46,391 bases of DNA from Ramlibacter sp. (GTDB lineage Bacteria; Pseudomonadota; Gammaproteobacteria; Burkholderiales; Burkholderiaceae_C): NCBI RefSeq assembly GCF_013697775.1, contig NZ_JACCWG010000038.1:1-46391 (forward strand). The letters are read 5' to 3'. Made by a program: the position numbers and the translations under genes. The notes beneath the pieces were generated by a model. It did not search any database. It was not told the DNA's origin and worked only from the letters and a program-made list of their open reading frames with translations. Shown one piece after another: positions 1 through 46,391 of the stretch (position 1 is its first letter; each line of letters begins with the position of its first letter).

Positions 1-815
1 GCTCCGCCCCCGCCGTCGCCGCCTGGGCGCGCGCGCATCCCGGCCGCGGCCTTGCCGTGGTGCTGACCGGCACCGACCTGTACCAGGACATCGGCGTCGA
101 TGCGGCGGCCCGGCGCTCGCTCATGCTGGCGCAGCGGCTGGTGGTGCTGCAGGAACGCGGCGCCGCGGCGCTGCCGCCCGAGCAGCGCCACAAGGCACGC
201 GTGGTGTTCCAGTCCACGCCGGCGCTGCCGCCGCTGCCCAAGGACAGCGACCGGCTGGACGCCGTGATGGTGGGCCACCTGCGCGCGGTGAAGGCGCCGC
301 AGACGCTGTTCGCGGCGGCTCGGCTGCTGCGCGGCGATGCGGGCATCCGCATCACGCACATCGGCGACGGCGCAGGCGAACCGGCACTGGCACAGCAGGC
401 GCGCGACACCGCCGCGGTGTGCCCCGGCTACCGCTGGCTCGGCGCGCTGCCGCACGCCGAGACGCTGGAGCACATCCGCGCTGGCCACGTGCTGGTGCAC
501 ACCAGCACGCTGGAAGGCGGTGCCCATGTGGTTATGGAGGCGGTGCGCTGCGGCACGGCGGTGCTGGCCAGCCGCGTGGACGGCAACGTCGGCATGCTGG
601 GCGGCGACTACGCCGGCTACTTCCCGCCGGGCGACGCCGGCGCGCTGGCTGCTCTGCTGTCGGCCTGCCGCGCCACACAGCTGGCGCAAGCCCCCGCGGC
701 AGGTCTGCTGGAACGCCTGCGCGCACAATGCGAACGGCGCGCGCCGTTGTTCGACGCCAGCGCCGAGCGCGAGGCGCTCCTCCATCTGCTGCACGAACTG
801 GAAACCGAGCCATGA
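1..815 (+). CDS. senB: Selenosugar synthase SenB (TIGR04348-type glycosyltransferase), 5' truncated by window edge
   Basis: The reading frame is open from the first bases of the window, so the N-terminus (probably 50-70 residues) lies outside. The visible part is the C-terminal half of a GT-B glycosyltransferase: a hinge segment reading GHLRAVKAPQTLF, then an EX7E donor-binding motif (EGGAHVVME) followed by CGTAVLASRVDGN and a GDYAGYFPPGD loop. This matches my memory of the TIGR04348 family, whose characterised member SenB joins selenophosphate to a UDP-sugar to make a selenosugar in selenoneine biosynthesis. The stop codon overlaps the ATG of the next gene (ATGA), and that gene is a selenophosphate synthase, which fits a sen operon. 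The EgtB-like senA would be expected just upstream but cannot be seen. The family call is fairly sure; the substrate is inferred from context. Confidence 0.82.
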   Translation, partial: SAPAVAAWARAHPGRGLAVVLTGTDLYQDIGVDAAARRSLMLAQRLVVLQERGAAALPPEQRHKARVVFQSTPALPPLPKDSDRLDAVMVGHLRAVKAPQTLFAAARLLRGDAGIRITHIGDGAGEPALAQQARDTAAVCPGYRWLGALPHAETLEHIRAGHVLVHTSTLEGGAHVVMEAVRCGTAVLASRVDGNVGMLGGDYAGYFPPGDAGALAALLSACRATQLAQAPAAGLLERLRAQCERRAPLFDASAEREALLHLLHELETEP

Positions 816-1882
816 ACGCAATCTCTTCTTCCGCCGCCGCCGAACCCCGCCTCACCTCGCTGTCGCACGGCGGCGGCTGCGGCTGCAAGATCGCGCCCGG
901 CGTGCTGTCCGAAATTCTGAAGGGCACGGCGCGCATGCCGCTGCCGCCCGAGCTGCTGGTGGGCATCGAGACGGCCGACGACGCCGCCGTCTACAAGCTC
1001 AACGACGAGCAGGCGCTGATCGCCACCACCGACTTCTTCATGCCGATCGTGGACGATCCCTACGACTTCGGCCGCATCGCCGCCACCAACGCGATTTCCG
1101 ACGTGTATGCCATGGGCGGCAAACCCATCATGGCGCTGGCACTGGTGGGCATGCCGATCAGCGTGCTGAGCACGCGCACCATCGGCCGCATCCTGGAAGG
1201 CGGCGAGTCGGTCTGCAAGGCCGCCGGCATCCCGATCGCGGGCGGCCACACCATCGACTCGGTCGAGCCGATCTACGGCCTGGTGGCGCTGGGGCTGGTG
1301 CACCCGGACCGCGTGAAGCGCAACGCCGATGCGCGCGCCGGCGACCTGCTGGTGCTGGGCAAGCCGCTCGGCGTCGGCGTGCTGTCCGCCGCGCTGAAGA
1401 AAGAGCAGCTGGATGCCGCCGGCTACGAACGCATGATCGCCACCACCACACGCCTGAACACGCCCGGCCCCGAGCTGGCGGCGCTGGAGGGCGTGCATGC
1501 GCTGACCGACGTCACCGGCTTCGGGCTGGCCGGCCACGCATTGGAGCTGGCGCGCGGCGCCGGCCTGTCGGTGCGGATCGACTGGAACACAGTGCCGCTG
1601 CTGGAAGGCGTGCATGCGCTGGCGACCGCCGGCTTCGTCACCGGTGCCTCGGGGCGCAACTGGGCCGGCTACAGCGCGGACGTGGCGCTGCCGACGAACT
1701 TTGGCGATGCCGACCACGCGCTGCTGACCGATCCGCAGACCAGCGGCGGCCTGCTGGTGTCCTGCACGCCGGCGGCGGTGGACAAGGTGCTGGAGGTGTT
1801 CCGCCGCCACGGCTTCGGCCAGGCGGCGGTGATCGGCGAGGCCCAGCCCGGTGGCACCGGCGCGCGCCTGACGGTCGCCTGA
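812..1882 (+). CDS. senC: Selenide, water dikinase (selenophosphate synthase; SenC/SelD)
   Basis: A 356-residue enzyme that makes selenophosphate from selenide and ATP. The N-terminus has the diagnostic SHGGGCGCKIAPG motif. Cys23 aligns with catalytic Cys17 of E. coli SelD and Lys26 with its Lys20, and the catalytic residue is Cys rather than selenocysteine. Further SelD motifs are TTDFFMPIVDDPYDFGRIAA, ATNAISDVYAMGGKP and LTDPQTSGGLLVSC. The start was chosen at the ATG that overlaps the senB stop; the longer open frame upstream is out of frame with senB and has no SelD homology. Coupling to senB suggests that the product feeds selenoneine synthesis (named SenC there). It may also supply selenophosphate for tRNA 2-selenouridine, because no other selD, selA, selB or selU is visible to separate the roles. 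Confidence 0.9.
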   Translation: MNAISSSAAAEPRLTSLSHGGGCGCKIAPGVLSEILKGTARMPLPPELLVGIETADDAAVYKLNDEQALIATTDFFMPIVDDPYDFGRIAATNAISDVYAMGGKPIMALALVGMPISVLSTRTIGRILEGGESVCKAAGIPIAGGHTIDSVEPIYGLVALGLVHPDRVKRNADARAGDLLVLGKPLGVGVLSAALKKEQLDAAGYERMIATTTRLNTPGPELAALEGVHALTDVTGFGLAGHALELARGAGLSVRIDWNTVPLLEGVHALATAGFVTGASGRNWAGYSADVALPTNFGDADHALLTDPQTSGGLLVSCTPAAVDKVLEVFRRHGFGQAAVIGEAQPGGTGARLTVA

Positions 1883-1891
1883 GCGGGATCA

Positions 1892-1954
1892 CCGTTCGCC
1901 CTGAGCCTGTCGAAGGGTGCGCATGGGGGGCTTCGACAAGCTCAGCCCGAACGG
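1892..1954. repeat. Short palindromic intergenic repeat (REP-like) between convergent senC and ruvC
   Basis: Two 24-nt arms, 1892-1915 and 1931-1954, are inverted copies with three mismatches around a 15-nt loop. The arm core reads TGAGCCTGTCGAAG on the left and CTTCGACAAGCTCA on the right. From memory this core is one of the most widespread dispersed palindromes in Burkholderiales and sphingomonad genomes. It lies exactly between two convergent genes, where it could act as a bidirectional transcription stop, although no T-run follows either arm. Confidence 0.75.
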
Positions 1955-1970
1955 AAAGGGGTGATCGCTT

Positions 1971-2519
1971 CTAGTACGTGCGGCCGGACCGGTACATGCC
2001 GGTGGTCTTGCGTTCGGTCTTCGATGCCGCCGCCAGCCGCGCCATCGACTGGCCCGCGTGCGCATGCGTGATCGCGATGCCCAGCGCGTCGGCCGCGTCC
2101 TTGCCGGGCAGGCCGGGCAGCTTGAGCAGCCGCTTGACCATTTCCTGCACCTGCGCCTTGCCGGCCTGGCCGTGGCCGGCGACGGCCTGCTTCATCTGCA
2201 GCGCCGTGTACTCGGCCACAGGGAGATCGCAGGACACCAGCGCCGTGAGGCAGGCGCCGCGCGCCTGGCCGAGCAGCAGCGTGGCTTGCGGGTTGACGTT
2301 GACGAAAACGATCTCCACCGCCGACGCGTCGGGCTGGTAGCGCGTGTGCACCTCGCCGATGCCGTCGAACAGCACCTTCAGCCGCGCCGGCAGGTCGCCG
2401 CGCGCGAGATGCGTGGTGGTGATGGTGCCGCTGGCCACGTACGTCAGTGCATGGCCGGCGACGTCGATCACGCCGAAGCCGGTGGTCTGCAGGCCGGGGT
2501 CGATGCCGAGGATGCGCAT
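1971..2519 (-). CDS. ruvC: Holliday junction resolvase RuvC
   Basis: A 182-residue endonuclease that cuts Holliday junctions made during recombination, working with the RuvAB motor. The N-terminus [17 protein letters not shown] carries the first catalytic Asp (Asp7). [12 protein letters not shown] supplies the conserved Glu, and [14 protein letters not shown] near residue 145 supplies the last two acidic residues. The length is normal for the family. It is the last gene of a minus-strand run and starts 24 nt downstream of the CDP-diglyceride synthase gene. ruvA and ruvB are not adjacent here. Confidence 0.96.
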
Positions 2520-2543
2520 GGGATGTTGTTCGCCTCGCGCCGA

Positions 2544-3551
2544 TTAGACCCGGAAATACCAGCGCACCGAATGGAAAAAGATCGGCGCCGCGAAGCACAG
2601 GGCGTCGACCCGGTCCAGCAGGCCGTTGGCGCCCGTCACCGAGGCGCGCTTGCCCCATGACGTGACGCCGCGGTCGCGCTTCAGGGCCTTCATCACCAGG
2701 TGGCCCATCGACCCGGCGATGCACGCCACCAGCCCGATGCCCAGGGCCTGGCCGGGCTTGAACGGTGTGATGAAGGACAGCACTCCCGCGGCCAGGCCGC
2801 CGGCCGCCACGCCCAGGCCCCAGCTGTGCCAGCTGAAGCTCTTGCTCACGTTGGGAATGCTGGGTGCGCGGCGCAGGCGGCGCGCCGCCAGGTGCTGCAT
2901 CACCATGGTGGTCTGCACGATGAAGACCAGGAAGAACACCAGGAACGCGCTCTTGCCCTCATAGCCCCGGCCCGGGAAGTCCAGCAGCAGCAGGGCCGGC
3001 ACGTGGCTCATGCCGTAGACGCAAACCATGATGCCCCACTGCAGCTTGGCGTTGCGCTCCAGAAAGCGCTGCGTGTCGCCGGCCAGCGCGCTGGCCACCG
3101 GCATGGCCAGGAACACGTAGACCGGCACGAACACGGTGAACAAATCGAAGTGGCGCGCACCCACCAGCCAGAACTGCACCGGCAGCACGATGAAGAAGGC
3201 CAGCACCAGGCTGCGGTGGTCGCCGTGCCGCGTCGGCGAGAGCGTGATGAATTCGCGCAGCGCGAAGAACGCGATCAGCGCGAACAGCACCAGGGCGAAC
3301 GCGTCGCCGGCGGCCCATGCCACCCAGAACACCAGCACGGTGATCCACGAGCTGCCCAGCAGCTGGCGCGAATCGCGCAGCTCGGCCTCGCGCTCGGCGC
3401 CGGGCGCGGCCTTGCGCTCGCGCAGCGCGAGCAGGGTGGTGGCCACGCTCACCAGCACCAGGATGCCGAAGACGAACAGGAACAGCGCCGCCACCTGCTG
3501 CGTGGGCGTGAGCGCGCGCAGATATTCGTTCATGGCGCGCAATGCGTTCAT
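2544..3551 (-). CDS. Phosphatidate cytidylyltransferase family protein (CDP-diglyceride synthase)
   Basis: A 335-residue polytopic membrane protein of the CdsA family, which makes CDP-diacylglycerol from phosphatidate and CTP. Hydrophobic segments fill the chain, beginning with QVAALFLFVFGILVLVSVA. The C-terminal family signature is recognisable: LKRDRGVTSWGK, then VTGANGLLDRVDAL, ending with a hydrophobic helix and HSVRWYFRV. The start at 3551 overlaps the stop of the upstream acyltransferase gene (ATGA); a second Met six codons in is possible. Pairing with a PlsC-type acyltransferase matches the YnbB-like subgroup of long CdsA paralogues, so this may be a second synthase and not the housekeeping cdsA of the dxr/bamA region. 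For that reason no symbol is given. Confidence 0.86.
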   Translation of the reverse strand: MNALRAMNEYLRALTPTQQVAALFLFVFGILVLVSVATTLLALRERKAAPGAEREAELRDSRQLLGSSWITVLVFWVAWAAGDAFALVLFALIAFFALREFITLSPTRHGDHRSLVLAFFIVLPVQFWLVGARHFDLFTVFVPVYVFLAMPVASALAGDTQRFLERNAKLQWGIMVCVYGMSHVPALLLLDFPGRGYEGKSAFLVFFLVFIVQTTMVMQHLAARRLRRAPSIPNVSKSFSWHSWGLGVAAGGLAAGVLSFITPFKPGQALGIGLVACIAGSMGHLVMKALKRDRGVTSWGKRASVTGANGLLDRVDALCFAAPIFFHSVRWYFRV

Positions 3552-4180
3552 ATGTCGCGCAGCGCCATCACGGCCAGCCGCGCGCGGTCCAGGAAGGCGC
3601 GCCGCTCCTCGCCGGCTTCCAGCCGCACCGGCGCGCCGAAGGTGACCGAGCACAGGATCGGCACCGGCACCACCTCGCCCTTGGGCATGACGCGCTGCAC
3701 GTTGTCGATCCAGGCCGGCACCAGCACCACTTCAGGGAAACGCTGCGCCAGGCTGTACAGGCCCGACTTGAACGGCTGCGGCTCCTCCGCGTTGCCGCGC
3801 GTGCCCTCGGGAAACAGCACGATCGAGTCGCCGCTTTGCAGCGCGTCGGCCAGCGGCTGCAGCGGGTCCTCGCCGTCCTTGCGCTCGCGGTCCACGTAGA
3901 CGGCGTTGAAGACGGCGGTGGTGATCCACTGGCGCAGCGGCGTCTTGGTCCAATAGTCCTTGGCGGCGATGGGCCGTGTGATGGAGCGCAATTCCTGCGG
4001 CAGCGCAGCCCAGATCATCACCAGGTCGGCGTGGCTCTGGTGGTTGGCGAAGTAGATGCGCTGTTCCGCCTTGGGCGGGCAACCGTACCAGCGCGCCTGC
4101 GCGCCTGTGAGCACGCGCACCAGTCCCAGCAGGAACAGGCTCATGGCCTTGGCCATCACGGGAGACAGATGGCGCTTCAT
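3548..4180 (-). CDS. 1-acyl-sn-glycerol-3-phosphate acyltransferase (PlsC family)
   Basis: A 210-residue acyltransferase that should convert lysophosphatidate to phosphatidate at the inner membrane. It has the HX4D catalytic box (NHQSHADLVMIW, about residues 46-57), a VYVDRER-type segment, and the FPEGTRGN glycerophosphate-binding motif near residue 123. It overlaps the CDP-diglyceride synthase gene by four bases, so product and next enzyme are translationally coupled: phosphatidate made here is the substrate of the next gene product. mtgA ends 10 nt upstream. Several PlsC paralogues are usual in Burkholderiales, so it may not be the only one in the genome. Confidence 0.9.
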   Translation of the reverse strand: MKRHLSPVMAKAMSLFLLGLVRVLTGAQARWYGCPPKAEQRIYFANHQSHADLVMIWAALPQELRSITRPIAAKDYWTKTPLRQWITTAVFNAVYVDRERKDGEDPLQPLADALQSGDSIVLFPEGTRGNAEEPQPFKSGLYSLAQRFPEVVLVPAWIDNVQRVMPKGEVVPVPILCSVTFGAPVRLEAGEERRAFLDRARLAVMALRDI

Positions 4181-4190
4181 GGCTGCCGCA

Positions 4191-4922
4191 TCATGGCAAC
4201 TCGGCGTCGCGCATGCGCGCGGCGATGGTGGACGCGCGGCTGGCCAGGTAGCCGGAGTTGGGCAGCTTCTCGAAGTATTTCGGGCGCGGCAGCATCACCG
4301 CCAGCCGCGCTGCCTCGTAGGCCGAGAGCTGGCGCGCGCTCTTGCGGTAGTAGTGCTGCGCCGCGGCTTCGGCGCCGAACACGCCTTCGCCCCATTCCAC
4401 GCTGTTCAGGTAGATCTCCAGGATGCGCTCCTTGGAGAGCATTCTTTCCAGCGCGAAGGTGAGCACGATTTCCTGGCCCTTGCGCAGCAGGGTGCGCTCG
4501 CCGGACAGCAGGATGTTCTTGGCCAGCTGCTGCGTGATGGTGGAGCCGCCGACCACCTTCGGTGCGCGCGCGGTACCGCGCGCGGCCTGCGCGCGCCTTG
4601 CCGCCTGTTCTTCCGCCTTGGCGTTGCGCTGCCAGGCTTTTTCCAGCGACTCCCAGTCCACGCCCTCGTGGTTGGCGAAGGTGCCGTCCTCCGAGGCGAT
4701 CACCGCGCGCTTGAGGTTCTCGGAGATGGCCGGGTACGGCACCCATTGCTGGCGCCAGCGCAGCTGGCCCTTGTGCGTGGCGATGCGCCAGGCTTCGGAG
4801 CGCTGGAAGGTGGTGGACTGCGGGTCGATCCCGGCCATGGTGGCGATGCGCACCAGGAAGAACAGTTCCAGCACCGCCGCCGCGACCACCACCAGGGCCA
4901 GCCAACGCAGAAGGGCGCGCAT
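4191..4922 (-). CDS. mtgA: Monofunctional biosynthetic peptidoglycan transglycosylase MtgA
   Basis: A 243-residue GT51 enzyme that polymerises lipid II into glycan strands. An N-terminal signal anchor (residues about 5-28) is followed directly by the GT51 domain. The catalytic motif EDGTFANHEGVDW carries the first catalytic Glu, followed by GGSTITQQLAKNILLSGERTLLRKGQE and the second Glu region RILEIYLNSVEWGEGVFG. There is no transpeptidase domain and the length fits MtgA. It starts 3 nt after aroE in the same direction. The aroE-mtgA pairing is common in Burkholderiales, to my knowledge. Confidence 0.95.
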   Translation of the reverse strand: MRALLRWLALVVVAAAVLELFFLVRIATMAGIDPQSTTFQRSEAWRIATHKGQLRWRQQWVPYPAISENLKRAVIASEDGTFANHEGVDWESLEKAWQRNAKAEEQAARRAQAARGTARAPKVVGGSTITQQLAKNILLSGERTLLRKGQEIVLTFALERMLSKERILEIYLNSVEWGEGVFGAEAAAQHYYRKSARQLSAYEAARLAVMLPRPKYFEKLPNSGYLASRASTIAARMRDAELP

Positions 4923-4925
4923 GCG

Positions 4926-5765
4926 TCAGGCGGGAAGGGTGGCGCGCAGTTCGGCCAGGACCTGGGCCGAAGGCGGGCGCACGCCGCGCCAGACCAGGAA
5001 GGCCTCGGCCGCCTGTTCCACCAGCATGCCCAGGCCGTCGCGCGGCACCGCGCCGTTCTCGCGCGCCCAGGCCATGAAGCCTTGCGCCGCGGGGCCATAC
5101 ATCATGTCGCAGGCCAGCGCCCCGGGCGCGAGCACCGACGCGGGTACCGGCACGCCCGTGCCGGCCATGCTGGTGGCCGTGGCGTTGACGACGATGCCGA
5201 AGCCGCCGCCGGCATCGTCCAGGCCGCGCGCCGCCAGTTCCACGCCGTGCGCCGCCGCCAGCGCAGCATGCCGCGCGACCAGCGCCTCGGCCTTGTCCCG
5301 GCTGCGGTTGGCGACCACGACGCGCCGCGGACGCGCCTCGATGAACGGGCCCAGCACGCCGGAAGCGCCGCCGCCGGCGCCCACCAGCAGCACGTGGGCC
5401 CCGGCGATGTCCACGCCTGCATTGCGCGCGATGTCGCCGACCAGGCCGATGCCGTCGGTGTTGTCGGCGAAGACGCGGTCACCTTCGAAGCGCAGCGTGT
5501 TGGCCGCGCCGGCCAGTTGGGCGCGCGGCGTCAGCTCGGTTGCCAGCGCGGGCGAGTCGAACTTGAACGGTACCGTGACGTTGCAGCCCTTGCCGCCTTC
5601 GGCGCGGAATTCGCGCACGGCCTGCGCGAAGCCGTCCAGCGGCACCAGACGCTTGCCGTACTGCAGCTGCTGGCCAGTGAGCTCGGCGAAGCGTGCGTGC
5701 ACCCACGGCGACCTGCTGTGTTCGACAGGGTTGCCCATCACACAGTAAAGGTCCATCGCGCTCAT
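4926..5765 (-). CDS. aroE: Shikimate dehydrogenase AroE
   Basis: A 279-residue NADPH-dependent enzyme reducing 3-dehydroshikimate to shikimate. Motifs in order are GNPVEHSRSPWVH (substrate binding), GCNVTVPFK with the catalytic Lys, AANTL, DNTDGIGL with the catalytic Asp, the nucleotide-binding loop GAGGGASGVL, and a C-terminal YGP-GF-W segment. The start at 5765 overlaps the stop of the upstream tonB-like gene by ATGA; an ATG three codons later (5756) would also fit E. coli AroE. The open frame further upstream is a shadow of the tonB-like gene. It shares a pathway with the DAHP synthase gene at 13683 but is not linked to it. Confidence 0.95.
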   Translation of the reverse strand: MSAMDLYCVMGNPVEHSRSPWVHARFAELTGQQLQYGKRLVPLDGFAQAVREFRAEGGKGCNVTVPFKFDSPALATELTPRAQLAGAANTLRFEGDRVFADNTDGIGLVGDIARNAGVDIAGAHVLLVGAGGGASGVLGPFIEARPRRVVVANRSRDKAEALVARHAALAAAHGVELAARGLDDAGGGFGIVVNATATSMAGTGVPVPASVLAPGALACDMMYGPAAQGFMAWARENGAVPRDGLGMLVEQAAEAFLVWRGVRPPSAQVLAELRATLPA

Positions 5766-6619
5766 CGGTTCGTCAGCTTGGTTTCCAGCGTCTCGTCGCG
5801 CGTGAACTTGAAGCGCGACACCACCACGATCTGGTCGGCGCGGCGCCGCATGGCGTCGTTGAAGCGGCCGAACGGGCCGGCCGCGCGGGCAATGGCCTGC
5901 GCGCGGCGGTCCAGCGTGAGATTGCCCGAGGTTTCGGCGATCTCGGTGGACAGCACGCGGCCATCGTGGTTGACGGTGACGATCATGGTCAGCTCGCCAT
6001 ACAGCTTGCGCCCGGCGGCTTCGGGGAAATTGTGCGTGCCCTTTTCCTCGATCTTGCGGCGCAGGCCGTCGTAATAGACGGCGTACACCTCCTCGCGCGT
6101 GGCAGGGCTGATGTAGCGCTTCTTGGGCCGGGCGTTTTCTTCGTTGATGCGCCGCTCGATTTCCGCCAGCAGGCGCGTAAGCTGCCGGCGCTTGTCTTCC
6201 TGCGCCTTGGCGTCCGGCGTGGTGTTGGCGGCCTGCTTGGGGTCGGGCGGCGGCATGGCGGCCAATTGGCGCTTCAGCTGCGACAGCAGCAGCATCTGCT
6301 GCTCCTGCATGGCCTCGATCTTCTTTTGCGCGTCCTCGGCGGCGTCGCCCAATTCGCTGAGCGCCGACGGCGGCAGCGGCGAGGTGGCGCGGCCCTGGGC
6401 GGCCTCGCCCCCGCCGGCCAGGCTGCTTTGCGCGATCGCCTGCGCTTTTTCCGGGCGCTCGTTGGTCTTGGTGTTGACCAGGATCACTTCGAGCGGGGTG
6501 TCCTGGAACACCCGGTTGAAGCCTTCCGGATCGACGATGCGCACCGTCAGCAACACTGCGTGCACGAGAAACGAGACGCCCAGTGCGATCTGCAGGGTGC
6601 TGAGGGACTTCCAGTTCAC
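5762..6619 (-). CDS. TonB-like energy transducer / TonB C-terminal domain protein
   Basis: A 285-residue protein with one N-terminal membrane anchor (residues about 8-27). A long charged, Gln/Ala-rich periplasmic region follows with coiled-coil character (residues about 95-170), then a TonB C-terminal fold (GELTMIVTVNHDGRVLSTEIAE; SGNLTLDRRAQAIARAAGPF). TonB proteins transmit the proton gradient to outer-membrane receptors, but no exbB/exbD or receptor gene lies nearby, and the usual proline-rich spacer is replaced by the coiled coil. It sits between RNase and aroE genes with four-base overlaps on both sides. It could be a TolA-like envelope protein and not a siderophore transducer. Confidence 0.8.
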   Translation of the reverse strand: MNWKSLSTLQIALGVSFLVHAVLLTVRIVDPEGFNRVFQDTPLEVILVNTKTNERPEKAQAIAQSSLAGGGEAAQGRATSPLPPSALSELGDAAEDAQKKIEAMQEQQMLLLSQLKRQLAAMPPPDPKQAANTTPDAKAQEDKRRQLTRLLAEIERRINEENARPKKRYISPATREEVYAVYYDGLRRKIEEKGTHNFPEAAGRKLYGELTMIVTVNHDGRVLSTEIAETSGNLTLDRRAQAIARAAGPFGRFNDAMRRRADQIVVVSRFKFTRDETLETKLTNR

Positions 6620-8673
6620 GGTGGGGGATTATCGCCGCCGGCGGTGGCGGTTTCCCCAGTGTCGTTGACATCGACGGCAATGGCAATCGGGCCGGCCACC
6701 GGTTGGTCGTCGCTGTCGTCTTCTTCCGACGGCGCTGCCTCGGGCACGCTGTCCAGGCGCTCCAGCAGGGTGCCGGCGAGGTCCAGGGTGATCGGGTCCA
6801 CCTCGCCCAGCTTCACCCGCAGGTGGGCGCCGCGCGGCAGGCCGTTGGCGCCCATCACCGGCAGCACCAGCGGCAGGTCGTCGGCGCGCACCAGGCCTTC
6901 CTTGAACACGCTGCCCGTGAGTTCGTGCAGGCCGTGCTGTGCGACGTACTGGAGCGTCCAGAACCGCTCCATGGTCGCCTGGTGGCCGTTGTACGCGCTG
7001 TAGGCGGCGTCGAAGGCGGAAATCACCGAGAACAGCTCCGCGTCCTTCGGCTTGAACGGCGCGGCCAGCGCCGCGGTGCGGCCGTGGCGGGCGGCGGCGA
7101 TGATCTGCCACTGGTTCACCAGGTCGGTGTAGCGGCGCAGCGGCGAGGTGCTCCAGGCATAGCTTTTCACGCCGATGCCGGCGTGCGGCATCGCCTTGGT
7201 GCCCATGCGCACCTTCACGCCCGGCGCCATGCTGGCCTGGCTGCGGTAGATGGCGGGCACGCCCAGTTCGGCCAGCCACTGGCCCCAGCTGCTGTTGGCC
7301 AGGATCATGGCCTCGGCGACGATCAGGTCCAGCGGCGCGCCGCGGCGGCGCACGCTGATCTCCACCGTCTCGTCGCCCCGGGGTTCGCTGCCGTCGTGGC
7401 CGGCCAGGCGGAAGTTGTAGTCGGGCCGGTTGAAGTTCTCGGGCCGCCCGCGCACGATTTCGCGCTGCGCCTTCAGGTGCTTGGCCAGCCGGAACAGGAA
7501 GGACATTTCCCCGCGCAGCTGCGCCGCTGCGGCGGGCACGCCCTCGGGCGAGGCCGCGCCTTCCAGCCAGCCTTCGGTGACGTGCGCATCCAGCTGGTCG
7601 TGGCGCAGGTTGGCGGAAATCGGCACCCGCTCCAGGCGCGTTTCGGACCCCTTGGGTTCCAGCGTGGCTTCGTCCAGCGTCACGTACAGCGACACGGCGG
7701 GGCAGTCGCGGCCTTCCTGCAGGGTGTAGGCCTGCACCACCGCGTCGGGCAGCATGGTGATCTTGTAGCCCGGCATGTACACGGTGGAGAGCCGGTTGCG
7801 CGCAATCTGGTCCAGCGCGTCGCCGGGCTGCAGCGCCAGGCCGGGCGCGGCGATGTGCACGCCCACGGTAACCGTGCCGGTGCCCAGGCCCTGCACCGAC
7901 AGCGCATCGTCGATTTCGGTGGTGGCGGAGTCGTCGATGGAGAAGGCGGCCACCGGCGCCAGCGGCAGGTCGTCCTTGATCTGCGGCGCGGCCAGCGCGG
8001 GAAAGCCCGTGCCTTTCGGGAAATATTCCAGCAGGAAACGTTTCCAGTGGAACTGATAGGGCGAGTCGATGGCGCCGGCGCGCTGCAGCAGCACCAGCGG
8101 CGCGGTCTGGGTGGCGCGCGAGGCGTCCACCACCGCCTTGTATTCGGGCGCGTTCTTGTCCGGCTTGAACAGCAGCTTGTACAGCTGCTCGCGCACCGGC
8201 TGCGGGCAGCGGCCGGCGGCCAGCTCCTCGGCCCAGTGGACGATCTGCGCCTGCACCTGCTTTTTCTTCTCGATGGCGGCCAGCGCCAGCTGCACGGTCT
8301 CGGCCGGCGCCTTGCGAAAACGCCCCTTGCCGGATCGGCGGAAGTAATGCGGCGCCTCGAACAGGCGCAGCAGCGCGCCGGCCTGCTGGACCAGGGTGGC
8401 GTTGGCGCTGAAGTAGTCGCGCGCCAGATCGGCAAAGCCGAATTCCTCGTCGGGCGCGAACTCCCAGGCCAGGTCGAGCTCGATGGAGGAGGCGACGTCC
8501 GCGGCCTCGCGCAGCAGGTCGGCCGGCTGCGGCTTGTCGAACTTCAGCAGCACGTTGGCAGCCTTGACCTTCACGCGCTTGCCGCTGTCGAGCTCGACCT
8601 GCGCGGAGGCATCGGCTTCGGACAGCACACGGCCCGCCAGGAACTTCCCGGCTTCTTCGAATAACAGGAACAT
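6616..8673 (-). CDS. RNB-domain (RNase II/R superfamily) exoribonuclease
   Basis: A 685-residue protein with the RNB catalytic domain in its middle. SIDDSATTEIDDALSV (about residues 245-260) supplies the metal-binding aspartates, followed by VHIAAP and RNRLSTVYMPGYKITMLP. The C-terminal part contains YAWSTSPLRRYTDLVNQWQ, the conserved SPLRRYxDL box. The N-terminal 200 residues do not look like the paired cold-shock domains of RNase R, so this is an RNase II-like paralogue common in Betaproteobacteria and no gene symbol is given. Predicted role: 3'-to-5' RNA decay in the cytoplasm. The gene starts 31 nt after the esterase gene and overlaps the tonB-like gene by ATGA. Confidence 0.93.
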   Translation of the reverse strand: MFLLFEEAGKFLAGRVLSEADASAQVELDSGKRVKVKAANVLLKFDKPQPADLLREAADVASSIELDLAWEFAPDEEFGFADLARDYFSANATLVQQAGALLRLFEAPHYFRRSGKGRFRKAPAETVQLALAAIEKKKQVQAQIVHWAEELAAGRCPQPVREQLYKLLFKPDKNAPEYKAVVDASRATQTAPLVLLQRAGAIDSPYQFHWKRFLLEYFPKGTGFPALAAPQIKDDLPLAPVAAFSIDDSATTEIDDALSVQGLGTGTVTVGVHIAAPGLALQPGDALDQIARNRLSTVYMPGYKITMLPDAVVQAYTLQEGRDCPAVSLYVTLDEATLEPKGSETRLERVPISANLRHDQLDAHVTEGWLEGAASPEGVPAAAAQLRGEMSFLFRLAKHLKAQREIVRGRPENFNRPDYNFRLAGHDGSEPRGDETVEISVRRRGAPLDLIVAEAMILANSSWGQWLAELGVPAIYRSQASMAPGVKVRMGTKAMPHAGIGVKSYAWSTSPLRRYTDLVNQWQIIAAARHGRTAALAAPFKPKDAELFSVISAFDAAYSAYNGHQATMERFWTLQYVAQHGLHELTGSVFKEGLVRADDLPLVLPVMGANGLPRGAHLRVKLGEVDPITLDLAGTLLERLDSVPEAAPSEEDDSDDQPVAGPIAIAVDVNDTGETATAGGDNPPP

Positions 8674-8704
8674 GGGATCGATTCTCCCATGCGCCCCGCG
8701 CGGG

Positions 8705-9301
8705 TCAGGCGAGGTGCAGGAACGCGAACACCTCGCCGATGTGCGCGTCGAAGTCCGACAGCGCGTGGTCGCCCGCTTCCAGCAGCTTGATGCGCGCGCC
8801 GGGGTAGCGCCCGGTCATCTCCCGCCAGTCGAGCACCTCGTCGCCCTTGGCAATGACCGCGAAATAATTCTCGGGATGGGCTGCCGCGCCGTGTTCCAGC
8901 ACGCGCAGCTCATCGACGAAGCTCGGCGCGAAGTAGAAACGCTGCTGCGGGTCGTGCCAGGCGGTCTGCTCGCCGATGTAGTTGGAAAGGTCGCGCGCCG
9001 GATCCACCGCCGGATTGAGCAGCACCGCGCGGCAGCCGGTGGCCTCGGCCACGTGCGTCGCGTAGAAGCCGCCCAGCGAGGAGCCGACCACCGCCATGCG
9101 GTCGCGCGGCCAGCCGGCGATGCCGTCCTCGACCAGCGCCATCGCCTCGCGCGGCGAGGGCGGCAGCTGCGGGCACCACCAGTGCACCGCCGGATGGCGT
9201 TCCTGCACGCGCGCCGCGACTTTTTGCGCCTTCATGGATTGCGGCGAAGAGCGGAAGCCGTGCAGGTAAAGAAGGTGGGTGGCGGGCGGCAATGGCTGCA
9301 T
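8705..9301 (-). CDS. yqiA: YqiA/UPF0227-type alpha/beta-hydrolase (esterase)
   Basis: A 198-residue single-domain hydrolase. LLYLHGFRSSPQSMKA is the family's N-terminal signature. GSSLGG holds the nucleophile Ser75, KGDEVLD carries the acid and GDHALSD the catalytic His. Alignment from memory with E. coli YqiA, an esterase preferring short acyl chains, is good over the whole length. It is divergent from rodA with a 51-bp gap and may be the first gene of the minus-strand run reaching ruvC. The physiological substrate is unknown. Confidence 0.88.
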   Translation of the reverse strand: MQPLPPATHLLYLHGFRSSPQSMKAQKVAARVQERHPAVHWWCPQLPPSPREAMALVEDGIAGWPRDRMAVVGSSLGGFYATHVAEATGCRAVLLNPAVDPARDLSNYIGEQTAWHDPQQRFYFAPSFVDELRVLEHGAAAHPENYFAVIAKGDEVLDWREMTGRYPGARIKLLEAGDHALSDFDAHIGEVFAFLHLA

Positions 9302-9340
9302 GCGGGCGATGATGACAGCCGCACGTGCGCGTGCGCAGGA

Positions 9341-9352
9341 GATAATTTGCAG
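9341..9352 (+). promoter_or_regulatory. -10-like GATAAT six nt before the rodA start
   Basis: GATAAT at 9341-9346 is followed by six bases and the rodA ATG. If it works as a -10 box, transcription would begin at or next to the A of the start codon and give a leaderless mRNA. An AGGAG at 9337-9341 could instead be a distant ribosome-binding site, so both readings remain possible. Confidence 0.4.
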
Positions 9353-10507
9353 ATGGCCGCCGTATTCGACAAACCCCCGTTAAGGAATCGCCTCCTGCCC
9401 GTGCTGCAGGGTTTCGACGGGCCGCTGGCCTTTGCCGTGTTCCTGCTGGCCTGCGCCGGCCTGCTGACCATGTATTCGTCCGGCTTCGACCACGGCACGC
9501 GCTTCGCGGACCACGGCCGCAACATGGTGCTGGCCGGCGTGATCCTGTTCGTGGTGGCGCAGATTCCGCCGCAGCGGCTGATGGTGTTCGCCGTGCCGCT
9601 CTACACGGTGGGCGTGGCGCTGCTGATCGCGGTGGCCGTCATGGGTGTCACCAAGAAGGGCGCCAAGCGCTGGGTGAACGTCGGCGTGGTCATCCAGCCC
9701 AGCGAGATCCTGAAGATCGCCATGCCGCTGATGCTGTCCTGGTGGTTCCAGAAGCGCGAGGGCCAGCTGCGGCCGCTGGACTTCGTGGTGGCCGCGCTGC
9801 TGCTGGCGGTGCCGGTGGGCCTGATCATGAAGCAGCCCGACCTGGGCACCGCGCTGCTGGTGCTGTCGGCCGGCATTTCGGTGATCTTCTTTGCCGGCCT
9901 GTCGTGGAAGCTGATCGTGCCGCCGCTGGTGCTGGGCCTGGGCGTGGTGGTGCTGGTGGTGATGTTCGAGCCGCGCATCTGCGCCGAGGGCGTGCGCTGG
10001 CCGATCCTGCACGACTACCAGCAGCAGCGCATCTGCACCCTGCTGGACCCGAGCAAGGACCCGCTGGGCAAGGGTTTCCACATCATCCAGGGGATGATCG
10101 CCATCGGCTCGGGCGGCATGTTCGGCAAGGGCTTCATGCAGGGCACGCAGACCCACCTGGAATTCATTCCCGAGCGCACCACCGACTTCATCTTCGCCGC
10201 GTTCTCCGAGGAGTTCGGCCTCGTCGGCAACGCCTGCCTGATCCTGGCGTTCCTGTTCCTGGTGTTGCGCGGCCTGGCGATCGCGCTGGACGCGTCCACG
10301 CTGTTCTCGCGCCTGCTGGCCGGTTCGGTCACCATGATCTTCTTCACCTATGCCTTCGTGAACATGGGCATGGTCAGCGGCATCCTGCCGGTGGTGGGCG
10401 TGCCGCTGCCCTTCATCAGCTATGGCGGCACGGCCATGGTCACGCTGGGGCTGGGGCTGGGCATCCTGATGTCCATCGCCAAGGCCAGGCGGCTGGTGCA
10501 GAGCTGA
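9353..10507 (+). CDS. rodA: Rod shape-determining protein RodA (SEDS peptidoglycan glycosyltransferase)
   Basis: A 384-residue polytopic membrane protein that polymerises peptidoglycan glycan strands in the elongasome together with PBP2. Ten or so hydrophobic segments are visible. SEDS motifs include KRWVNVG with QPSEILKIAMPL, KQPDLGTALLV, the large periplasmic loop with GKGFMQGTQTHLEFIPERTTDFIFA, and the C-terminal GILPVVGVPLPFISYGGTAM box, which favours RodA over FtsW. The start at 9353 was chosen because the frame upstream is antisense to yqiA. mreBCD and the PBP2 gene are not next to it, unlike the usual cluster. A dehydrogenase gene follows 2 nt later. Confidence 0.96.
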   Translation: MAAVFDKPPLRNRLLPVLQGFDGPLAFAVFLLACAGLLTMYSSGFDHGTRFADHGRNMVLAGVILFVVAQIPPQRLMVFAVPLYTVGVALLIAVAVMGVTKKGAKRWVNVGVVIQPSEILKIAMPLMLSWWFQKREGQLRPLDFVVAALLLAVPVGLIMKQPDLGTALLVLSAGISVIFFAGLSWKLIVPPLVLGLGVVVLVVMFEPRICAEGVRWPILHDYQQQRICTLLDPSKDPLGKGFHIIQGMIAIGSGGMFGKGFMQGTQTHLEFIPERTTDFIFAAFSEEFGLVGNACLILAFLFLVLRGLAIALDASTLFSRLLAGSVTMIFFTYAFVNMGMVSGILPVVGVPLPFISYGGTAMVTLGLGLGILMSIAKARRLVQS

Positions 10508-10509
10508 CG

Positions 10510-11388
10510 ATGGAAGCTCCACGCACCGTCGGCGCCGTGGGCGTGGGCAACATGGGCGGCGCCATGGCCGCCCGCCTGCTGAAGCACGGCTGGGCCGTGC
10601 AGGTGTGCGACATCGACACGGTGAAGGTCCAAGCCCTGCAGGCGCTTGGTGCCCGGCCCTGCGCGACGCCGGCCGAGGCGGCAACCGGCGCATCGGCGCT
10701 GGTGATCTGCGTGGTCGACGCCGCACAGGCCCGCGAGGTGCTGTTCGGCGCCAATGGCGCCGTGCATGGCCTGGCGGCCGGCGCTGGCGTGCTGCTGTGC
10801 CCCACCATCGCGCCGCAGGACGTGGAAGCGTTCGCGCGCGAGCTCGCCGAACGCGGCTTCGCGGCCATCGACACGCCGATGTCCGGCGGCCCGGCGCGGG
10901 CGCGCGACGGGTCGATGAGCCTGATGGTGGCCTGTGAGGACGCGGTGTTCGAGCAGCACCGCGCGCTGGTCGAAATGCTGAGCGGCAAGGTGTTCCGCAT
11001 CAGCCAGCGGCCGGGCGACGGTGCACGCACCAAGCTGGTCAACAACCTGCTGGCCGCCATCAACCTGGGCGGCGCGGCCGAGGTGCTGGCGATGGCCCAG
11101 CGCATGGGCCTGGACTTGCCCACCACGCTGGCGGTGATCCAGCAGTCCAGCGGGCAGAGCTGGATCGGCACCGACCGCATGAGCCGCGCCATCGAGGGCG
11201 ACTACGTGCCGCGCGCGCACGTGTCGCTGCTGCAAAAGGACTCGCGCCTGGCGGTGGAGGCGGCGCGTGCCGCCGGCTTCGAGGGGCCGCTGGGCCCGGC
11301 CGCGCGCGACCTGTTCCAGCGCGCTGGCGACGCCGGGCTGGCCCAGCTCGACGATGCGGCCTTGTTCAAGCTGCTCTCGCAGAGCTGA
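10510..11388 (+). CDS. NAD(P)-dependent beta-hydroxyacid dehydrogenase (HIBADH family)
   Basis: A 292-residue two-domain dehydrogenase related to 3-hydroxyisobutyrate dehydrogenase and 2-hydroxy-3-oxopropionate reductase. It has the dinucleotide-binding GVGNMG (residues 11-16), the substrate-binding segment DTPMSGGPARARDGS (121-135) and the catalytic Lys175 in GARTKLVNNLL. Asp34 at the end of the second strand (VCDID) suggests NAD preference, by family rule. The start lies 2 nt after the rodA stop, so it is co-transcribed with a cell-wall gene, but no functional link is evident. The exact substrate cannot be told from sequence. Confidence 0.88.
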   Translation: MEAPRTVGAVGVGNMGGAMAARLLKHGWAVQVCDIDTVKVQALQALGARPCATPAEAATGASALVICVVDAAQAREVLFGANGAVHGLAAGAGVLLCPTIAPQDVEAFARELAERGFAAIDTPMSGGPARARDGSMSLMVACEDAVFEQHRALVEMLSGKVFRISQRPGDGARTKLVNNLLAAINLGGAAEVLAMAQRMGLDLPTTLAVIQQSSGQSWIGTDRMSRAIEGDYVPRAHVSLLQKDSRLAVEAARAAGFEGPLGPAARDLFQRAGDAGLAQLDDAALFKLLSQS

Positions 11389-11397
11389 GTGCGGTCC

Positions 11398-11403
11398 TAC
11401 AAT
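11398..11403 (+). promoter_or_regulatory. -10 box TACAAT for tldD, six nt before its ATG
   Basis: TACAAT is followed by GGACCG and then the tldD ATG at 11410. The spacing places the expected transcription start on or beside the start codon, implying a leaderless tldD transcript. It begins 10 nt after the upstream stop codon. No clear -35 is visible. Confidence 0.5.
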
Positions 11404-11409
11404 GGACCG

Positions 11410-12870
11410 ATGATCTCCCGCGAACCCACGATTGAGCGCCTGGCCACGGCCCGCGCTCTGCTGCTCGAACCCTTCGGCCTGGACGAAACGCACCTCGCGC
11501 GCGCGCTGGCCGAGATCCGCACGCACCGCGTGGACGACGCCGACCTGTATTTCCAGTACACGCGCAGCGAAGGCTGGAGCCTGGAAGAGGGCATCGTCAA
11601 GACCGGCAGCTTCAGCATCGACCAGGGCGTGGGCGTGCGCGCCGTGGCCGGCGAGAAGACCGCCTTCGCCTATTCCGACGACATCTCCGAAGCCTCGCTG
11701 CTGGATGCGGCGCGCACCGTGCGCTCCATCGCGCAGGCGTCGCGCGGCGGCCGCGCCAAGGTGCCCCGCCAGCGCATCGCCGAGAGCCGCTCGCTCTATG
11801 GCGGCCTGGACCCCATCGCCACGCTGGACAGCACGGCCAAGGTCAAGCTGCTGGAAAAGGCCGAGCAGGCCGCCCGCGCCAAGGACCCGCGCGTGGTGCA
11901 GGTGATGGCCGGGCTGGCCAGTGAATACGACGTGGTGCTGGTGGCGCGCGCCGACGGCACCATCGCCGCCGATGTGCGGCCGCTGGTGCGGCTGTCGGTG
12001 ACCGTCATTGCCGAGCAGAACGGCCGGCGCGAAATGGGTTCGGGCGGCGGCGGCGGGCGCTTCGGCCTGGCGTATTTCGACGACGAGCACATCCAGTCCT
12101 ATGTGGACGACGCGGTGCATGCGGCGCTGACCAACCTGGAATCGCGCCCCGCGCCGGCCGGCGAAATGACCGTGGTGCTCGGTCCGGGCTGGCCCGGCAT
12201 CCTGCTGCACGAGGCGGTGGGCCACGGCCTGGAAGGCGACTTCAACCGCAAGGAATCCAGTGCGTTCTCCGGGCGCATCGGCCAACGCGTGGCGGCCAAG
12301 GGCGTGACGGTGCTGGACGACGGCACCATCACCGACCGCCGCGGTTCGCTGAACGTGGACGACGAAGGCAACCCCAGCCAGCGCAACGTGCTGATCGAAG
12401 ACGGCATCCTGCGCGGCTACATCCAGGACGCGCTCAACGCGCGCCTGATGGGCGTGGCGCCCACAGGCAACGGCCGGCGCGAGAGCTACGCGCACATCCC
12501 GATGCCGCGCATGACCAACACCTACATGCTGGGCGGCGACCGGGACCCGGCGGAAATCGTCGCCAGCATCAAGAAGGGCCTGTACGCCACCAACTTCGGC
12601 GGCGGCCAGGTGGACATCACCTCCGGCAAGTTCGTGTTCTCCGCCAGCGAGGCCTACTGGGTGGAGAACGGCAAGATCCAGTATCCGGTGAAGGGCGCCA
12701 CCATCGTGGGCAACGGCCCGGACGCGCTGACCCGCGTGACCATGATCGGCAACGACATGAAGCTCGACACCGGCGTGGGCACCTGCGGCAAGGAAGGCCA
12801 AAGCGTGCCGGTGGGCGTGGGCCAGCCCACCCTGCGCATCGACGGGCTGACCGTCGGCGGCACGGCCTGA
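11410..12870 (+). CDS. tldD: Metalloprotease TldD
   Basis: A 486-residue zinc protease subunit that works with TldE/PmbA to remove leader peptides and degrade unfolded peptides. The zinc motif HEAVGH is at residues 267-272, followed by GLEGDFNRKESSAFSGRIGQ and the Gly-rich N-domain segment GSGGGGGRFG. Length and motif order match E. coli TldD. A GTG at 11389 would add seven residues, but the ATG at 11410 is preferred because a TACAAT hexamer lies just upstream and the extra residues are not family-like. pmbA is not in the window. An unknown gene follows after 18 nt. Confidence 0.95.
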   Translation: MISREPTIERLATARALLLEPFGLDETHLARALAEIRTHRVDDADLYFQYTRSEGWSLEEGIVKTGSFSIDQGVGVRAVAGEKTAFAYSDDISEASLLDAARTVRSIAQASRGGRAKVPRQRIAESRSLYGGLDPIATLDSTAKVKLLEKAEQAARAKDPRVVQVMAGLASEYDVVLVARADGTIAADVRPLVRLSVTVIAEQNGRREMGSGGGGGRFGLAYFDDEHIQSYVDDAVHAALTNLESRPAPAGEMTVVLGPGWPGILLHEAVGHGLEGDFNRKESSAFSGRIGQRVAAKGVTVLDDGTITDRRGSLNVDDEGNPSQRNVLIEDGILRGYIQDALNARLMGVAPTGNGRRESYAHIPMPRMTNTYMLGGDRDPAEIVASIKKGLYATNFGGGQVDITSGKFVFSASEAYWVENGKIQYPVKGATIVGNGPDALTRVTMIGNDMKLDTGVGTCGKEGQSVPVGVGQPTLRIDGLTVGGTA

Positions 12871-12888
12871 GCGCAGCGAGGGGCGTGC

Positions 12889-13455
12889 ATGACCACCCGC
12901 CCCTCCCGCCTGCCCCTCGATCGGGGCAGCAACGCACCCAGCATCAACACTTTCGGCGGGCTCAGCCATTTCCTGCGAGGCGCGGTGGCTGACGAGGAAA
13001 GCCGCCAGCTGTCGGAAAGCCTGGCCCAGCTGGCCGTGCACATCGAAGCCATCGTGGCAGCGCTGCGGCTGAACCGCCAGCGCAGCATCGTCGCGCCGCA
13101 GCTGGTGGACCTGCTGACCGTGCGGCGTGGCCACCGCCAACTGGTGGTAAACCTGGGACTGCCGTGGCGTGGCCTGTACGAGTACGCCATGTACCTGCAG
13201 GCGCTGAACAACTTCCGCGTGCTGATCGGCCAGTGGCTGCTGGAGGGCGGGCCGGCCAGCCGGGAGCTGATGCTGGGCGCCGAGGATTTCGAGCTGATCG
13301 CCTGGCGAACCCTGGGCGACGGCACGCTGCTGATCGACATGTACGAGCAGTGGCTGTCGCGCGACCCTGCCGAGCCCCCCGCCTCGGCGCTGGGCGAGCT
13401 GCGCGAGCCGCAGGTGCAGCGCGCCGTGGCCTGGTGGAAGAAGTTGCGGCTGTGA
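12889..13455 (+). CDS. Conserved-looking hypothetical protein (188 aa)
   Basis: I do not recognise this gene. It encodes a soluble, mostly helical 188-residue protein without signal peptide or membrane segment. The N-terminal 25 residues are polar and probably disordered. The centre has hydrophobic/basic helices (QLVDLLTVRRGHRQLVVNLGLPWRGLYEY), and Trp residues near the C-terminus end in VAWWKKLRL. Codon use and GC match its neighbours. It starts 18 nt after tldD and is probably co-transcribed. The aroG attenuator begins only some 40 nt downstream of its stop, with no terminator between. Confidence 0.7.
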   Translation: MTTRPSRLPLDRGSNAPSINTFGGLSHFLRGAVADEESRQLSESLAQLAVHIEAIVAALRLNRQRSIVAPQLVDLLTVRRGHRQLVVNLGLPWRGLYEYAMYLQALNNFRVLIGQWLLEGGPASRELMLGAEDFELIAWRTLGDGTLLIDMYEQWLSRDPAEPPASALGELREPQVQRAVAWWKKLRL

Positions 13456-13495
13456 GACAGGGCGCCCGCACGCCGGCTGCGCTGACATGGCCCTG

Positions 13496-13504
13496 TGCTA
13501 CATT
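13496..13504 (+). promoter_or_regulatory. Extended -10 (TGCTACATT) of the aroG leader
   Basis: TG, one base, then TACATT forms an extended -10 element, which can work without a good -35. A CTGACA at 13482-13487 is too close (11 nt) to be a normal -35. The start point would fall around 13511, right at the leader peptide ATG (13512). Confidence 0.45.
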
Positions 13505-13511
13505 GGCCGTC

Positions 13512-13583
13512 ATGCGTTTCGTCCGCCCCTTCTTTTTTGGCTACTTCTGGTTCTCCAACGCCCCCGGCGGAAGAGAGATCTGA
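13512..13583 (+). CDS. Aromatic-rich leader peptide of the aroG attenuator
   Basis: This 23-codon ORF ends in TGA 99 nt before the aroG ATG. Eight of its 23 residues are aromatic: Phe at 3, 7, 8, 9, 12 and 14, Tyr at 11 and Trp at 13, so residues 7-14 read FFFGYFWF. That is the composition expected of a sensor for charged tRNA-Phe, tRNA-Tyr and tRNA-Trp, the three end products of the pathway that DAHP synthase opens. No Shine-Dalgarno precedes the ATG, but a -10-like TACATT lies 7 nt upstream, so the transcript may begin at the start codon. Codons 17-20 contain CCCCCGGCGG (13561-13570), an exact copy of the 3' arm region of the downstream terminator, which allows alternative pairing. Confidence 0.82.
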   Translation: MRFVRPFFFGYFWFSNAPGGREI

Positions 13584-13620
13584 GCGTACGCGCAACAAAC
13601 GCAAACAGACCCCTCGACAA

Positions 13621-13651
13621 ACCGCCGGTACCCCCGGCGGTTTTTTTTTTT
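13621..13651 (+). terminator. Rho-independent terminator acting as aroG attenuator
   Basis: The stem ACCGCCGG (13621-13628) pairs with CCGGCGGT (13634-13641) around a 5-nt loop and is followed by an 11-T run. It lies between the leader peptide stop and the aroG start, so it would end transcription before aroG. CCGGCGG at 13564-13570, inside the leader ORF, can pair with CCGCCGG at 13622-13628 and would then act as the antiterminator. Confidence 0.88.
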
Positions 13652-13682
13652 GGGGCCCCAATCCACCGAGAGGAACCAGCAC

Positions 13683-14807
13683 ATGAACACCACGTCCCCC
13701 GCCGCCAGCGATGCCTGGCATGCGCGCCCCGTCGACAAAACCAGCCAGACCGACGACGCACGCATCAAGGACATCACCGTGTTGCCTCCTCCCGAACATC
13801 TCATCCGCTTCTTCCCCATCCAGGGCACGGCCGTGGAAAGCCTCATCACCGACACGCGCCGCGCGGTCCACAACATCCTGCACGGCAAGGACGACCGGCT
13901 GCTGGCCGTGATCGGCCCCTGTTCGATCCACGACCCCGGCGCCGCTCTGGAATACGCGCGCCGCCTGAAGGAAGTCCGCGCCAAGTACCGCGACCGGCTG
14001 GAGATCGTGATGCGCGTTTACTTCGAAAAGCCGCGCACCACGGTCGGCTGGAAAGGGCTGATCAACGACCCCTACCTGGACGAGAGCTTCCGCATCGACG
14101 AGGGCCTGCGCATCGCGCGGCAGCTGCTGATCGAGATCAACCGGCTGGGGCTGCCGGCCGGCAGCGAGTTCCTGGACGTGATCTCGCCGCAGTACATCGG
14201 CGACCTGATCTCCTGGGGCGCCATCGGCGCGCGCACCACCGAAAGCCAGGTGCACCGCGAACTCGCCTCGGGCCTGTCGGCGCCGATCGGCTTCAAGAAC
14301 GGCACCGACGGCAACATCAAGATCGCCACCGACGCCATCCAGGCGGCCGCGCGCGGCCACCACTTCCTGTCGGTGCACAAGAACGGCCAGGTGGCCATCG
14401 TGCAGACCAACGGCAACCGCGACTGCCACGTCATCCTGCGCGGCGGCAAGGAACCCAACTACGACGCGGCCAGCGTCGAGGCCGCCTGCAAGGAGCTGGA
14501 GGCGGCGCAACTCGCGCCCGCGCTGATGGTGGACTGCAGCCACGCCAACAGCAGCAAGCAGCACGGCAGGCAAGTCGACGTGGCGCGCAGCATCGCCGAG
14601 CAGATCGCGCGCGGCTCGCGGCGCGTGTTCGGCGTGATGGTGGAAAGCCACCTGCAGCCCGGCGCGCAGAAGTTCACCCCCGGCAAGGACGACGCGACGC
14701 AACTTGAATACGGCAAGAGCATCACCGATGCCTGCCTGGGCTGGGAGGAATCGTTGGGCCTCCTGGAGGTACTGGCCGAAGCCGTCCAGGTGCGCCGCGC
14801 CCGCTGA
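13683..14807 (+). CDS. aroG: 3-deoxy-7-phosphoheptulonate (DAHP) synthase, class I
   Basis: A 374-residue enzyme condensing phosphoenolpyruvate with erythrose 4-phosphate, the first step of the shikimate pathway. Class I AroG/F/H motifs are present in order: VIGPCSIHDPGAALEYARRL, VMRVYFEKPRTTVGWKGLIND, GFKNGTDGNIKIATDAI, GNRDCHVILRGGKEPNYD and LMVDCSHANSSKQ. Metal ligands are expected at the Cys of GPCSIHD, the HVILRG segment and the VDCSHA Asp. The ATG was chosen 11 codons into the open frame because GAGAGGAACC lies just before it and the upstream part runs through the terminator T-run. Which aromatic amino acid inhibits the enzyme cannot be told; the leader suggests control by all three. 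Confidence 0.95.
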   Translation: MNTTSPAASDAWHARPVDKTSQTDDARIKDITVLPPPEHLIRFFPIQGTAVESLITDTRRAVHNILHGKDDRLLAVIGPCSIHDPGAALEYARRLKEVRAKYRDRLEIVMRVYFEKPRTTVGWKGLINDPYLDESFRIDEGLRIARQLLIEINRLGLPAGSEFLDVISPQYIGDLISWGAIGARTTESQVHRELASGLSAPIGFKNGTDGNIKIATDAIQAAARGHHFLSVHKNGQVAIVQTNGNRDCHVILRGGKEPNYDAASVEAACKELEAAQLAPALMVDCSHANSSKQHGRQVDVARSIAEQIARGSRRVFGVMVESHLQPGAQKFTPGKDDATQLEYGKSITDACLGWEESLGLLEVLAEAVQVRRAR

Positions 14808-14825
14808 CATTCGCGTCGGCTTTAA

Positions 14826-14854
14826 TTTACACAAAGTAACATAACTGTTATATT
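14826..14854 (+). promoter_or_regulatory. Strong sigma-70-type promoter with embedded palindrome, upstream of the gene at 14891
   Basis: TTTACA (14826-14831), a 17-bp spacer, then TATATT (14849-14854) make a near-consensus promoter in an AT-rich island unlike its surroundings. The spacer and -10 contain the palindrome ATAACTGTTAT (14841-14851), and the left half (TTTACACAAAGTAACATA) has a loose likeness to OmpR-type boxes. The predicted transcript would start near 14861, 30 nt before the ATG. Confidence 0.62.
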
Positions 14855-14890
14855 GCCGAGAACGTCCACCGCCCTTTGAGGCTTCCCGCA

Positions 14891-15898
14891 ATGACCCTCG
14901 AGCTTCCCGTTTTGCGCTTGGGATTGGCCGGCTTCTCGGCCGAGCAGCAGGATGCCGCGCGTGCGGTGGTGGGCAGCGTGGTGGCCTTCGGCGCGACCTG
15001 GGAGGTGAGCTCCTTCACCGACGCCGACGCCTGGTGGATCAGCGGCCAGCGCACCCAGCTGCTGCCCGACGGCACGCTGCGGGTCGGACCGGGCACGCCG
15101 TCCGGCCGCTCTCTGCAGCTCGACCTTGCGGACGTGGACCGGCCCGTGGCTTTCGCCCGGCCGCTGCCCGGCGCCGGCTTCTCGCCTGCCTACGCCTTCG
15201 ACCTTGCCGAGCGCGCCCAGCAGAATGCGGTGCTGGAACGTTTCGCCGGCTGGCTGCAGCCCGCGATTTCGCAGTTCGCGCTGGCCTCGGTGGTGATCGA
15301 CCAATATGCCGCGCTCGGCGGCGGCAGCTTCCAGGTGATCTTCAACGGCCGGCTGATCGCGGTGGTGAACATGCGTGGCGATGTCGGCGTGCTGCCGTCG
15401 GCCGCGCTGCTCGACTTCGAGGATGCGCTGTGGCGCCGGGTGAGCGAGCCGGCGGAGATTCCCTCAGGTTATGTGCGCCTCAGCCTGTCGCAGCTGATGT
15501 GGCAGTTCGCGATGCGCACCCGCCGCGACATGCTGCCGCCGCGCTACCGCACCGCCACCCTCTATTTCCGCCGGCCGCCGCGGCTGGCGCACCGGCTGCT
15601 GAAGGACTCGCACCTGCTGCTGATGCGCGAACTGGCCAGCGCCCCCGCCACCCTGCGCGAGCTGGCCAAGCGAACCGGCATGGACGAGACGGTTGCCGCG
15701 CATGGCCTGGCCGCGCTGTACCTGGTGGGCACCATCACCTCCAACGCCAAGCGCGCCGCGGCGCTGCGGGATGACGACTCGCTGCTCAGCCGCCCGAACC
15801 TGACCACCGGCGAGCAGGTGCCGGTGGGAATCGCCCCGCCGCGCCGCCGGCTTGCCGGGCCGGACATGACCGCGCCCGTTTCGCTGACGCCCTACTGA
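14891..15898 (+). CDS. Hypothetical protein with C-terminal winged-helix-like segment (335 aa)
   Basis: I do not recognise a named family. The protein is soluble with no signal peptide. Residues about 235-285 (HLLLMRELASAPATLRELAKRTGMDE, then AAHGLAALYLVGTITSN) look like a helix-turn-helix or winged-helix module of the kind ending some regulators. The N-terminal two thirds are a mixed alpha/beta region with an FQVIFNGRLIAVVNMRGDVGVL strand pair. The ATG at 14891 is preferred to an upstream GTG because it follows the promoter and RBS distance better. It is convergent with mpl, whose stop lies 1 nt beyond its own. It may sense or transmit a signal, but nothing firmer can be said. Confidence 0.72.
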   Translation: MTLELPVLRLGLAGFSAEQQDAARAVVGSVVAFGATWEVSSFTDADAWWISGQRTQLLPDGTLRVGPGTPSGRSLQLDLADVDRPVAFARPLPGAGFSPAYAFDLAERAQQNAVLERFAGWLQPAISQFALASVVIDQYAALGGGSFQVIFNGRLIAVVNMRGDVGVLPSAALLDFEDALWRRVSEPAEIPSGYVRLSLSQLMWQFAMRTRRDMLPPRYRTATLYFRRPPRLAHRLLKDSHLLLMRELASAPATLRELAKRTGMDETVAAHGLAALYLVGTITSNAKRAAALRDDDSLLSRPNLTTGEQVPVGIAPPRRRLAGPDMTAPVSLTPY

Positions 15899-15899
15899 A

Positions 15900-17360
15900 T
15901 CAGCGGCCTGCCGCCGCGCTGCCCAGCGCCTGCAGCAGCTTGTCGTGCACGCCGCCGAAGGCGCCGTTGCTCATGCACACGATATGGTCGCCCGGCCGCG
16001 CCGCCTGCCGCAGCTGCGCCAGCAGTTCGTCCACCGTGTCGGCCACCTGCGCGCGCGTGCCCATCGGCTGCAGCGCCTCGCGCGGATCCCAGCCCAGCCC
16101 GCCGGCGTGGCAGAAGGACAGGTCGGCCGGCTCCAGGCTCCAGGGCAGCTGCGCCTTCATCGTGCCCAGCTTCATGGTGTTGCTGCGCGGCTCGAACGCC
16201 GCCAGGATGCGCGCGCCGCCGATCTTGCGGCGCAGCCCGTCCAGCGTGGTGCGGATGGCAGTGGGGTGATGCGCGAAATCGTCGTAGACCGTGACGCCGC
16301 CCGCGGTGCCGCGCACTTCCATGCGGCGCTTGACGTTGCGAAAACTGCCCAGCGCCGCCGCGGCCACCTCCGGTCGCACGCCGACGTGGTCCGCCGCGGC
16401 AATGGCCGCCAGCGCGTTCAGCTGGTTGTGCACGCCGGTCAGCTCCCAGGCGACCTCGGCAACGCGCCGGCCACGCTCCAGCACGGCGAAGCAGTGGGGT
16501 TCGCCCTCGGCCGTGAAGTCGCTGTCGGTCGCGCCGAAACTGCGCACCTCGCTCCAGCAACCCGTGTGCAGCACGCGCGCCAGGCTTTCCTCCAGCCCGT
16601 TGCTCACCACGCGGCCGCTGGCCGGCACGGTGCGCACCAGGTGGTGGAACTGCCGCTCGATGGCCGCCAGGTCGTCGAAGATGTCAGCGTGGTCGAACTC
16701 CAGGTTGTTCAGCACGGCCGTGCGCGGGCGGTAGTGGACGAACTTGCTGCGCTTGTCGAAGAAGGCGGTGTCGTATTCGTCGGCCTCGATGACGAACACG
16801 CCGGGCCGTTCCGCCGCCGGGCCTCCCCAAGGCGGAACAGCCCCCTCGGGGGGCAGCGAACCTCGCACAGCGGGGAGCGTGGGGGCGCCAATTCTGGCCG
16901 AGGCTTGGAAATTCATCGGCACGCCGCCCACCAGGAAACCAGGCTGCAGCCCGGCGTGTTCCAGGATCCAGGCCAGCATCGAGGTGGTGGTGGTCTTGCC
17001 ATGGGTGCCGGCCACGGCCAGCACGTGCCGGCCCCGCAGCACGTGTTCGGCCAGCCATTGCGGTCCGCTGGTGTATGGCAGGCCCTGGTCCAGGATGGCT
17101 TCCATCAAGGGATAGCGCGGCGTGCCGTCAGGCAGGCGGGCGCGGGAGACAACGTTGCCGACCACCCAGGCGTCGGGCTTCAACGCCAGTTGGTCGGCGC
17201 CGAAGCCTTCGATCAGGTCGATGCCGAGCGCGCGCAGCTGGTCGCTCATCGGCGGGTAGACGCCGGCGTCGCAGCCGGTCACCTTGTGGCCGGCCTCGCG
17301 CGCGAGCGCGGCCACGCCGCCCATGAAGGTGCCGCAGATGCCGAGAATATGGATATGCAT
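15900..17360 (-). CDS. mpl: UDP-N-acetylmuramate:L-alanyl-gamma-D-glutamyl-meso-diaminopimelate ligase Mpl
   Basis: A 486-residue Mur ligase that salvages the murein tripeptide by attaching it to UDP-MurNAc. MHIHILGICGTFMGGVAALAREAGH is the family's N-terminus (Rossmann-like domain). AGTHGKTTTTSM (about 117-128) is the ATP P-loop, IEADEYDTAFFDKRSKFVHYRP follows, and YDDFAHHPTAI is the conserved His motif. Compared with E. coli Mpl from memory there is a roughly 27-residue insertion at residues 159-186, between SARIG and VFVIEADEYD, rich in Pro and Gly and encoded by a repeat element (separate entry). The frame is kept, so the enzyme is probably functional with a surface loop there. Confidence 0.94.
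   Translation of the reverse strand: MHIHILGICGTFMGGVAALAREAGHKVTGCDAGVYPPMSDQLRALGIDLIEGFGADQLALKPDAWVVGNVVSRARLPDGTPRYPLMEAILDQGLPYTSGPQWLAEHVLRGRHVLAVAGTHGKTTTTSMLAWILEHAGLQPGFLVGGVPMNFQASARIGAPTLPAVRGSLPPEGAVPPWGGPAAERPGVFVIEADEYDTAFFDKRSKFVHYRPRTAVLNNLEFDHADIFDDLAAIERQFHHLVRTVPASGRVVSNGLEESLARVLHTGCWSEVRSFGATDSDFTAEGEPHCFAVLERGRRVAEVAWELTGVHNQLNALAAIAAADHVGVRPEVAAAALGSFRNVKRRMEVRGTAGGVTVYDDFAHHPTAIRTTLDGLRRKIGGARILAAFEPRSNTMKLGTMKAQLPWSLEPADLSFCHAGGLGWDPREALQPMGTRAQVADTVDELLAQLRQAARPGDHIVCMSNGAFGGVHDKLLQALGSAAAGR
16825..16886. repeat. Dispersed palindromic repeat inserted in frame within mpl
   Basis: The core begins with GCCCCCTCGGGGGGC (16840-16854), a perfect hairpin, and ends with GCGTGGGGGC (16877-16886), so GCCCCC can also pair with the distal GGGGGC. 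The sequence resembles a GC-rich interspersed repeat of Comamonadaceae, to my memory normally intergenic. It exactly covers codons for residues 158-179, the part of the Mpl insertion absent from E. coli Mpl. Confidence 0.68.
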
Positions 17361-17393
17361 CGCGCGATTATCCGGCGATGCACAATGCTCCGG

Positions 17394-17990
17394 ATGGACA
17401 GCATCGCCTTCGAAATCGCGGCGACCGCCGCGCGCATGGTGGTCGAGGAAGGTCTGGAATACGGCCCGGCCAAGCGCCGCGCGGTCAAGCAGCTCGGCCT
17501 GAACACCCGCACCGCGCTGCCGGACAACGATGCAGTGGAAGATTCGGTGCGCGAATACATCGCCCTGTTCTGTGCCGAGACCCAGCCGGCGGAGCTGGCG
17601 GCGCTGCGCAAACTCGCCATCACCTGGATGGAGCGGCTGCCCGAATTCCGGCCCTACCTGGGCGGCGCGGTCTGGCACGGCACGGCCACGCGGCTGTCGG
17701 ACATCTATATCCAGCTGTTCTGCGACGACCCCAAATCGACGGAGATCGCGCTGATCGACCATGGCGTGGACTACGAAGCGCGCACCGTGACCGGCTTCCA
17801 CGGCGAATCGGTCGAAGCGCTGAGCCTGAGCAGCATGAGTCCCGAACTGGGCGAGCCGGTCGGCGTGCACCTGATGGTCTACGACCACGACGACGTGCGC
17901 GGCGCGCTGCGCAAGGACGCCAAGGGCCGGTCGCCGCGCGGCGACCTGGCGGCGGTGCGGGCGTTGGTGGAGGAGGCCTCGCATGAATGA
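17394..17990 (+). CDS. Hypothetical protein (198 aa) between mpl and tlpA-like gene
   Basis: I do not recognise the family. It is a soluble acidic protein. The N-terminal helix region (ARMVVEEGLEYGPAKRRAVKQLG) is followed by conserved-looking aromatic and acidic segments (PEFRPYLGGAVWHGTATRLSDIYIQLFCDDPKSTEIALIDHGVDYEAR), which loosely recall a small nucleotidyltransferase or ligand-binding fold, but I cannot confirm this. The start is uncertain: ATG at 17385 or 17394. The latter is preferred because CACAAT lies 7 nt before it, as in several other genes here. It is divergent from mpl by 33 nt and overlaps the downstream redoxin gene by 8 nt. Confidence 0.72.
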   Translation: MDSIAFEIAATAARMVVEEGLEYGPAKRRAVKQLGLNTRTALPDNDAVEDSVREYIALFCAETQPAELAALRKLAITWMERLPEFRPYLGGAVWHGTATRLSDIYIQLFCDDPKSTEIALIDHGVDYEARTVTGFHGESVEALSLSSMSPELGEPVGVHLMVYDHDDVRGALRKDAKGRSPRGDLAAVRALVEEASHE

Positions 17991-18543
17991 AGCCGCAAAC
18001 GACAGCCTGCCGATCAAGCCGGTGCGTCGGCGCGGGCTGCTGATGGCGGGCATCGGCATCGGGGCTGCCGCCGTTGGCGCGGGTGTGGCCCTGTGGCGCA
18101 CGCGGCTGGCCCCGCCGCCGGATAACGCCGCGAAGCTGCTCTGGCCCCTGAATTTCCAGACGCCGCAGGGCAGCGCGCTGGCGATGGCGTCATTGCGTGG
18201 CCGCCCGCTGCTGGTGAATTTCTGGGCCACCTGGTGCCCGCCTTGCGTAGAAGAATTGCCGATGCTGGATGCCTTTTACCGCCAACAGTCGGCAAAAGGC
18301 TGGCAAGTCGTCGGTTTGGCCATCGACCAGCCGAGCGCGGTGCGCAGTTTCCTGCAACGCACGCCGGTCGGTTTTCCGATTGGCTTGGCAGGCCTGGACG
18401 GCCCGCAACTCACGCGCGATCTGGGAAACTTGAATGGCGGACTGCCGTTCACTGTCGTTCTGGGGGCCGACGGTACACTGCTGCAACGTAGAATGGGAAA
18501 AATTCGCAACGAAGAGTTAATAAAATGGGCCTCTCTGGCTTGA
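17983..18543 (+). CDS. TlpA-family thiol:disulfide interchange protein
   Basis: A 186-residue membrane-anchored periplasmic thioredoxin-like protein. A twin-basic N-terminus (VRRRGLLMAGIGIGAAAVGAG) forms a signal anchor at residues 19-38. The thioredoxin fold has the active site WCPPC at 84-88 and the cis-Pro loop GGLPFTVVL. Such proteins reduce periplasmic disulfides, for example during cytochrome c maturation. The gene overlaps the preceding unknown gene by 8 nt. Its last 200 nt are less GC-rich than the neighbours. In many Burkholderiales a similar gene stands directly before aroQ-accB-accC; here aroQ is missing. Confidence 0.9.
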   Translation: MNEAANDSLPIKPVRRRGLLMAGIGIGAAAVGAGVALWRTRLAPPPDNAAKLLWPLNFQTPQGSALAMASLRGRPLLVNFWATWCPPCVEELPMLDAFYRQQSAKGWQVVGLAIDQPSAVRSFLQRTPVGFPIGLAGLDGPQLTRDLGNLNGGLPFTVVLGADGTLLQRRMGKIRNEELIKWASLA

Positions 18544-18669
18544 TAGGATTTGTCGCCATCAAACTAATAAGGCGACATTGAAGCTATGAAATTAAAATAA
18601 AAATCCCTGCAAAAGGGAGAAAAAGTCGAGTTTTCCTGTAGATTCGCGTGTTTTCAAGGTGAACAAGTC
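18544..18669 (+). promoter_or_regulatory. AT-rich leader/promoter region of accBC
   Basis: A 126-nt non-coding stretch, much richer in A/T than the rest of the window. It holds a stem TGTCGCC (18551-18557) with GGCGACA (18571-18577), and a small stem TCCCT/AGGGA (18604-18608, 18614-18618). A TAGATT at 18637-18642 could be a -10. No ORF was found. It probably contains the accBC promoter; the first stem may end tlpA transcription but lacks a T-run. Confidence 0.45.
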
Positions 18670-19125
18670 ATGGACCTGCGCAAGCTCAAGACCCTGATCG
18701 ATCTGGTCTCCGAGTCCAATGTCTCGGAACTCGAAATCACCGAAGCGGAAGGCAAGGTGCGCATCGTCAAGGGCATGGCGGGCGCGCAGATGCAGCCGAT
18801 GATGCTGGCCCCGGGGCAACAGCAAGGCGGAGTGACCTCCGTTGCCGCGCCCGCGCCGGCCGCGCCTGCCCCGGCACCTGCCGCACCCACCGGCCACACC
18901 GTGAAGTCGCCGATGGTCGGCACCTTCTACCGCGCCTCGTCGCCCGGCGCCAAGTCGTTCGTGGAAATCGGCTCACAGATCAAGGAAGGCGAGACGCTCT
19001 GCATCATCGAGGCGATGAAGATCCTCAACGAGATCGAAGCCGACAAGAGCGGCACCGTCGCCCAGATCCTCTGCGAAAACGGCCAGCCGGTGGAATACGG
19101 CCAACCGCTGTTCATCATCGAGTAA
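18670..19125 (+). CDS. accB: Biotin carboxyl carrier protein of acetyl-CoA carboxylase
   Basis: A 151-residue [27 protein letters not shown] is the typical N-terminus, followed by a Pro/Ala linker (residues about 58-75) and the biotinyl domain. Lys117 in [13 protein letters not shown] is the biotinylation site. The protein carries CO2 from biotin carboxylase to the carboxyltransferase in the first step of fatty acid synthesis. It is followed by accC after 12 nt. An AAGGTGAAC just before the ATG is a plausible ribosome-binding site. Confidence 0.97.
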
Positions 19126-19137
19126 GCGGCGCACCGC

Positions 19138-20487
19138 ATGTTCAAGAAGATCCTGGTCGCCAACCGCGGCGAGATTGCCCTGCGAATCCAGCGCGCCTGC
19201 CAAGAGCTGGGCGTGAAGGCCGTGATGGTGTATTCGGAGGCCGACCGCGAGGCCAAATACGTCAAGTTGGCCGACGAAGCGGTGTGCATCGGCCCGCCGC
19301 CGTCGGCGCTGAGTTATCTCAACATGCCGGCCATCATTTCGGCGGCCGAAGTCACCGACGCCGAAGCGATCCACCCGGGTTACGGGTTCCTTTCCGAAAA
19401 CGCGGACTTCGCCGAGCGGGTGGAGAAGAGCGGCTTCCAGTTCATCGGCCCCACGCCCGAATCCATCCGCCTGATGGGCGACAAGGTGTCGGCCAAGCAG
19501 GCCATGATCAAGGCCGGCGTGCCCTGCGTGCCCGGCTCGGAAGGCGAGCTTCCGGACAATCCGGCGGAGATCCGGCGCATTGCCAAGTCGATCGGCTACC
19601 CGGTGATCATCAAGGCGGCCGGCGGCGGCGGCGGGCGCGGCATGCGCGTGGTGCACACCGAGGCGGCGCTGGTCAACGCGGTGCAGATGACCAAGGCCGA
19701 GGCCCAGGCGGCGTTCGGCAACCCGGCGGTCTACATGGAGAAATTCCTGCAGAACCCGCGCCACATCGAAATCCAGATCCTGGCCGACAAGTACAAGAAC
19801 GCGGTCTACCTGGGCGAGCGCGACTGCTCCATGCAGCGGCGCCACCAGAAGATCATCGAGGAGGCGCCCGCGCCCGGCATTCCGCGCAAGCTGATCGAGA
19901 AGATCGGCGACCGCTGCGCCGCCGCCTGCAAGCGCATCGGCTACCGCGGCGCCGGCACCTTCGAGTTCCTGTACGAGAACGGCGAGTTCTATTTCATCGA
20001 GATGAACACGCGGGTGCAGGTGGAGCACCCGGTGACCGAGCTCATCACCGGCATCGACATCGTCAAGACGCAGATCATGGTGGCGGCCGGCGAGAAGCTG
20101 CCGTTCGCGCAGCGCGACATCGTGCTGCGCGGCCACGCGCTGGAAATCCGCGTGAACGCCGAGCATCCGTACAACTTCGTTCCCTCGCCCGGGCGCATCA
20201 CCATGTGGCACGCGCCGGGCGGCCCGGGCGTGCGGGTGGACTCGCACGTCTACACCAACTACTTCGTGCCGCCGAACTACGACTCGATGATCGGCAAGAT
20301 CATCGTGCACGGCGACACGCGCGACCAGGCCCTGGCGCGCATGCGCACGGCGCTGGCCGAGACGGTCGTCGAAGGCATCAACACCAACATCCCGCTGCAC
20401 CGCGAGCTGATGGTGGACGCCAAATTCATGAGCGGCGGCACCAACATCCACTATCTGGAAGAGTGGCTGTCGCACCACAAGCGCTGA
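19138..20487 (+). CDS. accC: Biotin carboxylase subunit of acetyl-CoA carboxylase
   Basis: A 449-residue ATP-grasp enzyme that carboxylates biotin on Acc[23 protein letters not shown] and [15 protein letters not shown] mark the N-terminal domain. [11 protein letters not shown] is the glycine-rich ATP loop, [20 protein letters not shown] and [16 protein letters not shown] are the catalytic core. The length equals that of E. coli AccC. It forms an operon with accB and prmA. The GC content is high throughout with no oddity. Confidence 0.98.
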
Positions 20488-20515
20488 TGGCGCGCGCCGG
20501 CCGGGAGCGGGGCTG

Positions 20516-21397
20516 ATGTTCGAGCTGCGCCTGCTGTGCCCCGAGGAGCGCGTCGAAGCGCTGAGCGACGCGCTCGAAGCGCTGGACGCGCTGAGCGTGT
20601 CGGTGGAGGACGCCGATGCGCAGACGCCGGCCGAGCGCGCCCTGTTCGGCGAGCCCGGCATGCCGGCGCCCAAGGACGGCTGGCAACGCTCGCGCATCCT
20701 GGCGCTGTTCCCCGACGAAAACGCCGCGCAGGACGCGGCGCGGCTGCTCGCGGTGCAGGACTTCTTCGAAGGCTGCGCCGTGTTGGAGGTCGCCGCAGTG
20801 GCCGACCAGGACTGGGTGCGGCTCACGCAGTCGCAGTTCGCACCGGTGGACATCACGCCCGAGTTCTGGATCGTGCCGACCTGGCACGAGCCGCCCGCCA
20901 GCGCCAAGCTGGTGATCCGGCTGGACCCGGGCCTGGCATTCGGCACCGGCACGCACCCGACCACGCGCATGTGCCTGCGCTGGATCGCCCGCAACCCGCC
21001 GGCCGGCCAGCGTGTGCTGGACTACGGCTGCGGCTCCGGCATCCTGGCCATCGGCGCGGCCAAGCACGGCGCGGCGCGGGTGGATGCGGTGGACATCGAC
21101 ACGGCGGCCGTGCAGTCCACGCGCGATAACGCAGCCGCCAACGGCGTTGTGCTGGAAGCCGGCCTGCCGGACCGCGCGCAGGGCAAGTACCGGACCGTGC
21201 TGGCCAACATCCTCGCCACGCCGCTGAAGGTGCTTGCGCCGCTGCTGTGCGCGCACGTGGAGGCGGGCGGCCACCTGGTGCTGGCCGGCATCCTGGAGCG
21301 CCAGGCCGGGGAGCTGAAGGCCGCCTACGCGCCGTACTGCGCGCTGGAGGTCAGCGACACCGAGGACGGCTGGATCCTGATGACGGCGCGGCTGTGA
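20516..21397 (+). CDS. prmA: Ribosomal protein L11 methyltransferase PrmA
   Basis: A 293-residue SAM-dependent enzyme that trimethylates ribosomal protein L11. The N-terminal substrate-binding part starts MFELRLLCPEERVE. The catalytic domain has RLDPGLAFGTGTHPTTRMCLRWI, the SAM loop DYGCGSGILAIGAAKHGA and VDIDTAAVQSTRDNA, and NILATPL as the active-site motif. accC-prmA order is common in Proteobacteria. It starts 28 nt after accC. Confidence 0.96.
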   Translation: MFELRLLCPEERVEALSDALEALDALSVSVEDADAQTPAERALFGEPGMPAPKDGWQRSRILALFPDENAAQDAARLLAVQDFFEGCAVLEVAAVADQDWVRLTQSQFAPVDITPEFWIVPTWHEPPASAKLVIRLDPGLAFGTGTHPTTRMCLRWIARNPPAGQRVLDYGCGSGILAIGAAKHGAARVDAVDIDTAAVQSTRDNAAANGVVLEAGLPDRAQGKYRTVLANILATPLKVLAPLLCAHVEAGGHLVLAGILERQAGELKAAYAPYCALEVSDTEDGWILMTARL

Positions 21398-21422
21398 ACG
21401 CCGCGCACCGCACACCGGCTCT

Positions 21423-21428
21423 TACAAT
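21423..21428 (+). promoter_or_regulatory. -10 box TACAAT before the DUF3426 gene
   Basis: TACAAT lies nine bases before the ATG at 21438, so the predicted start point would leave almost no 5' untranslated region. It sits in the 40-nt gap after prmA and indicates an own promoter for the zinc-ribbon gene. Confidence 0.45.
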
Positions 21429-21437
21429 CCCGGGCTC

Positions 21438-22544
21438 ATGAGCCTGATCACCTGCTGCCCTGCCTGCGGGACGATGTTCAGAGTGGTCCCCGACCAGCTG
21501 AAGATCTCCGAGGGCTGGGTGCGTTGCGGGCATTGTTCCGAGGTGTTCGACGCCTCGGCCACGCTGGTGGAGCAGGCCGATGCCGTCACCGCGCCGGCTC
21601 CCGCGCCGCCGGTTCCGCAGCCGCAGGTGCTGCACCCGCAGGTGCTGCACCCGCCGGCCCTGCAGCCGCAGATCCCTGCGCTGTTGCAGCCCCCGGTCGA
21701 ACCCCACGCCGCAGTGGCGCCTGCGGACGCGGAACCCCCGATCACCGAACCACCCGCCGAACTGGTGGCGCAAGTGCTCGCCGGCGAGGCGAACACCCAG
21801 CCCGCGGCGCTGGCGCGGGAAGACGGACCCCAGGACGCGCGGGACGCACCGCCCGACAGCGAGCTGGAGGAGTCGCCGCTCGACCAGCCCTTCGTGTTCC
21901 GGCGATCCGACCTGGCCGAGAGCGAGGGCGCGCCCTCGGTGTCGCCGCCGATCGCCGAGAGCGGTTTCGGGCTGTCGCGGCCGGGCGAAAGCGAAAGCGG
22001 CTGGGAGGCCGAGCAGCCGCAGGGCGTGTCGTTCCTGCGCGCCGCGCGCAGCCGCGCGCTCTGGCACACGCCCCGCATGCGCGGGCTGCTGGTGGTCCTG
22101 GGCCTGCTGCTGGGCGCGCTGCTCGCGGCGCAGTTCGCCGTGCACGACCGCGACCGCATCGCCGCCGCGCAGCCCGGGCTCAAGCCGCTGCTGGAAGCGC
22201 TGTGCGCACCGCTGGCCTGCCGCGTCGGGCCGCCGCGGCAGATCGATGCGGTGGCGATCGACAGCTCCGCCTTCAACAAGCTGCGCGGCGACACCTACCG
22301 CCTGGCGTTCACGCTGAAGAACGGCGCCGTGTTCCCGATCGCCGTGCCGGCGATGGAGCTCACGCTCACCGACACGCAGGACCAGCCGGTGCTGCGCCGC
22401 GTGCTCACGCCGGCCGAAATGGGCGCCCCGGTGGCCACGCTGGGCGCGGGCGCCGAATGGTCCGGCGCCGTGACGCTGGCCATCGCGGCCGATGGCCAGG
22501 CCGGACGCATTGCCGGCTACCGGCTGCTCGCCTTCTATCCCTGA
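21438..22544 (+). CDS. Zinc-ribbon and DUF3426 domain membrane protein
   Basis: A 368-residue protein. The N-terminal MJ0042-type zinc finger (CCPACGTMF, then RCGHCSEVFDA, residues about 6-36) is followed by a long Pro/Ala-rich acidic linker containing a short tandem repeat (QVLHP twice). One membrane helix follows (about 212-233, GLLVVLGLLLGALLAAQFAV), then the periplasmic DUF3426 domain, ending in LAIAADGQAGRIAGYRLLAFYP. Function is unknown in the family. Association with prmA is common in Betaproteobacteria, to my knowledge. The architecture (cytoplasmic metal finger, one helix, periplasmic domain) suggests a signalling or scaffold role. Confidence 0.9.
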   Translation: MSLITCCPACGTMFRVVPDQLKISEGWVRCGHCSEVFDASATLVEQADAVTAPAPAPPVPQPQVLHPQVLHPPALQPQIPALLQPPVEPHAAVAPADAEPPITEPPAELVAQVLAGEANTQPAALAREDGPQDARDAPPDSELEESPLDQPFVFRRSDLAESEGAPSVSPPIAESGFGLSRPGESESGWEAEQPQGVSFLRAARSRALWHTPRMRGLLVVLGLLLGALLAAQFAVHDRDRIAAAQPGLKPLLEALCAPLACRVGPPRQIDAVAIDSSAFNKLRGDTYRLAFTLKNGAVFPIAVPAMELTLTDTQDQPVLRRVLTPAEMGAPVATLGAGAEWSGAVTLAIAADGQAGRIAGYRLLAFYP

Positions 22545-22574
22545 ACAATTCCCCTTCTTTTCGAGACACACACC

Positions 22575-23465
22575 ATGGCAGCCATCATCTGCGGTTCACT
22601 GGCCTTCGACACCATCATGACGTTCGAGGGCCGCTTCGCCGACCAGATCCTGGCCGAGCAGCTGCACATCCTGAACGTGTCGTTCCTGGTGCCTTCGCTG
22701 CGGCGCGACTTCGGCGGCTGCGCCGGCAACATCGCCTACAGCCTGAAGCTGCTGGGCGGCACGCCGCTGCCGATGGCCACGCTGGGCACCGACGGCGACA
22801 CCTACATGGCGCGGCTGCGCGAGCTGGGCATCTCCGGCGAATTCGTGCGGCAGGTGGAAGGCACCTACACGGCGCAGGCAATGATCATGACCGACCGGGA
22901 CAACAACCAGATCACCGCCTTCCACCCGGGCGCCATGATGCAGGCGCACGTCACCCGCATCGACAAGCGCGCGGACGTCAAGCTGGGCATCATTTCGCCG
23001 GACGGGCGCGACGCCATGCTGCAGCACGCCGCGCAGTTCCAGGCCGCGGACATCCCCTTCGTGTTCGACCCGGGCCAGGGCCTGCCGATGTTCGACGGCA
23101 AGGAGCTCGCTGGCTTCATCGGCCAGGCGAGCTGGGTCACCGTCAACGACTACGAAGGCAAGATGCTGTGCGATCGCACCGGCCTGTCCAACGCCGAAAT
23201 CTCGCGCCGCACGCAGGGACTGGTGGTGACCCTGGGCGCGCAGGGCTGCGAAGTGTGGGTCGGCGGCGAGAAGACGGTGGTGGCGCCGGTGCGGCCGCGC
23301 GAGGTGGTGGACCCCACCGGCTGCGGCGACGCCTGGCGCGGCGCGCTGCTGCACGGGCTGGAGCAGGGCTGGCCGCTGGCGCGCTGCGCCGAACTGGGCA
23401 ACAAGGTGGGCGCCATCAAGGTGGCCAGCCGCGGCCCGCAGAACTACACGCTCGAAGGCCTGTAG
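22575..23465 (+). CDS. PfkB-family carbohydrate/nucleoside kinase
   Basis: A 296-residue ribokinase-superfamily enzyme. The N-terminal signature is FGGCAGNIAYSLKLLGG (about 49-65), and the C-terminal signature DPTGCGDAWRGALLHG carries the anion hole and catalytic Asp. NPGQG-type and GxxG substrate loops are visible (FDPGQGLPMFDG). It resembles the adenosine kinase-like group often annotated carbohydrate kinase in Burkholderiales, so the substrate could be adenosine, another nucleoside or a sugar. It follows the DUF3426 gene by 30 nt and is convergent with livM (12-nt gap). Confidence 0.9.
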   Translation: MAAIICGSLAFDTIMTFEGRFADQILAEQLHILNVSFLVPSLRRDFGGCAGNIAYSLKLLGGTPLPMATLGTDGDTYMARLRELGISGEFVRQVEGTYTAQAMIMTDRDNNQITAFHPGAMMQAHVTRIDKRADVKLGIISPDGRDAMLQHAAQFQAADIPFVFDPGQGLPMFDGKELAGFIGQASWVTVNDYEGKMLCDRTGLSNAEISRRTQGLVVTLGAQGCEVWVGGEKTVVAPVRPREVVDPTGCGDAWRGALLHGLEQGWPLARCAELGNKVGAIKVASRGPQNYTLEGL

Positions 23466-23477
23466 CCGCTGATTGGT

Positions 23478-24542
23478 TCAGGCGCGGGCGGCGCGGCGCT
23501 CGCGCCAGGCGATGAGCTCGCCCACCACGCCCTTGCGGAAGGCCAGCACGCACACCACGAAGATGGCGCCGATGATCACCGTGACCCAGGCGCCCACCTT
23601 GTCGGCCAGCAGGTTCTGCAGGCCGATGACGGTACCCGCGCCCAGCACCGGGCCGAAGAAGGTGCCCACGCCGCCCAGCAGGCTCATGAGGATGACCTCG
23701 CCGGACATCGACCAGTGCACGTCCGACAGGGTGGCGAACTTCATGACCACGGTCTTCAGGGAGCCGGCCAGCCCGGCGAGCCCGGCAGACAGCACGAAGG
23801 CGAGCAGCTTGTAGCGGTCCACCTGGTAGCCCAGCGACACGGCGCGCGGCTCGTTCTCGCGGATCATCTTCAGCACCTGGCCGAACGGCGAGGTGACGAT
23901 GCGCAGGATGGCCACGAAGCAGGCGACGAAGATCGCCAGCACCACGTAGTACATCACCGTGTCGTTGCCCAGCGGCAGCAAGCCGAACAGGTTGCCGCGC
24001 GGCACGCCCTGCAGCCCGTCCTCGCCGCCGGTGAACGGCGCCTGCACGCAGAAGAAATACACCATCTGCGCCAGCGCCAGCGTGACCATGGCGAAGTAGA
24101 TGCCCTGGCGGCGGATGGCGATCAGGCCGAATGCCAGCCCGAGCAGGACAGCAGTGCCGGTGCCGGCCAGCAGCCCCAGTTCGGGCGACCAGCCGAGCGA
24201 CTTGATGGTGTAGCCGCAGACGTAGGCGGAGAAGCCGAAGAAGGCGGCATGCCCGAACGACAGCAGTCCAGTGAAGCCCAGCAGCAGATTGAACGCGCAG
24301 GCGAACAGCGCGAAGCACAGCAGCTTCATCACGAACACCGGGTACAGGCCGATCAGCGGCGCCACCAGCGCCAGCACCAGCAGCGCAAGGTAGACGATCC
24401 GCACGCCGCCGCCGATGCCCGACTGCGCCTGCCCGGTGGGCGCGCTGTCGGCGACGACGCTGGCTGCGGTGTTCGCCGCGGCGGGAGTTTCTTTCGCCGC
24501 GGCAGGAGCGTCCGGCGCGGCGGAGGTGACTGTGGTTGTCAT
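23478..24542 (-). CDS. livM: Branched-chain amino acid type ABC transporter permease (LivM)
   Basis: A 354-residue inner-membrane permease of the HAAT family. An Ala-rich, probably disordered N-terminal extension of about 45 residues precedes the membrane domain. The LivM hallmark GFTGLLSFGHAAFFGFSAYVCG is followed by the coupling segment IRENEPRAVSLGYQVDRYKLLAFVLSAGLAGLAGSL and GEVILMSLLGGVGTFFGPVLGA. It is the last gene of the first liv operon, starting 1 nt after livH. The substrate is determined by the binding protein and is unknown. Confidence 0.93.
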   Translation of the reverse strand: MTTTVTSAAPDAPAAAKETPAAANTAASVVADSAPTGQAQSGIGGGVRIVYLALLVLALVAPLIGLYPVFVMKLLCFALFACAFNLLLGFTGLLSFGHAAFFGFSAYVCGYTIKSLGWSPELGLLAGTGTAVLLGLAFGLIAIRRQGIYFAMVTLALAQMVYFFCVQAPFTGGEDGLQGVPRGNLFGLLPLGNDTVMYYVVLAIFVACFVAILRIVTSPFGQVLKMIRENEPRAVSLGYQVDRYKLLAFVLSAGLAGLAGSLKTVVMKFATLSDVHWSMSGEVILMSLLGGVGTFFGPVLGAGTVIGLQNLLADKVGAWVTVIIGAIFVVCVLAFRKGVVGELIAWRERRAARA

Positions 24543-24543
24543 G

Positions 24544-25428
24544 TCAGGCTTCCTTGCCGAACAGGCCGGCGGGCCGCAGCACCAGCACGATGGCCATGAT
24601 GACGAACACCACGACGTTGGAGGCCTCGGGGTAGAACACGCGGGTCAGTCCTTCGATCACGCCCAGCCCGAGGCCGGTGATCACCGAACCCAGGATGGAA
24701 CCCATGCCGCCGATCACGACGACGGCGAACACGACGATGATGATGTTGGAGCCCATGAGCGGCGCCACCTGGATCACCGGAGCCGCCAGCACGCCGGCCA
24801 GTGCGGCCAGCGCGGCGCCGCCGCCGTAGGTCAGCATGACCATCAGCGGCACGTTCACGCCGAACGCCTGGACCAGCTTGGAATTCTCGGTGCCGGCGCG
24901 CAGGTAGGCGCCCAGCCGCGTGCGCTCGATCAGGAACCAGGTGCCCAGGCAGACCACCAGCGAGGCGAAGATCACCCAGGCGCGGTAGTTCGGCAGCACC
25001 ATGAAGCCCAGGTTGGTGGCGCCCGACAGCAGCTCGGGCACCGGATACGACTGGCCGGACACGCCGTACTGGTCGCGGAAGATGCCTTCCAGCACCAGCG
25101 ACAGGCCAAAGGTGAGCAGCAGGCCGTACAGCGGGTCCAGCCCGTACAGCCGCTTGAGGAAAAGGCGCTCGATGACGACGCCGAGCATGCCGACCAGCAG
25201 CGGGGCGACGACCAGCGCGGCCCAGTAGTTCACGCCCCAGCGGTCCAGCATGATCCAGGCGAAGAAGGCGCCGACCATGTAGAGCGCCCCGTGGGCGAAG
25301 TTCACGATGTCCAGCAGGCCGAAGATGACCGCCAGGCCGAGGCTGAGCATGGCGTAGAACGCGCCGTTGACCAGGCCCAGCATCAGCTGGCCGAGAAAGG
25401 CCTGGAGAGGGATTCCGAAGATTTCCAT
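24544..25428 (-). CDS. livH: Branched-chain amino acid type ABC transporter permease (LivH)
   Basis: A 294-residue permease pairing with LivM. QLMLGLVNGAFYAMLSLGLAVIFGLLDIVNFAHGALYMVGAF is the typical N-terminal LivH region. ENSKLVQAFGVNVPLMVMLTYGGGAALAALAGVL carries the EAA-like coupling loop that contacts the ATPases. The C-terminus VFVIMAIVLVLRPAGLFGKEA is characteristic. It lies 102 nt downstream of the substrate-binding protein gene, with a strong hairpin between them. Confidence 0.93.
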   Translation of the reverse strand: MEIFGIPLQAFLGQLMLGLVNGAFYAMLSLGLAVIFGLLDIVNFAHGALYMVGAFFAWIMLDRWGVNYWAALVVAPLLVGMLGVVIERLFLKRLYGLDPLYGLLLTFGLSLVLEGIFRDQYGVSGQSYPVPELLSGATNLGFMVLPNYRAWVIFASLVVCLGTWFLIERTRLGAYLRAGTENSKLVQAFGVNVPLMVMLTYGGGAALAALAGVLAAPVIQVAPLMGSNIIIVVFAVVVIGGMGSILGSVITGLGLGVIEGLTRVFYPEASNVVVFVIMAIVLVLRPAGLFGKEA

Positions 25429-25486
25429 GAATGGCTAGAGGCTAGGGCGGCAGCTCGGGGCGGGGACAAGGGACAGGGAAAGCGGG

Positions 25487-25507
25487 ACGCGGGGCCAGGC
25501 CCCGCGT
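25487..25507 (-). other. Perfect hairpin between the binding-protein gene and livH
   Basis: A 21-nt perfect palindrome: ACGCGGGGCC, a central A, then GGCCCCGCGT. In the direction of transcription it lies 24 nt after the substrate-binding protein stop and before livH. There is no T-run, so it is likelier to protect the upstream mRNA from 3' exonucleases, or to reduce read-through, than to be a full terminator. That would give more binding protein than permease. Confidence 0.6.
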
Positions 25508-25530
25508 CTGGGATCAGCGCCGTGCGCCGA

Positions 25531-26733
25531 TCACTTCTTGAGCAGCGAACACTTGCTCTCGGCAACCGTGGTGAACGCCTGCTCGCCCGGCACCTTGGTC
25601 ACGAGCTTGTAGTAGTCCCACGGCGTGGTCGATTCCTTCGGGCTCTTCACCTGGTACAGGTACATGTCGTGGAGCATGCGGCCGTCGGCGCGCAGGGTGC
25701 CGTTCTTCTGGTAGAAGTCGTTGTACTTCATGGACTTCAGCGTGCTCATCACCTTGTCGGCGTCGGTCGTGCCGGCCTGCTGCACGGCCTTCAGGTAGCT
25801 CGTGGCCGCCGAATAGTCGGCAGCGTGGAGCGACGAGGGCATGCGCTTGAACTTGTCGAAGAAGCGCTTGGCGAACTTGCGCGACTCGTCGTCCTGGTTC
25901 CAGTACCAGCTGTCGGCCAGCTGCAGGCCTTCGGTGTTGGCCAGGCCCAGCGAGTGGACGTCGTTGATGAACACCAGCAGGCCGGCGACCTTCATGGTCT
26001 TGGTGATGCCGAATTCCTTGGCCGCCTTCATCGCGTTGGTGAAGTCGGCGGCGGCGTTGGCCAGGCCCAGGATCTGCGCCTTTGAGCCTTGCGCCTGCAG
26101 CAGGAACGACGAGAAGTCGGAAGCATTCAGCGGATGGCGCACCGCGCCGACCACCGTGCCGCCGTTGGACTTGACGACGTTGGACGCGTCGCCCTCGAGC
26201 GAATGGCCGAAGGCGTAGTCCGCCGTCAGGAAGAACCAGCTCTTGTTGCCGGCCTTGATCAGCGCGTTGCCCGCCACCTTGGCCAGCGACACGGTGTCGT
26301 AGGCGTAGTGCACGGTATAGGGCGTGCAGTTCTCGTTGGTCAGGCGGGCGGAGCCGGCGCCGATGGTGAGGAACGGGCGCTTCTTCTCGTTGGCCACGCC
26401 GGCCATGGCGATGTTGGCGCCCGAGTTGGTGCCGCCCATCAGCATGGACAGGTTCTGGCTGTCGATCCATTCGCGGGCCTTGGAGGCGGCGACGTCGGCC
26501 TTGTTCTGGTGGTCGGCCACCATCACTTCAACCGGGCGGTTCAGCACCTTGCCGCCGAAGTCTTCCACCGCCCACCTGATCATCTCGGCGCCGGCGGGCC
26601 CGTCGATGTCGGCGTACAGGCTGGCCATGTCGGTGATGAAGCCGATGCGGACCGGCCCGGTCTGGGACTGCGCCATCGCGCCGAAGCTGGCGAGGCCGGC
26701 GGCCATCGCCGCGACCAGGGTTGTAAGTTTCAT
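25531..26733 (-). CDS. ABC transporter periplasmic substrate-binding protein (type 1, HAAT family)
   Basis: A 400-residue secreted binding protein. A signal peptide is visible (MKLTTLVAAMAAGLASFGAMA, cleavage likely after AMA). The mature part starts QTGPVRIGFITDMASLYADIDGPAG, a type 1 periplasmic-binding fold with YAFGHSLEGDASNVVKSNGG in the second lobe. Two Cys residues, in ENCTPY and near the C-terminus (ESKCSLLKK), may form a disulfide. Related proteins bind diverse ligands (amino acids, aromatic acids, amides), so the substrate is open. GAAGGAGA precedes the ATG. Confidence 0.92.
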   Translation of the reverse strand: MKLTTLVAAMAAGLASFGAMAQSQTGPVRIGFITDMASLYADIDGPAGAEMIRWAVEDFGGKVLNRPVEVMVADHQNKADVAASKAREWIDSQNLSMLMGGTNSGANIAMAGVANEKKRPFLTIGAGSARLTNENCTPYTVHYAYDTVSLAKVAGNALIKAGNKSWFFLTADYAFGHSLEGDASNVVKSNGGTVVGAVRHPLNASDFSSFLLQAQGSKAQILGLANAAADFTNAMKAAKEFGITKTMKVAGLLVFINDVHSLGLANTEGLQLADSWYWNQDDESRKFAKRFFDKFKRMPSSLHAADYSAATSYLKAVQQAGTTDADKVMSTLKSMKYNDFYQKNGTLRADGRMLHDMYLYQVKSPKESTTPWDYYKLVTKVPGEQAFTTVAESKCSLLKK

Positions 26734-26763
26734 GTGGGGTCTCCTTCGTGTGAAAAGCTGTGC

Positions 26764-27471
26764 CTAGACGCCCAGGTATTCCTGCAGCATCGCCATGTTG
26801 TCCTGCAGCTCGTGCTGCGCGAATTCCCGCACCAGCTTGCCGTGCTCCATCACGTAGAAGCGGTCGGCCAGCGGGGCGGCAAAGCGGAAGTTCTGTTCCA
26901 CCAGCACCACCGTGTAGCCCCTGGCTTTGAGCGTGCCAATGGTTTCGCCCAGCTTCTGGACGATGACCGGCGCCAGGCCCTCGGAGATTTCGTCCAGCAG
27001 CAGCAGCCGCGCGCCGGTGCGCAGGATGCGCGCCACCGCCAGCATCTGCTGCTCGCCGCCCGACAGGCGCGTTCCCGGGCTGGCGGCGCGCTCCTTCAGG
27101 TTGGGGAACATGTCGTAGATCTCGGCCACGCTCATGCCGCCCGCGGCCACCGCCGGCGGCAGCAGCAGGTTTTCCTCGGCCGAGAGGCTGGCGAAGATGC
27201 CGCGCTCCTCCGGGCAGTAGCCCACGCCCAGGCGCGCCACCTTGTGCGGCGGCAGCTTGATCGCTTCCTGGCCGGCGATGCGGATGGAGCCGGTGCGCGC
27301 GCCGGTCAGGCCGACGATGGCGCGCAGCGTGGTGGTGCGCCCGGCGCCGTTGCGGCCCAGGATGGAAACCACCTCGCCCTCGTTGACGGTCATGTTCACG
27401 CCGTGCAGGACGTGCGATTCGCCGTACCAGGCGTGGAGGTTGTCGATGCGCAGGAGTTCTTGTCGTGCCAT
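26764..27471 (-). CDS. livF: ABC transporter ATP-binding protein LivF
   Basis: A 235-residue ATPase of a HAAT-type importer. Walker A GRNGAGRTTTLR has an Arg where Lys is usual (GAGRTT for GAGKTT). This is a deviation sometimes seen in LivF and still compatible with function, as LivG provides the partner site. The signature motif is LSGGEQQML, Walker B is RLLLLDEISEGLAP, with Glu present, and the switch His region has been replaced by VLVEQNF. The gene lies 8 nt downstream of livG and 30 nt before the binding-protein gene. Confidence 0.93.
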   Translation of the reverse strand: MARQELLRIDNLHAWYGESHVLHGVNMTVNEGEVVSILGRNGAGRTTTLRAIVGLTGARTGSIRIAGQEAIKLPPHKVARLGVGYCPEERGIFASLSAEENLLLPPAVAAGGMSVAEIYDMFPNLKERAASPGTRLSGGEQQMLAVARILRTGARLLLLDEISEGLAPVIVQKLGETIGTLKARGYTVVLVEQNFRFAAPLADRFYVMEHGKLVREFAQHELQDNMAMLQEYLGV

Positions 27472-27479
27472 GGCGGTGC

Positions 27480-28253
27480 TCAGTGGGCGCCCTGCAGCGC
27501 CGCGTCGGCGCTGCCCATGTAGGCCTCGACCACCAGCGGGTTGCGCGCCACCTCGGAATACGGGCCGTCGGCGATCACCGCGCCACGCTGCAGCACCGTG
27601 ATGCGGTCGGCGATGCTGGAGACCACGTTCATGTTGTGTTCCACCATCAGGATGGTGCGGCCCTCGGACACCTTCTTGATCAGCTGGGTGACGCGGTTCA
27701 CGTCCTCGTGGCCCATGCCCTGGGTGGGCTCGTCCAGCAGCATCAGGTCGGGCTCCAGCGCCATGGTGGTGGCCAGCTCCAGCGCGCGCTTGCGGCCGTA
27801 GGGCAGGTTCACCGTCATTTCGCGCGCGAAATCCTGCAGGTCCACCGTGTGCAGCAGCTCCAGCGCGCGGTCGTGCAGGTGGAACAGCGACTTCTCCGGC
27901 TTCCAGAAATGGAACGAGGTGCCCAGGTTGCGCTGCAGTGCGGCGCGCACGTTCTCCAGCACCGTCATGTGCGGGAACACCGCGGAGATCTGGAACGAGC
28001 GCACGATGCCGCGCCGCGCGATCTGCGCCGGCTTCTCGTGGGTGATGTCGTGGCCCAGGTAGGTGATGGTGCCGCGGGTGGGCGGCAGGAACTTGGTCAG
28101 CAGGTTGAAGAAGGTGGTCTTGCCGGCCCCGTTGGGGCCGATCAGGGCGTGGATGTCGCCGCGGCGCACCCGCAGGTCCACGTTGTTGACCGCGACGAAG
28201 CCCTTGAACTCCTTCGTCAGGCCCTTCGTCTCCAGAATGTACTCAGCCGGCAA
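27480..28253 (-). CDS. livG: ABC transporter ATP-binding protein LivG (TTG start)
   Basis: A 257-residue ATPase, partner of LivF. Walker A is GPNGAGKTTFFN. The LivG-specific Q-loop region is RSFQISAVFPHMTVLENVRAAL, the signature region is atypical (LPYGRKRALELATTMALEP, normal for LivG), Walker B is LMLLDEPTQGM and the H-loop is MVEHNMNVV. No ATG lies near the family N-terminus. A TTG with AGGAG seven bases upstream gives PAEYILETKGLTKEF, so it is used here. It is the first gene of the operon livG-livF-binding protein-livH-livM. Confidence 0.92.
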   Translation of the reverse strand: MPAEYILETKGLTKEFKGFVAVNNVDLRVRRGDIHALIGPNGAGKTTFFNLLTKFLPPTRGTITYLGHDITHEKPAQIARRGIVRSFQISAVFPHMTVLENVRAALQRNLGTSFHFWKPEKSLFHLHDRALELLHTVDLQDFAREMTVNLPYGRKRALELATTMALEPDLMLLDEPTQGMGHEDVNRVTQLIKKVSEGRTILMVEHNMNVVSSIADRITVLQRGAVIADGPYSEVARNPLVVEAYMGSADAALQGAH

Positions 28254-28509
28254 ATCGCACTCCTGCTCCAGGTGCGGGGGTCAAAAAAACTCCCGCGAAG
28301 CAAGCAACTGTAAAAAGCATGCCGCACCGCAGTAAGGGGGGTAAACCTTAAGTAGTTTTGCTTGGTTCACCGCCGGCCAGGCGAGGCCTCGCGGCGAAGC
28401 CCGCGCGGGGAGGCCCGGATGCTACACTTTTTGTAGCTAAGGGGCGGGTCGGGTTTTCACCAACTGGCCGGCGCGATGCCGGCGGGGGCATCGGACGCCG
28501 GCCGCGCGC
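28254..28509. other. Intergenic region between icmF and livG with two short palindromes
   Basis: 256 nt without a supported gene. GCGAGGCCTCGC (28381-28392) is a perfect 12-bp palindrome, and GCTACA-CTTTT-TGTAGC (28421-28437) a six-bp hairpin that could slow transcription leaving icmF. A less GC-rich part (about 28284-28370) next to livG probably contains the livG promoter on the minus strand, but I cannot assign clear -35/-10 boxes. Confidence 0.4.
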
Positions 28510-31500
28510 TCACATGTTGCGGCGGTACTGGCCGCCGACTTCGAACAGCGTGGCGGTGATCTGGCCCAGCGAGCACACGCGCACCGCGTCCATCAGCACC
28601 TCGAACACGTTGCCGTTGTCCATCACCGCCTGGCGCAGGCGCTGCAGCATGGCGGGCGCCTCGACAGCGTTGCGGGCGTGGAAGTCCTGCAGGCGCGTGA
28701 GCTGGTTCTGCTTTTCTTCTTCGGTCGAGCGGGCCAGCTCCAGCTTGTCCATGACGGTGTCGCCGTGCGGGTTGCGGAAGGTGTTGACGCCGACGATGGG
28801 CAGCTCGCCGGTGTGCTTGAGCATCTCGTAATGCATGCTCTCGTCCTGGATGCGGCCGCGCTGGTAGCCGGTTTCCATCGCGCCCAGCACGCCGCCGCGC
28901 TCGGAGATGCGCTCGAACTCGCTCAGCACGGCCTCTTCCACCAGCTCGGTCAGATCGTCGATGATGAACGAGCCCTGGCTGGGGTTCTCGTTCTTCGCCA
29001 GCCCCCACTCGCGGTTGATGATCAGCTGGATCGCCATGGCGCGCCGCACGGACTCCTCGGTCGGCGTGGTGATCGCCTCGTCGAAGGCGTTGGTGTGCAG
29101 CGAGTTGCAGTTGTCGTAGATCGCGATCAGCGCCTGCAGCGTGGTGCGGATGTCGTTGAACTGGATCTCCTGCGCGTGCAGGCTGCGCCCGGAGGTCTGG
29201 ACGTGGTACTTGAGCTTCTGGCTGCGTTCGTTGGCGCCGTACTTCTCCTTCATGGCCACCGCCCAGATGCGGCGCGCCACCCGGCCCATGACCGTGTACT
29301 CCGGGTCCATGCCGTTGGAGAAGAAGAACGACAGGTTGGGCGCGAAGTCGTCGATGTGCATCCCGCGTGCGAGATAGGCCTCGACGAAGGTGAAGCCGTT
29401 CGACAGGGTGAACGCCAGCTGGCTGATCGGGTTGGCGCCGGCTTCGGCGATGTGGTAGCCCGAGATCGACACCGAGTAGAAGTTGCGCACGTTGTGCTGC
29501 ACGAAGTACTGCTGAATGTCGCCCATCACCTTCAGGCTGAACTCGGTGGAGAAGATGCAGGTGTTCTGGCCCTGGTCTTCCTTCAGGATGTCGGCCTGCA
29601 CCGTGCCACGCACGTTGGCCTGCACCCATTCGCGGATCTTGGCGGTTTCGGTGGGCGTGGGCTCGCGGCCGTTGTCGGCCTTGAACTTCTCCATCTGCTG
29701 GTCGATGGCGGTGTTCATGAACATCGCCAGGATGCTGGGCGCCGGGCCGTTGATGGTCATCGACACCGAGGTGCTGGGCTCGCACAGGTCAAAGCCCGAA
29801 TACAGCACCTTCATGTCCTCCAGCGTGGCGATGGACACGCCGGAGTTGCCGACCTTGCCGTAGATGTCCGGGCGCAGGTCGGGGTCGTTGCCGTACAGCG
29901 TGACCGAATCGAAGGCGGTGGACAGGCGCTTGGCCGGCGTGCCGGCCGACAGCAGCTTGAAGCGGCGGTTGGTGCGGAACGGGTCGCCTTCGCCGGCGAA
30001 CATGCGCGTGGGGTCCTCGCCCTCGCGCTTGAAAGCGAAGGTGCCGGCGGTGTAGGGGAAGCTGCCCGGCGCGTTCTCCAGCATCAGCCACTTGAGGATT
30101 TCGCCGCTGTCCTCGTACTGGGGCAGGGCGACCTTGCGGATGGTGGTGCCCGAGAGCGACTTGGTGGTCAGCCGGGTGCGGATTTCCTTGTCGCGGATCT
30201 TCACCACGTACTCGTCGCCGGCGTAGGCCTTCTGCATGTCGGGCCACTGGGCCAGCAGGTGGCGCGCGGGCGCTTCCAAGTGCTGCTCGCGCTGCACCGC
30301 CAGGTCGTCCGCGGCTTCCGCGGCCTGGGCGCGGTCGGGCTTGTCGGCGCGCAGCATGGCCGCCGATGCGCGCAGCTGCTGGACTTCGCGCGCGAGCTTG
30401 GCCTGGGCGCGCACCTTCTTCTTGTAGGCGCGCACGGTTTCGGAAATCTCGGCCAGGTAGCGGGTGCGCTGCGGCGGCACGATCGGCGTCTGGTTGGTGC
30501 TGTGGCGCACGTCGACCGAGGGCAGGCGGCCGTCCTGCAGCTTCAGGCCCAGCTCGCCCAGGCGCGGCTTGAGCGCCTGGAACAGCGCGGTCACGCCGTC
30601 GTCGTTGAAGCGGGCGGCCATGGTGCCGAACACCGGCATCTCCTCGGTCCGCTTGGTCCACGCTTCCTTGTTGCGCTGGACCTGCTTGCTCACGTCGCGC
30701 AGCGCGTCGGCCGCGCCTTTGCGGTCGAACTTGTTGATCGCCACGAACTCGGCGAAGTCCAGCATGTCGATCTTTTCCAGCTGGCTGGCGGCGCCGAACT
30801 CGGGCGTCATCACGTACAGCGGCACGTCCACGTGCGGCACGATGGCGGCGTCGCCCTGGCCGATGCCGGAGGTCTCGACGATCACCAGGTCGAAGCCGGC
30901 GGCCTTGCAGGCGGCCACCACGTCGGGCAGGGCCGGGGAGATCTCGCTGCCGAAGTCGCGCGTGGCCAGCGAGCGCATGAAGACGCGCTGCCCGGAATCG
31001 GGAGAAGCCGCCTGGCCGACGGGCTTGGGCCACGGGTTGATGGCGTTCATACGGATGCGGTCGCCCAGCAGGGCACCGCCGCTCTTGCGGCGCGACGGGT
31101 CGATGGAGATGACGGCGATGCGCAGGCTGTCGTCCTGGTCCAGGCGCAGCCGCCGGATCAGTTCGTCGGTGAGCGAGGACTTGCCGGCGCCGCCGGTACC
31201 GGTGACGCCCAGCACGGGAACGTGGCGCGTGTCGGCGTGCTTGCGCACCGTGTTGACCAGTTCGGCGTCGGCGTTGCCGTTCTCCAGCGCGGTGATGAGC
31301 TGGGCCAGCGCGCGCCAGCTGGCGTCGTCCTGGCCCTGGATGGCCTCGGCGCGGCGCGGCGCGAAGGAGGTGAGGTCCTTGTCGCAGCGCATCACCATCT
31401 CGCCGATCATTCCCTGCAGGCCCATCTTCTGGCCGTCTTCGGGACTGTAGATGCGCGTGACGCCGTAGTCCTGCAGTTCGCGGATTTCCGAGGGCACGAT

Positions 31501-31833
31501 CACGCCGCCGCCGCCGCCGAACACCTGGATGTGCTCGCCGCCGCGCTGCTTGAGCAGATCGACCATGTACTTGAAGTACTCGACGTGGCCGCCCTGGTAG
31601 GAACTGATGGCGATGCCCTGCACGTCTTCCTGCAGAGCCGCGGTGACCACCTCGTCCACGCTGCGGTTGTGGCCCAGGTGGATGACCTCGGCGCCCATGC
31701 CCTGCAGGATGCGCCGCATGATGTTGATGGCCGCGTCGTGCCCGTCGAACAGGCTGGCGGCGGTGACGAAACGCACCTTGTGCGTGGGACGGTAGCTGGC
31801 GAGCGCCTTGTATTCGGCGGACAGGTCGGTCAT
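28510..31833 (-). CDS. icmF: Fused isobutyryl-CoA mutase IcmF (B12-dependent acyl-CoA mutase with built-in G-protein chaperone)
   Basis: A 1107-residue three-part enzyme. Residues 1-150 are the cobalamin-binding domain, with the base-off motif DGHDAA (Asp30, His32) and the FGGGGGVI loop. Residues about 205-420 are a MeaB-like GTPase with P-loop GTGGAGKSS (212-220), switch [18 protein letters not shown] and NKFD specificity motif. The C-terminal mutase part has [34 protein letters not shown] and [18 protein letters not shown]. This order is that of IcmF, which interconverts isobutyryl- and n-butyryl-CoA; methylmalonyl-CoA mutase lacks the fused GTPase. Related fusions accept isovaleryl- or pivalyl-CoA, so substrate choice is open. 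It stands between two Liv-type transporters and has its own promoter. Confidence 0.94.
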
Positions 31834-31860
31834 GGAATGGGGCTCCCGGGAATGATCGCT

Positions 31861-31895
31861 ACCTTACTTGACGTTTACGTCAACGTCAATGTCAA
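31861..31895 (-). promoter_or_regulatory. icmF promoter with MerR-type (LiuR-like) operator
   Basis: On the minus strand TTGACG (31889-31884), a 17-nt spacer and TAAGGT (31866-31861) form a promoter. The spacer holds TTGACGT-AA-ACGTCAA (31883-31868), a perfect inverted repeat of 7-bp arms. The half-site ACGTCAA is repeated on the plus strand at 31877, 31883 and, as ATGTCAA, 31889, a six-base period. A palindrome inside the spacer is the layout of MerR-family regulators. The sequence resembles my memory of LiuR sites of branched-chain amino acid catabolism. Confidence 0.6.
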
Positions 31896-32055
31896 CCCGG
31901 TGCACCGCCACGGTGCAGATGCGGGTTTGTCCGGGGTGGGATGACAGCCAGCCGTCAGGGCATGCAGCGGGGCCGCTGGGTTAGCATGGACCGAAGGCCC
32001 CTGCGTCATGCCGGATGCCGATTGCATCGATTTTCACAAGACTCGGAGACAACAC

Positions 32056-33294
32056 ATGATGCCCTCGATCAAACTCACCGCCGTTGCCGCGCTCGCGCTG
32101 TCGGCCGGCATGGCCTTCGCAGCGGACCCGATCAAGATCGGCGTCGACGGACCGTTCACCGGCGGCTCCTCCTCGATGGGGGTCAGCATGCGCGACGGCG
32201 TGCGCCTCGCCGTGGAAGAGATCAACAAGGCCGGCGGCGTGCTCGGCCGCAAGATCGCGCTGGTCGAGCGCGACGACGAAGCCAAGAACGAGCGCGGCGT
32301 GCAGATCGCGCAGGAGCTGATCAACAAGGAGAAGGTCACCGCGGTGGTCGGCTACATCAACACCGGCGTGGCGCTCGCCTCGCAGCGCTTCTTCCAGGAA
32401 GCCAAGATCCCGGTGATGAACAACGTGGCCACCGGCTCGCTGGTCACCCACCAGTTCGACGACCAGCCGGAGAACTACATCTTCCGCAACTCCGCGCATG
32501 ATTCCATCCAGGCGCCGATGATCGTGGAAGAGGCGATTTCCCGCCGCGGCTTCAAGAAGGTCGCAATCCTGGCGGACTCCACCAACTACGGCCAGCTGGG
32601 CCGCGCCGACCTGGAGAAGGCGCTGGAGCAGAAGGGCGTGAAGCCGGTGGCGGTCGAGAAGTTCAACATCAAGGACGTCGACATGACGCCCCAGCTGCTC
32701 AAGGCCAAGGAAGCCGGCGCCGAAGCGGTGCTGACCTACGGCATCGGCCCCGAGTTGGCGCAGATCGCCAACGGCATGACCAAGCTGGGCTGGAAGGTGC
32801 CGATCGTCGGCAGCTGGACGCTGTCGATGGCCAACTTCATCGACAACGCCGGCCCCGGCGGTGAGGGCGCGCGCATGCCGCAGACCTTCATCCAGGAAGC
32901 CACCACGCCCAAGCGCAAGGCCTTCATCGACAACTACCTGAAGACCTTCAAGCCGAAGAACAACCGCATCGATTCGCCGGTGTCGGCCGCGCAGGGCTAC
33001 GACTCGATCTACCTGCTGGCCGCGGCCATCAAGCAGGCCGGCTCCACCGAAGGCCCCAAGGTCAAGGAAGCGTTGGAGGACCTGAAGGCGCCGGTGGAAG
33101 GCGTGGTGACGATCTACAACAAGCCGTTCGCCAAGGCCGACCACGACGCCATCACCGCCAACATCCCGGTGTTCGGCGAAGTCAAGGGCCAGCGCGTGGT
33201 CTACGCCTACGCCGACGACCAGAAGAAGGCCGCCGAAGTGCGCCTGAAGGACGCCAACGCCAAGGGTGCCCTGGCACCGGCCAAGAAGAAGTAA
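32056..33294 (+). CDS. ABC transporter periplasmic substrate-binding protein, second Liv-type system
   Basis: A 412-residue secreted protein. The signal peptide (MMPSIKLTAVAALALSAGMAFA, cleavage after FA) is followed by ADPIKIGVDGPFTGGSSSMGVSMRDG, the standard ligand-site region of LivJ/K-like proteins, with YINTG and NNVATG loops. Residues 160-330 form the second lobe, and the C-terminus is Lys/Ala-rich. The start (32056) was set by the signal peptide; the open frame extends 16 codons further but lacks such a start. It heads the operon binding protein-livH-livMG fusion-livF. The ligand is unknown; it differs from the binding protein at 26733, so two substrates are likely. Confidence 0.93.
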   Translation: MMPSIKLTAVAALALSAGMAFAADPIKIGVDGPFTGGSSSMGVSMRDGVRLAVEEINKAGGVLGRKIALVERDDEAKNERGVQIAQELINKEKVTAVVGYINTGVALASQRFFQEAKIPVMNNVATGSLVTHQFDDQPENYIFRNSAHDSIQAPMIVEEAISRRGFKKVAILADSTNYGQLGRADLEKALEQKGVKPVAVEKFNIKDVDMTPQLLKAKEAGAEAVLTYGIGPELAQIANGMTKLGWKVPIVGSWTLSMANFIDNAGPGGEGARMPQTFIQEATTPKRKAFIDNYLKTFKPKNNRIDSPVSAAQGYDSIYLLAAAIKQAGSTEGPKVKEALEDLKAPVEGVVTIYNKPFAKADHDAITANIPVFGEVKGQRVVYAYADDQKKAAEVRLKDANAKGALAPAKKK

Positions 33295-33378
33295 ACGCAA
33301 TCGCCGCGCGCGCCGCCCGGGCCCCGTCCCGCGGCGGCGCTTGCACATCGCAGCGGCCCATTTCCCGGAGGGGTGGTC

Positions 33379-34254
33379 ATGCAGATCCTCTTGCAACTCG
33401 TCTACAGCGGCATCGCCCTGGGCATGATCTACGCGGTCATCGCCTTCGGCTACCAGCTGACCTTCGCCACGTCCGACACGCTGAACTTCGGCCAGGGCGA
33501 CGCGCTCATGCTGGGCGCGCTGGTGGGGTTGACCCTGGTGGGCGCCGGCGTCAACTACTGGCTGATGATCCCCATCGTGTGCGTGTTCGGCGCGGTGCAG
33601 GGCGCGGTGGTCGAGCGCATCGGCGTGCGCCCCGCGATCAAGATCAAGAGCGAGTTCGGCTGGATCATGTCCACCATCGCGCTGGGCATCATCTTCAAGA
33701 ACGTGGCCGAGAACGTCTGGGGCCACGACGACCTGAAATTCCCGTCGCCGCTGCCCGAGTCGCCGATCCCGCTGTTCGGCGCGAACGTGCTGCCGATGGA
33801 AATCCTGGTGGTGGTCGGCGCCATCGCCATGATGGCGGCGGTGGAGGTGTTCAACCGCAAGTCGATCTACGGCAAGGCGGTGGTGGCGACCTTCAACGAC
33901 CGCGATGCCGCCAAGCTGATGGGCATCAACACCGGCCTGGTGATCACGTTTTCCTACGCGCTGTCGTCGCTGTCGGCGGCCTTCGCCGGCGTGATGATCG
34001 CGCCGCTCACGCTGACCGGCGCCACCATGGGCGCGGTGCTGGGCCTGAAGGCCTTCGCGGTGGCCATCATCGGCGGGCTGACCAGCGGCATGGGCATCAT
34101 CGTGGGCGGCATCATCCTCGGCGTGGCCGAGACCACCACCGGCTTCTATCTTTCCACCGGCTACAAGGACGTGCCGGGCCTTGTGCTGCTGCTGCTGGTG
34201 CTGGCGTTCAAGCCCGCGGGCCTGTTCGGCAAGACCACCATCAAGAAAGTCTGA
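33379..34254 (+). CDS. Branched-chain amino acid type ABC transporter permease (LivH), second system
   Basis: A 291-residue permease. The N-terminus QILLQLVYSGIALGMIYAVIAFGYQLTFATSDTLNFGQGDALMLGA has the LivH pattern, and FNDRDAAKLMGINTGLVITFSYALSSLSAAFAGVM holds the coupling loop. The C-terminus is LVLAFKPAGLFGKTTIKKV. The ATG at 33379 is chosen over a GTG two codons upstream because GGAGG lies at 33367-33371. One nt separates it from the next gene. Confidence 0.92.
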   Translation: MQILLQLVYSGIALGMIYAVIAFGYQLTFATSDTLNFGQGDALMLGALVGLTLVGAGVNYWLMIPIVCVFGAVQGAVVERIGVRPAIKIKSEFGWIMSTIALGIIFKNVAENVWGHDDLKFPSPLPESPIPLFGANVLPMEILVVVGAIAMMAAVEVFNRKSIYGKAVVATFNDRDAAKLMGINTGLVITFSYALSSLSAAFAGVMIAPLTLTGATMGAVLGLKAFAVAIIGGLTSGMGIIVGGIILGVAETTTGFYLSTGYKDVPGLVLLLLVLAFKPAGLFGKTTIKKV

Positions 34255-34255
34255 G

Positions 34256-36208
34256 ATGAAGATCGCGTCTTCGTCGCGCTCCACCCTGCTGGCGGCCGCC
34301 GTCGGCCTGGCGCTGCTGATCGCCTTCCCGCTGGCGGTGACCAACCCGTACTACATCCACCTGCTCGAGACGATCATGATCTACGCGATCCTGCTCTTCG
34401 GGCTGGACATCGTGGTGGGCTACACCGGCCAGGTGTCGCTCGGCCACGCCGGCCTGTTCGGTATCGGCGCCTACGTCTGCGGCATCTTCGTCACCAAGCT
34501 GGGCACGCCGCTGCTGGTCACCGGCATCGCCTCGATCGGCATCACCGCGCTGTTCGGCGCGGTGCTGGCGCTGCCGGCGCTGCGCGTCACCGGCCCCTAC
34601 CTGGCGATGGTGACGCTGGCCTTCGGCACCATCGTGCAAATCCTGATCAACGAGATGACCTTCCTCACCGAAGGACCGCTGGGCATCAAGCTGGCCAAGC
34701 CGCTGCTGCTGGGGCACCGGCTGGACGAGCGCGAGTTCTTCTGGCTGGTGGCGGTGCTGCTGATGGCCTCGCTGATCGTGGTGGACCGCATCCTGCGCTC
34801 GCAGCTGGGCCGCGCCTTCGAGGCGCTGCGCGGCAGCCCGATCGCATCGGACTGCATGGGCGTGTCGGTGTACCGCTACAAGGTCTACGCCTTCGTCATC
34901 AGCGCCGGCCTGGCCGGCCTGGCGGGATCGCTGTACGCCATCTCCGAGCAGTACATCTCGCCCAACACCTACAACTTCGAGCTCACGGTGCTGTTCCTGC
35001 TGGCCATCATCATGGGCGGGCGCAAGACGCGCACCGGCGCGCTGCTGGGCGCGACCATCATCGTGATGCTGCCCAAGCTGCTGGACGACATCGAGACCTT
35101 CCGCTATGCGGCGGTCGCCCTGGCCGTGGTGGTGACCATCGGCGCGGCGGTGCTGCTGCAGCGGCGCAAGGCGACCCTGGCGCGCGTGGCGATTCCCGTG
35201 GCCGGCAGCGTCGCGCTGGCCGCCGTGTCCTTCGTGCTGGAGACCATGACCGACTGGCGGCTGTCGGTCTTCGGCGTGATCACGCTGTTCGTCGTCTACT
35301 ACCTGCAGGACGGCATCGTCGGCTTCGTGCGCGCGATGTTCAACCTCCGGGGCCACGCCCGGGCCGACGCCGAGGCGGCGCGCGACCTGCCGGTGGTGAA
35401 GGACGCGGTGTCGGCGGCCGGCGCCGACGCGCCGCCTGTGATGCTGGACGCGAGCGGCGTGCTGATGCAGTTCGGCGGCCTGAAGGCGCTCAACAACGTC
35501 GACCTGAAGGTGGCGCGCGGCACCATCCACGGCCTGATCGGGCCCAACGGCTCGGGCAAGAGCACGATGATGAACGTGCTCACCGGAATCTACGTGCCCA
35601 CGGCGGGCCGCATCGACTTCAAGGGCAATACCGTCATCGGCCGCACCTCGTCGTCGATCGCGCTGTCGGGCATCGCGCGCACGTTCCAGAACGTGCAGCT
35701 GTTCGGGGAGATGACGGCGCTGCAGAATGTGCTGGTCGGCCTGCACCACAGCTTTCGCAGCAATCTGCTGGACGTGGCGCTGCACACGCCGCGCTACAAC
35801 CGCGAGAACAGCGCGTCGGCGGCCCACGCGCATGCGCTGCTGCAGTTCGTGGGGCTGGACACGCTGGCCGGCGAGGAGGCGCGCAACCTGCCGTACGGCA
35901 AGCAGCGGCTGCTGGAGATCGCCCGCGCGCTGGCGCTCAGCCCGCAGCTGCTGCTGCTGGACGAGCCCGCCGCCGGCCTCACGGCGCCGGACATCCGCGA
36001 GCTGGTTGGCATCGTGCGCAAGATCCGCGAACACGGCATCACGGTGATCCTGATCGAACACCACATGGACGTGGTGATGTCGATCTGCGACACCGTCACC
36101 GTGCTCGATTTCGGCCAGAAGATCGCCGAGGGCCGGCCGGCCGACGTGCAGGCCGATCCAAAGGTCATCGAAGCCTACCTCGGCAGTGCCGAGGTGGCGA
36201 ACGCCTGA
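34256..36208 (+). CDS. Fused ABC permease-ATPase (LivM-LivG fusion)
   Basis: A 650-residue natural fusion. Residues 1-290 are a LivM permease (GYTGQVSLGHAGLFGIGAYVCG; RGSPIASDCMGVSVYRYKVYAFVISAGLAGLAGSLYA). Residues about 285-360 add further hydrophobic segments (FRYAAVALAVVVTIGAAVL; SVALAAVSFVL; LSVFGVITLFVVYYL) not found in ordinary LivM. Residues about 395-650 are a LivG ATPase with Walker A GPNGSGKST (429-437), the LPYGKQRLLEIARALALSP region and Walker B LLLLDEPAAGLTAP. Such fusions occur in several proteobacterial HAAT systems. A LivF ATPase follows, so the transporter is complete. Confidence 0.93.
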   Translation: MKIASSSRSTLLAAAVGLALLIAFPLAVTNPYYIHLLETIMIYAILLFGLDIVVGYTGQVSLGHAGLFGIGAYVCGIFVTKLGTPLLVTGIASIGITALFGAVLALPALRVTGPYLAMVTLAFGTIVQILINEMTFLTEGPLGIKLAKPLLLGHRLDEREFFWLVAVLLMASLIVVDRILRSQLGRAFEALRGSPIASDCMGVSVYRYKVYAFVISAGLAGLAGSLYAISEQYISPNTYNFELTVLFLLAIIMGGRKTRTGALLGATIIVMLPKLLDDIETFRYAAVALAVVVTIGAAVLLQRRKATLARVAIPVAGSVALAAVSFVLETMTDWRLSVFGVITLFVVYYLQDGIVGFVRAMFNLRGHARADAEAARDLPVVKDAVSAAGADAPPVMLDASGVLMQFGGLKALNNVDLKVARGTIHGLIGPNGSGKSTMMNVLTGIYVPTAGRIDFKGNTVIGRTSSSIALSGIARTFQNVQLFGEMTALQNVLVGLHHSFRSNLLDVALHTPRYNRENSASAAHAHALLQFVGLDTLAGEEARNLPYGKQRLLEIARALALSPQLLLLDEPAAGLTAPDIRELVGIVRKIREHGITVILIEHHMDVVMSICDTVTVLDFGQKIAEGRPADVQADPKVIEAYLGSAEVANA

Positions 36209-36224
36209 GGCAGGGAGGAGCGAC

Positions 36225-36947
<723 letters not shown>

Positions 36948-36981
36948 AGCCGATGGCGGGCCCGCCCGTGCGCGCGGCTGG

Positions 36982-36987
36982 CAAAAT
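36982..36987 (+). promoter_or_regulatory. -10-like CAAAAT before the rhodanese gene
   Basis: CAAAAT is followed by CCAGCC and the ATG at 36994. The six-base spacing equals that at rodA, tldD and sirB1 and implies a leaderless start. No good -35 or Shine-Dalgarno is seen. Confidence 0.35.
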
Positions 36988-36993
36988 CCAGCC

Positions 36994-37440
36994 ATGAGCA
37001 CCACACCCGCTGCCACTATCTCCCCCGACCACCTGTCGCCGCGCCCGGCCGAGGGCTATGCCGGCGACGTCACGCCCGAACTGGCCCACCAGTGGTTGCA
37101 GTCGGGCGACGCCGTCCTGGTGGACGTGCGCAGCGATGCCGAGCGCGAATGGGTCGGCTTCGTGCCGGGCGCGGTGCCGCTGGCCTGGAAGCAGTGGCCC
37201 GGCATGGCGATGAACGCCGGCTTCGATACAGGCTTGCAGGCCGCGGCGCCCGCCGGCAAGAAGGTGCTGCTGCTGTGCCGCAGCGGCGTGCGCTCCGTCG
37301 CCGCCGCCAAGCGCGCCACCGAATTGGGCATCGAGGCCTACAACATCCTCGAAGGCTTCGAAGGCGATCCCGACGAACAGGGACAGCGCGGCCGCAAGGG
37401 CGGCTGGCGCCTGCGCGGCCTGCCGTGGCGGCAGAGCTGA
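36994..37440 (+). CDS. Rhodanese-like domain protein
   Basis: A 148-residue single-domain rhodanese. DAVLVDVRSDAEREWVGFVPGAVPL carries the CH2A-type motif, and Cys95 in CRSGVRS is the expected persulfide-carrying active site. The N-terminal 20 residues are polar. Rhodaneses transfer sulfane sulfur; the acceptor is unknown. The DUF815 ATPase gene follows after 19 nt and then the Nudix gene, so the three may be one unit. Confidence 0.9.
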   Translation: MSTTPAATISPDHLSPRPAEGYAGDVTPELAHQWLQSGDAVLVDVRSDAEREWVGFVPGAVPLAWKQWPGMAMNAGFDTGLQAAAPAGKKVLLLCRSGVRSVAAAKRATELGIEAYNILEGFEGDPDEQGQRGRKGGWRLRGLPWRQS

Positions 37441-37459
37441 ATCCGGCAGGCTCCATCCG

Positions 37460-38335
37460 ATGATGAACGACAAGTTCGAGCAACTGATCGCGCGCGCGAT
37501 GGCGCTGGTGGACCGCATCGAAGCCGTCCTGCCGCAGCCGCTGACCGCCCCCGACTGGAACGCGGCAATTGCGTGGCGCTACCGCAAGCGCGCTTCGGGC
37601 CATGGCGTGCTGGAGCCGGTGCGCCACGTCGGCGCGATGCGGCTGGACGACCTGAATGAAGTCGAGCCGCAGAAGGAGAAGATTCAGCGCAATACGCTGC
37701 AGTTCGTGGAGGGCCTGCCCGCCAACAACGTGCTGCTGACCGGCGCGCGTGGCACCGGCAAGTCGTCGCTGGTGCGGGCCTGCCTGAACGAATACGCCCC
37801 GCGCGGCCTGCGCCTGATCGAGGTCGACAAGACAGACATGGTGGACCTGCCCGACATCGTGGAGGTGGTGGCGGCGCGCGACGAGAAGTTCATCGTGTTC
37901 TGCGACGACCTGAGCTTCGAGGAGGGCGAGCCTGGCTACAAGGCGCTGAAGTCCACCCTCGACGGTTCGGTGGCTGCGGCCACGCCGAACCTGCTGGTGT
38001 ACGCCACCAGCAACCGGCGCCACCTGCTGCCCGAGCACATGAAGGACAACCTCACCTACAAGCACACCGACGACGGCGAGATCCATCCGGGCGAGGTGGT
38101 GGAGGAAAAGATCTCTCTGTCCGAGCGCTTCGGCCTGTGGGTCAGCTTCTATCCCTTCAGCCAGGACGAGTACCTGGCGATCACCGCGCAGTGGCTGTCG
38201 CACTTCGGTGTGGTGCCCGAGCGCGTCGACGCCGCGCGGCCCGAGGCGCTGGTGTGGGCGCTGGAGCGCGGCTCGCGCAGCGGCCGCGTGGCCTACCAGT
38301 TCGCCCGCGACTACGCGGGGCGGCAGGGCGGATGA
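37460..38335 (+). CDS. AAA ATPase of the DUF815 family
   Basis: A 291-residue ATPase. Walker A GARGTGKSS is at 95-103, Walker B FIVFCDDLSFEE at about 144-155, and YATSNRRHLLPEHM looks like sensor 1. The C-terminal region (RFGLWVSFYPFSQDEYLAI) is typical of DUF815. No partner or substrate is established for the family. The second Met could also be the start. The stop overlaps the Nudix gene start (ATGA). Confidence 0.92.
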   Translation: MMNDKFEQLIARAMALVDRIEAVLPQPLTAPDWNAAIAWRYRKRASGHGVLEPVRHVGAMRLDDLNEVEPQKEKIQRNTLQFVEGLPANNVLLTGARGTGKSSLVRACLNEYAPRGLRLIEVDKTDMVDLPDIVEVVAARDEKFIVFCDDLSFEEGEPGYKALKSTLDGSVAAATPNLLVYATSNRRHLLPEHMKDNLTYKHTDDGEIHPGEVVEEKISLSERFGLWVSFYPFSQDEYLAITAQWLSHFGVVPERVDAARPEALVWALERGSRSGRVAYQFARDYAGRQGG

Positions 38336-38808
38336 ACCAGGTGCTCGTTGCGGATGGAGACCGACCCCGCGAGGGCGGCCCGGACCGCAAGGAAGTGGAA
38401 GTCGCGGTCGGCGTGCTGATCCGCGGTGACGGCTGCTTCCTGCTCACCAGCCGCCCGGCCGGCAAGGTGTACGAAGGCTATTGGGAATTCCCCGGCGGCA
38501 AGGTCGAAGCCGGCGAGACGGTGGAGCAGGCGCTGCGCCGCGAACTGCAGGAAGAAATCGGCGTCACCATCGGCGCGGTACACCCCTGGCGCGTGGAGCT
38601 TGTCGACTATCCGCATGCGCTGGTGCGGCTGAACTTCTGCAAAGTCCATGAATGGTCCGGCGCGATGCACATGCGCGAAGGCCAGCACTTCGCGTGGGAG
38701 GCGCTGCCGGTGGCGGTGAAGCCGGTGCTGCCCGGCACGGTGCCGGTGCTGCGGTGGTTCGCCGAGGAGCGCGGATTCACTGGTGCGACACATACGTTGG
38801 TGCCGTAA
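38332..38808 (+). CDS. Nudix (MutT-like) hydrolase
   Basis: A 158-residue Nudix hydrolase. The Nudix box runs from GGKVEAGET to RRELQEEIGV and fits GX5EX7REUXEEXGU exactly. GYWEFPGGK precedes it as in MutT, suggesting sanitation of 8-oxo-dGTP or a related nucleotide. It is translationally coupled to the DUF815 gene. In many Burkholderiales a MutT gene sits near argJ/secA, which are not seen here, so no symbol is assigned. A 680-nt repeat-rich gap follows. Confidence 0.9.
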   Translation: MNQVLVADGDRPREGGPDRKEVEVAVGVLIRGDGCFLLTSRPAGKVYEGYWEFPGGKVEAGETVEQALRRELQEEIGVTIGAVHPWRVELVDYPHALVRLNFCKVHEWSGAMHMREGQHFAWEALPVAVKPVLPGTVPVLRWFAEERGFTGATHTLVP

Positions 38809-38836
38809 TCGGCCCTTTTCATGCGTAGACCTCGCG

Positions 38837-39078
38837 GCAAGTCGCGCGCGGGCGGGCCGCAGCGCGCGGACATGGCGTCCCGCGCTTCGCGCGGGCAGAC
38901 CTGCGGCGGATGGGAGCGGGTCTGAGCGGTAGAACTCGCTGCGCACCGCAAGCGGTGCTCCGCTCAGACAGCTACCGCGAGTCAGTTCACGAGCGCGCTG
39001 AAGCGCGCCAGCCCCGCTCCCATCCACCGCAGGCGCAATGCCCAACTGCGCGCCACGGCCCGCCCGCGCGCGACTTGC
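38837..39078. repeat. Large nested inverted-repeat element (copy 1)
   Basis: Part of the non-coding 38809-39489 gap. The outer arms 38837-38859 and 39056-39078 are perfect 23-bp inverted repeats. The second arms 38900-38920 and 39013-39033 pair over 21 bp with one mismatch. Inside lie TCTGAGCGG (38921-38929) with CCGCTCAGA (38960-38968), GCACCGC-AA-GCGGTGC (38943-38958), GCGCGCT-GA-AGCGCGC (38993-39008) and CGCGC-TTC-GCGCG (38881-38893). The result is a branched structure of about 242 nt. Long ORFs crossing it are shadows. Confidence 0.72.
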
Positions 39079-39165
39079 AGGCACGATGCAGGCGCGCCGC
39101 CGGTTGAGCGCCCCCATGCCACGCGCCGCGGCAGCCGGTGCCCGGCGGGGGCGATTTCTGGGGCG

Positions 39166-39297
39166 GCTGGTCTGTTCGGTCCGGAGCCGGGCGCGCTTGC
39201 GCGCTTTGTGAACTGACTTGCGGGGGCTGTCGGAACGGAGCGCTCGCAGAGCGCGAAGTGAGTTCCCCCGCACCGGCTGCGGACCGAACAGACCAGC
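39166..39297. repeat. Nested inverted-repeat element (copy 2, related to copy 1 in opposite orientation)
   Basis: Arms 39166-39190 and 39273-39297 pair over 25 bp with one mismatch. Inside, TGCGGGGG (39219-39226) pairs with CCCCCGCA (39265-39272), and hairpins GCGCGC-TT-GCGCGC (39191-39204) and GCGCTC-GCA-GAGCGC (39240-39254) are present. The stretch 39191-39223 is a diverged reverse complement of 38978-39008 in copy 1, sharing AGTCAGTTCAC. Beyond it, 39384-39419 is an AT-rich patch that may hold the promoter of the ParA-like gene; I see nothing else in the gap. Confidence 0.68.
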
Positions 39298-39489
39298 GAA
39301 GTCGGCGCGCAGCGCCGACCGCCACAGCATGAGCCCCGGCGGGCACCGCCTGACGCGGCGCACCTCCACCCAAGCCCCGCCAGAACCGTTGTTTTAGCTA
39401 CAAAATTTCTAGCACAAACCCAAGACCCACTGGACTCCAAAGCCGAGTCGTACCAAACTGTTTCTTTCCCGCAACGAGAAAAAGTCACC

Positions 39490-40347
39490 ATGCCCGTCAT
39501 CGCAGTCGTCAACCGCAAAGGTGGCAGCGGCAAAAGCACGTTCGCCGCGCACATGGCGGCGTGGTCCGCGCGCCAGGGACACGCCGTGATGCTGGGCGAC
39601 GTGGACCGCCAGCAGTCCAGCCGGGGCTGGCTGCGGCGCCGGCCGGCGGAATTGCCCGCCATCGCGCCCTGGGCCATGGACCACAAGCAGATGCTGCGCG
39701 TGCCGCCCAGCATCACCCACGTGGTGCTGGACACGCCGGGCGGCCTGCACGGCTTCGAGCTGGCGCGCATCGTGATGTTCGCCGACGCCATCGTCATGCC
39801 GGTGTGCCCTTCGGTGTTCGACCGCGAATCGGCGGCGGCCTGCCACGCGGAACTGGCCACGCTGCCGCGCATCGCGTCCGGGCGCTGCAAGGTAGCCGTC
39901 GTGGGCATGCGGGTGGACGGGCGCACCCGCCACGGCGAGGTGCTGCGCCAATGGTCCGACGGCCTGGGCGTTCCGTTCCTCGGCGTGCTGCGCGAAACGC
40001 AGCTCTACGTGCGTGCGCTGGAGCGCGGCCTCACGGTGTTTGACCTGCCGTCTGGCAAGGCCACTATCGACCTCGCGCAATGGGAGCCGATCCTTGCGTG
40101 GCTGCAGCCGCTGATGCAGGCGCCGCAGCCGGCGGCAAACGACCCCGCGCCGGCCGCTGGCCAACGCGTCGGCGGCTCGCGCCCGGCCAGCCTGATGCCG
40201 GCGCAGGAGTCGCTGATCCACGGCGCGCGGCTGGCCGTTCTTGCCGGTGGCAGGTCACGGGTGGAGGAGCCGGCAGCGCAGCCGGCGCGGCCGCGCGCCA
40301 CCACGCCGCGCGAGGCGCGGCAGATTCCGCAATTCCTCAAACGGTAA
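39490..40347 (+). CDS. ParA/MinD-like P-loop ATPase
   Basis: A 285-residue protein whose first 200 residues form a ParA-type ATPase: the deviant Walker A KGGSGKST (residues 10-17), LGDVDRQQSSRGW (Walker A') and VVLDTPGG (Walker B). The C-terminal 80 residues are Pro/Ala/Arg-rich and probably disordered. No parB partner or parS site is visible, so a plasmid or chromosome segregation role is not implied; orphan ParA-like ATPases also position other cargo. It stands alone after the repeat region and is convergent with sirB1. Confidence 0.88.
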   Translation: MPVIAVVNRKGGSGKSTFAAHMAAWSARQGHAVMLGDVDRQQSSRGWLRRRPAELPAIAPWAMDHKQMLRVPPSITHVVLDTPGGLHGFELARIVMFADAIVMPVCPSVFDRESAAACHAELATLPRIASGRCKVAVVGMRVDGRTRHGEVLRQWSDGLGVPFLGVLRETQLYVRALERGLTVFDLPSGKATIDLAQWEPILAWLQPLMQAPQPAANDPAPAAGQRVGGSRPASLMPAQESLIHGARLAVLAGGRSRVEEPAAQPARPRATTPREARQIPQFLKR

Positions 40348-40366
40348 AACGGGGCAGCCGGCGCGC

Positions 40367-41215
40367 CTACTGCTTGGCGCGGCGCAGGTCGGCCACGCGG
40401 TCGGCGATCACGTCGATGTCCAGCGCGTCCTGCGCGTGCACGAGATAGGTTTCCAGGTCGTCCACCGCCAGGCTGGTGTGGCCCTGCTCCGCGTGGGCCA
40501 GCCCTCGGTCGCGATACTCGGCCCAGGCGTCGGGCAGCAGCACCAGCAGGCGGTCCTGCACGGCGATGGCGCGCTGCCAGTCTTCCTGTGCGTGGTGGAT
40601 TTCCTTCAAGTTGCGCAGCATGCGCGCGACGATGTCGCGCGGCGGCGCGGCCTGCAGGTACAGGCCCAGCGGGACCTCGAACTCGTCGATCAGCCCGCTG
40701 CGCCGCTTGTAGGGCTCCAGCCGCTCGGACAGTTCTTCGCGCGACAGCGACTGGCCGCTGAACGGGTCGATCACCACCTGCCCGCGCGGCAGGTTGACCT
40801 TGATCATGAAGTGGCCGGGAAAGCACACGCCGCGCGCGTGCAGGCCGATGCCCTGCGCCAGCTCCATCCACAGCACCGCCAGCGAGATCTGGTTGCCGCG
40901 CCGCGTGCGCAGCACCACGTTCAGGTAGCTGTTGTCGGGGTCGCAGTAGTCGTTGACGTTGCCGCCGAAGCTGAGGTCGCGAAAGAAAAACTGATTGAGC
41001 GTGCGCAGCTTCTGCAAGGGAGCGGCGTCGGCCGGAATCCGGCGTTTCAGGCGCGCGAGCAGCTGGTCCACGTCGCCCAGCACCTGCTGCAAGTCGAGGT
41101 CGGGGTACTCGTCCTGCGCCAGGCAGGCGGCGGATTCCAGCAGCGGGAAATGCTCATCGCTGTGCACCAGCGAGCCGAAGTAATCGAGCGAGCTTGGCGA
41201 CAGGAAGTTGAGCAT
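40367..41215 (-). CDS. SirB1-like protein (transglutaminase-like domain with TPR-type tail)
   Basis: A 282-residue cytoplasmic protein. LNQFFFRDLSFGGNVNDYCDPDNSYLNVVLRTRRGNQISLAVLWMELAQ is the hallmark of the SirB1 / transglutaminase-like family, followed by HARGVCFPGHFMIK. The C-terminal region (AVQDRLLVLLPDAWAEYRDRGLAHAEQGHTSLAVDDLETYL) looks like one or two TPR repeats. Biochemical function is unknown. The start at 41215 is preferred because TACAAA lies six bases upstream (41227-41222), as in several other genes here. It is divergent from nothing; murJ is upstream in the same direction. Confidence 0.88.
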   Translation of the reverse strand: MLNFLSPSSLDYFGSLVHSDEHFPLLESAACLAQDEYPDLDLQQVLGDVDQLLARLKRRIPADAAPLQKLRTLNQFFFRDLSFGGNVNDYCDPDNSYLNVVLRTRRGNQISLAVLWMELAQGIGLHARGVCFPGHFMIKVNLPRGQVVIDPFSGQSLSREELSERLEPYKRRSGLIDEFEVPLGLYLQAAPPRDIVARMLRNLKEIHHAQEDWQRAIAVQDRLLVLLPDAWAEYRDRGLAHAEQGHTSLAVDDLETYLVHAQDALDIDVIADRVADLRRAKQ

Positions 41216-41271
41216 GGATTCTTTGTAATGGAGGCGCCCGGACCCGTCAAGCCGCGGTCGAGGTCCCTGCA

Positions 41272-42837
41272 TCATCGCGTGACAAATTGCCGCAGGCGAA
41301 CACCGGTCGCCGCGAGCGCGCCGAAGTACAGCACGCCGGCGCCCACCAGCACCGCCGCCATTGCGCCGATCCGCTTGAGCGGCTCGGTACGCCAGCCGAT
41401 CCAGGGAAACTGCCCCGCCACCCACCACAGGAACCCGCCGAGCAAGGCGCTCGCCAGCAGCACGCGCAGCGCGAACATCGGCCAGCCCGGACTAGGGCGG
41501 TATTTGCCGCGGCGCAGCAAACCAACCAGCAGCGCGCCCGCGTTCACCAGCGCGCCCAGCCCGATGGACAGCGCGAGCCCCACGTGGTGCAGGAACGGCA
41601 CCAGCGCCGCGTTCAGCAGCTGCGTGACGACCAGCGCCGCGATGGCGATGCGCATCGGCGTCTTCATGTCGTGGCTGGCGTAGTAGCCCGGCGCCAGCAC
41701 CTTGATCGCCACCAGCCCCAGCAGGCCGCAGCCGTAGCCGGCCAGCGCGAGCGCCACCTGCGGGATGTCGCTGTCCTTGAACGCGCCGTAGTGGAACAGC
41801 GTCGCGACCAGCGGTGCGGCGAACACCAGCAGCGCCACCGAACTCGGGATGGCCAGCAGCACGACCAGCCGCAGGCCCCAGTCGAGCATGCCGGAGTAGC
41901 GCGCGTCGTCGCCGCTGGCGCGCGCGGCGGCCAGTTGCGGCATCAGCACCACGCCCAGCGCCACGCCGAGCAGCGCGGTCGGGAACTCCATCAGCCGGTC
42001 CGCATTGTTGAGCCAGCTCACGCTGCCAGCCGGCAGGTACGAGGCGATCTGCGTGTTGATCAGCAGCGATATCTGCGCCACGCTGACGCCGACCAGCGCC
42101 GGCAGCATCAGCCGCAGCACGGTGCGAGTGGATTCGTCCTGCCACGCCGCGCGCAGGCCCGAGAAAGCCAGGCCGATGCGCGGCCACATGCCGATGCGGC
42201 GCAGCGCCGGCACCTGGATCGCCAGCTGCAGCACGCCGCCCAGCATGACGCCGATGCATTGCGAGTAGATCGGCTCGATTCCCATGCGCTGGAACCAGGG
42301 CGCGGCCAGCACGATGGAGCCGATCAGCGTGACGTTCAGCAGCACCGGCGAGGCGGCCGGCACGGCGAAGCGCTTCCAGGTGTTGAGGACGCCGCCGGCC
42401 AGCGCCACCAGCGACATGAAGCCGATGTAGGGGAACATCCAGCGCGTCATCAGCACGGCCGCGTCGTAGGCGTGCGGCGTCTTCTTCATGCCGCTGGCCA
42501 GCGCCCAGACCAGCAGCGGCGCGCCCGCCACGCCGGCCACGCACAGCAGCAGCAGCGCCCAGAACAGAATCGTGGAGACATGGTCCACCATGCGCCTGGC
42601 GCCCTCGTCGCCCTCCTTCGTGCGGCAGCTCGCCAGCACCGGCACGAAGGCCTGGCTGAAGGCGCCCTCGCCGAACACGCGGCGAAACAGGTTGGGGATG
42701 CGGAAGGCGACGTAGAACGCGTCGGTCAGCGCGCTGACGCCGAAGAACGCGGCGAACAGCACGTCGCGCACGAGCCCGGTGATGCGCGACGCCAGGGTCA
42801 GCAGCGAGACGGTGGAAGCGGCTTTGAACAGGCTCAC
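41272..42837 (-). CDS. murJ: Lipid II flippase MurJ (MviN)
   Basis: A 521-residue polytopic protein of the MOP superfamily that flips lipid II across the inner membrane. ASRITGLVRDVLFAAFFGVSALTDAFYVAFRIPNLFRRVFGEGAFSQAFVPVL is the diagnostic N-terminal region, with the conserved Arg residues of MurJ. About 14 hydrophobic segments follow. The GTG at 42837 gives SLFKAASTVSLLTLASR, the usual N-terminus, and TACACT lies seven bases upstream (42850-42845). The longer open frame starting at 42963 overlaps rpsT and is rejected. rpsT is divergent. Confidence 0.95.
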   Translation of the reverse strand: MSLFKAASTVSLLTLASRITGLVRDVLFAAFFGVSALTDAFYVAFRIPNLFRRVFGEGAFSQAFVPVLASCRTKEGDEGARRMVDHVSTILFWALLLLCVAGVAGAPLLVWALASGMKKTPHAYDAAVLMTRWMFPYIGFMSLVALAGGVLNTWKRFAVPAASPVLLNVTLIGSIVLAAPWFQRMGIEPIYSQCIGVMLGGVLQLAIQVPALRRIGMWPRIGLAFSGLRAAWQDESTRTVLRLMLPALVGVSVAQISLLINTQIASYLPAGSVSWLNNADRLMEFPTALLGVALGVVLMPQLAAARASGDDARYSGMLDWGLRLVVLLAIPSSVALLVFAAPLVATLFHYGAFKDSDIPQVALALAGYGCGLLGLVAIKVLAPGYYASHDMKTPMRIAIAALVVTQLLNAALVPFLHHVGLALSIGLGALVNAGALLVGLLRRGKYRPSPGWPMFALRVLLASALLGGFLWWVAGQFPWIGWRTEPLKRIGAMAAVLVGAGVLYFGALAATGVRLRQFVTR

Positions 42838-42902
42838 CGGCGCGAGTGTAGCCGCGGGTTTGCGGCGCGAGCGGCGGCCGCAAAGGGCCTTTGGCGCGCG
42901 GC

Positions 42903-42908
42903 TATAAT
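42903..42908 (+). promoter_or_regulatory. -10 box TATAAT of rpsT
   Basis: A perfect consensus TATAAT, preceded by GC, lies 48 nt before the rpsT ATG and would give a leader of about 40 nt with AAGGAA before the start. No convincing -35 is seen. The region is shared with the divergent murJ promoter. Confidence 0.6.
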
Positions 42909-42956
42909 GGAGGGCTTTGCTGGCATCATCCTCAAACCCTTCCAAGGAATTTCCCC

Positions 42957-43268
42957 ATGGCATCCACCAAGCCGAAGAAAAAGAACCCCCGCCTCGCGTC
43001 GGGCCGCAAGCGCGCGCGCCAGGACGTGAAGCTCAACGCAGCCAACACTTCGCTGCGCTCCAAGTACCGTACCGCTGTGAAGAACGTCGAGAAGGCGGTC
43101 CTCGCGGGCGACAAGACCAAGGCCACCGAACTGTTCGCCAAAGCGCAGAGCATCGTGGACACGGTCGCCGACAAACACATCTTCCACAAGAACAAGGCCG
43201 CTCGCGACAAGAGCCGCCTGTCGGCCAAGGTGAAAGCCCTGGCCACCGCCGCCCCTGCCACCGCCTGA
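42957..43268 (+). CDS. rpsT: 30S ribosomal protein S20
   Basis: A 103-residue basic protein, [38 protein letters not shown] at the N-terminus, with alternating Lys/Ala helices: the usual S20 that binds 16S rRNA. The Ala-rich C-terminus ([10 protein letters not shown]) extends slightly past the E. coli protein. The ATG was chosen by AAGGAA eight bases before it and by the family N-terminus. It faces the DUF3579 gene with a shared terminator in between. Confidence 0.97.
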
Positions 43269-43354
43269 GCCAGACTCCAAGTCACTCAGGTCCAGCCCGC
43301 AGGCCCACCGCCTGCGCCGTTTGATCCCGGTGCGCTGCCAGCAAAGCAAAAAAG

Positions 43355-43380
43355 AAAAACCGCCTTCGGGCGGTTTTTTC
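43355..43380. terminator. Bidirectional rho-independent terminator after rpsT and DUF3579 gene
   Basis: ACCGCC (43359-43364), the tetraloop TTCG and GGCGGT (43369-43374) form the stem. It is followed by a T-run on the plus strand and preceded by A residues, which serve as the T-run on the minus strand. It can stop rpsT and the convergent DUF3579 gene. Confidence 0.9.
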
Positions 43381-43405
43381 TTGGGACGCGGCCTTCAGGC
43401 GATTG

Positions 43406-43738
43406 TCATTCGGAGGATGCGGACGGTGACGCCTCGCTCGCCGGCGGAGCGGTTTCGCTGGTCCGCAGGTCGTTGTCCTTGGCGAAGTTCATCACGAAGT
43501 CCCAGGCCATGGGTTCGAGCGTGCGCAGCGCGCTGTTGACGATCACGCACTTGATGCCGCCGATCACCGTGGGCACGCACCAGGGCGAATAGCTGATGTG
43601 GTCGCCGGGCTGGGCGCCGCCGGGGCGAAACGAGCTCATCACGCCGGCCAGGCGTTCGGCCCAGTCGCTCGGGCGAAAGGTGCGCCCGTCCCGGGTGATG
43701 CCCTGGATGAACACTTCCTTGTAGGAGCTGGGGACCAT
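43406..43738 (-). CDS. DUF3579 domain protein
   Basis: A 110-residue protein of a small betaproteobacterial family. FIQGITRDGRTFRPSDWAERLAGVMSSF and GIKCVIVNSALRTLEPMAWDFVMNFAKDNDL match DUF3579 well from memory. The C-terminal 17 residues are Ser/Ala/Pro/Glu-rich. Function is unknown. The start at 43738 is set by the family N-terminus; the open frame to 43993 runs over the argD leader and is not coding. Its position beside argD is common in Burkholderiales. An AT-rich palindrome overlaps its promoter. Confidence 0.87.
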   Translation of the reverse strand: MVPSSYKEVFIQGITRDGRTFRPSDWAERLAGVMSSFRPGGAQPGDHISYSPWCVPTVIGGIKCVIVNSALRTLEPMAWDFVMNFAKDNDLRTSETAPPASEASPSASSE

Positions 43739-43768
43739 CGATAAGGCGTTTGCTGCGGCGCAACAACT

Positions 43769-43786
43769 ATTGTATCTTATATAAGA
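43769..43786 (-). promoter_or_regulatory. Promoter of the DUF3579 gene with 12-bp palindromic operator
   Basis: On the minus strand TACAAT (43774-43769) follows directly on the perfect palindrome TCTTATATAAGA (43786-43775), which thus fills the -13 to -24 region. Expected transcription would start near 43762. The palindrome looks like a dimeric regulator site; I recall similar motifs near central-metabolism genes of Burkholderiales but cannot name the factor with certainty. It lies about 140 nt from argD, for which it could also act. Confidence 0.5.
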
Positions 43787-43925
43787 CTTGAAACATCCGG
43801 CAGGAAGCCGGGGCGCATCGCAGTGATGCGGAATTCTCAACCCGCGGCGGCGGGCCGTGTGCCTAGAATTGCACGCATCGGCGGCCCGCCTTTTTGGGCC
43901 GCGACTCTTCCCCAAGGATACCCAG

Positions 43926-45119
43926 ATGGCATTCGTCGAAGCGGCTTCTCCGCACCTCATGAACACGTACGGCCGGTTGCCGATCGCGCTCACGCACGGC
44001 GACGGCGTGCACGTCTGGGACGTGAACGGCAGGCGCTATCTCGACGCGTTCTCCGGCATCGCGGTCAGCACGCTGGGCCACAACCACCCGAAGCTGGTGC
44101 CCGCGCTGCAGGACCAGGTGGCCAAGATGATCCACAGCTCCAATTACTACCACGTGCCCAACCAGGAGGTGCTGGCGGCCAAACTGGTGGAACTGTCGGG
44201 CATGACCAACGTGTTCTTCTGCTCGACCGGCCTGGAAGCCAACGAGTGCGCGATCAAGCTGGCGCGCAAATACGGCGTGGACCGCGGCATCGAGCGCCCG
44301 GAGATCGTGGTCTACGAGAAGGCTTTCCACGGCCGCAGCATGGCCACCATGGCGGCCACCGGCAACGCCAAGGTGTACAGCGGCTTCGGCCCGCTTGTGG
44401 AAGGCTTCGTGCGCGTGCCGCTGAACGACATCGAGGCGCTGAAAAAGGCCACCGAGGGCAACCCCAACGTGGTGGCGGTGTTCTTCGAGGCCATCCAGGG
44501 CGAAGGCGGCATCAACCCGATGCGCAACGAGTACCTGCGCCAGGTGCGCGCGCTGTGCGATAAGCGCGACTGGCTGATGATGATCGACGAGGTGCAGTGC
44601 GGCATGGGCCGCACCGGCAAGTGGTTCGCCCACCAGTGGGCGGGCATCGTGCCCGACGTGATGCCGCTGGCCAAGGGCCTGGGCTCCGGCGTGCCGGTCG
44701 GCGCGGTGGTGGCGGGCCCGAAGGCGGCCGGCATCTTCCAGCCCGGCAACCACGGCAGCACCTTCGGCGGCAACCCGCTGGCCATGCGCGCCGGGGTGGA
44801 AACCATCCGCATCATGGAAGAAGACGGCGTGGTGGAGAACGCGGCGCGCGTGGGCACCTACCTGAAGGACGCACTGGTGCGCGAACTGGGCGAGCTGCCG
44901 GGGGTGACGGAAATCCGCGGCCAGGGCATGATGATCGGCATCGAGCTGGCCAAGTCCTGCGGCGTGCTGACGCAGCGCGCACTGGATGCGGGCCTGCTCA
45001 CCAACGTGACGGCCGGCAACGTGATCCGGATCGTGCCGGCGCTGATCATGACCCAGGCGCAGGCCGACGAAGTCGTGGCGATCCTGGCGCCGCTGGTCAA
45101 GACCTTCCTCAAAGAATGA
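43926..45119 (+). CDS. argD: Acetylornithine aminotransferase ArgD
   Basis: A 397-residue class III PLP aminotransferase converting N-acetylglutamate semialdehyde to N-acetylornithine. DGVHVWDVNGRRYLDAFSGIAVSTLGHNHP is the N-terminal signature. FCSTGLEANECAIKLAR and EKAFHGRSMATMAATGN bind phosphate and ring; IDEVQCGMGRTGKWFAHQ and PLAKGLGSGVPVGA contain the PLP-binding Asp and Lys. AAGGA precedes the ATG. TAGAAT at 43864-43869 may be its -10. The stop overlaps the argF start by ATGA, so both arginine enzymes are translationally coupled. Confidence 0.94.
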   Translation: MAFVEAASPHLMNTYGRLPIALTHGDGVHVWDVNGRRYLDAFSGIAVSTLGHNHPKLVPALQDQVAKMIHSSNYYHVPNQEVLAAKLVELSGMTNVFFCSTGLEANECAIKLARKYGVDRGIERPEIVVYEKAFHGRSMATMAATGNAKVYSGFGPLVEGFVRVPLNDIEALKKATEGNPNVVAVFFEAIQGEGGINPMRNEYLRQVRALCDKRDWLMMIDEVQCGMGRTGKWFAHQWAGIVPDVMPLAKGLGSGVPVGAVVAGPKAAGIFQPGNHGSTFGGNPLAMRAGVETIRIMEEDGVVENAARVGTYLKDALVRELGELPGVTEIRGQGMMIGIELAKSCGVLTQRALDAGLLTNVTAGNVIRIVPALIMTQAQADEVVAILAPLVKTFLKE

Positions 45120-46045
45120 ACGCGCACGCACCGATCAAGCACTTCCTGCAGTTCAGCGACTTCACCGCGCAGGAGCACGAGTGGCTGTTCCGCCGCGCGG
45201 CCGCCATCAAGAAGAAGTTCAAGAGCTACGAGACCTACCACCCGCTGGCCGACCGCACGCTGGCGATGATCTTCGAGAAGGCCTCCACGCGCACCCGCGT
45301 GAGCTTCGAGGCCGGCATGTACCAGCTGGGCGGCTCGGTGGTGAACCTGACCACCGGCGACAGCCAGCTCGGCCGCGCCGAGCCAATTGAAGACAGCGCC
45401 AAGGTGATCAGTCGCATGGTCGACTTGGTGATGATCCGCACCTACGAGCAGACCAAGATCGAGCTGTTTGCCGAGCATTCACGCGTGCCCGTGATCAACG
45501 GCCTGACCAACGAGTTCCACCCCTGCCAGATCCTGGCCGACATCTTCACCTATATCGAGCACCGCGGCAGCATCAAGGGCAAAACCGTGGCCTGGGTCGG
45601 CGACGGCAATAACATGGCCAACACCTGGCTGCAGGCCAGCGAAATCCTCGGCTTCAAGGTACATCTGAGCACGCCGTCCGGCTACGAGGTGGACCAGTCG
45701 GTGGCTGGCATTCGCTCAGCCGACAGCTACAAGGTCTTCAAGGACCCGATGCAGGCCTGCGCCGGCGCTGACCTGGTGACCACCGACGTCTGGACCAGCA
45801 TGGGCTATGAAGCCGAAAACGAAGAGCGCAAAAAAGCCTTTGCCGACTGGTGTGTGGACACCGACATGATGAAAGCCGCCAAACCCGACGCGCTTTTCAT
45901 GCACTGCCTGCCGGCGCACCGCGGGGAAGAAGTTGAAGCTGATGTGATCGACGGGCCGCAGTCCGTGGTCTGGGACGAGGCAGAAAACAGATTGCATGCG
46001 CAGAAGGCACTGATGGAGTTCCTTCTGCTCGGACGGGTCGAATAA
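45116..46045 (+). CDS. argF: Ornithine carbamoyltransferase ArgF
   Basis: A 309-residue enzyme making citrulline from ornithine and carbamoyl phosphate. EKASTRTRVSFEAG holds the carbamoyl phosphate-binding STRTR (57-61), HPCQILADI and MHCLPAHRGEEV are the further signatures, and DVWTSMGYE is the ornithine loop. It is coupled to argD by ATGA. The last 20 codons from 45984 are repeated with synonymous changes 160 nt downstream (see the duplication entry). Coding base composition drops in GC from about 45790, in contrast with the front half. Confidence 0.96.
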   Translation: MNAHAPIKHFLQFSDFTAQEHEWLFRRAAAIKKKFKSYETYHPLADRTLAMIFEKASTRTRVSFEAGMYQLGGSVVNLTTGDSQLGRAEPIEDSAKVISRMVDLVMIRTYEQTKIELFAEHSRVPVINGLTNEFHPCQILADIFTYIEHRGSIKGKTVAWVGDGNNMANTWLQASEILGFKVHLSTPSGYEVDQSVAGIRSADSYKVFKDPMQACAGADLVTTDVWTSMGYEAENEERKKAFADWCVDTDMMKAAKPDALFMHCLPAHRGEEVEADVIDGPQSVVWDEAENRLHAQKALMEFLLLGRVE

Positions 46046-46180
46046 CATTCAACACGCGGCCCGCCAGTGCCGGCGATCTGTTTCGGCGCAGGCTCATGTG
46101 TGCGCAGCACACGTGAAGCGGCATCAAGCCGCGTGCCGTAGCCAAAACAGATTGCATGCGCAGAAGGCACTGATGGAGTT
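45984..46180 (+). repeat. Direct repeat: argF 3' end duplicated 160 nt downstream
   Basis: The 37 bp at 45984-46020 (end of argF) recur exactly at 46144-46180. After that the two copies diverge: copy 1 continues TTC CTT CTG CTC GGA CGG GTC GAA TAA in argF and copy 2 TTT TTG TTG CTT GGC AAG GTT GGT TGA in frame. The encoded endings are FLLLGRVE and FLLLGKVG, so copy 2 is a second, diverged argF tail and not chance. The repeat would encode the same end of the enzyme twice. Confidence 0.85.
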
Positions 46181-46391
46181 TTTGTTGCTTGGCAAGGTTG
46201 GTTGACCGCCTCCACTATTTCCGACGGGCGGGCACGCCAACTTGCCGGGGGTAGCCCGGCGGCTACTCACTTTCTTTTTGCGTCGCCAAAAAGAAAGTAA
46301 GCAAAGAAAAAGGCGACCCGATGGTCCGGGTCCCTTCGCTTCGCTGCGGGCAACCTGCGGTGCTCGCCGAAAACGGGGTCGAGCTCGAACT
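46046..46391 (+). other. Non-coding window end: hairpin-rich segment and dispersed terminator-like repeat
   Basis: No gene is supported. 46046-46143, between the two argF tails, holds hairpins GTGTGC-GCA-GCACAC (46098-46112) and GCGGC-ATCAA-GCCGC (46118-46132). Further on, ACTTTCTTTTT (46269-46279) pairs with AAAAAGAAAGT (46288-46298) over 11 bp around GCGTCGCC. This, with the following AAGCAAAGAAAAAGGCGACC-type sequence, is a repeat I recall from many Burkholderiales and Xanthomonadales genomes. It may end argDF transcription, or be the edge of a larger element outside the window. Confidence 0.6.

Follow-up and report, generated by a model that had tools for sequence, protein, structure and literature searches.

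Background

In Corynebacterium glutamicum, a leader peptide with a Phe-Tyr-Phe stretch, aroR, precedes the operon of the DAHP synthase gene aroF, and ribosomes are described as stalling on it upon phenylalanine limitation, with no response to tyrosine (PMC11802643, PMC4046766; primary report by Neshat et al. 2014). As portrayed in those sources, aroR resembles the element reported here in being an aromatic-codon leader peptide ahead of a DAHP synthase gene, and differs in belonging to another phylum and in having three aromatic codons with no tryptophan, a distinction that follows its description and not its sequence. A candidate upstream ORF with a phenylalanine codon, the uORFC-13-1 motif, lies before a terminator and the DAHP synthase gene aroF of Acholeplasma; its account gives 24 sequences from Acholeplasma and unassigned environmental DNA, requires at least one phenylalanine codon only, and presents the motif as a candidate by sequence (PMC8632094). 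The pheL and trpL leaders of gammaproteobacteria are described as working on the same principle of cognate codons, antiterminator and terminator (PMC11802643, PMC2659441), but they control other genes than the aroG element does. A tyrosine-sensing aroF attenuator is mentioned as earlier knowledge, with a citation of Escherichia coli work, in PMC2659441; the portion of PMC2965389 that we consulted holds no attenuator of the aromatic pathway, and PMC5343134, as far as consulted a source focused on transcription factors, places DAHP synthase genes of the gammaproteobacteria that it describes under TyrR and TrpR.

In Sinorhizobium meliloti, the RNA of the trpL attenuator is described as starting at the AUG of the leader ORF (PMC7298713). 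From that description, it shares with our element a leaderless leader ORF (a prediction in our case), and differs in lying before trpE(G), in sensing tryptophan and in belonging to the Alphaproteobacteria. Multivalent ilv leaders are known in which one leader senses several end products, as the aroG element would, the amino acids there being branched-chain rather than aromatic ones.

The sequence analysed here (the window) is a whole contig of 46,391 nt from Ramlibacter sp. (NZ_JACCWG010000038.1), in which a first-pass annotation, made from the letters alone, had proposed an aromatic amino acid attenuator before aroG and had known of no tri-aromatic aroG leader in this group. A literature search by title and start of abstract found, among the matches listed, no attenuator of a Burkholderiales aroG or DAHP synthase gene, preprints and most subscription journals lying outside its scope. 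The supposed novelty therefore stands for the order and not for the type, as C. glutamicum already offers a published example, a DAHP synthase gene preceded by a Phe-Tyr-Phe leader, at least as that system is summarized in the sources above, and the Burkholderiales element is best seen as a new, widespread example of an already known type. The comparison with Rfam suggested by the first-pass annotation gave no match at the gathering score in the window or in nine related loci. The Phe_leader model (RF01859) scored 21.5 bits against the window (gathering score 55) and matched only downstream of the leader ORF, and a relaxed search of the window region turned up seven matches, each of them under the gathering score and confined to the terminator part.

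The leader, terminator and aroG of the window

The features of the locus are collected in Table 1. The leader ORF has eight aromatic residues in its 23 codons, namely F3 and seven among residues 7 to 14, its stop codon is at 13581 and the ATG of aroG is at 13683. The 10-mer CCCCCGGCGG is present twice, at the end of the ORF (13561-13570) and on the 3' side of the terminator (13631-13640), so that the CCGGCGG of region 2 and that of region 4 compete for the CCGCCGG of region 3. The terminator is the single terminator-like site between 13200 and 13800, where shuffled sequences average 0.4. All of this bears out what had been read from the letters: the coordinates of the ORF and its count of aromatic residues were exact, an intrinsic terminator is present (13619-13651), the positions given for the 10-mer and for CCGCCGG were right, and the ORF copy can pair with the 5' arm of the terminator. 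The stability of 13496-13683 folded as a whole is ordinary (z -0.87) and hence lends no support by itself.

Table 1. Coordinates of the aroG leader region within the window
Feature	Position	Strand	Basis
Extended -10 promoter element (predicted), TGCTACATT (TG-N-TANNNT)	13496..13504	+	direct reading; 7 nt 5' of leader ATG
Leader ORF, 23 codons, MRFVRPFFFGYFWFSNAPGGREI, predicted leaderless	13512..13583	+	direct reading and translation
Sensor codons 7-14, Phe Phe Phe Gly Tyr Phe Trp Phe (FFFGYFWF)	13530..13553	+	translation; arm spacing in relatives
Region 2, antiterminator 5' arm CCGGCGG, within leader ORF	13564..13570	+	core kept; pairs with region 3
GAGAG box adjoining region 2; predicted 5' side of helper helix inside antiterminator	13573..13577	+	conservation; pairing counts
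Region 3, CCGCCGG, common to antiterminator and terminator	13622..13628	+	CCGCC in 136/136 elements counted
Intrinsic terminator: hairpin of regions 3 and 4 (10 bp, 5-nt loop)	13619..13643	+	terminator scan; -16.9 kcal/mol
T tract of terminator	13641..13651	+	direct reading
aroG, class I DAHP synthase (3-deoxy-7-phosphoheptulonate synthase)	13683..14807	+	protein family models

The product of aroG matches TIGR00034 with 538.6 bits (cutoff 173.2) and also PF00793, its score of 544.1 against the specific AroG model NF006723 being under the cutoff of 568. For the reading frames on either side of the unit (12889-13452 and 14903-15895), NCBIfam gave no match and Pfam none that reached its cutoff.

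Among the 391 short ORFs of the window (12 to 60 codons, both strands), two reach five aromatic residues in eight and the leader reading frame alone reaches seven in eight, being counted there from an earlier in-frame start at 13434. Dinucleotide shuffling of the 400 nt upstream of aroG gave five sequences with at least five aromatic residues in eight, and none with six or more, in 2,000 trials. A second aromatic-dense short ORF (FFFAYFLF) was seen on the minus strand at 46267-46353, in a palindrome-like stretch at the end of the contig; a 17-mer from it occurs a single time in the genome, and no aromatic-pathway gene was seen adjoining it.

Distribution of the element

An aromatic-dense leader ORF, with at least five aromatic residues in eight, lies upstream of aroG in 61 of 80 related loci, these being the best 80 of at least 591 retrieved with the aroG protein. 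The leader-bearing loci include Polaromonas, Ramlibacter, Variovorax, Hydrogenophaga, Acidovorax, Limnohabitans and Rubrivivax, and further Burkholderia, Caballeronia, Paraburkholderia, Massilia, Janthinobacterium, Rugamonas and one Cupriavidus locus (L078). No aromatic leader was found in the other 19 of the 80 loci, among them Polynucleobacter, Thauera, Rhodocyclus, Azoarcus, Methylotenera, Dechloromonas and two Cupriavidus loci (L027 and L035), as well as one (L022) that cannot be judged from its 7 nt of upstream sequence. Shuffled versions of the 61 leader loci reached five aromatic residues in eight in 26 of 1,220 cases and six in none. A terminator follows the leader ORF in 60 of the 61, and an arm of the GGCGG type is present in the ORF tail of 59 of these 60 leader-terminator loci (60 with the window). 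The locus without a terminator (L071) was left out of the model elements and leaders counted below, and the one without a GGCGG core (L075) out of the arm counts.

A covariance model (R1) was built from 61 elements, those of 60 relatives and of the window itself (alignment A1). With E <= 1e-4 it matches 116 of 120 genomes of the window's family, with one match in each, 63 of 250 genomes of the order (seven of these 63 in the window's own family) and four of 185 genomes of the class, two of the four being outside the order. The matches in the order span 15 family labels, 14 of them with aroG. We read 87 of the matches, comprising the 29 best-scoring of the family besides the window and 58 from order and class. 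An aroG homologue is found at 84 of them, and 81 of these 84 have a leader with at least five aromatic residues in eight no more than 400 nt before it. The remaining three (L172, L177 and L181) fall short of this density and were left out of the set of 142 leaders, which consists of 61 from the named loci and the window plus the 81. The sets of 137 and 136 used below omit leaders without an identified core or CCGCC arm. What we call the family-like set comprises the named loci up to L041, L053, the window and the family genomes read, the named loci being assigned to it by their similarity to the window and not by taxonomy.

Three of the 87 matches lack an aroG homologue: one is at a contig edge (L115), and the other two, both matches of one family label, stand before another gene (L179 and L183). 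These two genomes of one genus label carry an element of the same type (YFYWY leader, GGCGG arm and terminator, at about 428-577 of the reverse strand) in front of a gene of unassigned function, whose protein has no Pfam match above cutoff in L179. A match with an aroG homologue was also seen outside the order, within the same class, in two genomes of one family label (L144 and L145); leader plus aroG may have been transferred.

Genomes that the model does not match gave no aromatic leader in any of 20 aroG loci, the highest density being four of eight; these are the best aroG of each of 20 genomes, out of 28 in a 60-genome sample of the order that have an aroG homologue and no R1 match. By eye, the aroG homologue of L196 and L198 follows, with no leader, a frame resembling the end of tldD; in the window, tldD lies two genes upstream of aroG. 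Within the window's own genome no convincing second copy was found with the RNA model (150 of 2,447 first-look candidates scored), a leader-peptide model or the promoter pattern, and its second DAHP synthase gene is without such a leader. A second match of the RNA model there (E 0.018) looks by eye like a plain terminator before a GreA-like frame.

The upstream reading frame (12889-13455) runs in the same direction as aroG and ends some 160 nt before the hairpin, and the hairpin could be the mere terminator of that gene, the aromatic ORF having arisen by chance. The joint recurrence of aromatic ORF, antiterminator arm and spacing with aroG, along with the failure of any of the 2,000 shuffles to reach six aromatic residues in eight, makes this highly improbable. 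The leader ORF, its aromatic codons and the paired arms, whose conservation in relatives had been named as the test of the attenuation reading, are all three conserved. Occurring once per genome in nearly all of the family genomes surveyed, the element would appear, from these comparisons, to be a real and widespread aromatic amino acid attenuator.

Conservation and pairing of the antiterminator arms

The core of region 2 is GGCGG in 134 of 136 elements and GGTGG in the other two, and the CCGCC core of region 3 is present in all 136, elements without a CCGCC arm being outside the count. Among 60 leaders GGCGG is read in frame 0 in 27, in frame 2 in 32 and in frame 1 in a single one, and the tails of the leader peptides vary with it (PGGRE, PLADRE, TAAGE, PKAVE). 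Being kept despite the different reading frames, GGCGG is conserved as RNA and not as peptide.

The same observation bears on an alternative in which translation is halted by the leader peptide, as an arrest peptide that responds to a free aromatic amino acid or some other ligand, and tRNA shortage plays no part. A similar-looking aromatic block does recur (consensus FYFxYFWF, with F12 at 90% or more). In an arrest peptide, however, one would expect particular residues close to the peptidyl transferase centre to be conserved, whereas in 48 leader peptides the mean column identity is 40% and M1 is the sole invariant residue, and the C-terminal residues shift with the frame of GGCGG. We consider control by an arrest peptide very unlikely.

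The core pairing is nearly invariant, and covariation depends therefore on the two positions flanking regions 2 and 3, which vary, with C-G, U-A, U-G and A-U pairs all being seen. Flank pairs are standard in 214 of 272 cases, against a mean of 185.6 and a maximum of 200 in 20,000 permutations. The family-like set shows no such excess (111 of 124 standard, permutations giving 110.8); beyond it, 103 of 148 are standard against 91.2 expected, a value reached by 2 of the 20,000 permutations. As permutations ignore ancestry, flank covariation is to be read as support and not as proof, and the excess between groups is partly accounted for by common ancestry. No pair changed on both sides was found by RNAalifold in the family-like segment, and with region 4 blocked it gave zero energy on the full-element alignment A1; this alignment offsets region 2 by one column between reading frames, and we used arm-anchored counts instead. 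The matching flank of the terminator is paired at its first position in 59 of 60 elements and at its second in 45.

Pairing of region 2 with region 3 is stronger than in shuffled versions of the segment (p<0.05) for 45 of 60 elements, and the duplex is at least as strong as the terminator in just 26 of 60. The duplex of regions 1 and 2 outdoes its shuffles in 10 of 60 (p<0.05; median p 0.45), and no general conservation of a pause or anti-antiterminator hairpin of these two regions, such as trp and leu leaders have, was found among the 60 elements. When segments from region 2 to region 3 are folded, the core is paired in 134 of 136 minimum-energy structures, an outcome favoured by segments that end at the arms. 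The window RNA cut after region 3 takes the antiterminator fold with a ribosome at codon 7, 11, 13 or 14 (-23.6 to -25.8 kcal/mol) and with no ribosome at all, and the equilibrium fold of the RNA up to the T tract is the terminator at every ribosome position tried. Since equilibrium favours the terminator in the window and the antiterminator is at least as strong in fewer than half of the elements, the antiterminator must win during transcription. An antiterminator arm that shares its partner with the terminator and excludes it is thus conserved in the relatives, with covariation between groups only.

The box GAGAG is present in 74 of 136 elements overall. Across 62 family-like sequences, where it is read in two frames, three of its five positions are invariant and the two others are kept in at least 90%. 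It is predicted to pair with the stretch just 5' of region 3 (5.29 expected pairs, compared with 2.78 when the interior is shuffled), the pairing exceeding the median shuffle in 128 of 136 elements. GAGAG is near-invariant in the family-like set while its predicted partner varies, and the box may serve some additional function, for instance in slowing the ribosome.

Ribosome spacing and the amino acids probably sensed

The last aromatic codon ends 8 to 17 nt before GGCGG in 131 of 137 leaders and 12 nt before it in the window, a count slightly favoured by our taking, among several GGCGG matches, the one nearest the expected spacing. A ribosome with a codon in its A site reaches about 12 to 13 nt beyond the first base of that codon, and this spacing therefore leaves region 2 just free of the stalled ribosome. 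From GGCGG to the stop codon there are at most 11 nt in 44 of the 137 leaders, 12 to 17 in 54 and more than 17 in 39. The earlier claim that a ribosome at the stop codon covers the arm holds for the window, where this distance is 10 nt, and fails to extend to most relatives, as only the 44 have 11 nt or fewer. Elsewhere, to judge from the spacing, the terminating ribosome would mask part of region 2, the GAGAG segment, or neither; where it reaches neither, masking may be the work of the passing ribosome itself. Masking at the stop codon is the weakest part of the attenuation model.

A leader ORF rich in codons for the end products of the pathway, as is characteristic of attenuators, is found in the window and in its relatives. 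Phenylalanine, tyrosine and tryptophan are all present within the densest ten residues in 90 of 142 leaders (56 of 63 family-like, 34 of the remaining 79), the window having all three with a single tyrosine and a single tryptophan codon. That one leader integrates three end products, as first proposed, is consistent with the window and with these 90; it does not carry over to the 48 of 142 leaders with no tryptophan in the densest ten.

A predicted leaderless start

The extended -10 element was not part of the first-pass annotation, which had no promoter, and its placement before the leader ORF is new here. The sequence TGTGCTACATT (13494-13504) followed by ATG 5 to 8 nt further on has one occurrence in the genome. 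TGNTANNNT stands 6 to 9 nt ahead of the start codon in 72 of 142 leaders, including the window (34 of 61 named loci and window, 25 of 28 family genomes, 13 of 53 genomes of order and class), and in 100 of 28,400 mononucleotide shuffles searched over 5 to 9 nt. Pairing with the anti-Shine-Dalgarno sequence at -4.5 kcal/mol or below occurs in none of these 72 leaders, against six of the 70 others. In 67 of the 72 the start codon follows a C or T, so that its own first base is often the earliest purine at which transcription could suitably start. By eye, Burkholderia-type leaders have instead TTATAAA-like sequences about 40 nt upstream. A consensus promoter scan of 13200-13800 found no site; the scan demands a -35 hexamer and is hence blind to extended -10 promoters.

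In these 72 leaders, the window among them, a -10 element is so placed that transcription would start at or next to the AUG, with no Shine-Dalgarno sequence. The extended -10 element would act as a promoter with its start site there, and the leader mRNA is probably leaderless, transcription starting at or a few bases from the AUG.

The terminated leaderless RNA predicted from this, of about 140 nt, resembles the S. meliloti case as described in PMC7298713, and the element could, as reported for rnTrpL and peTrpL of Sinorhizobium, function chiefly through a small RNA or peptide that acts in trans, with attenuation secondary to this though compatible with it. Apart from its aromatic codons, pairing arms and GAGAG box, the RNA shows little conservation, and a mainly trans-acting element seems very unlikely to us.

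Proposed mechanism

The conserved ORF, aromatic codons, arms and terminator of the relatives support the attenuation reading first given, and the element in all likelihood controls aroG by ribosome-mediated transcription attenuation, with charged tRNA-Phe, tRNA-Tyr and tRNA-Trp as the species sensed. Transcription would begin at or near the leader AUG and the leader would be translated as a leaderless mRNA. A shortage of any one of the three charged tRNAs would stall the ribosome within codons 7 to 14; when the last aromatic codon occupies the A site, the front of the ribosome would stop just short of GGCGG at 13566. Region 2 could then pair with region 3, helped by the inner helix, which would block the terminator and allow aroG to be transcribed in response to the amino acid supply. 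When all three tRNAs are charged, the ribosome would proceed to the stop at 13581 and mask region 2, the GAGAG segment or both, leaving region 3 to pair with region 4 and RNA polymerase to terminate before aroG.

Because the transcript is predicted to begin at the leader AUG and a hairpin of regions 1 and 2 is not generally conserved, it is conceivable, if rather doubtful, that the default is inverted: an untranslated leader would form the antiterminator and be read through, and termination would need an active ribosome that has moved past all the aromatic codons. In the trp and his leaders, absence of translation leads to termination, the opposite outcome. The ribosome-free antiterminator fold of the window RNA ending at region 3 argues for an inverted default, and the terminator fold of the complete free RNA against it. 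If it were true, leaderless initiation would make the cell's capacity to start translation a second input alongside the sensing of three amino acids.

Significance

The shikimate pathway begins with DAHP synthase, and in the window's family and further families of the order the gene for it, aroG, appears to be controlled by an RNA element, which offers a mechanism for its regulation there. With the predicted leaderless start, attenuation could be tested cleanly in a leader that has no ribosome binding site. The interest for specialists lies in this start, in the three end products that one leader could read and in the presence of one element per genome in 116 of 120 family genomes. As far as these sequences tell, the element probably lets this bacterium and many of its relatives switch the pathway on when phenylalanine, tyrosine and tryptophan are short.
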